A stretch of DNA of 33,507 bases, from assembly GCA_027062365.1 (NCBI GenBank), contig JAMOTK010000041.1:1-33507 (forward strand), written 5' to 3'. The translations under genes and the position numbers were made by a program. Position 1 is the stretch's first letter. Every line of letters starts with the position of its first letter. This DNA is from Sulfurovum sp. (GTDB lineage Bacteria > Campylobacterota > Campylobacteria > Campylobacterales > Sulfurovaceae). The notes below the pieces were generated by a model. That model worked only from the letters and a program-made list of their open reading frames with translations, did no database searches and was not told where the DNA came from. Of this stretch, positions 1 through 33,507 are shown one piece after another.

Positions 1-213
1 CTCGTGCTATTTACCAATAATCTAGCAGAAAGAGACCTTAGAATGTTAAAAGTCAAAGAAAAAATATCTGGTTGCTTTGCTAGTTTTAAAGGTGCTGAAA
101 TGTTTAACAGAATTAGAGGATTCATCTCTACTATGAAAAAGAACAATCATTCGGTGCTTGAGGAGTTGGGTAATGTATTGAAAAATGAAGTTTATCTACC
201 TGTTTTTGTTTGA
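1..213 (+). CDS. IS66-family transposase, C-terminal fragment (cut by window edge)
   Basis: The reading frame is open from the first base and ends at a TGA at 211-213, so this is the 3' end of a longer gene. The roughly 70 visible residues match the end of the IS66-type DDE transposase. NLAERDLRMLKVKEKISGCF contains the glutamate that completes the DDE triad, and is followed by the GAEMFNRIRGFISTMKK stretch and a variable tail. In this family the protein cuts and joins the ends of the element. The GTG at 4 is simply the first possible start inside the window and is not the real start. A hairpin with a T run follows at 244-269. No clear IS66 terminal inverted repeat was found between 214 and 330, so the right end of the element is not defined and the copy may be degraded. 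Confidence 0.85.
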   Translation, partial: LVLFTNNLAERDLRMLKVKEKISGCFASFKGAEMFNRIRGFISTMKKNNHSVLEELGNVLKNEVYLPVFV

Positions 214-243
214 TGCTGAATGGTTACAAAAAAAGTAACTTGT

Positions 244-269
244 AAGGATTGATATTTACCAATCTTTTT
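244..269 (+). terminator. Intrinsic terminator after the IS66 transposase
   Basis: AAGGATTG at 244-251 pairs with CAATCTTT at 260-267 (8 bp, one G-T pair) around an 8-nt loop, and the right arm runs into a T tract ending at 269. It lies about 30 bp after the transposase stop. Confidence 0.55.
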
Positions 270-329
270 ACTTATTTGTATAATCAAAAACCACTCGAAC
301 AAAGCAGAGATAATAAACTGTAGAGTCGG

Positions 330-401
330 TTGATGTACACTACTACCCCCCTAACAATCTCATAAACCAAAGACATAGAAGACCCCCCAGAGATTTTGCT
401 A
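330..401. repeat. Dispersed repeat copy 1
   Basis: Carries the shared string CTAACAATCTCATAAACC (351-368), then AAAGACATAGAAGACCCC and AGATTTTGCTA. The last bases include the stop codon of the PIN toxin. It is nearly identical over about 55 bp to copy 2 at 1186-1266, and shares its core with copy 3. The upstream part GTACACTACTACCCCC (335-350) matches the left halves of copies 2 and 4. Confidence 0.7.
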
Positions 402-806
402 CTTAATGTCAATCTCTATTTTAGAGATAGTTTGTAATTTTTTAAAGCCTTTGTCAAATGTAATTAATTTACAATTATTTTCTTCACAAAAAGCTAAATG
501 GAATATATCAAATGAACTTTGATATTGTTTACTCGCTTTTAATATTTCTACGGCTCTTTTACTTATATTAGAATTTGTAGATTTTACAAATTGTGTCAAA
601 AAATCTAAATTTTGCTCTATAAAATTATCATTCTCTTTTAATTTTTTTGAAGCAAAGACAAATTCATAAAGTATTATTTCTGATACAATTATTGTATGAT
701 TTTTAATTGATTCTCTAATTAAGGTTTTAGATATTTCTTTTTGATTTTCATCATCTATATTATTACAAAAAGCATAAATATAGATATTTGTATCAAAGTA
801 TTCCAT
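399..806 (-). CDS. PIN-domain toxin (VapC-like ribonuclease)
   Basis: A 135-residue single-domain protein with the four acidic positions expected of a PIN nuclease: D5 in MEYFDTN, E43 in VSEIILYEF, D100 in SSFDIFHLAF and D118 in ITFDKGF. In this family they hold the metal ions for RNA cleavage, and VapC toxins typically cut tRNA or rRNA to stop growth. The start overlaps the end of the upstream antitoxin-like gene by 14 bp, as expected for a translationally coupled toxin-antitoxin operon. The stop codon lies inside dispersed repeat copy 1. The gene is AT-rich, consistent with a mobile module. The RNA target cannot be read from the sequence. Confidence 0.85.
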   Translation of the reverse strand: MEYFDTNIYIYAFCNNIDDENQKEISKTLIRESIKNHTIIVSEIILYEFVFASKKLKENDNFIEQNLDFLTQFVKSTNSNISKRAVEILKASKQYQSSFDIFHLAFCEENNCKLITFDKGFKKLQTISKIEIDIK

Positions 807-1053
807 CTAATACCAAATCATCAATATTTGTAGCTAATTCCATTGTAGCCATTACTTTATTGTTTGATTGAGAAACCAATCTATCAAATTCATCAAGTTG
901 CTTTTGAGTTTTATTATGGACAAGATTAGTATTATTTACATTTTCATATATTGCAATAAATTTTACTTTTGGATTTTGTTGTAACTCTTGATATTGTTGT
1001 GGTATATGAACTATACCATTTTCTACTGATGCTTGAAATTCTACTGCATACAT
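793..1053 (-). CDS. Probable antitoxin partner of the PIN toxin
   Basis: An 86-residue protein immediately upstream of, and overlapping, the PIN toxin. The N-terminus (MYAVEFQASVENGIVHIPQQ) has the short beta-strand pattern of AbrB/SpoVT-like or Phd-like antitoxin N-termini, with a phrase resembling 'ENG-I-IP'. The rest is charged and Gln/Asn-rich, fitting a flexible toxin-binding tail. In such pairs the antitoxin neutralises the toxin and represses the shared promoter. A purine-rich site (AAGGATAG) precedes the ATG by a few bases. Assignment rests mostly on position, size and overlap rather than on strong motifs. Confidence 0.7.
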   Translation of the reverse strand: MYAVEFQASVENGIVHIPQQYQELQQNPKVKFIAIYENVNNTNLVHNKTQKQLDEFDRLVSQSNNKVMATMELATNIDDLVLDGIL

Positions 1054-1185
1054 TATCTATCCTTTCTTGATATATATTATGATAATTCTGCGTTTAGCAA
1101 ATTTTTTATCTTTTTAAATGCTATGTCATTTGTTAGGTTATTATAGCATAAGTTATTTGGAGTATTTATTTTAATTACAAATTAA

Positions 1186-1266
1186 GGGTCAGGCATCGCA
1201 TATACACTACTTACCCCTAACAATCTCACAAACCAAAGACCAAGAAGACCCCAAAAGATTTTGCTA
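1186..1266. repeat. Dispersed repeat copy 2 (most complete copy)
   Basis: Runs from GGGTCAGGCATCG (1186-1198) through TATACACTACTTACCCC and CTAACAATCTCACAAACC to AAGAAGACCCC and GATTTTGCTA. The ends GGGTC and GACCC are inverted, so the element is bounded by a short inverted repeat about 60 bp apart. It ends about 15 bp past the PLD gene stop. Its left half recurs at 3570 and its right half at 351 and 2453. Confidence 0.7.
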
Positions 1267-1280
1267 TTTTAGAATGCTCC

Positions 1281-2240
1281 CTATTTTTTATCATATATCT
1301 TCTCAAACTCATTTAGATAACTTTTGGCTACTACGCTACTCTTTATCACCATTATATTTTCTGCATTTGTTTTATTGGCTTTGTTGGTAAAATTATATGA
1401 GCCTGTTACTACTACTTTTTGGTCAATAATGATGACTTTATCGTGTAATTTAAATCTGTTTTTATCATATTTTACTGCTACACCTTTAGATTTGAGCCAT
1501 TTGTACCTAGAGTATTTTTGGTATTTGTCTTGTGCTTTATCAAATACTCCTTTGACTACGACACCTCTTTTGTGAGCTTCTAGCAATGCTTTGGCTATTT
1601 GTTGATTAGTAAAGGCATACGCTAGAAAGTAGATGGAGTATTTGGCATGGTTGATTCTTGCTAAAAGTCTCTTTTCTATGTTACTATCTGGTGCAAAGTA
1701 TATCTCTATATTTTTACTAAGGTATGGCTTTGTTGGATTAGAGTCATTGTTATATAGCTTAATAAATTTCTGCTCATAGTACTTAGCTATATCTTTGTCA
1801 GCTATGCGTAAGAAATTGTCATGATTACGGTAAAAGGCATACACAGTAAAGTTTCCAGACCCTATCCACACGATACTATGGTCTATGATGAGTATTTTGT
1901 TATGCATGAGTGCTTTAGGGTTATTGTCACTTACTACTTTTATGTTGGCTCTTATGAGTTCTCTATATTTAGTAGATTTTATCTTTTTATCATCTGTAAC
2001 TATTCGTACATTTACCCCTCTACGATGTGCCAATATAAGCGCTTTGGTAATGTATTTGTTCGTTAAGTAGTACATAGCCATATCTATAGACTTTGAAGCA
2101 TGTCGTATGTCATTTATGATTTTATTGTCTATACCATCTTTGTAGTATCTACCAGATGTTTTTGAAAAGTAAGGCTCTATAGCACTAGAGAATAACGCCA
2201 TAGTAAAGAGTAGTATAAGTAGTACTTTTTTTAGTAACAA
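1281..2240 (-). CDS. Secreted phospholipase D-family protein with two HKD motifs
   Basis: A 319-residue protein with an N-terminal hydrophobic signal (LLILLFTMALFSSA) followed by two PLD domains. The first HxK(x4)D motif is H113/K115/D120 in HNKILIIDH, followed by GSGNFT. The second is H266/K268/D273 in HDKVIIIDQ, followed by GSYNFT. The duplicated HKD layout in a protein of this length is typical of PLD-family phosphodiesterases, including Nuc-like endonucleases and bacterial phospholipases. The signal points to a periplasmic or exported enzyme acting on nucleic acid or phospholipid. It sits alone between two repeat copies. The substrate cannot be decided from sequence. Confidence 0.85.
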   Translation of the reverse strand: MLLKKVLLILLFTMALFSSAIEPYFSKTSGRYYKDGIDNKIINDIRHASKSIDMAMYYLTNKYITKALILAHRRGVNVRIVTDDKKIKSTKYRELIRANIKVVSDNNPKALMHNKILIIDHSIVWIGSGNFTVYAFYRNHDNFLRIADKDIAKYYEQKFIKLYNNDSNPTKPYLSKNIEIYFAPDSNIEKRLLARINHAKYSIYFLAYAFTNQQIAKALLEAHKRGVVVKGVFDKAQDKYQKYSRYKWLKSKGVAVKYDKNRFKLHDKVIIIDQKVVVTGSYNFTNKANKTNAENIMVIKSSVVAKSYLNEFEKIYDKK

Positions 2241-2452
2241 TGTATTTTCCTTTTATAAACCTTTTGCAAAAATTAAGAAGTAAAAGCAGTAATTTTTATT
2301 TTCTTTGATACTATCTAGTGCCATTCTTATTAAGTAAAATTGGCAAATATTTATCCTTATCTTATTTTAAAATATTATAACTAAATTTTATTTTATTTTG
2401 ATAAAGTGCTGTATCTGCTATCATAAAATCCTCTAGGAAAATATCATTTTCT

Positions 2453-2505
2453 TAACAATCTTACAAACCAAAGACCTAGAGACCCCAAGAATTTTTGGGT
2501 CATGC
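2453..2505. repeat. Dispersed repeat copy 3 (right half) with a hairpin
   Basis: TAACAATCTTACAAACC and AAAGACCTAGAGACCCC match the right half of copies 1 and 2. Here GACCCCAA is followed by TTTGGGTC after a 5-nt gap, forming a small hairpin. The element lies 15-70 bp beyond the stop of the minus-strand Rpn-like gene. The surrounding 2241-2520 stretch otherwise shows no gene. Confidence 0.6.
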
Positions 2506-2520
2506 ATGAGCAAGTTTTTA

Positions 2521-3501
2521 TTACTCATTGTTTTTCTTTTTCATTTTTTCTATCCTCTCTTTACTCAATCCTGTAGCCTCTATGATGAGCTGTATATCCA
2601 TATTATTTTTTAGAAGTTTTTCTGCTATGGCTATCTTTTCTTGCTCTATTCCTTGCTCAATTCCTTGCTCTATTCCTTGCTCTATTCCTTGCTCTATTCC
2701 TTGTTCTATGCCCTGCTCTATGCCCTGCTCTATTCCCTTTTCTATCCCTTTTTTTAGACCCTCTTCTAAGCCACTTTTGATAGCAAAATCATAACTATTA
2801 AGTAAATCTCTATAGACCTTTAGATTTTTATGATAGTTCTCTTGTTCACTTTTGGGCATTTTGAGGAAAGAGGCACTGTCAAAGGCTTCTTTGATAATAT
2901 CATTTTGAAGCTCTTTGGGTATATCATTCATTTTATGGAGGTTTTGAAACACATATATCCACCATTCCAAATGGCTAGATAGCTCCTCTTTGGTCTTTTT
3001 GAGCTTGGGGATTTCAAGATAAATCATATTAAGTTTATCATACATCAGCGTTTTACTATATTTGTCAATAATCTGCCCATGATGTAGATATTGAGGTGTA
3101 TCTTTAAATCTATCTATCTCAAAATTCAAAAGCCCCACAAAATAGACAGGGGTAAGTTCAAAATTCCACCCTCCTTTTATCCCTTGTTGTTGAATAGGAA
3201 AGGTTGTATAGTATAAGGCTCTTGATTGAAAATGCTCTTGTGAGACTTTTTGAAGCTCTACGATAAAGTGACTGCCTTTTTCATCTTCACAAAACAAATC
3301 AAAAATCGCTTTTCTGTCTTCTGGTGTATCGGGTAAAAGCTCTCCATTTTTGAAGATAATACTCTTAATCCTATCTTCCCCCTCACGAGCCAAAATATCA
3401 TTGAGAAGGCTTTTCAGTAGCTCTGTATTATCAGGATTACCAAATATTTTTTTGAATCCAAAATCGGTAAAAGGGTTAATATATTTTTCTACACTGTACA
3501 T
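2521..3501 (-). CDS. Rpn-like PD-(D/E)XK nuclease / transposase-family protein with GIEQ repeats
   Basis: 326 residues. The N-terminus has FTDFGFKKIFG, the signature of the PDDEXK_2/Rpn group. A nuclease core follows, with an acidic residue in AIFDLFCEDEKG and the E-x-Q/K element in FIVELQKVS. Rpn proteins are DNA endonucleases linked to RecA-independent recombination, and some act in phage defence. The C-terminal part has a GLEEGLKKGIEK lead followed by eight GIEQ tetrapeptides and a helix-turn-helix-like end (IIEATGLSKERIEKMKK). The tetrapeptides are encoded by eight in-frame 12-bp units at 2641-2736, a set-up expected to gain or lose units by slippage without frameshift. Dispersed repeat copies flank it. 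Actual activity is inferred from the family. Confidence 0.8.
   Translation of the reverse strand: MYSVEKYINPFTDFGFKKIFGNPDNTELLKSLLNDILAREGEDRIKSIIFKNGELLPDTPEDRKAIFDLFCEDEKGSHFIVELQKVSQEHFQSRALYYTTFPIQQQGIKGGWNFELTPVYFVGLLNFEIDRFKDTPQYLHHGQIIDKYSKTLMYDKLNMIYLEIPKLKKTKEELSSHLEWWIYVFQNLHKMNDIPKELQNDIIKEAFDSASFLKMPKSEQENYHKNLKVYRDLLNSYDFAIKSGLEEGLKKGIEKGIEQGIEQGIEQGIEQGIEQGIEQGIEQGIEQEKIAIAEKLLKNNMDIQLIIEATGLSKERIEKMKKKNNE
2641..2736. repeat. 12-bp tandem repeat, eight units, inside the Rpn-like gene
   Basis: Eight consecutive 12-bp units based on TTGCTCTATTCC, with variants in units 2, 6, 7 and 8. On the minus strand each unit encodes Gly-Ile-Glu-Gln. The five right-strand units nearest the gene's 3' end are almost identical, which suggests recent expansion, while the units at 2701-2736 have drifted. 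Confidence 0.95.
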
Positions 3502-3569
3502 TTTTTTCCTTTTTTACTTTGTTTTTTACTTTTCCTCACACAAAAGCGTATCCTGTCCACAAGAATCAC

Positions 3570-3605
3570 GGGTCAGGCGTTGAGTATACACTACTTGCCC
3601 CTAAT
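3570..3605. repeat. Dispersed repeat copy 4 (left half)
   Basis: GGGTCAGGCGTTGAG then TATACACTACTTGCCCC and CTAA match the left half of copy 2. It stops just before the 3' end of the minus-strand nucleotidyltransferase gene and lacks the CAATCTCACAAACC half. Confidence 0.65.
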
Positions 3606-3613
3606 AAACTTTA

Positions 3614-4678
3614 CTATTTTAGCTTATATTCATCTTCTAATGCTGTTATTATACCATCATCTCTATTGATAAGGTCAAGTAAAACCTCATCCATAAACAA
3701 CTCATCAGAACGCTCAGGTAGCTTAGAGTTTTCTAGCTTCTCTTGGACTATATTTAGCTTTTTATCTATGTAGTCCATCACATCATCTAGGCTTTGTTTG
3801 CCTTCTTTTACAGAGGTAATGTAGACTCTATTTGGGAGAGGAAAAGTTATAAACCCCGTATCTATTAGCTCTTCTACTTCATCTATGACCCTCACAGCAT
3901 GTGATAATGCCTTGTAATCCACTCCTTTAGCAGATGCTCTAGCACGATTGCCAAATTGCTCTTCCATAGTGGTTATTTTCTCACTAAAGTAGCCTATGCT
4001 TACCGTACCTAGAAACCTCTTACCCAACACCTCAATGTAGATGCCATCTTTAATCTCACCTACACCACGAGAAGTAGGAGCAGAGATAAGTTGAATATAT
4101 TTATAATTCTTTTTAGCTATTATCTCCTCCATTTGAGTATACACAGTAGAGAGTTTATCATTGCCTTTTTCTTTAGCTAAAACATTAAAATACTCCACAA
4201 AAGAGTGCAACTCACCAAAACGCTCACCTCTAATATTGTACATTTTACTCTGCCCCACACAGTAGCCTAAAAAGGAGTGTAGGTTTTTATTGTAGAAGCG
4301 TTGGTAGTTCTCTTTTATAAGGGTTGCAAAATCAGGGTCAATATATGCTTGGGTATCTTCTCTAAAAAATGAAAACAAAATATCCATAGCCCCCGTCTCA
4401 CCCTTTTTAAGTAGTGTAAACCATTTGTATATGCTAAAGAGTTGTAAGTCTATGTCATCTTTACTATTTTTAGTATTCATATTGTTAGTGTTGAAATTAT
4501 AGTGTTCTATGTCTCTTTTGAGTAAAACAGATGTAAGAGTAGGGATAAATATACCTTTATAGTCACTATCAGAGTTTGGATTATCAGTCCCATATAATTT
4601 TGAACCATACTCAGTCACATAAACCACACGATAGTTATACTCCTCCTCAAACTCTTGTACAAACTGTTCTATTTTCAT
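3614..4678 (-). CDS. RlaP-like predicted nucleotidyltransferase
   Basis: 354 residues. The N-terminal part contains EYGSKLYGTDNPNSDSDYKG, the pol-beta-type nucleotidyltransferase signature: the GS of the helix (G25, S26) and the D-x-D metal-binding pair (D37, D39). This arrangement, followed by a long helical region, matches the predicted nucleotidyltransferase family called RlaP (RNA repair pathway DNA polymerase beta-like). No RNA ligase or other RNA-repair gene is visible next to it, so a role in RNA repair is not supported here. It might equally modify tRNA or another small substrate. It is the last gene of the accessory segment before rplT, and is bounded on its 3' side by dispersed repeat copy 4. 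Confidence 0.75.
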   Translation of the reverse strand: MKIEQFVQEFEEEYNYRVVYVTEYGSKLYGTDNPNSDSDYKGIFIPTLTSVLLKRDIEHYNFNTNNMNTKNSKDDIDLQLFSIYKWFTLLKKGETGAMDILFSFFREDTQAYIDPDFATLIKENYQRFYNKNLHSFLGYCVGQSKMYNIRGERFGELHSFVEYFNVLAKEKGNDKLSTVYTQMEEIIAKKNYKYIQLISAPTSRGVGEIKDGIYIEVLGKRFLGTVSIGYFSEKITTMEEQFGNRARASAKGVDYKALSHAVRVIDEVEELIDTGFITFPLPNRVYITSVKEGKQSLDDVMDYIDKKLNIVQEKLENSKLPERSDELFMDEVLLDLINRDDGIITALEDEYKLK

Positions 4679-4748
4679 TCTTATTTACCTATTTTTTGAT
4701 ATATTATATCTAAATGGTTTGTAGATATTTAATATTTAGGAGTAAGAG

Positions 4749-4831
4749 ATGAAAAAAATACTTTATACCTATTATCACTTTGGATATTAAGTGGGCAATT
4801 CTATTTTTGGGTAGATAAAAATTATCTATAA
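4749..4831 (+). pseudogene. Possible frameshifted remnant of a small exported peptide
   Basis: After a good AGGAG site at about 4738, ATG at 4749 opens MKKILYTYYHFGY and stops at 4790. One base shift gives a continuation, LLSLWILSGQFYFWVDKNYL, ending at 4831. Joined, this would be a short protein with a signal-peptide-like start. This could be a decayed small lipoprotein or membrane-peptide gene, or chance in AT-rich DNA. Confidence 0.2.
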
Positions 4832-4861
4832 TAGTAGGTTAATATAAAAAAGGGAAAAGGG

Positions 4862-4893
4862 AAAAATTTGATAAGGAGAAAACCTCCTTATCA
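4862..4893 (-). terminator. Intrinsic terminator after rplT
   Basis: TGATAAGGAG and CTCCTTATCA form a perfect 10-bp stem with a 5-nt loop. Read on the minus strand it is followed by AATTTTT. It begins about 15 bp after the rplT stop, so it ends the rpmI-rplT transcript. Confidence 0.85.
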
Positions 4894-4908
4894 GGTAGTC
4901 AAAAAAGA

Positions 4909-5265
4909 CTATTTAGCAAGTGCTGCTTTAGAAGCGTCAGCTACTTTTGTGAAGCTTTCAGGAGCATTCATTGCCATATCAGCAAGAATTTTTCTGTCAA
5001 GTTCGATGTTTGCAAGTTTAAGACCATGCATAAATGTTGAGTAGTTCATTCCATTTAATCTTGTAGCCGCATTGATACGCGTAATCCATAATCTTCTGAA
5101 ATCTCTTTTCTTTTGTCTTCTATCTCTGTAAGCATAGACTAATGAACGTTCTAATTGTTCTTTGGCTTTTCTAAAGTGTTTTCTTCTACCACTGTAGAAT
5201 CCTCTAGCTTGTTTCAATAGTCTTTTATGTCTTCGTGTTCTTACGACACCTGTTTTTACTCTCAT
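4909..5265 (-). CDS. rplT: 50S ribosomal protein L20
   Basis: 118 residues, full length for L20. It opens with the basic [20 protein letters not shown], followed by the [16 protein letters not shown] and [20 protein letters not shown] blocks that are highly conserved in the family. L20 binds 23S rRNA and is needed early in assembly of the large subunit; in several bacteria it also represses its own operon. It lies 97 bp downstream of rpmI and ends in a strong terminator. infC and thrS, often in the same operon, are found about 19.5 kb away on the same strand. Confidence 0.98.
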
Positions 5266-5300
5266 GGTTATCCTTTACCTTATCTATATAAGAATCGGTG

Positions 5301-5340
5301 TTAAGCATTTTCTCTGCTTAAACTTGCCCCTAATCGGGGG
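5301..5340 (-). promoter_or_regulatory. Two tandem stem-loops between rpmI and rplT
   Basis: TTAAGCA (5301-5307) pairs with TGCTTAA (5315-5321), and CCCC (5327-5330) pairs with GGGG (5336-5339) across a 5-nt loop. Both would form in the intercistronic RNA just ahead of the L20 start. They could influence L20 translation or act as a protein-binding site. No direct match to a known L20 operator is claimed. Confidence 0.35.
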
Positions 5341-5362
5341 ATTTAATCTAAAGATGTTTAAC

Positions 5363-5554
5363 TTAGTTAATCATCTCTTTAATATTTTTTGCATCAGCTG
5401 AATCAACATATTTTGGACTGTTCATACTTCTGTGATGTTTACCATCGACTTTGGTAAGAATGTGACTTCTATACGCTGTTCCTCTTTTGATTTTACCAGA
5501 TTTTTTTACTTTAAAACGCTTTACAGCACCTTTAACGCTTTTCATTTTTGGCAT
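5363..5554 (-). CDS. rpmI: 50S ribosomal protein L35
   Basis: 63 residues, the usual size of L35. It starts [20 protein letters not shown], the typical basic N-terminus, and continues with [15 protein letters not shown] and a family-like tail. L35 is a small 23S rRNA-binding protein of the large subunit. It is the first gene of a two-gene transcript with rplT. A strong AAGGAGTAATC site lies 6-12 bp before the ATG. A -10 box upstream shows that the pair has its own promoter here and does not depend on thrS-infC. Confidence 0.97.
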
Positions 5555-5621
5555 AAGATTACTCCTTTGAGATATTTTTTCTTTTATTAATAAAAGTAGA
5601 AGAAAATAGGACGATATTATA
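5555..5621 (-). promoter_or_regulatory. rpmI promoter and leader with a palindrome
   Basis: On the minus strand TATAAT at 5621-5616 is a perfect -10 hexamer. It would give a leader of about 55 nt ending in AAGGAG. The leader contains CTTTTATTAATAAAAG (5581-5596), a perfect 16-bp palindrome of unknown role. Confidence 0.6.
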
Positions 5622-5666
5622 GCTAAAAATTATAATTATTAGCTTGGATAAAAATTTCTAAAAAAA

Positions 5667-5708
5667 TCACCATTAAGTCACTTTTGTAGAGTAAACTTCC
5701 TCTATCAT
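5667..5708 (+). promoter_or_regulatory. Pho-box-like direct repeat and promoter of the carbonic anhydrase gene
   Basis: AATCACCATTAAGTCACTT carries two TCAC half-sites starting at 5667 and 5678, exactly 11 bp apart. A -10-like TATCAT follows at 5703-5708 with no good -35, as expected where an OmpR/PhoB-type activator replaces the -35. The same arrangement is upstream of the genes at 11002 and 16941. Confidence 0.55.
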
Positions 5709-5728
5709 ATATATAAAAAGGAAAAATA

Positions 5729-6625
5729 ATGATAAATCATAAAAACAGCTCTATTTTGGGTCTTTCACTCATAGCACTACTGGCTTTATCAGGCTGTAAT
5801 AGCTCTGATACTACTAATAATCCTGATACTTTTGTAGGAAATCCTCATGAAGTACAAGATGATGTAATCGCAGCACAAAGAGCTGTATTAGCATCAAGTA
5901 TTGTGGGTAAAGATGTAGGGGCACAATCTCCTAGAGATATAGACTCGTCAAGAGGGTCTAATACCAAAGCAACGATTACAGCACCTGCATCTACTGCGAT
6001 GTATCTTTGTGATATTCATTTTCATAAAAGTGCAGAACACAAAGGTGGGCAATTTACTACATACGCAGGAAATGGTGATGGGCATGGCTATGGAGGAGGG
6101 TACAAATACTCTGGAACATTAACAGAAGCTGAATTAGCTACTTATGCAATAGCAGATGAGCATAATCCATTATACTCAGGGGATACTATTGAAACTCATT
6201 ATGTATACTCTTCAAATCCTTCAGCAGAACTAGGTAATGGACTTGGCACTTGTTTATCAGGTTGGACAGAAGAGACACAACCTTTATTACGCGTTGAAAC
6301 ACAAGTATATGTTCTTGTAAATGATGAACATGCTCTTGATTTTGAAGCATTGAACCATGTATCAAAAGTGAGTGGTCGTAATCAAGCAGAACATATTCCG
6401 AGTAATACAGGTACAGCAATTCAGTACGAAGGGTCAACCACTGGTCCTAGCTACAATGAAAAAGTATCACCGTTACAAGTCTCATGGAGTGTTCGTCCCA
6501 ATATTGCAAAAGTAAATATTGAAACTGTAGAAAATTGGTTTCATCACAATGATTTTGATGAACATCATGGACATGCAGTAAGAAACCTTGTTATCAATCT
6601 TGACCTTCTTTCTCAAATCAAATAA
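5729..6625 (+). CDS. Delta-class carbonic anhydrase-like lipoprotein
   Basis: 298 residues with a lipoprotein signal ending in LSGC (lipid-bearing C23). After a variable linker comes CDIHFHKSAEHKGG (C94, H97, H99, H104), then YAGNGDGHGYGGGYKYSG, DTIETHYVY, LGTCLSG (C175), LRVETQVYVLVND, GSTTGPSYNEK, VSWSVRPNIAKVNIE and HHGHAVRNL. This order of blocks is the one I associate with bacterial delta-class carbonic anhydrases. The His cluster would bind zinc and C94/C175 would form a disulfide. Such an enzyme interconverts CO2 and bicarbonate outside the cytoplasm, useful to an autotroph. The start has AAGGA 7 bp upstream. It is monocistronic, with a Pho-box-like repeat at its promoter. Family assignment is from memory of conserved blocks. 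Confidence 0.7.
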   Translation: MINHKNSSILGLSLIALLALSGCNSSDTTNNPDTFVGNPHEVQDDVIAAQRAVLASSIVGKDVGAQSPRDIDSSRGSNTKATITAPASTAMYLCDIHFHKSAEHKGGQFTTYAGNGDGHGYGGGYKYSGTLTEAELATYAIADEHNPLYSGDTIETHYVYSSNPSAELGNGLGTCLSGWTEETQPLLRVETQVYVLVNDEHALDFEALNHVSKVSGRNQAEHIPSNTGTAIQYEGSTTGPSYNEKVSPLQVSWSVRPNIAKVNIETVENWFHHNDFDEHHGHAVRNLVINLDLLSQIK

Positions 6626-6633
6626 AATACGCT

Positions 6634-6681
6634 TTCAACGTGCGTCAATCCACTGATAGTACAAGTGGATAGGACGTTGAA
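6634..6681. repeat. Imperfect inverted repeat between convergent genes
   Basis: TTCAACGT (6634-6641) pairs with ACGTTGAA (6674-6681), and ATCCACT (6648-6654) pairs with AGTGGAT (6664-6670). It lies between the stops of the carbonic anhydrase and the response regulator. Neither side has a T run, so it is not a standard terminator. It may be an RNA-stabilising hairpin or a REP-like element. Confidence 0.5.
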
Positions 6682-6692
6682 TCCAAGATATA

Positions 6693-7382
6693 TTAATTCT
6701 GTATTTTATACCCTATTCCATGTATATTTTTTATCATCTCTTTTGGTAATTTTCTTCTTAATCTTTTAAGTATCGTTTTAAGTGAATCTTCATGACCTTC
6801 CATGTATTCATCCCAAACATGATATATAATGTTTTCTATAGATAAAGTATGGTTTAAATTATTCATAAACAAATTGAAAGTGACTTTTTCTTTATTGGTT
6901 AAAGAGACTATTTTACCATTACAAATCAATTCTTCAGAAGTATAATTCCACATATAGCCATCACTCAATACTTTAGTTTTTATTGGAAACATTGTAAAAC
7001 TATTTAATTCCTCTAGCACTTTATCTAGTGAGCTTTGTAATGCTCTTCTTGTAATAGGCTTCACTAGATAATCTGTAAGTTTCAAACTTGTTGCTTGAAG
7101 TAAAAAATCCGTATCTTTATGGGCTGTTAAGACAATGGCTTTAACCACAGGGTCATTTTCTCGTATCTTTTCAAGTAAGTCTAGTCCATTGAGTTTGGGA
7201 ATATTTATATCCACTATCAAAATATCAGGTTTTTTTTCTTTATATATTTGATAGGCTTCCTCGCCATCTCCTGCTTCATAAACAGACTCAAACAACATTT
7301 CCAAGTACATCACATAATTTTTTCTTAGTTCTACTTCATCTTCTATAAATAAAACACTGTATGCATATTTATCATCCATCAT
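6693..7382 (-). CDS. OmpR/PhoB-type response regulator
   Basis: 229 residues. The receiver domain (about 8-125) has the acidic pair E14-D15, phospho-acceptor D58 in LIVDINIPKLNG, T and K of the switch (LTAH, YLVKPI). The C-terminal part (about 135-229) is a winged-helix DNA-binding domain with the usual VSLTNKEKVTFNLFM lead, LSIENIIYHVWDE, and DSLKTILKRLRRKLP recognition helix ending in IHGIGYKI. Proteins of this type bind 10-11-bp direct repeats as head-to-tail dimers. It overlaps the upstream kinase gene by 11 bp, so the two are one translationally coupled operon. It is the natural candidate to bind the 11-bp TCAC repeats found in this block; that link is inference. Confidence 0.93.
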   Translation of the reverse strand: MMDDKYAYSVLFIEDEVELRKNYVMYLEMLFESVYEAGDGEEAYQIYKEKKPDILIVDINIPKLNGLDLLEKIRENDPVVKAIVLTAHKDTDFLLQATSLKLTDYLVKPITRRALQSSLDKVLEELNSFTMFPIKTKVLSDGYMWNYTSEELICNGKIVSLTNKEKVTFNLFMNNLNHTLSIENIIYHVWDEYMEGHEDSLKTILKRLRRKLPKEMIKNIHGIGYKIQN

Positions 7383-10296
7383 TTTGACTCTCCTTTAAAA
7401 TTTCTATACTAAAACATGCTCCATTATTTTTGTTCCTCACGCTTAACTTGCCTTTCATTCCCTCTTCTATAATCATCTTCGCCATATATAAGCCCACTCC
7501 TCTTCCTTGGGATTTATGCTTTGTCGTATAATAAGGGTCAAATATTCTTTCTATCTTATTTGCATCTATTCCCCCTGCATTATCACAAAATGTTAAAACA
7601 TAAGTATCTGAGCATTCTTCAACTTCTATAACAATTTTGGGGTTTGTTACTTTTTTTATCTTTAGTGCATCATTGGAATTACTCAAAATCACGACAAGTA
7701 CCTGCTGTAATTCCAATGGATAGCCTTGGCATGATAGTGACGCATCTACATTCACATCAACAACAGTAAAATTAGCAGTAAGTGTTCCTTGTATGATACT
7801 CAAAGCATTATCTACACTCTCTTTGAGATAAAAAAGTACTTTTACTTTGTCTGGATTAAAAAAGTTTTGAAAGTTATCAATCGTATTTGACATATACTGT
7901 GTCAAGTCTTCAATGGCAAAGAGTTTTGTCTCAATTTGTTTGTCTTGTATCCCTCTTTTTTGTAGAGCCATATCAATAATAAGTACAGATGAATTGACTT
8001 GTGCTAAAGGTTGTCTCCATTGATGAGCAATATTTTCTATCATCTCACCCATCTGTGCCAATTTAATCTGCTCCATCATCAGTAGTTGTTGTTTTTTATT
8101 CTTTTCTATTTCATATTCTACACTTTTTTCAAGCGAATTGTTTAACTTTTTTAAGGCATTTTCAGCCATACGCAACTCTGTGACATCATAACCCGTGTTG
8201 ATGCTACTTCCATCAGGCAAGACAACATTTGCCCACATTGTAATGATTTGTTTGCCACTTTTGCTTAGAGGGTGCCACTCTTTATATTTATTGATAATAC
8301 CTGTGTCAAATGACTCTAAAACCTCTGCTTGAATTTTGGGGTCAGGATAAAAGAGTGCCAAGATATTATCTTCTGCATTGAGTTCCTCTTTTGTCCAACC
8401 AAAGGTCTTTTCACACTCTTTATTCCATAGTGTACAACGCCCATTATCATCAAAAGCGTCCAAAAGTACGGGGCTAATATCAAATAGCGTTCTAAATTTT
8501 TCTTCACTAGATTTCAATTTTTTTTGTGCCTCTAGTGTATTTTTAATCTCTGTATTTAAGCGTCTGTTCCAAAGTAAAGAAATCAAAATCAAAATCAAAG
8601 AAATCGCAATAATTTGCCATACCAAAGTATAATCTATAACCTTTTGATAGCGTGTGTCTATCCATTTTTCAAATATCTCTTCTTGGGTGACAGGCTCTAA
8701 TGATGCGACGGCTTTATTGAGTATAGACAAGAGAATAGGCTCATCAATATGAACGCCGATACTCCCTTCCATATAACTATCTTTAAACACAGTCATTACC
8801 TTTAAACTATGTTTATAGCGTTTACTTAGACTATAATTCATAAGAATTGATGTATGGATACAGCCAAATATATCACCATTTTCTACTTCGGAAAGACCAT
8901 ATCCATCTACTTTTACATACTTGATATAGGGATATACTTTATCTAAATAAGTCATAAGAGAATATGATTCACGGTCTACTCCAATGATTTTATCTTTGAG
9001 TGTTTCCATATTAAAGATATAAGGCTCATTGATTTGTGTCACAAGTACAAGATTATCTTTCCCTGCTGTGACGCTAGGTATAACAAAGGGAACAACTTGT
9101 GGGGATGTTTGTGTCAAAGGTATGACTGTACATTTTTTATCATAAGCCATTTTGTATTGTTTTTCAGCACTATTTGTATAGATAAATTTAAATTTTTTAT
9201 CTATCTTTTTTTCTATTTCTTTTAGGTAATCTACCGAAATACCAAGTGCTTTGCCATCTTTCATCATCGTATAGGGTTTGAATAATGTATCATAACAAGC
9301 AGGGATAGTCTCTATACTGTCTAAGTAGTCTTGTTCTGTTTGTGTGAAGTTTATATCTGATGGTTTTTCATTTAATCGCTTTGGTTTGTATTTAAAATTT
9401 TCAAGATTTTCTATATTGTATTTACCTTTAATCATAAAACTATACAATTGCCCTATAGATTTTAGTTTCGCTAAATCTATATTCCCAAAGTTTTTACCAT
9501 ATCCACTTAATTCTTTTAATTTTTGTCCCTCATATATTAACGCTTTTTTGGACTTCTTTAAAGTGTTGTATTTCTTGTAAATCATTTCTGATGTTTCTTC
9601 TATATTTTCAAAGGCATAAAGCCATCCTTTTTTGGTGGCTTCATACATTTTAGAGATAAGTTTGGGATTCGTTTGTATTAATTTTTCTGATGTGATTAAG
9701 ATGTCACCATAACCATCAAATCCATAATCAGATGGATTAAATATATTTATCTCAATATTTTTTTCTTTTGCAATAAATGGTTCGTTAGATATATATCCTG
9801 TCATTAGGTCAATATCTTTATTTAGCAGTTTCTTTAAATTAAAAATTGCCTTTTTTTCTGTATATTGAATATCATTAGATTTTAAAAGTGATTTTATGAT
9901 TACACCATTTGCTTCATTCACTAATGCTATATTTTTTCCATTTATATCGTTTATGGTATTAATATGTGATTCTTTGAGTGATATTAAGATATAGGGAGAC
10001 TTTTGCAGTATTACCAATAATGCTTTTATTTTAGAACCATTCATACGATTTAAAATAGATTCTGAATCACTTACTGCAAAATGCATTTTTTCAGCTTCTA
10101 AGTCTTCTATGATATTAATATTATGTTCATATTCCAAAAGTGAAACATCAAGTCCGACATCTTTATAAAAACCTTTCTCTTTTGCTATTATAAAGCCAGC
10201 AGATTGAAACTGATGTTTCCATTTTAATTGTAGATTTACATTTTCTAAGGCTTGTATATGAAGAATAAAAAAAAGTAATAATAATAGTATTTTCAT
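7372..10296 (-). CDS. Membrane sensor histidine kinase with two periplasmic substrate-binding domains and PAS
   Basis: 974 residues. A signal peptide (KILLLLLFFILHIQA) is followed by an NMT1/THI5-like binding domain (about 18-270; NLQLKWKHQFQSAGFIIAKE), then a family-3 solute-binding domain (about 315-545; DSIETIPACYDTLFKPYTMM). A single membrane span (VWQIIAISLILILISLLW, about 558-577) leads to a PAS domain (about 597-715). A HisKA-like helix with the phospho-acceptor in NIAHQWRQPLAQ (about 756) follows, then an HATPase with NSNDAL, DNAGGI and GRGVGLYMAK. It would sense small ligands in the periplasm and phosphorylate the overlapping response regulator. The tandem of two unrelated binding domains suggests it integrates two signals; ligands cannot be named, although NMT1-type domains often bind pyrimidine- or amine-like compounds. 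Confidence 0.92.
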   Translation of the reverse strand: MKILLLLLFFILHIQALENVNLQLKWKHQFQSAGFIIAKEKGFYKDVGLDVSLLEYEHNINIIEDLEAEKMHFAVSDSESILNRMNGSKIKALLVILQKSPYILISLKESHINTINDINGKNIALVNEANGVIIKSLLKSNDIQYTEKKAIFNLKKLLNKDIDLMTGYISNEPFIAKEKNIEINIFNPSDYGFDGYGDILITSEKLIQTNPKLISKMYEATKKGWLYAFENIEETSEMIYKKYNTLKKSKKALIYEGQKLKELSGYGKNFGNIDLAKLKSIGQLYSFMIKGKYNIENLENFKYKPKRLNEKPSDINFTQTEQDYLDSIETIPACYDTLFKPYTMMKDGKALGISVDYLKEIEKKIDKKFKFIYTNSAEKQYKMAYDKKCTVIPLTQTSPQVVPFVIPSVTAGKDNLVLVTQINEPYIFNMETLKDKIIGVDRESYSLMTYLDKVYPYIKYVKVDGYGLSEVENGDIFGCIHTSILMNYSLSKRYKHSLKVMTVFKDSYMEGSIGVHIDEPILLSILNKAVASLEPVTQEEIFEKWIDTRYQKVIDYTLVWQIIAISLILILISLLWNRRLNTEIKNTLEAQKKLKSSEEKFRTLFDISPVLLDAFDDNGRCTLWNKECEKTFGWTKEELNAEDNILALFYPDPKIQAEVLESFDTGIINKYKEWHPLSKSGKQIITMWANVVLPDGSSINTGYDVTELRMAENALKKLNNSLEKSVEYEIEKNKKQQLLMMEQIKLAQMGEMIENIAHQWRQPLAQVNSSVLIIDMALQKRGIQDKQIETKLFAIEDLTQYMSNTIDNFQNFFNPDKVKVLFYLKESVDNALSIIQGTLTANFTVVDVNVDASLSCQGYPLELQQVLVVILSNSNDALKIKKVTNPKIVIEVEECSDTYVLTFCDNAGGIDANKIERIFDPYYTTKHKSQGRGVGLYMAKMIIEEGMKGKLSVRNKNNGACFSIEILKESQNDG

Positions 10297-10357
10297 GGTA
10301 TTTCCAAAGTTTTAAATGAATTATAGCTTACAATATCAAACAATGCGTGTAAAAATA

Positions 10358-10396
10358 CTAATTACTCACTAATTACTCACTTAAATATAGTATAGT
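10358..10396. promoter_or_regulatory. Perfect 11-bp direct repeat in the kinase/receiver divergent promoter
   Basis: CTAATTACTCA occurs twice back to back (10358-10368 and 10369-10379), giving TCAC half-sites at 10366 and 10377. A -10-like TATAGT at 10391-10396 lies just before the receiver gene. It sits between the divergent kinase (starting at 10296) and receiver genes, as expected for autoregulation of a two-component system. Confidence 0.55.
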
Positions 10397-10401
10397 TTCA
10401 C

Positions 10402-10779
10402 ATGAAAACAAATAATTACACTATGCTTTATGTTGAAGATGACGAACAAACTCGTGCCAATATGTCTAGCTATCTTAGGTTAAAATACAATACCGTTCTT
10501 GAAGCCAAAGATGGAGTTGAAGCATACGAACTCTACTTAAATGAGCAACCAGACCTTATGTTGGTAGATATAGAGTTACCAAATATGAATGGTCTTGAAT
10601 TGGTAGAAAAAATAAGAGATAAAAATAATACTATACCCATTATAATCACGAGTGCATATTCAGATAAACAAAAATTACTCGCAGCAATTAAATTAAATCT
10701 AGTAGATTATCTTACAAAACCAATCTCTAGGCATAGACTGAAAGATGTTTTGGAAACTGCTACAACAAGAATTGTATAA
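10402..10779 (+). CDS. Stand-alone receiver-domain protein (CheY-like)
   Basis: 125 residues, only a receiver domain: acidic E12-D13-D14, phospho-acceptor D56 in LMLVDIELPNMNG, TSAYSD switch and YLTKPISRHRL with the conserved lysine. It closely resembles the receiver of the response regulator at 6693-7382 (shared DGxEAYxLY/IY, NGLxLxEKIR and KPI-RxxL patterns) but has no output domain. It may compete for phosphate from the neighbouring kinase, act on a protein target, or be a duplicate that lost its DNA-binding half. It starts 105 bp from the divergent kinase gene. There is no strong Shine-Dalgarno site before the ATG, so it may be expressed from a nearly leaderless transcript. Confidence 0.9.
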   Translation: MKTNNYTMLYVEDDEQTRANMSSYLRLKYNTVLEAKDGVEAYELYLNEQPDLMLVDIELPNMNGLELVEKIRDKNNTIPIIITSAYSDKQKLLAAIKLNLVDYLTKPISRHRLKDVLETATTRIV

Positions 10780-10940
10780 AATTTGATGCTCATAACAATT
10801 TACTTGGTATGAATGCTTATTTTTCTTTTCTTCATATTATCTTTTCTTTATACCACCATACCCATATTTTTACCACTTTTTCATTTTAGCTTTGTTATGT
10901 AGAAAGATTATGTCTATAAGATAAATATTTCATAAAAAAG

Positions 10941-10979
10941 TCACCATAAGCTCACTTCTGTCTGTTATTATTGTAGAAA
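10941..10979 (+). promoter_or_regulatory. Pho-box-like direct repeat and promoter of the autotransporter gene
   Basis: AAGTCACCATAAGCTCACTT carries TCAC at 10941 and 10952, 11 bp apart. A weak -10-like TAGAAA follows at 10974-10979. The spacing from second half-site to -10 (about 22 bp) is close to that at 5678/5703 and 16893/16914. Confidence 0.55.
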
Positions 10980-11001
10980 TAAAACAACACAAGGAATACA
11001 A

Positions 11002-13926
11002 ATGTCATATAGACCAGATTTTAAATCAAAATTCAGAATACTAAAGGGAGGTAAAATCTCTTTAGTCCTAAGTGCTTTACTCGTCTCAGGTACACTTATG
11101 TCACCTGCTAATGCAGCGGATAGTATAGTTACTGGGGCTACAACTTCAATTATGTACGGTGGAGGGTACGATAGTCTAACGGTTACAGATGCTGGTTCTA
11201 TTACCTTTCAAGACACTTTCCACGCTTCTCCTGTATATATACAAAAATTGTTAACTAATAGATTTATCATAAATGAGGGTACGATAGACTCAACACTTCA
11301 GTCTGGAACTACTGGAACTGCTTCTGTTATTCATATGGAGGGGCCTAGTGGTGCTGGAGTTGATATAGCTATGTGGGCTGGTTCTGAGATACAAAACAAT
11401 GGAACGATGACGGCAACAGCCGATGCTGGTTCTGCACATGCCATCTCTATGATTGGTTCGGTATATGGTGACATAACAAATACTGGAACGATGACTGCAA
11501 CAGGAAATATAAATGCTTCTGCTATTACAATAGAAAATGTTGGGTTAGCTGGTGCTAGTCAAGCTTTTACTGTTGGTTCTAGTCTGACAAATAGTGGGAC
11601 GATGACAGCAACAGCCAACACTCGTATAGCTAAGGGTATTTATGTGGGTGGTTTAGCCTATGGTGCTATAGAAAACAGTAGTACTGGGAAAATAACAGCA
11701 AATGGTTCTACAGGAGCTATTGCTATTGACCTACAAAATGGTACTTCTCCAGCTATAGGTCTAGGAGGTGGGATAACAAATGCTGGAACGCTGAATGCAA
11801 CAACTGCTACTGGTTTGGGTATGGGTATTAATGTAACGGGTAGCACATTTGATGACATAACAAATAGTGGGACGATAAATGCAACAGCTACAAATGGTCT
11901 TGCTAGGGGGATTAATGTATCTGGTGCTGTACACGCTAAAGTAGTCAATGATGGGACGATAAATGTAGATGCTACAGGACAGGCTTTTGGTATTATTTTA
12001 GGTGGTGCTGATGGGCTTGGGTCTGTGACAAACAATGGAACAATTAATGTAAATAGTGCAATTGAATCGTATGGGTTTAAAACATCTAAGGGTATTGCGG
12101 GTGGTGTTACAAACAATGGAACAATAAAGGCCACTATCAACAATGAATATGATAAAGAGGGTTACGCTCTATATATGAGATTTAATGAGGCTTTCACCAA
12201 TGAAGCAAGTGGAAAGATGTATGGTAATATAGCTGCATATAATACTACTGGAAATGTAATCAATAAAGGTTTAATCTCACTTCCTTATAATGTAAATGGA
12301 AGAGATGGTGATGGTGATACTGGTGGTACAGCGAATCTAGCTAACTTTACCCAAGATGCAACAGGTATCCTAGAGATTGGAGTCCTTACAGATGGGACAA
12401 ATACCACATACTCTAAATTTAAAGTAAGCAATATTGCAACATTTGCAGATGGTTCGACTATAGGGGTCAATGTATTGGCTGCTTCTACCAATGTAGCACT
12501 TTTGGCAGACACTACTTTAGTAGATGTAGTAACTGCTGGGAGTTTGACTCTTGCTGGTACACTAAATGTTACAGACAACTCAGCACTACTAGACTTTGAA
12601 TATACAAAAGATGGTAATACTATCGACTTAAATGTGGTACAAGCACAAACTATAGAAGAGACAACAGAAGAGACAACAGAAGAGACAACAGAAGAAACAA
12701 CAGAAGAAACAACAGAAGAGATAACAGAAGAACCGACAACAACAACTACACCAACAACAGTGGTAACAACGCCTACAGTACCAACAACAGTAGTAACAAC
12801 ACCTACAGTTCCAGAAGTGGATAAGTCTAGAGAAACGGATAATAACCTTGTAAATGTAGCAAGAGCGCTTGATGTTATTCGAGAAGACAACAATCAAGAG
12901 ATGAACCCTCTCATTGCATCACTTAATACCTTGCCAACGAATGAAGCAGTGGCAGTGGCAGTAGCATCTACCGTCGCACAAACAACAACTGCATCTGTAG
13001 GAGTAGCTTCTCAAATATCTAGTGGTATAGCAAGTATCGTGGAGAAAAGACAACAAGTAAATATAGGTTCTGGACTCAACTCTGGAGATACAATGCTTAG
13101 CTCTAAAAATGTTTGGTTAAAAACTTATGGTGCTGAAGGTACACAAGATAACAAAGATGGTATCAACGGTTTTGACATGAACGCATACGGTGTAGCGATA
13201 GGTATAGATAGAGAATACAAAGAGAATCAAAGCATTGGTCTAGCAGTATTTTATACACAAGCGAACCTAGAGGTAAATGATGTTGCACAAGAATCAGACA
13301 TGGATGTATTTACTGCCTTGATTTATGGTAATGTAGGAATAATAGATGACAAAACAAACTTCTTGTATCAATTAGGATATGCTTGGCAACAAACAGATAC
13401 GAACAGAAATTTGTTTACAAGACAAACAGCTATCTCTTCTTATACAAGTACGACAGCATCTCTTGATTTAAAAGTTCTTAGAGATGTACCAGTAAGTGAT
13501 AAACTACTCTTACAACCTATGGTTTCTGCAACTTACAGACACTTCGATAATCCTTCTTATGAAGAAACAGGAGCAGGTGCAAATTCTCTAAATGTAAGCT
13601 CATTTAGCTCTGATGAATTGCTACTAGGTGTTGGTGCTTTAGCACACTATAAAATAGATGAAAAATCTAAATTTATAGGAAATCTAAATGTAGCGTATGA
13701 CGCTATAGGAGATAACACAAGTTTCACTTCTGCTTTTCAAGGTGCATCAGGTATTGCATTTGATACCAATGGTATAGATAATGGAGAATGGCAATATGCA
13801 GCTGGTGTAGGATATGAAAGAGATGTTAACGAAGGTCATAACATCAATATTTCATATAGCTACCAAGCAGAAGGTTCTACTTTTAGAAACAATGTCGTTT
13901 CTGCTCGTTATACCTATACTTTTTAA
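11002..13926 (+). CDS. Type V autotransporter adhesin-like protein
   Basis: 974 residues. The N-terminus is a long basic leader plus hydrophobic core ending in SPANA (cleavage near residue 38). The passenger (about 39-550) is built from many degenerate repeats of the type ITNSGTMTAT, typical of beta-helical, Gly/Thr/Asn-rich surface proteins. A low-complexity Thr/Glu/Pro linker follows, made of six in-frame 12-bp ETTE units (12655-12726) and VVTTPTVP repeats. The C-terminal 270 residues form the autotransporter barrel (NVWLKTYGAEG, YGVAIGIDREY, ending VSARYTYTF with a terminal Phe). The barrel exports the passenger across the outer membrane. AAGGA lies 7 bp before the ATG. The promoter has the Pho-box-like repeat. 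Passenger function (adhesion, biofilm) is family inference; no protease triad was seen. Confidence 0.9.
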   Translation: MSYRPDFKSKFRILKGGKISLVLSALLVSGTLMSPANAADSIVTGATTSIMYGGGYDSLTVTDAGSITFQDTFHASPVYIQKLLTNRFIINEGTIDSTLQSGTTGTASVIHMEGPSGAGVDIAMWAGSEIQNNGTMTATADAGSAHAISMIGSVYGDITNTGTMTATGNINASAITIENVGLAGASQAFTVGSSLTNSGTMTATANTRIAKGIYVGGLAYGAIENSSTGKITANGSTGAIAIDLQNGTSPAIGLGGGITNAGTLNATTATGLGMGINVTGSTFDDITNSGTINATATNGLARGINVSGAVHAKVVNDGTINVDATGQAFGIILGGADGLGSVTNNGTINVNSAIESYGFKTSKGIAGGVTNNGTIKATINNEYDKEGYALYMRFNEAFTNEASGKMYGNIAAYNTTGNVINKGLISLPYNVNGRDGDGDTGGTANLANFTQDATGILEIGVLTDGTNTTYSKFKVSNIATFADGSTIGVNVLAASTNVALLADTTLVDVVTAGSLTLAGTLNVTDNSALLDFEYTKDGNTIDLNVVQAQTIEETTEETTEETTEETTEETTEEITEEPTTTTTPTTVVTTPTVPTTVVTTPTVPEVDKSRETDNNLVNVARALDVIREDNNQEMNPLIASLNTLPTNEAVAVAVASTVAQTTTASVGVASQISSGIASIVEKRQQVNIGSGLNSGDTMLSSKNVWLKTYGAEGTQDNKDGINGFDMNAYGVAIGIDREYKENQSIGLAVFYTQANLEVNDVAQESDMDVFTALIYGNVGIIDDKTNFLYQLGYAWQQTDTNRNLFTRQTAISSYTSTTASLDLKVLRDVPVSDKLLLQPMVSATYRHFDNPSYEETGAGANSLNVSSFSSDELLLGVGALAHYKIDEKSKFIGNLNVAYDAIGDNTSFTSAFQGASGIAFDTNGIDNGEWQYAAGVGYERDVNEGHNINISYSYQAEGSTFRNNVVSARYTYTF
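12655..12726. repeat. 12-bp tandem repeat encoding the ETTE linker
   Basis: Six near-identical units of GAAGAGACAACA and variants (GAAGAAACAACA, GAAGAGATAACA), followed by a diverged GAAGAACCGACA. They encode a Glu-Thr-Thr-Glu-rich spacer between passenger and barrel, whose length could vary in frame. Confidence 0.9.
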
Positions 13927-13949
13927 GTCTTATTTACCTAAGCACTTAA

Positions 13950-14777
13950 ATGATTTTAAGAGTAAGTGTTGGGATTGCTAGTATATTTGCACTCTTTATA
14001 GGGTGTAGCAAAATCCCAACAACCCAAGAGAGAGTGCTTACTGCTCTCTCTTTTTTAAGTGATAAAAACATAGTTCAAAAAAACATTCAAACCTCCTCTT
14101 TTACATTCTTTACTTTAACAAAGATAACTGATACATGTAAAGATATGAAAGTCTATATAGAAGGTGATGGTTTAGCTTGGATAACAAGAAGAAAAATCTC
14201 CGATGACCCCACACCATTAAATCCTCTTGCAATCTCTTTAATGAATATAGATAAAAGTAACTGCAAAGTTTACATAGCAAGACCATGCCAATACATCAAA
14301 CAAGAGTGTTGTGAAAAAAAATACTGGACATCAGATAGATTTAGTACTAAGATTATCCAAAGTTTCAATGAAGCCTTAGATAATCTTAAAGTAAATCATA
14401 AAAATACTTCTTTTACATTAGTAGGATATTCAGGTGGGGGAGCAGTGGCAACACTTTTGAGTGCTAAACGAAAAGATGTTACTAAGCTCATAACAGTAGC
14501 AGGAAATATTGATACCGATGCATGGGTAAAACTGCATCATATTTCAGCACTGTCTGGCTCACTTAATCCAGCAAATTACACAGATAAATTGGATAAGACA
14601 CCACAGTATCATCTTATTGGAAAGCGTGACAAAATTATGCCACAAGATATATTTTTATCCTATAAAAATAGATTTAAAAGAAAAGAAAATATCCACGATA
14701 GACTCTATGATGCGAGTCATACAAAAAACTGGAGAAAACACTACAAACACTTTTTAGAGACAATAAAACTTGATTAG
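13950..14777 (+). CDS. Alpha/beta-hydrolase lipoprotein
   Basis: 275 residues. A short hydrophobic leader ends in FIGC (C19), a lipobox. The serine nucleophile elbow GYSGGG is near residue 160, the acid is probably in IGKRDKIMP (near 230) and the histidine in YDASHTKNW (near 255), in the right order for an alpha/beta hydrolase. Two cysteine-containing stretches (DTCKDM; RPCQYIKQECCEKKYW) suggest disulfides, fitting a periplasmic location. It starts 23 bp after the autotransporter stop and is probably co-transcribed. An intrinsic-terminator-like hairpin lies inside its first 110 bp. The enzyme could be an esterase, lipase or peptidase; substrate unknown. The shared transcript suggests envelope work connected with the autotransporter. 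Confidence 0.8.
   Translation: MILRVSVGIASIFALFIGCSKIPTTQERVLTALSFLSDKNIVQKNIQTSSFTFFTLTKITDTCKDMKVYIEGDGLAWITRRKISDDPTPLNPLAISLMNIDKSNCKVYIARPCQYIKQECCEKKYWTSDRFSTKIIQSFNEALDNLKVNHKNTSFTLVGYSGGGAVATLLSAKRKDVTKLITVAGNIDTDAWVKLHHISALSGSLNPANYTDKLDKTPQYHLIGKRDKIMPQDIFLSYKNRFKRKENIHDRLYDASHTKNWRKHYKHFLETIKLD
14026..14056 (+). terminator. Terminator-like hairpin inside the hydrolase coding region
   Basis: AAGAGAGAG (14026-14034) and CTCTCTCTT (14044-14052) form a perfect 9-bp stem with a 9-nt loop, and the right arm runs into six Ts (14051-14056). It is about 100 bp past the autotransporter stop and 77 bp into the hydrolase gene. It may terminate most autotransporter transcripts unless ribosomes translate through it. 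Confidence 0.6.
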
Positions 14778-14836
14778 CTAGTGTGAAAATATAACAAAAG
14801 AATCGTCTTCCTTATACTTCTTTAAATAATCTTTGA

Positions 14837-14842
14837 TATAAT
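14837..14842 (+). promoter_or_regulatory. -10 box of the TonB-receptor gene
   Basis: TATAAT at 14837-14842 lies 29 bp before the ATG, in a 93-bp gap. No TCAC direct repeat or Fur-like site is present here, so this receptor appears to be controlled separately from its neighbours. Confidence 0.5.
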
Positions 14843-14870
14843 CCCCAAAAATTAACCAAAGGTAAATAAC

Positions 14871-16874
14871 ATGATGAAATATAGCATACTTCTCTCTACT
14901 TTACTCTCTACTAATATCCTCTATGGGGTAGAACTTTCTCCTATCACAGTCTCTTCTGACAAGATAGAAGACTCTGTAGTAGATAATGCCCAAACTATTG
15001 ATACTATGAATACAGACAAAATAAAACTCACAAATACTACAAATATCAAAGAACTCTCTGCCATCGTCTCCAATACCAATATTTCAGGGATAGGAAATAG
15101 AAATGATACGACGATTACAATGAGAGGGGTGAGTAACTATGTCACTTATGAAAGTTCTGTAGCCATGTATGTCGATGATGTGCCGATGCCTTTTAGTTAT
15201 GCTTTTGGTCTGCTTGATATGTACAATATAGGCTCTATAGAAGTACTCAAAGGAGGACAAGGTACACTTTTTGGCAAAAGTTCGCAATCAGGGATTATCA
15301 ATGTCTATACCAAGCCACTGAGTGATACCTTTGAAGGAGAAATAAGTGCAGGATATGGCTCATACAATAGTAAATCATTTTATGCCAGAGTCTCAGGAAA
15401 TACAGGTATTAAAAATCTAAATTATGGGTTTTCTGTGACGCAAAATAGTAGCGATGGCTACACGCATAATGTGATGACAGGAAATAACTTTGACTACAAA
15501 GATTTTACTTCATTTTCTGCCAAACTCAACTATAAACCCACAGATACACTAGATATTACATTAAGCTATGTAAAGAGTAATAGTGATGATGGAGGAGCTC
15601 CTTTTAAGAGCAATACCATAGAAGACCCCTTTAATATAAAGCTTGAACTTATAGACGATTCACTCAAAATACAAAGTGACGCACTCTCTCTGCGTGTAAA
15701 ATACCAAGAAGATAAGACCTCGTTTAGTTCTACGACAAGTATCTCCAAATATTCTCAGCAAAAGAGCGACTATATAGGCATATTAGGTGGCGTAGATTTG
15801 GATACGGATATAGATATTCAAGAGTTTGTGCAAGAGTTTAAATACAAGCGAAAGTTTGAGAATGCTGATTTGACTATTGGGGCATTCTATAGTGATAAAA
15901 CCACCTTTGATTATCAAGAAAATCTCACACTTCTCACGCTTTATCCTATGCCTATATCAAGCCTCAATACCCTAGAAGTTCCTGATGAGAATATCGCACT
16001 TTTTACGCAATATAGATACTATTTCAACGAAAATTATTCTCTCATGGCAGGTCTTCGTTATCAAGAGAGTAAACGCATTTTTAATAGAGTATTTAATGAC
16101 TTCGGAGCAAAAAAAGTCTCAGCAGAGGATACAACAAAAGATTCAACCATACTGCCTACACTCTCATTCTCTTACTATGGAGAGGATAATGCTCACACTT
16201 ATTTCACTTACTCCAAAGGCTATCGCATGGGTGGATATAGCTATCGTGCTTCGGAGTTACTCGTACCTTTTAAAGCAGAGAGTATGGATAGCTATGAGAT
16301 AGGATACAAAAAAGTATGGCAAGAGGGTTGGAGTCTAAATTCCTCACTCTTTTATAATGGCATTAAAAACCACCGTATTAATACATTTACCGAAACCATA
16401 GGCTCAATCGTCCTCAATGCAGACAAAGCCTATAGTTATGGAGCAGAACTAGAGATACAATACAAAAAAGATTCTATGCTTTTATATAGCTCTTTTGGTT
16501 GGACAGAAGCAAAATATCAAACATTTTCAGAAGATGCCTATCGCCCTTATGAAAACAATACCCTATTAGAAGTACCCAATATCACAGCCTCTTTGGGAGT
16601 ACACTACGATATAAATGCCAATCTTTATGTCAATTCTTCTCTACGATATATGGGAGAACGCTACTACAACATAGAAAACACAGCCAAAGCAGATGCCTAT
16701 ATGACGATGAATGCCAGTGTAGGATACAGCTATGAAGATTGGCTCATAGAAGCCTATGCTACAAACCTTTTTGACCAAGAATATGTAGATGTGATGATTG
16801 CTACACCAAGTAATGAATATATGCATTTTGGTGTGCCTAGAGTTGTGGGGATGAAAGTAAGCAAGAATTTTTAA
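14871..16874 (+). CDS. TonB-dependent outer-membrane receptor
   Basis: 667 residues. The signal peptide (YSILLSTLLSTNILYG) is followed by a TonB-box-like LSPITVSS, then a plug domain with ISGIGNRNDTTITMRGVSNY, VAMYVDDVPMP and IEVLKGGQGTLFGKSSQSG. The 22-strand barrel ends with VNATNLFDQEYVD-like spacing (AYATNLFDQEYVD) and VVGMKVSKNF with terminal Phe. These receptors import siderophores, heme, cobalamin, metals or sugars using the TonB-ExbBD system, which is not in this window. The overall pattern is closest to the pesticin/yersiniabactin (FyuA-like) receptor group, but the ligand is not determined. Two adjacent ATG codons at 14871 and 14874 both fit the AAAGG site. Confidence 0.92.
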   Translation: MMKYSILLSTLLSTNILYGVELSPITVSSDKIEDSVVDNAQTIDTMNTDKIKLTNTTNIKELSAIVSNTNISGIGNRNDTTITMRGVSNYVTYESSVAMYVDDVPMPFSYAFGLLDMYNIGSIEVLKGGQGTLFGKSSQSGIINVYTKPLSDTFEGEISAGYGSYNSKSFYARVSGNTGIKNLNYGFSVTQNSSDGYTHNVMTGNNFDYKDFTSFSAKLNYKPTDTLDITLSYVKSNSDDGGAPFKSNTIEDPFNIKLELIDDSLKIQSDALSLRVKYQEDKTSFSSTTSISKYSQQKSDYIGILGGVDLDTDIDIQEFVQEFKYKRKFENADLTIGAFYSDKTTFDYQENLTLLTLYPMPISSLNTLEVPDENIALFTQYRYYFNENYSLMAGLRYQESKRIFNRVFNDFGAKKVSAEDTTKDSTILPTLSFSYYGEDNAHTYFTYSKGYRMGGYSYRASELLVPFKAESMDSYEIGYKKVWQEGWSLNSSLFYNGIKNHRINTFTETIGSIVLNADKAYSYGAELEIQYKKDSMLLYSSFGWTEAKYQTFSEDAYRPYENNTLLEVPNITASLGVHYDINANLYVNSSLRYMGERYYNIENTAKADAYMTMNASVGYSYEDWLIEAYATNLFDQEYVDVMIATPSNEYMHFGVPRVVGMKVSKNF

Positions 16875-16881
16875 GATAAAG

Positions 16882-16919
16882 TCACTAAAAAGTCACTTTG
16901 AAATGTTACCATTTTGTAT
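16882..16919 (+). promoter_or_regulatory. Pho-box-like direct repeat and promoter of the small outer-membrane protein gene
   Basis: AAGTCACTAAAAAGTCACTT has GTCAC twice, with TCAC at 16882 and 16893, 11 bp apart. A -10-like TTGTAT follows at 16914-16919. It is the closest of the four to the E. coli Pho-box layout of two GTCA half-sites. The proposed TTG start at 16914 falls in this -10, which argues for the ATG at 16941 instead. Confidence 0.6.
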
Positions 16920-16940
16920 CAGAAAACAAAAGGAATAACA

Positions 16941-17561
16941 ATGAACAATAAAATACTGACAGTATTAGCAATATTTGGTTTGAGTACACAACTATTTGCA
17001 GGAGGAGCTATCGCTCCAATTGAGACATCAGAAGTGATAGAAGTAGCACACACAGAAGAAGTATCACATGATGCACATGGAAGTGATTTTTATATCATCG
17101 TAAAAGGTCTTAGTATCTTAGGGGATACTGTTGCACATGGTCATGATACTTTAGATGGAGACCCAGGCTATGGATTTGGTATTGATTTAGGATATAGAAT
17201 AGGAAATGGTTTTGCTGTAGAATATGACTTTTCTCATGCTACAAATACTGTAACCGAAACAGATGACCATGGTCTTCACCCACATGAGGGGGATGCAACA
17301 TATACTACACATGCGATACACTTAGTCTATACAATGCATGTAACAGATACTTTTGGTGTCTTTGTAAAAGGTGGATATGAATCTGAAACAGAAGAGATTG
17401 AAGAATTTCATATTGACAAAGATTCTGATGGATTTGCTTATGCTGTAGGTATTGAATATGCAATGAATGACCACTATACATTAATGGCTGAATACGAAGG
17501 TTCTGATATAGAAGGTCCTCGTGGTGATGCTGTATTTGTTGGTGTAATGTATAACTTTTAA
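16941..17561 (+). CDS. Small His-rich outer-membrane beta-barrel protein
   Basis: 206 residues from the ATG at 16941, which has AAAGGA 8-13 bp upstream. A signal peptide (NKILTVLAIFGLSTQLFA) is followed by an acidic, His-rich segment (EVAHTEEVSHDAHGSD) and an eight-strand-type barrel: alternating strands such as GYGFGIDLGYRIG, FAVEYDFSHA, HAIHLVYTMH, GVFVKGGYE, AYAVGIEYAM and FVGVMYNF, with terminal Phe. This matches small OmpA-barrel/OmpW-like porins. More than a dozen histidines lie in the N-terminal segment and the loops, so metal binding is possible. It has its own Pho-box-like promoter. Function is otherwise unknown. Confidence 0.8.
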   Translation: MNNKILTVLAIFGLSTQLFAGGAIAPIETSEVIEVAHTEEVSHDAHGSDFYIIVKGLSILGDTVAHGHDTLDGDPGYGFGIDLGYRIGNGFAVEYDFSHATNTVTETDDHGLHPHEGDATYTTHAIHLVYTMHVTDTFGVFVKGGYESETEEIEEFHIDKDSDGFAYAVGIEYAMNDHYTLMAEYEGSDIEGPRGDAVFVGVMYNF

Positions 17562-17579
17562 GTAAATTACTCTACCCTC

Positions 17580-17604
17580 TCTTTGGTGGGACTTCCCATC
17601 AAAG
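17580..17604 (+). terminator. Weak hairpin after the outer-membrane protein gene
   Basis: CTTTGGTGGG and CCCATCAAAG form a 10-bp stem with one G-T pair around a 4-nt loop. The following CCTTTAACC is not a strong T run. Its presence here argues against translating the MutS-like gene from the TTG at 17583. Confidence 0.35.
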
Positions 17605-17620
17605 CCTTTAACCCATATTA

Positions 17621-17629
17621 TGCTAAAAT
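17621..17629 (+). promoter_or_regulatory. Extended -10 promoter of the MutS7-type gene
   Basis: TGCTAAAAT at 17621-17629 is an extended -10 (TGn plus TAAAAT). It would start RNA near 17636, upstream of the GTG start at 17658 with AAGGG before it. Confidence 0.45.
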
Positions 17630-17657
17630 CTACCTACTAAATATAAGGGTCTATTGC

Positions 17658-20585
17658 GTGGATAAAGTTACAGAAATACTTTCTCAAAAAAAGAAACTTC
17701 TCACCGAAGTATATTTTGATTTACAACGCTATTTTGAAGAAAAATATGGGAAAGATGCCCTTGTTTTTATAGAGATAGGTACATTTTTTGAAGTCTATGA
17801 AGTCAATAATGATGAGATGAAAATTGGCAAAGCCAAAGAGGTAGCTGAACTTCTCAATATTCAACTCACTCGCAAAAGCAAAGCGATACTTGAAAACTCT
17901 CTTTCCAATCCTCTATTGGCAGGGTTTCCTGCTATCTCTTTAGATCGTTACCTCTCTAGGCTCATAGAAAGTAAAAAATATACCATTGTCCTTGTCAAAC
18001 AAAAAGGAGAAATGCCCCATATCAAACGCTATGTCTCCAATATTATCTCTGCTGGGACAAATTTTGAGTATCTTCATGAAACGACTGAAAATAATATCGC
18101 CTCATTAATGATAGATGAAAATGCTGGTATCTTTTCTGTAGGATACAGTGCCATAGATGTCTCGACAGGGAAGACACTATGCAATGAAATACACTCCACA
18201 CGTGATGACAAGACCTATGCCCTTGATGAAGTATTTAACCTACTACAGACCTATAATACCTCTGAGGTTATCTTGACATTTAATGCCAAAGAGATTGATA
18301 AAGAGTGGATTATTCATTATTTAGAACTAGAAAATCTACACTATTCCATCAATACAAAACGCTTTAAAATCCACTTTCAAAATGAACTATTTTCTCGTAT
18401 TTTTATGATTAATTCTTTTCTTTCTGCTATTGAATTTTTAGATTTGGAGCGTCATCCTTATACCACCGAATCTCTAGCTGTACTCATTGACTTTGTCATA
18501 GAACACGATGAGAGTATCATAGAGAAGATGAATAAACCTCAATTTTTGGGGAACAATCGCTATATGTACATAGGCAATAATGCCATGGAGCAACTCTCTA
18601 TCATCTCTCGTGACCCATCAGATAAGACCCTCCTTTCTCTTATGGACAAAACCTCTACAGCCTTTGGGAAACGCCTCCTCAAAGAGCGTCTTCTCAATCC
18701 TATTTGTGACAAAACTTTACTAGAAAAACGCTATGATTTGAGTGAACTACTGATGCCAAATATCGCTTCTTATGAGACACATCTCAAACAAATCTATGAC
18801 CTAGAACGTATCACTAGACGTATCAAACTACGCAAACTTCATCCTGTGGAACTTAGCTATATTATGATGTCACTCGATGCTGTACTCAATCTGCTCAAAG
18901 ATGCCAAAAGCCATGGGATAGAGATAGACAGTGCCTTGTATGACGAGAGCTTAGAAATGTCACAGATGATAGAAGATACCTTTGATTTGGACTTATGTGC
19001 GAAATTTCGTATAGACCAAATTAGTGCCAATCTTTTTAAAAATGGGGTCTATCCTACTATCGATACGCTACTCAGTAAGCAAAACAAAGAAACCGATAAA
19101 ATGCAAACCGTAGCCACCCATGTCGAGTCTCTTTTTGACAAAGATAAAGCTCCATCAACTAGCCACAAGTACACAAGCGTTGCCTACTTAGAGAGTGAGG
19201 GATATTATCTAAACCTCAGTAAAAATAGATTTACCCTCATTGAAAATCAACTCAAAGACTCTTTTGTAACGATTGATACACAACATCATTTTTTTAAGGA
19301 TTTTCACTATAAATATCTCAAAAATAGTGTCAAGATACATGCCCCATTGTTTGAAGAGATTACACGTCATTATGAAAGCACTCAAATCAAACTTATCTCT
19401 ATGGTCAAACAACGCTACATTGAAAGCCTTGATGTATTAGAGCATCGATTCTCTCTCTTGCTTGACAAGATTATAGACTTTATCGCATCGATTGATGTGG
19501 CTATTTCCAATGCCAAGTGTGCCAAAAGCATGAATTTTTCTCGTCCTATCTTAGAAGAAGGTATCTTTTATGAAGCGATAGGATTACGTCATCCTATCAT
19601 CGAATCCAATGACGCACGAGGTATCTATGTCCCCAATGATGTCTTTTTAGGGAGCAACAACGCAACCAAGCACAACCATATCACACTCAATGCCAGTGAA
19701 GGAGAAGATGTATTAGGCATACTCCTCTACGGTATCAACTCTTCTGGTAAATCATCGCTTATGAAGAGTATAGGGATAAGTGTTATCTTAGCTCAAGCAG
19801 GGTTTTTTGTCCCTGCTGTAGAACTTCGTTTTGGTCTGTATGACAAACTGTTTACACGTATCCTCTCACAAGACAATCTCTATAAAGGCTTATCCACATT
19901 CGCCGTAGAGATGATGGAACTCAAAAATATCTTCAATCGTGCAAATGAACGCTCCTTGGTCTTGGGCGATGAGATAAGCCAAGGTACAGAAACAGAGTCA
20001 GCTCTAGCCATCGTATCGAGTGCTATTTTACGACTCATCTCACTCAAAAGCACCTTTATCTTTGCCACACATTTACACCAACTAGAAAACATTCCCCAAC
20101 TACAAAACCTCAAACATCTTATCTTTTTGCATCTAGGTATCAAGTATGATGACGATAACGACACACTTATCTACAACCGTGTCTTACAGCTAGGAAGAGG
20201 AGACAGTCTCTACGGCTTAGAATTTGCCAAATCACTACACATGGATAAAGCATTTCTAACCATGGCACAAACCATCCGTGAAAACCTCAACCACGGTGGC
20301 TCAGATATGACAAAACTACGCCAACAAAAAAGCAGTAAATACAATAAAACCCTCTACCTAAGTAAATGTACCTTATGTGATAAAACCGTAGAAGAAGTCC
20401 ACCATATCTCAGCCCAAAAAGATGCCGATAAAGAAGGAAACATCACCCACTTCCACAAAAACCACAAATACAACCTCATCCCTTTATGCAAAACCCATCA
20501 CACCATGGTACATGAAGGCAAGATTACTATCTCAGGCTTCGTAATGACAGGAGCAGGATTGAAGTTACATTATGAGATAGTTTAG
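17658..20585 (+). CDS. MutS7-type mismatch-repair ATPase fused to an HNH nuclease domain
   Basis: 975 residues from the GTG at 17658 (AAGGG lies 8-12 bp upstream). A longer frame from TTG at 17583 would cover a hairpin and the promoter. The N-terminal mismatch-binding domain has [14 protein letters not shown], retaining the Phe-x-Glu pattern. The middle holds connector, lever and clamp regions. The ATPase has Walker [14 protein letters not shown] (about 693) and Walker [14 protein letters not shown] (about 765), followed by FATHLHQLE. The last 75 residues form an HNH-type domain: [16 protein letters not shown]-x-N L-PLCKTHH-MVH (about 903-960). MutS with C-terminal HNH is the MutS7 arrangement known from Campylobacterota, giant viruses and octocoral mitochondria, thought to join mismatch recognition and strand cutting in one protein. 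It seems monocistronic and convergent with the next gene. Confidence 0.88.
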
Positions 20586-20601
20586 TATTTTATAAAAATT
20601 A

Positions 20602-21366
20602 TTACCATACTAATTTATCATTTTCATCATTACCGATAAATTTTCCTAAAGCATTAACAAATTCTAATTCATCAGATATATTTTCTAGTTTACTATTGAA
20701 ATTATTTACACGAGATAAAAAAGTTTTTTCTATTTTTAAAATATCTTCTTCAATATCATTTTTAGAATAAATATTAAAACCATTAATATCTCCTCCATCA
20801 TGACCTACCTTAAAAACAACCATATAAGAAATATAATTTAGAACCATATTAATATCTTTTTCTTTATTTAGTAACTCTACTAAATCCTTTCGTGGAGCTA
20901 TCTTATCTGTAACGATAAAAGTAAATCCTTGACTTGAATCACCATTAACACTAGTAATGTTATATGAAAATAAGTTTTTAATCTTCAAAATTTCTTTCAT
21001 ATATAAATTATCTTTTTTTTCAAAGATTCCTTTATATAAAGGAATTTTTTCTTCAATAATTTCATATATTCTGTCTAGTATAAAATTACTATTGATAGCA
21101 TATTCATCTTTAACTTCCTCAAAATAATTTATATATATAATATGATTATTTTTAGTTGGATTAAAAAATAGTGAAAGTAATGTAATATATGAAAGATATT
21201 CTACATTATCATAGCTTAGTATATACTCATTAGAATATTCAGCTACTATATCCATATTATTAATTGAATATCCACTCCATGTATCTATTAAATAATTGTT
21301 TGATTGTGTAATAAAACCATAGATAAAATAATCATTAGTTTTAACTTTTTTAAATAATTTCTTCAT
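20602..21366 (-). CDS. Hypothetical AT-rich protein
   Basis: 254 residues, not recognised. There is no signal peptide, membrane segment or known motif. The sequence is rich in Asn, Ile, Tyr and Lys, as in recently acquired, AT-biased genes, and its DNA is clearly more AT-rich than that of its neighbours. The N-terminal half has alternating hydrophobic stretches (NDYFIYGFITQSNNYLIDTW, SNEYILSYDNVEYLSYITLL). The C-terminal half is helical and charged. It lies on its own between MutS7-HNH (convergent, 16 bp between stops) and ApbE (divergent). It could be an immunity, anti-phage or other accessory protein, but nothing in the sequence proves it. Confidence 0.7.
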   Translation of the reverse strand: MKKLFKKVKTNDYFIYGFITQSNNYLIDTWSGYSINNMDIVAEYSNEYILSYDNVEYLSYITLLSLFFNPTKNNHIIYINYFEEVKDEYAINSNFILDRIYEIIEEKIPLYKGIFEKKDNLYMKEILKIKNLFSYNITSVNGDSSQGFTFIVTDKIAPRKDLVELLNKEKDINMVLNYISYMVVFKVGHDGGDINGFNIYSKNDIEEDILKIEKTFLSRVNNFNSKLENISDELEFVNALGKFIGNDENDKLVW

Positions 21367-21517
21367 TTTATTTTACCCTATATTATTTTGTTCCAGTACC
21401 CTTATTTCTTTTGAGAATCCTCATACTTTAGGAATGATATACTTTGACTATATTTTAATCTCGTTTATTTATTATATCTTTATCAAGATTAGATATTTAA
21501 TACACTATGATACATAA

Positions 21518-22456
21518 ATGAAAACTTTATACTTATTTTTTATTCTTCCTATGTTTATTTTTGCCCAAGAGATGCAAACCCGTACCCAAATACAGATGGG
21601 GACGCTGGTGTCTTTGACTCTTCCTTCACATAAAGAAGCCCTATTTAGCAAAGCCTTTTCTTTGATACAATCCTTAGAAACCGTCCTCTCTAGCTACGAT
21701 AAAAATGCTTTGGTATATGGACTTAATCACAGGCATACAGTGATGTCTCATCCTTCTCTTGTGGAAGCACTCACAGTATCACAACAGTATTATAAAGAGA
21801 CCCAAGGCTACTTTGATATTACTATTGGCTCTTTGTCTAAAAATCTGTATCATTTTGGAGAAGAAAAGGAGAGGATTCCTTTGCCCAAAGAAGTAGATTC
21901 TATTGTATTGAATATCAAGGGTATTATGTATAGCCCAACAGAGATTACTACAGAAAGAAATATTACCCTAGACTTAGGAGGAATGGGCAAAGGCTATACT
22001 GTAGATAAAGTAGCCTTACTCCTCCAAGAACACAATACCACAAAAGGAATCATCGCTCTTTCAGGAGATATGCGTTGTTTGGATATTTGTAAAATTGGCT
22101 TACAATCGCCGTATTCTGAACAACCCTTTGCCTCTATTGAAAGTAAAGTCCCAAACCTCTCTATCTCCACTTCAGGTACGTATCGCCGATATATCCAAAA
22201 CCCAAAAAACCACCATTTACTCAACCCAAAAACAGCCTCACAAGGCAAAGATTTTGTCTCTGTTTCTCTTTTTACTATCGCTGACAATAGTAAAATAGAT
22301 GCCTATGCCACAGCCATATCGGTGATGCCCAAAGAAGAAGCCTACGCATTTTTAAAAAAGCATTCGGAGATTGGATTTGTCGTGGTTGAGACTAAAGGGA
22401 AAGTGCGTCATGGGAATTTGGAAAAGTTTATAGATTTGAAATACTTCAATTTATAG
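21518..22456 (+). CDS. apbE: FAD:protein FMN transferase
   Basis: 312 residues with an N-terminal signal (LYLFFILPMFIFA). Family motifs occur in order: TQIQMGTLVSLTLPS, SSYDKNALVYGLNH, GYFDITIGSL, ITLDLGGMGKGYTVDKVA, ALSGDMR, ISTSGTYRRY with NHHLLNPKTA, and the metal-binding IADNSKIDAYATAISVM. ApbE uses FAD to attach FMN covalently to Ser/Thr in SGAT-type motifs of exported proteins. A target is next door: the FMN-binding protein at 23330-23845 has ISGATLSA. The gene is convergent with that protein's operon (8 bp between stops). A TATGAT -10-like box lies just before the ATG; no Fur-like site was seen upstream. Confidence 0.93.
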   Translation: MKTLYLFFILPMFIFAQEMQTRTQIQMGTLVSLTLPSHKEALFSKAFSLIQSLETVLSSYDKNALVYGLNHRHTVMSHPSLVEALTVSQQYYKETQGYFDITIGSLSKNLYHFGEEKERIPLPKEVDSIVLNIKGIMYSPTEITTERNITLDLGGMGKGYTVDKVALLLQEHNTTKGIIALSGDMRCLDICKIGLQSPYSEQPFASIESKVPNLSISTSGTYRRYIQNPKNHHLLNPKTASQGKDFVSVSLFTIADNSKIDAYATAISVMPKEEAYAFLKKHSEIGFVVVETKGKVRHGNLEKFIDLKYFNL

Positions 22457-22464
22457 AGACCATC

Positions 22465-22851
22465 CTAGAAAACAGTTACTCCTAGAAACAGAGCCACAAA
22501 CCCAAACATAAACACCCCTTTCACCCACCCAAATACCTCAAAGCCCAACACACTAGGTAAATATACCAAAATATTCAAAAGTGCCATCACAAAGAGCATA
22601 AGCGAAAGAATGCGTGAAGTTTTATGTTTGATTTTACTGCTAAAGAGTAGAAAATGGGTAACAATAAAAATAAGTGTCCCTATAGCAAAAAGATGAGGGG
22701 TGGCTATTTCTATAAAGCTTTGTAGGCTGATTTTGAGAGGAACATTTAGCTCATGAGAGAGGAGGAAAATCCAAATGCCTGAAAAGAGTATGAGAAGCGT
22801 ATAGACTAGCATATATCTGATGGGGAGTTTGTAAAGAGCAAGGTATTTCAT
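22465..22851 (-). CDS. Small four-span membrane protein, possible b-heme carrier
   Basis: 128 residues from the ATG at 22851, which overlaps the stop of the upstream gene as ATGA; the longer frame from 22929 would overlap that gene by 82 bp and is less likely. Four hydrophobic spans are visible. The second begins PHLFAIGTLIFIVTHFLLF, with H53 and H66 thirteen residues apart, and H33 follows the first span. Histidines placed like this in membrane helices can ligate b-type heme. I do not recognise the family. Its place in the operon after an FMN-binding protein suggests a membrane electron-transfer role, perhaps passing electrons to covalently bound FMN. Confidence 0.7.
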   Translation of the reverse strand: MKYLALYKLPIRYMLVYTLLILFSGIWIFLLSHELNVPLKISLQSFIEIATPHLFAIGTLIFIVTHFLLFSSKIKHKTSRILSLMLFVMALLNILVYLPSVLGFEVFGWVKGVFMFGFVALFLGVTVF

Positions 22852-23321
22852 AGTGTTAAGAGCTTTTTGATGGTCTTGAGTGACATAAAGATAGCGACTA
22901 TATGTGACAAAAGAAAAGAACCTAGCCATATATAGATGAGTATAGGACTAGTAAAATAGGCGATAAGAATAGAGAGTGGGGCTAGAAGACCTGTGACAAA
23001 GAGCAGATGTACGAGTATTTTGGTATAGGTTCTGTGGCTAAAATAACGAATATAGATAGAAGAGATGAGCATGAAAGAGACAAGGCTCATGAAAAGGTCG
23101 ATATGTATCTGTAATAAAAGGCTGTCTAGGGGGATAGGCTCGGTATATTCTGCTTCGTTACCATAGAGTGTGTGGGCAATGGAGATTGTATCTGTGCCTA
23201 GGAAAAATCCGTGTAAGACGATGTCCAATAGTAGATATAAAGACAAAGCCATACTTAGAGCGACTATCAAATGTTTGAGCAGTGTTGTATATTCTAACTC
23301 TTTTTTAATGAGAAATTTCAT
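22848..23321 (-). CDS. Small four-span membrane protein, possible b-heme carrier
   Basis: 157 residues with four predicted spans (about 14-40, 67-93, 100-128, 131-150). Histidines lie in or at the edge of spans: H17 and H37 in the first, H73 at the start of the second, H105 in the third, H140 in the fourth. This looks like a compact cytochrome-b-type membrane protein, but no named family was recognised. It starts 8 bp after the FMN-binding gene and overlaps the next gene by 4 bp, so the three are one operon. In extracytoplasmic flavin systems such proteins link the quinone pool to periplasmic flavoproteins; that role here is inferred from position. Confidence 0.75.
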   Translation of the reverse strand: MKFLIKKELEYTTLLKHLIVALSMALSLYLLLDIVLHGFFLGTDTISIAHTLYGNEAEYTEPIPLDSLLLQIHIDLFMSLVSFMLISSIYIRYFSHRTYTKILVHLLFVTGLLAPLSILIAYFTSPILIYIWLGSFLLSHIVAIFMSLKTIKKLLTL

Positions 23322-23329
23322 GGCGATAC

Positions 23330-23845
23330 TTAACGCTCTTTACGCACAATACTTAAAGCAATGCGTGAGGCATTGGTAATGGCTCTTGCCGAGAGGGTTG
23401 CTCCTGAAATATTGGGGATAGCATAGCCTGTTTTGAGTTTGTCTTCTATGCCTTTGCCTACGAAAGCCTCTTTCCATTTGGGATAAGGTTTGTATTCTGA
23501 GGGTTCATGAAAAGCGAGTATTTCAATGTTTTTGAGCTTTATCTCTTTGTCAATAAGGTAAAGTATCACGGCCTTTTTGGTGCGTATGCGTTGAATGAGT
23601 AGTACGCCATAACCTTCTATATTTTTGCCTTTTTGTATCACATAAAAGCGTATATTTGAGGAATCTATTTTGGTTTTTGCCTCTTTTTCTAGGGCTTTCT
23701 TTTCTGACGCTGTTAAGTGTATTTGTTTTTGTCCTATGCTCACTTCTTGACCAAAAGCCTCTTTAAAGAGTTTTTTTAAGGAGGGTGCTGATTGGCTATA
23801 AAGGATGGTTGAGCTTAATAAGATGCCTATAAAGAAAGCTTTCAT
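23330..23845 (-). CDS. Exported FMN-binding-domain protein with flavinylation motif
   Basis: 171 residues from the ATG at 23845 (AAAGG lies 9-13 bp upstream). The longer frame to 24031 would include the Fur-like sites and is rejected. A signal peptide (AFFIGILLSSTILYSQS) is followed by an FMN-bind domain ending in NISGATLSARAITNAS. This SGAT motif is the Ser/Thr attachment site used by ApbE for covalent FMN. The nearby apbE supports this. Earlier parts contain FYVIQKGKNIEGYGVLLI and the AFHEPSEYKPYPKWKEAFVGKG segment typical of such domains. It heads an operon with two small membrane proteins and is divergent from a porin, with Fur-box-like sequence between. It probably carries electrons in the periplasm, perhaps for iron reduction. 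Confidence 0.85.
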   Translation of the reverse strand: MKAFFIGILLSSTILYSQSAPSLKKLFKEAFGQEVSIGQKQIHLTASEKKALEKEAKTKIDSSNIRFYVIQKGKNIEGYGVLLIQRIRTKKAVILYLIDKEIKLKNIEILAFHEPSEYKPYPKWKEAFVGKGIEDKLKTGYAIPNISGATLSARAITNASRIALSIVRKER

Positions 23846-23901
23846 GCGTAAAACCTTTGATATTTTTAAGAAGTATACTTTTTTTAGCTTAAAATAAAGT
23901 A

Positions 23902-23927
23902 AATGATAATTACTTTCATTATTATCT
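23902..23927. promoter_or_regulatory. Fur-box-like site proximal to the FMN-binding operon
   Basis: AATGATAATTACTTTCATTA followed by TTATC has the GATAAT/ATTATC inverted pattern of Fur boxes. It lies in the 155-bp gap between the divergent FMN-binding gene and porin gene. Confidence 0.5.
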
Positions 23928-23965
23928 AAAATTAAGTTTATTCTGCTATTCTTCTGTCTACAAAA

Positions 23966-23984
23966 TATAATGATAATTATTATT
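23966..23984. promoter_or_regulatory. Fur-box-like site proximal to the porin gene
   Basis: TATAATGATAATTATTATT matches the 19-bp Fur consensus GATAATGATAATCATTATC at 16 positions. It ends 16 bp before the porin ATG, where bound Fur would block transcription in iron-replete cells. Confidence 0.7.
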
Positions 23985-24000
23985 AAATAAAGGAACAAAA

Positions 24001-25071
24001 ATGAAACACACACTATTAAGCTTGGTCGCACTTACAGCATTGGCACAATCAGCAGGGAATATAGAAACACTCACTCCTCTTGTAGATGAGATACCTGAAG
24101 TACAAAATACAGCCTTAGACAAAGTCTCTTTTGGTGGATATGGTAAAATGGATTATACAAATTACCTTGATAAAGATGGTAAAGATAAATTAGATATTTA
24201 TAGATTTATTCTTTATGTAGGTTACCAATTTACAGAAAACATCAAATTGGTTTCAGAGATAGAGTGGGAACATGGAGGAAGAGAAAGTACTGGTGGATAT
24301 GGTATCATAGAACAAGCCTATATTGATTTTAAGGTAAATGAATCTCTTTCAACAAAAGTGGGTCACTTTATTGTCCCTGTAGGTATGGTCAATCTTTACC
24401 ATGAACCAACAGCATTTAATACGGTTTCTCGTCCTGAAACTGAAAAATATATTATTCCCTCAACATGGCATGAAAATGGGGTGATGCTTCATGGTAAAAT
24501 AGAAAACATCTCTTACCAAGCAGGGATTATCGCAGGGCTTGATGCTAGTGATGGAGAGTCAAGTATCAGAGGAATGCGTCAAAATGGGCAAAAATCTAAA
24601 GCCGAAGATTTTGGATTTGTAGGGCGTATTGATTACCAAGCCAATATTATCTATATAGGTGCGTCTTTGTATGCAGGAGATGCAAGTCAAGGGTCATCAG
24701 GCGTAGATGTTTCTACAAGTATCGCAGAAATTCATGCAGGAATGAAAATGAATGGTTTTGATATTCATGGTTTATATGCCATCAATGAAGTAGATGGCAA
24801 TAACTTTGACAGCGAAGGTGTGGCACAAGACATTAGTAAAAAAGGAAGTGGATATTATATCAATGCCTCTTATGCCATAGATAAATGGACACCTTTTGTA
24901 CAATACGAAGCCTATACCACAGATGATACAAAAGACGATATTATCATGACAACTGTAGGTCTTAATTATAACCCTATTGACAATGTTGTCCTTAAAGCCG
25001 ATTATGTCATAAGAGACAAAAGAGGTACAGACGATGACCGTGTTGAGATAGGGATTGGGTGGTCATTTTAA
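24001..25071 (+). CDS. Outer-membrane porin, phosphate-selective O/P-like
   Basis: 356 residues. A signal peptide (KHTLLSLVALTALAQSA) precedes a barrel with strands such as KVSFGGYGKMDYTNY, FILYVGYQFTENIKLVSEIEWEH, FIVPVGMVNLYHEP, and the ending VEIGIGWSF with terminal Phe. The segments WEHGG, EQAYIDFKVNESLSTKVGHF and FNTVSRPETEKYIIP resemble the OprO/OprP porin family. That family forms anion channels, but many members are uncharacterised, and the substrate is not clear here. AAAGGA lies 7 bp before the ATG. A Fur-like box just upstream suggests iron-controlled expression, opposite to the FMN-binding operon. Transcription ends at the hairpin at 25091. Confidence 0.85.
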   Translation: MKHTLLSLVALTALAQSAGNIETLTPLVDEIPEVQNTALDKVSFGGYGKMDYTNYLDKDGKDKLDIYRFILYVGYQFTENIKLVSEIEWEHGGRESTGGYGIIEQAYIDFKVNESLSTKVGHFIVPVGMVNLYHEPTAFNTVSRPETEKYIIPSTWHENGVMLHGKIENISYQAGIIAGLDASDGESSIRGMRQNGQKSKAEDFGFVGRIDYQANIIYIGASLYAGDASQGSSGVDVSTSIAEIHAGMKMNGFDIHGLYAINEVDGNNFDSEGVAQDISKKGSGYYINASYAIDKWTPFVQYEAYTTDDTKDDIIMTTVGLNYNPIDNVVLKADYVIRDKRGTDDDRVEIGIGWSF

Positions 25072-25090
25072 GTAAATTCCTCTACTTTAT

Positions 25091-25120
25091 AGTAAACGCT
25101 CTATAAAGCGTTTACTTTTT
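25091..25120 (+). terminator. Intrinsic terminator of the porin gene, overlapping the infC stop
   Basis: AGTAAACGCT (25091-25100) and AGCGTTTACT (25107-25116) make a perfect 10-bp stem with a 6-nt loop, and the right arm leads into five Ts (25116-25120). The right arm contains the infC stop codon (25112-25114 on the minus strand). In the minus direction no T run follows, so it mainly ends the porin transcript. Confidence 0.85.
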
Positions 25121-25663
25121 GAGTGGTGTTACATACATATTGATATAACGACCCTCTTGACTCGCACGACTTTCAAGGTTACCCACGTCTTCTAGCATAG
25201 GCCATACACGATTGAGTACATCTACACCCCATTCAGGGTTTGCCATTTCACGTCCTCTTAAAAATACACGTAGTTTTACATGTTTGCCTTTTTCTAAAAA
25301 TTCACGTGCATGTTTGACTTTATAATTGATGTCATTTTCAGCAATCTTACAAGAAAACTTAACTTCTTTGACTTCAATCTTTTTTTGATTTTTACGTGCT
25401 TCTTTTTTCTTTTTTTCTAGCTCATATTTATGTTTACCATAGTCCATGATTTTGGCTACAGGAGGTTTGGCATCTGGTGACATGAGTACAAGGTCTAAAC
25501 CTTTTTCATTTGCAATATCCATTGCTTCATCACGAGAGATGATACCAAATTGCTCACCATCATCGCCAAGAACTCTAAGCTCTCTGATTCTGATAGCATC
25601 ATTCATGATGGTATCATCTGCTTTTTTTCTACCTCTATTATTTCTATCGTTTTGTCTGCTCAA
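25112..25663 (-). CDS. infC: Translation initiation factor IF-3
   Basis: 183 residues. The N-domain has [20 protein letters not shown] and [20 protein letters not shown], the linker [20 protein letters not shown] and a Lys-rich helix, and the C-domain [21 protein letters not shown] and [20 protein letters not shown]-3 binds the 30S subunit and rejects non-standard start pairings. The start is TTG at 25663-25661, overlapping the thrS stop as TTGA, with AAGAAGG 7 bp upstream. A rare start codon on infC fits the known autocontrol of this gene by its own product (AUU in E. coli). It is the second gene after thrS; rpmI-rplT, frequently next, is about 19.5 kb away. Confidence 0.97.
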
Positions 25664-27474
25664 ATTTTGCCTTCTTGAAGTTGTTTACCCAATTTTACCA
25701 TAAATTCATCTTGTGTAAGATTATACTGCTCTTTATTTCGTCTATCTCTAATAGCAACTGTTTTATTTGTCACCTCTTCATCCCCGATAATTACCACATA
25801 AGGGACACGTTGTTTCTCTGCGTTACGTACACGTTTGTTCAAGGAATCATTTTTATCATAGACTTCTGCATCGATGTCGTTATATCGTAATTCTTTTTTA
25901 AGGGCATTTGCATACGCTACATGACTTTGCGAAATAGGGATAAATATCACTTGCACAGGGGCTAAGAAGAAAGGAAATTCTCCTGCATAATGCTCTGTCA
26001 ATATACCGATAAAACGCTCAAAAGAACCCAAAATAGCACGATGTATCATCACTGGTTTTTTACGTGTATTGTCTTCTGCTACATACTCTACATCAAAACG
26101 TTCAGGAAGATTGAAATCGACTTGAATCGTACCACATTGCCATTTACGTCCGATGGCATCTGTGATTTTGATGTCTATCTTAGGGCCATAAAATGCCCCT
26201 CCACCTTCATCTATCGTATAAGGAAGACTGTTACCATCTAGGGCATCTCTTAGCCCTTGTGTCGCTAGTTCCCATACAGCATCTTCTCCGATAGCTTTTT
26301 CTGGTTTGGTTGCGATTTCCATCGTGTACTCAAAGCCAAAAAGTTTCATCACAGAATCAACAAACTCCACAACCTCTAAAACCTCCGAAGCAATCTGCTC
26401 TGGCTCACAAAAGATATGTGCATCATCTTGTGTAAATTCACGCACACGTAAAAGTCCATGTAATACACCTGATTTTTCATGACGATGTACCACACCATAC
26501 TCATAATAACGCAAAGGTAAGTCACGGTACGATTTTTGTGCTTGTTTAAAGACCAAGATATGCCCCAAACAGTTCATAGGCTTGATACCATATTCTTGCT
26601 CATCAATCGTTGTGAGGTACATATTGTCGCCATAACAGGCATAATGTCCAGAAGTTCTCCACATATCAGCTTTCAAAATCTCTGGTCCACGTACAGGTTC
26701 ATACCCACGTCTAAGGTGTGCTTTATGCAAGATACTCTCTAGTTTATAACGAAGTTTTGCACCTTTTGGCATCCAAAAAGGAAGTCCTGCTCCTGCTTCT
26801 TCGTTGAACATAAAGAGTTCCATCTCAGTACCAATCTTACGATGGTCACGTTTTTTGGCTTCTTCTAGCATACTAAGGTGTGCTTTGAGAGACGCTTTAT
26901 CAGCAAAAGCGATACCATAAATACGTGTGAGCATTTCAGCCTTTTCGTCTCCACCTAGATATGCCCCAGCCACACGAGTGAGCTTAAAGTTATGTAAAAA
27001 ACGTAAAGCAGGTACATGAGGACCACGACAAAGGTCTTCAAACTCACCTTGTTTATAGATACTAAGGGTATCATCTGTGATACGTTCCATCACTTTTAGC
27101 TTCAAGTCATCATTGGCAAACTTGACCAATGCTTCTGCTTTACTTATCTCATATTTTTCAATTTTGTATTTTTTCTTGATGAGTTCTTTCATCTTTTTTT
27201 CGATAGATTTAAGGTCATTTTCACCTATCTGCTCATCTATTCTAAAATCATAATAAAAACCCTCTTCTATCACAGGACCCACAAAAAACTGTGAATTAGG
27301 ATAGAGTTCTGTAATGGCTTGTGCCATAAGGTGTGCCGTAGAGTGACGAAGCATCTCTAACGATGCTTCGGAGTTATCATACTCTATGGCTGTGAATGTT
27401 GGATTCTCTCCAGCACTTTGTGTGTCTATTATATTACCTTGGTCATCAATGTAACCTATCAAATTTTCGTTCAA
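25660..27474 (-). CDS. thrS: Threonyl-tRNA synthetase
   Basis: 604 residues, the length usual in Campylobacterota, where the N-terminal TGS-like domain is reduced. The editing domain follows ([40 protein letters not shown]). The class II catalytic core has motif 1-2 features ([41 protein letters not shown]), the zinc ligands Cys in KPMNCLGHI, His in VVHRHE and His in [17 protein letters not shown], and motif 3 in [13 protein letters not shown]. An anticodon-binding domain closes the protein. It charges tRNA-Thr and clears mischarged Ser. It overlaps infC by 4 bp, so IF-3 translation depends on its own. Confidence 0.98.
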
Positions 27475-27546
27475 ATTAGCCCTTTATAGTTACGCAACGT
27501 ACTCTGTCAGCGTTAAAAATGCTACCATTATAACCAATATTTACTT

Positions 27547-28602
27547 TTAGAGACTTTCTTTTATATCTTCATAAAAGATATGGTATTTTCCTTCTGCTTT
27601 TTTGGCAATATACATGGCTTCATCAGCATATTTACGTAAGAATATTTCTGTTTTACTATCATCAGGGAAAAGACTAATACCTATGCTTAGTTCGATAAGT
27701 ACAGACACATTGTCTATTTGGTGCCTACCGATAGTTGTCTGCTCTAGCTTTTCGATAAATTTGGGTAAAAATACTTTTTTTCTTTTGGTGATAATCACAA
27801 ATTCATCACCCCCTAGCCTTGCTAACATATCGTCTTCATCAATACTAGCAGTCAAGCGTCTAGCCACTTCAATCAGTACTTCATCCCCTACATCATGCCC
27901 ATAGGTGTCATTAATAACTTTAAATTTGTTTAAATCAATAAAGAGTAATGCAAAAAATTCCCTCTCTTTTAAAAGATTTTTCATATATTTATCATAAAGT
28001 TTACGATTGGCTAATCCTGTAAGGGCATCATAGTTAGCATCATGGCTTGTAGTGAGGAGTGTCTCATTTAGGCTGTCTTGTTGCTGGTGCATTTTTCTCA
28101 TTTGTTTTAAATATACAAAAGGAATCAAAAAAGTAGAAATAGCAAACGTACCCACGATACTATAATGCTCTAGCCAATACGGAGAATAGAGTAAAAGCAC
28201 TGCCCAAGAAGACAAAGTGAGTATCACAGAAAAATAAAAATAGACAAATCCAAAGCTAACCCCAACGTCCATCACAATAAGAAGATAAAAAGAAAAGAGA
28301 TAAATACCATGATTCCCTAAGTAAAATATCATCGCAGTAAGTACTGCTAAATCAAAAATAATAAGTACAAGACGACGTAAAACGACCGTTGTATTGGGAA
28401 AGCGAATGATAAGAATATAATGAAAAAAAGAATAGATTAAAAAACCCATAAATAATATTTTTAATTTCAAATGATCAGGATTGAAATTTTGTGATTGGAA
28501 AGAGAGGATGATAAAAACAGTTATTGTCATCACTAGTACCAATAAAAAGTGAGAAAGTGCATATTTCTTCTCTTTATTATAATTACCGTTATGTACAGCC
28601 AT
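27547..28602 (-). CDS. Membrane diguanylate cyclase
   Basis: 351 residues. The N-terminal 170 or so residues have about five or six membrane spans (FLLVLVMTITVFIILSF, LFMGFLIYSFFHYILII and others), a sensor region not matched to a named MASE type. The GGDEF domain (about 190-345) begins DALTGLANRKLYDKYM and has LLFIDLNKFKVINDTYGHDVGD and the intact active motif ARLGGDEFVII, so it should make cyclic di-GMP from GTP. The product-inhibition I-site RxxD, expected just before, reads DEDD here and lacks its arginine, so feedback inhibition is probably weak. It is transcribed separately from thrS (72-bp gap). Confidence 0.9.
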   Translation of the reverse strand: MAVHNGNYNKEKKYALSHFLLVLVMTITVFIILSFQSQNFNPDHLKLKILFMGFLIYSFFHYILIIRFPNTTVVLRRLVLIIFDLAVLTAMIFYLGNHGIYLFSFYLLIVMDVGVSFGFVYFYFSVILTLSSWAVLLLYSPYWLEHYSIVGTFAISTFLIPFVYLKQMRKMHQQQDSLNETLLTTSHDANYDALTGLANRKLYDKYMKNLLKEREFFALLFIDLNKFKVINDTYGHDVGDEVLIEVARRLTASIDEDDMLARLGGDEFVIITKRKKVFLPKFIEKLEQTTIGRHQIDNVSVLIELSIGISLFPDDSKTEIFLRKYADEAMYIAKKAEGKYHIFYEDIKESL

Positions 28603-28700
28603 AGCACTCTCCTTAATAAAGTATTATTATTCTAATTTTATCACAAGAAGTTAAAAATAACTTTTAATATAGATAATATAAATATTTAAGTATTCTTAGA

Positions 28701-28706
28701 TATAAT
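28701..28706 (+). promoter_or_regulatory. -10 box of the tRNA-Val gene
   Basis: TATAAT at 28701-28706 lies 17 bp before the mature tRNA 5' end, a typical distance for a tRNA promoter. Confidence 0.55.
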
Positions 28707-28723
28707 TTTATTTCCAATTCATT

Positions 28724-28798
28724 GCTCGATTAACTCAGCGGTAGAGTGCCTCCATGACATGGAGGTGGTCACAAGTTCAAATCTTGTATCGAGCACCA
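28724..28798 (+). tRNA. tRNA-Val (GAC anticodon)
   Basis: A 75-nt cloverleaf. Acceptor stem GCTCGAT (28724-28730) pairs with ATCGAGC (28788-28794), followed by discriminator A and encoded CCA (28796-28798). The anticodon stem CCTCC/GGAGG closes the loop ATGACAT, giving anticodon GAC for GUC and GUU valine codons. The T-loop GTTCAAATC is standard. It stands alone with its own promoter. Such tRNA 3' ends are common integration points, but no integrase or repeated 3' end is seen in this window. Confidence 0.95.
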
Positions 28799-28881
28799 TC
28801 TCATTTTTCCCCAAAATACATATTTACAATAATTGTTAATTATTTTTCAAAACTTTTATATTGCTAAAAAATAAGGGTAAA

Positions 28882-29105
28882 AGAAGCGAGCAACAAAAAA
28901 TCATATAGATTACAAGGAAATATGAATATGTCGCTTCTAAGGAGACGATATAAGAGAAACAAGGATACTTACAGTTTCGGACAAGGAAATAAATAAACTC
29001 TTACTATCGTTTTTCTGAAAGATTATCTCTTCCGTAAGAGTATTATAGACTATTCAAGTGAACACTTGGCAAATCAATGATTAATGCATAGCTAACAGTC
29101 TCCTT
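28882..29105 (+). ncRNA. Candidate structured RNA downstream of tRNA-Val
   Basis: The 512 bp between tRNA-Val and the gene at 29311 hold no long frame, but show nested pairing. AGAAGCGA (28882-28889) pairs perfectly with TCGCTTCT (28931-28938). AAGGAGAC (28939-28946) pairs with GTCTCCTT (29098-29105), enclosing CGATA-TAAGAG (28946-28956) pairing with CTCTTA-C-TATCG (28998-29009). A T run follows at 29113. It could be a small RNA of unknown family, but it lacks the signature bases of tmRNA, RNase P RNA or SRP RNA. A 24-codon Arg/Lys-rich frame (28922-28996) with AAGGA upstream lies inside it and may be a leader peptide. Direction is uncertain. Confidence 0.3.
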
Positions 29106-29310
29106 TAGTCACTTTTTGTATCAAGTTGCATTTTATCACAACCATCCTATCTGTGTTTAATGATTCCATTTTTATGTATCTTCTTTGATTTTTTTTGAAA
29201 TTTTTTTCGTTATTATACTTAGAATATTATTTCACATTCCCTTTAGCTAGAATTTTTTGGCTAAGGTAGTGTATAATTACTAAAATATTATACATAATAA
29301 GGGGTTAATC

Positions 29311-29724
29311 ATGGATAAGAGTTTATTAACGTATGTAGCAATTGGGATAGGTGGTATTTATTTTCTTACGAATTTTGTAGGAGGTATTCAAGATGAGGAC
29401 GATAGATTAAAGAATGATGAATACAATACGAAGCATCAATTTGATGAATATCATGCTTCTGATAGTATTGGTCAAAATATATTAGACCTCACAGGGGCTG
29501 ATACATATACACAAATCAACGCATGGCAAGAGTCTAGTCTAAAACATGAATTTTTAGCCCTTTTTCCAAATTTCTCTGAAATGAAAAGTTTTATAGAAGA
29601 TAGAATTAGAGGAGAAGCACTCAAAACAAAACTGCTTTCTACTGTCAATAGGATTGAAGACCAGTTTCTCTCTGGAAATATTCATACCGAACAAGCCAAG
29701 CGTCAGCTTAGCTCATTGAAATAA
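29311..29724 (+). CDS. Hypothetical membrane-anchored protein
   Basis: 137 residues, not recognised. One N-terminal hydrophobic span (LLTYVAIGIGGIYFLTNFVGG) is followed by an acidic, helical soluble part (IQDEDDRLKNDEYNTKHQFDEY), and then helices with LSTVNRIEDQFLSGNIHTEQAK. The layout suggests a protein tethered to the inner membrane with its soluble part in the cytoplasm or periplasm. AAGGGG lies 7 bp before the ATG and a TATAAT-like box (TATAATTAC) is about 35 bp upstream, so it has its own promoter. Its stop abuts the stop of the convergent OmpA-family gene. Confidence 0.75.
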   Translation: MDKSLLTYVAIGIGGIYFLTNFVGGIQDEDDRLKNDEYNTKHQFDEYHASDSIGQNILDLTGADTYTQINAWQESSLKHEFLALFPNFSEMKSFIEDRIRGEALKTKLLSTVNRIEDQFLSGNIHTEQAKRQLSSLK

Positions 29725-30432
29725 TTAACGACAAGGGTCAGCTAGATTGCCTCTGTCTGCATAAAGATAGACTTCTACACGTCTGTTGAGTGCTCTATTT
29801 CTAGCTGAATTATTGGGGACAATCGCCTTGTCGTACGCACATCCTTTTGTATAAGGTCTTCCATTCATACTAAGTAGCGTTGCCACAGTATCAGCACGTC
29901 TTTGTGACAGTCTTTGGTTATGGTCATAGCCTCCTGTATTGTCTGTGAATCCTGCGATACCCACCACAGTTTGAGGATAATTAGCAAGAAGTTGTCCTAC
30001 CTTTTTTACTTTGTATTTAGCAGAAGATTGAAGTCGTGCCGAATCACTAGCAAACATCATACGGTCTCTAAACATAATCTTAACATACGTAGCGTGTTTT
30101 GAGACGATAATAGTATTATTAGGGTCAAGTGCAGCTAATGGGTCATTGTTGACTCCTGTACCTAAGGCACGTGCCATAGCATTGGCTTGTTCATCCATAC
30201 TATATCCTACAGCACCACCAATAGCAGCACCTAAAAGACCACCGATAATGGCACTTTTTGCGTCATGACTTCCTGTGTTATATCCTATCATAGCCCCAGC
30301 CAATGCCCCTGTACCTGCACCTGTTTTGGTACGGTTATAACTTCCATCTTCTACAAGACCTGGCTGATTATAACATCCTGTTAGCATCAATAATGCGACA
30401 CTTGAAGTAAGTATTAGTTTGTGTAATTTCAT
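29725..30432 (-). CDS. OmpA-family lipoprotein with glycine-zipper region
   Basis: 235 residues. The lipoprotein signal ends in LTGC (C20). A glycine-zipper segment follows (GAGTGALAGAMIGYNTG; GGLLGAAIGGAVGYSMD), which in such proteins inserts in or spans a membrane. The C-terminal OmpA domain (about 120-230) has MFASDSARLQSSAKYKV, VGIAGFTDNTGGYDHNQRLS, RRADTVATLL and RALNRRVEVYLY, including the Asp and Arg that bind peptidoglycan. It probably anchors the outer membrane to the cell wall, resembling YiaD-type proteins. AAAAGGA lies 8 bp before the ATG. It is monocistronic and convergent with the gene at 29311. Confidence 0.9.
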   Translation of the reverse strand: MKLHKLILTSSVALLMLTGCYNQPGLVEDGSYNRTKTGAGTGALAGAMIGYNTGSHDAKSAIIGGLLGAAIGGAVGYSMDEQANAMARALGTGVNNDPLAALDPNNTIIVSKHATYVKIMFRDRMMFASDSARLQSSAKYKVKKVGQLLANYPQTVVGIAGFTDNTGGYDHNQRLSQRRADTVATLLSMNGRPYTKGCAYDKAIVPNNSARNRALNRRVEVYLYADRGNLADPCR

Positions 30433-30512
30433 ATATTTTCCTTTTACTAGTATACAAATAGTATATCATATTAATATGAAAAATAAAAAGAAGAGGTTAA
30501 AAAAGAAGAAGA

Positions 30513-30547
30513 TAAAAAAGAAAGTCTCTCCCAAAAAATCTTTGGGA
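30513..30547 (-). terminator. Intrinsic terminator after typA
   Basis: Read on the minus strand, TCCCAAA and TTTGGGA (30529-30535 and 30541-30547 on the plus strand) form a 7-bp stem with a 5-nt loop. A T-rich tract follows. It begins about 30 bp beyond the typA stop. Confidence 0.5.
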
Positions 30548-30576
30548 AAGAAGTATAACAAATATTTTAGTACGTA

Positions 30577-32394
30577 TTATTTAGAGTTTTTTTTGTCTCT
30601 TGCTTGACGTTTTCTTATGTTTGCATCAAGAGATTTTTTACGGATTCTTACAGAGATAGGTGTAATCTCGATAAGCTCATCGTCTTCAATCCATTCCATC
30701 GCAGATTCTAGTGTGATTTGTCTAGGTGTAACTAGCTTCACTGCTTCATCTGTACCTGATGTTCTCATGTTTGTAAGTGCTTTACCTTTGAGTGGATTGA
30801 CATCCAAATCTCCAGGACGTGCAGACTCACCGATAACCATACCAGCATATACTTTTTCTTGTGGGCTGATAAACATTACACCACGTGATTGAAGGTTAAA
30901 GATAGAGAAGGCTACGGCTTCACCATTATCCATAGACACCAATGCCCCTGGTGTTCTACTCTCTACTGTACCTGAATACGGTCTATATTCTAAGTAAGAG
31001 TGGTTCATGATACCCTCACCTTTTGTATCTGTCAAAAACTCATTTCTAAATCCGATAAGTCCACGTGCAGGGATTTCAAACTCTAGTCTGATAGTCCCAT
31101 CAGGCATAGGTACAAGAGAAGTCATGTTTGCTTTTCTTTTTCCTAGTTTTTCGATAGCTACCCCTTGAAACTGCTCAGGCACATCGACAACCAAATGCTC
31201 AAATGGTTCCATCTTTACACCATTTTCTTCTTTGGTTACAACTTCTGGACGTGCCAACATAAATTCAAAGCCCTCACGTCTCATATTTTCTGCCAAAATA
31301 CCGATTTGAAGCTCACCACGACCAGATACTTTGAAAGACGCATCTCCCATAGGCTCCATACGCATTGCGATGTTTGTCTCCATCTCTTTTTCAAGTCTCT
31401 CAGAAATCTTGTTTGAGGTAACATGCTTCCCTTCTTGACCAGCCAAAGGACCATTGTTTACAGACAAGATAATAGAGAGTGTAGGCTCTTCTACATGCAT
31501 AGGGTCAAGTGCTACAGGATTTTGAGGGTCACAAACAGAATCCCCTACATCAATATCATTAAATCCTGCAATCGCCACGATGTCACCAGCTTCAGCTTCT
31601 GTAATATCAATTCTTTCAAGACCTTTAAACCCAATAAGTTTAGAGATACGTGATTTTGATTTACTTCCGTCTGCTTTAACAAGAAGGTACTCATCACCTT
31701 TTTTTACTTTACCATTAAAGATACGTGTAATACCAATACGTCCTACAAAGTTATCAGAATCAAGTGTAAATACTTGTGCTTGTGTATCAGCATCTGGTGA
31801 ACCTACTGGATAAGGTACTTTTTCGATAATAGCATCAAAAAGTGGTGTCATATCTTTGTTTTCATCTTCCATTTCCCATTTTGCATAGCCATCACGAGCA
31901 GCAGCATAGAGTACAGGAAATTCAAGTTGTTCTTCATTGGCATCAAGTGCAACCAAAAGGTCAAATACTTCGTCCATAACTCTATCTGGGTCTGAACCAT
32001 CTTTATCAATCTTGTTGATAACAACCACAGGAATAAGACCAAAACCAATCGCTTTTTTAAGAACGAATTTAGTTTGAGGCATTACACCTTCTTGTGCATC
32101 GACAAGTAAAAGTACACCATCAACCATCTTAAGAACACGTTCCACTTCTCCACCAAAATCGGCGTGACCAGGAGTGTCAATAATATTAATCTTGTGGTCG
32201 CCATACCTAATCGCTGTATTTTTAGAAAGAATCGTAATTCCTCTTTCTTTTTCAATATCATTAGAGTCCATGGCTCTCTCTTGCACCTCTTGGTGTGCTG
32301 CATAGGTTCCACTTTGTTGAAGAAGTTGATCTACTAGTGTTGTTTTACCATGATCAACGTGAGCGATAACGGCAATATTTTTAATTTTTTGCAT
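30577..32394 (-). CDS. typA: Ribosome-associated GTPase TypA/BipA
   Basis: 605 residues, full length for the family. The G domain has G1 [16 protein letters not shown]2 with [13 protein letters not shown]3 [15 protein letters not shown] and G4 [18 protein letters not shown]-like domains and the BipA-specific C-terminal part follow ([58 protein letters not shown], and the basic tail [19 protein letters not shown]). It binds 70S ribosomes and supports 50S assembly and growth under stress or cold. AGGA lies 8 bp before the ATG. A TATAAT box with extended GGG at 32444-32439 (minus) gives it its own promoter. Confidence 0.97.
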
Positions 32395-32438
32395 TAAAGT
32401 ATCCTAAAAGAGAAGCATGTCCTCTGTATTTTTCGCGA

Positions 32439-32444
32439 ATTATA
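32439..32444 (-). promoter_or_regulatory. -10 box of typA
   Basis: ATTATA on the plus strand is TATAAT on the minus strand, 45 bp before the ATG. Confidence 0.5.
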
Positions 32445-32741
32445 CCCAAAAGTTACTATAGGTAAGATTTTATGAGGATATTCTGTTATTAAAAAAGTAT
32501 CTCTATCTATTGTATAATCCTTATCCCACCTCACTATACTCCATTGTGTAACAGTTTTTTTCCTTTAACACCTAAGTTATTACTTGATGCTCCGTTGTGG
32601 TCTGATAGCGTATCATAAAAGGTATAAGTGTAGCTGTCTGTTAGGTTTTCATTACTAAGTGCTAATACGATTAAGTCAATTTTCTTAGTTGGGAAAATTT
32701 GAAACAAAAAATAATTCAAAAGATGAATTTAGATAAATATC
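32445..32741. other. Intergenic stretch between typA and the MarR gene
   Basis: About 300 bp without a supported gene. A 61-codon minus-strand frame (32534-32719) has low-complexity C-terminal residues (DHNGASSNNLGVKGKKLL), no ribosome site before its start, and no recognisable family; it may be the decayed tail of an older gene. Confidence 0.3.
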
Positions 32742-32770
32742 TTGACATTATTACTAATTAGTAGTAATAT
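32742..32770 (+). promoter_or_regulatory. MarR-gene promoter with overlapping palindromic operator
   Basis: TTGACA (32742-32747) and TAATAT (32765-32770) form a -35/-10 pair with a 17-bp spacer. Between them lies ATTACTAATTAGTAGTA (32750-32766), containing the perfect palindrome TACTAATTAGTA. A reverse-complement copy with one mismatch precedes the CDGSH gene at 33260-33276. Confidence 0.7.
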
Positions 32771-32790
32771 ATTATCAAGGAATGAATGAT

Positions 32791-33243
32791 ATGAAAATAA
32801 ACAGACTTAAAAGTTATGGCTCTCGTGCTGATAAAGCTATGACAACTTGGATACAGCTTTTTCGCTCTTTTAATAAAATAAGAGCTAAAGAGTCACTTTA
32901 TATTCAATCATGTGATTTAACCATGAACCAGTTTCAAGTTTTAGAAGTTTTATACCATAGGGGTGATTTGAGTATTGGTGCTATAACCAAACTTACGATG
33001 GGAACACCTGGTAATATTACTGTTGTTGTAAGAAACCTAAAAAGAGATGGTTTAGTTAATTCAGTTCCTGATTCAAAAGATAAAAGGTCTTCGATACTCT
33101 CTATAACCAAAAAGGGAAAAGATATTATCGAGCAGTTGTTTCCACAGCATGCCAAAAATCTACAAAGTTATTTTGAGGTTTTAGATGATGATGAGATGGA
33201 AATTTTATTTAGCTTATTAAGAAAGTTACACAAAGCACAGTAG
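32791..33243 (+). CDS. MarR-family transcriptional regulator
   Basis: 150 residues from the ATG at 32791, for which AAGG lies 10 bp upstream; the ATG at 32782 is only 1 bp from that site. It has the MarR winged-helix fold: helices (TTWIQLFRSFNKI), TMNQFQVLEVLYHRGDLSIGAITK, the recognition helix GTPGNITVVVRNLKRDGLV, and the wing PDSKDKRSSILSITKKGKD with the Asp-x-Arg of the family. It has a single Cys (near residue 42, YIQSCDL), which could sense redox state. Its operator lies between its own -35 and -10, so it should repress itself. The downstream CDGSH gene has the same palindrome. Confidence 0.9.
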   Translation: MKINRLKSYGSRADKAMTTWIQLFRSFNKIRAKESLYIQSCDLTMNQFQVLEVLYHRGDLSIGAITKLTMGTPGNITVVVRNLKRDGLVNSVPDSKDKRSSILSITKKGKDIIEQLFPQHAKNLQSYFEVLDDDEMEILFSLLRKLHKAQ

Positions 33244-33259
33244 CTTTTTTTTAAATATA

Positions 33260-33276
33260 TACTACTAGTTAGTAAT
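33260..33276. promoter_or_regulatory. Second copy of the MarR operator, before the CDGSH gene
   Basis: TACTACTAGTTAGTAAT is the reverse complement of the site at 32750-32766 with one difference. It lies between the MarR stop and the CDGSH start, 14 bp before the latter, so the same regulator probably controls both. Confidence 0.65.
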
Positions 33277-33290
33277 TAAAGGATTATATT

Positions 33291-33506
33291 ATGTCACAAC
33301 CAGTACAAATGAATTTAGAAGCAGGAAAAGAGTATCACTACTGCACATGTGGTAAAAGTAAGGATGGTGTTTTATGTGATGGCTCACATAAAGGGACAGA
33401 TTTTACACCTACAGCATTTAGTGTAAAAGAGAGTAAAGAGTATTATTTATGTTCATGTAAAAAAAGTGCTAATGAGCCTTTTTGCGATGGCACACATACA
33501 AAATAA
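33291..33506 (+). CDS. Two-motif CDGSH iron-sulfur protein
   Basis: 71 residues with two copies of the CDGSH motif: CTCGKSKDGVLCDGSH and CSCKKSANEPFCDGTH. Each has the three Cys and one His that hold a [2Fe-2S] cluster, as in mitoNEET-related proteins, and the double motif is the compact bacterial type. The cluster may serve redox sensing, iron or sulfur handling, or repair. AAGGA lies 7 bp before the ATG. It is probably under the MarR regulator just upstream. The stop TAA is complete at 33504-33506, so the gene is not cut by the window end. Confidence 0.93.
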   Translation: MSQPVQMNLEAGKEYHYCTCGKSKDGVLCDGSHKGTDFTPTAFSVKESKEYYLCSCKKSANEPFCDGTHTK

Positions 33507-33507
33507 G

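Follow-up and report, generated by a model that had tools for sequence, protein, structure and literature searches.

The marR-CDGSH locus and its two probable operator sites

The window analyzed in this study, i.e., the whole stretch of 33,507 nucleotides, was the complete contig C41 of a Sulfurovum sp. assembly, which comprises 2,303,416 bases (2.30 Mb) in 77 contigs and is 99.81% complete. A gene for a MarR-family regulator (32791–33243, forward strand) is followed by a gene for a 71-residue CDGSH protein (33291–33506, forward strand), and the contig ends one base past the stop codon of the latter (33507). The open reading frame tool placed the start of marR at 32782, which yields a polypeptide of 153 amino acid residues. 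The start at 32791 (150 residues) is probably the correct one, because the probable ribosome-binding site AAGGA (32777–32781, forward strand) is placed for it, 9 bp before its ATG while abutting the ATG at 32782, and because most orthologs begin with MK at this position. Between a typA-like gene and marR, there is also an open reading frame of 61 codons on the reverse strand (32534–32719). It had no Pfam match and is probably not a gene.

The predicted marR promoter (32742–32770, forward strand) is composed of a -35 hexamer TTGACA (32742–32747), a 17-bp spacer and a -10 hexamer TAATAT (32765–32770). It matches the consensus at 10 of 12 positions, in a promoter scan that overall found no more than shuffled sequences give. 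Inside its spacer lies operator 1, TACTAATTAGTA (32752–32763), a perfect 12-bp palindrome. Operator 2, TACTAGTTAGTA (33263–33274), lies in the 47 bp that separate the marR stop codon from the CDGSH start codon, where it is followed by AAAGGA (33278–33283, forward strand), the probable ribosome-binding site of the CDGSH gene. Both are contained in 17-mers with the consensus TACTACTA(A/G)TTAGTAAT, of which copy 1, TACTACTAATTAGTAAT, is read on the reverse strand at 32750–32766 and copy 2, TACTACTAGTTAGTAAT, on the forward strand at 33260–33276, its end being 14 bp before the ATG at 33291. An initial annotation of this DNA had reported near-identical 17-mers in the marR promoter, between the -35 and -10 elements, and in front of the CDGSH gene. 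Their positions were exactly as claimed, and the two hexamers bracket 32750–32766. The opposite orientations ascribed to the two copies, however, hold for the flanking bases only, because the 12 bp of the core read (nearly) the same on both strands.

The exact 17-mer was found in the genome at two places, both in the window, and the many unrelated copies that the initial annotation had regarded as contrary to its proposal were not observed. With up to three mismatches allowed, the 17-mer had 25 matches and the reversed control pattern 37, which marks the loose matches as background and leaves the strict form as the meaningful one. Similarly, the strict core TACTANNTAGTA (TACTA-NN-TAGTA) occurred at only 2 places in the 2,303,416 bases, again both in the window, while its reversed control occurred at 7 places. 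Neither window site departs from the core at any of its 10 positions.

Predicted operator sites and gene content in related bacteria

A profile scan of a named genome collection provided 71 related loci with a total of 797,670 bases. According to their record titles, they were mostly from Sulfurimonas, Sulfurovum, Sulfuricurvum, Sulfurospirillum, Arcobacter-type bacteria and other Campylobacterales. A few bore no more specific title than "bacterium" or "Proteobacteria", and a single record (L128) was from Eubacteriaceae. In addition, 200 genomes, including that of the window, were searched for MarR homologs with a threshold of E ≤ 1e-10. Matches were found in 18 genomes: the window genome, 14 with close orthologs (54–87% identity) and three with distant homologs only (27–28%). 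The 71 loci and the 200 genomes overlap, as some assemblies are the same, and related rows are not independent.

The core occurred 132 times in the 71 loci, and 128 of these sites were upstream of or directly after marR. It was present upstream of marR in 68 loci, being missing in L075, L079, and L128, and a second core directly followed marR in 49 loci, the other 22 having no intact second site. The remaining four sites were in front of the YceI gene in L075 and L079, in which this gene comes ahead of marR, and, twice, in front of the gene for a CDGSH fusion in L089. As a control, the half-site was permuted to give 29 other palindromes. None of them was found upstream of marR in any locus, they were found downstream in at most 6 of the 71 loci (TTACA), and they had at most 9 sites in all, with a mean of 2.1. 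Moreover, the operator was inside a -35/-10 spacer of 17 bp (40 loci) or 18 bp (20 loci) in 60 of the 68 loci with the upstream site, as counted by a simple promoter rule that the other 8 failed in one hexamer. Because the core is confined to two places in the assembly and this layout recurs in 68 of the 71 loci, a chance match of the two sites was rejected. Thus, the two window sites look like conserved MarR operators, as predicted from the comparison of these loci.

The flanks of the two copies differed. One half is extended, usually on the 3′ side in the promoter copy (TAGTA-N-TAT), where it is merged with the -10 element, and on the 5′ side in the second copy (ATA-N-TACTA). It is therefore probably this asymmetry that the initial annotation had described as opposite orientations. 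In the 49 loci, the stretch preceding the second operator (33244–33262 in the window) has two well-conserved elements, TTT (-13 to -11) and AAATA (-6 to -2). A consensus scan found no sigma-70 -35/-10 frame at the second site. The second site may be part of an internal promoter whose start point is covered by the operator, or it may serve as a roadblock.

Two other arrangements were observed. In 11 loci of the Arcobacter type (L070, L085, L088, L092, L093, L096, L099, L102, L104, L106, and L111), a second upstream operator is located 40–44 bp, or about four helical turns, further out, for which cooperative binding is possible. L128, the locus from Eubacteriaceae, has a MarR-pirin pair without the TACTA-NN-TAGTA core. 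By eye, an inverted repeat, CACTAACTAG...CTAGTTAGTG, is found before its marR, and this arrangement is possibly a Firmicutes version of the regulon.

In the genus Sulfurovum, the sites and MarR were found together. Among the 78 genomes of this genus, including that of the window, the five with a close MarR each carried exactly two TACTARYTAGTA sites. No close MarR was found in the other 73, many of which are incomplete. Five of them contained such sites, 7 in all, and the flanks retrieved around these sites, up to 1.5 kb per side, contained no regulon gene. The co-occurrence was significant (Fisher p = 1.2e-5). For the 40 genomes with a completeness of 90% or more and a contamination of 5% or less, sites were present in 5 of 5 with and 3 of 35 without the close MarR (p = 8.5e-5). 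In the 14 other genomes bearing orthologs, 31 TACTARYTAGTA sites were found versus 18 for the reversed control. Of the 31 sites, 27 adjoined genes encoding MarR, YceI, LigB, FMN reductase, or a YceI-CDGSH pair, and 21 were at marR itself, either before it or in the gap that follows. For instance, the gene after marR in G080 encodes LigB, and on other contigs of this genome one site precedes an FMN reductase gene and two precede a YceI-CDGSH pair (L147). In G155, one site lies before a YceI gene far from marR, and in G185 two sites lie at the YceI gene heading the operon that contains marR. The four off-regulon sites were found at genes for a DoxX-family protein (one, G127) and an ADP-ribosylglycohydrolase (two, G185) and inside an open reading frame (one, G155).

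Other genes recur in these stretches. Of the 72 stretches formed by the window and the 71 loci, 60 carried a YceI gene and 58 a pirin gene, while 35 encoded LigB, 14 FMN reductase, and 9 CDGSH. These tallies take in everything fetched per stretch and depend on a crude longest-ORF rule that misses some genes, such as those for YceI in L147 and L106 and for LigB in L018. The names of the YceI, pirin, LigB, FMN reductase, and CDGSH-type genes were confirmed on examples by Pfam. In the window genome, family searches with positive control genomes for each gave no match for YceI, LigB, or pirin, and a search run without a positive control gave none for FMN reductase. The CDGSH protein may therefore be the remaining output here, although further regulon members could lie past the contig end. 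The two-gene regulon proposed in the initial annotation may thus hold literally for this genome, because the two sites stand alone in the assembly, but it looks pared down from the larger regulon of the relatives. The other parts of that proposal, namely a shared operator, autoregulation of MarR and control of the CDGSH gene, are supported at the level of sequence comparison.

The MarR regulator and the CDGSH protein

The MarR domain (PF01047) was matched in the regulator with 43 bits versus a cut-off of 24.6 (E = 4.3e-11). The best PDB profile match was 9qdr (E = 9e-24), which is MhqR of S. aureus (PMC12893000), and the next match had an E value of 4e-17. 9qdr was also the first Foldseek match of the AlphaFold2 model (pLDDT 92.8), with a TM score of 0.85 and 27% identity, and the matches were MarR folds. 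When VIA-align was used, MhqR was tied within 1 Z with MftR, HpaR, Sco3205, PecS, and others.

Previous results showed that MhqR binds methylbenzoquinone in a pocket with F11, F39, E43, and H111 and without a thiol mechanism (PMC12893000; PMC6798810). With the 9qdr chain numbered at an offset of 3 and the window protein numbered by its 153-residue form, these residues align to W23, F51, E55, and H123, respectively. The proteins of the window and 70 of the loci, the truncated one of L078 being left out, were aligned. F51 and E55 were invariant in the 71 proteins and H123 was present in 70, while at the column equivalent to F11 the counts were 38 for W, 14 for V, 16 for I or H together, and one for F. 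Among the five PDB alignments listed, only MhqR has both E and H at the E55 and H123 columns; the other four lack both. The loop serines of MhqR (SSS), in addition, are replaced here by TPGN. Because F11 is not kept and the loop differs, the ligand may be different from that of MhqR, and the same pocket is described as binding salicylate and urate in other MarR proteins (PMC12893000). We propose, with moderate confidence, that the ligand is aromatic and most likely of the quinone type.

Comparison with characterized regulators places the window protein close to, but apart from, MhqR. Similar to the window protein with its F51, E55, and H123, the MhqR proteins of S. aureus and B. subtilis (PDB 9qdr and 9smz) possess F39, E43, and H111. 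MhqR also resembles the window family in having no conserved cysteine and in that its gene heads an operon with a dioxygenase gene. MhqR is reported to control dioxygenase genes, and regulons of the MhqR/QsrR type also include quinone reductases (PMC12893000; PMC6798810). Different from the TACTA-RY-TAGTA sites found here, however, the MhqR operator is given as TATCTCGAA-aTCGAaATA (9-9 bp; PMC6798810), and in S. aureus it is located at -6 to +12 instead of in the -35/-10 spacer. YceI, pirin, and CDGSH belong to the regulon described here, unlike that of MhqR, and the identity in the structural alignment is 27%. As the operator differs in sequence and position, the window protein is classed not as MhqR but, at the level of sequence, only as MhqR-like. 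Quinone reductases and dioxygenases are likewise controlled by YodB, QsrR, and CatR of the MarR/DUF24 type (PMC6798810), but these regulators possess a conserved N-terminal sensing cysteine, which the window family does not, and Pfam matches the latter to MarR-type models. The UrtR group (PecS, MftR, and HucR) has the same MarR fold, a pocket histidine and high structural Z scores. Its members bind urate and, according to PMC12893000, are without the conserved F11, F39, and E43, the last two of which are invariant here.

The polypeptide encoded by the downstream gene matched zf-CDGSH of Pfam in two stretches (E = 3.8e-17). It contains two motifs, CTCGKSKDGVLCDGSH and CSCKKSANEPFCDGTH, and two [2Fe-2S] sites are predicted, with C18, C20, C29, and H33 and with C54, C56, C65, and H69 as the ligands (3Cys-1His each). 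Its best solved relative was 3tbn (E = 8.3e-20), i.e., MmCISD, the type 6 protein of Magnetospirillum described with the typing of this family in PMC3174974. Both have the same tandem motifs about 20 residues apart and the same positions of the Cys and His ligands, and the window protein is likewise assigned to type 6 (tandem) from its sequence. It differs in the first motif, in which V replaces the usual proline. The human tandem CDGSH protein CISD3/Miner2 (6avj) is similar as well.

CDGSH proteins were matched in 37 of the 200 genomes, own genome included. A tree was built with 35 rows: the window protein, five short CDGSHs of the 71 loci, and 29 sequences fetched out of the 47 that matched in other genomes. 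Ten of the rows are linked to MarR or the operator, and these clustered in the tree, with 3 label changes versus a mean of 8.9 after shuffling, and none of 500 shuffles was as low. The five rows nearest to the window protein were all linked to the regulon, with moderate to weak support around the window protein. The core was found in 4 of the 29 fetched CDGSH loci (L029, L030, L034, and L036), all from genomes with a close MarR. G026, G028, and G072 also possess a close MarR, with their CDGSH genes located elsewhere. Two of these CDGSH loci (L035 and L037) had no core site and were outside the linked rows of the tree, and in G028 no core site was found at the CDGSH gene, both sites being at marR. 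Of the nine CDGSHs in regulon stretches, three were not of the 71-residue type: those of L090 and L102 are longer and divergent, and that of L089 is a long fusion. The fusion gene, located some 1.7 kb before marR, is preceded by a double operator of its own, and its product appeared by eye to be of the glutamate-synthase type (type 5). Judged from linkage and the tree, CDGSH recurs in the predicted regulon but is found there only occasionally, and the window copy is of the linked kind.

Proposed regulation and alternative explanations

We propose, with a probability of about 0.6, that marR and the CDGSH gene form an autoregulated MarR regulon that is relieved by an aromatic or quinone ligand. 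The MarR dimer would act as an autorepressor by binding TACTA-RY-TAGTA in the spacer of its own promoter and blocking RNA polymerase, and the copy between marR and the next gene would also be bound, which would tighten repression of the downstream gene via an internal promoter or a roadblock. A small aromatic compound, most likely quinone- or catechol-like, would enter the pocket around F51, E55, and H123 and release MarR from the DNA without cysteine chemistry, as in MhqR. Detoxification proteins would then be made, which in the relatives would be the ring-cleaving dioxygenase LigB, the quercetinase-like pirin, an FMN/quinone reductase, YceI, and sometimes CDGSH. In the window genome, the tandem CDGSH iron-sulfur protein would be the only visible target. 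Since searches of this genome matched none of YceI, pirin, LigB, and FMN reductase, the connection of this organism to a quinone pathway is indirect.

The initial annotation had suggested redox or nitrosative control through the single cysteine of MarR. MarR sensors with one cysteine exist, such as OhrR, and oxidation or nitrosation of Cys44 could be imagined to release MarR and induce the [2Fe-2S] protein. Cys44 is indeed the only cysteine of the window protein, and four other aligned proteins share this column. The other 66 of the 71 proteins lack Cys44, however, and 54 contain no cysteine at all, yet operator and promoter layout are kept. In MhqR, Cys95 was dispensable for both binding and sensing (PMC6798810). 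What is conserved instead are residues of a probable aromatic/quinone pocket. Because Cys44 is not conserved, a thiol-based sensor of the OhrR, QsrR, or YodB type was rejected, and this explanation is highly improbable. Nor is it likely, though slightly less remote, that the second site is a relic, in which the loss of YceI, LigB, and pirin brought the CDGSH gene beside an operator that now controls nothing. The lack of matches to these proteins and to FMN reductase in the window genome is consistent with such a history, as is G155 (L013), in which marR and a CDGSH gene are adjacent with no core between them. Against it, both window sites have kept their 10 core positions and are placed as in the relatives, and the YceI-CDGSH pair of L147 and the CDGSH fusion of L089 have double operators of their own elsewhere.

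Of greater weight, while still doubtful, is that the same regulon responds to another phenolic or heteroaromatic ligand, such as one of the benzoate, salicylate, urate, or flavonoid type, which is detoxified or consumed. The pocket is common to ligand-binding MarR proteins, as described in PMC12893000; HucR, AbsC, PcaV, HpaR, and BpsR are all structural neighbors of the model, and the loop and F11 positions are unlike those of MhqR. E55 and H123, however, jointly single out MhqR among the five PDB matches listed, and a reductase and a ring-opening dioxygenase are partners in the regulon as they are in MhqR/QsrR regulons (PMC6798810). We therefore prefer a quinone-type ligand. Taken together, the regulon is real and conserved at the level of sequence, with a thiol or NO component being unlikely.

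No description of the regulon or operator was found among the open-licence PMC papers listed, which were judged in part by title, and no open-licence paper was found that joins CDGSH, the MarR family, and an operator, or pirin, YceI, and MarR. An unusually clean operator characterizes the regulon, which was defined here from sequence and recurs in relatives from Sulfurimonas, Sulfurovum, Sulfuricurvum, Sulfurospirillum, and Arcobacter. It places CDGSH proteins under a probable quinone/aromatic sensor. To our knowledge, the role of CDGSH proteins in bacteria is poorly understood. Under quinone stress, the window protein might function in electron transfer or through its predicted Fe-S clusters. 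A further and more speculative suggestion, which we regard as rather unlikely, is that the tandem CDGSH (NEET) protein serves specifically as an effector against quinone stress and that, in this lineage, an MhqR-like regulon has been reduced to one output. If so, one MarR switch and one [2Fe-2S] protein would suffice for a quinone response, and bacterial NEET proteins would have a physiological role in electron transfer to, or protection from, quinones. The two-gene version found here is simple to test.

Finally, two operator positions in other genomes are at genes of different families. In G185, a double operator whose starts are 31 bp apart (L148, 1214–1256) directly precedes the ADP-ribosylglycohydrolase gene, a possible extra member of the regulon. 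In G127, a single operator (L151, 1297–1308) is located before the gene for the DoxX-family membrane protein.
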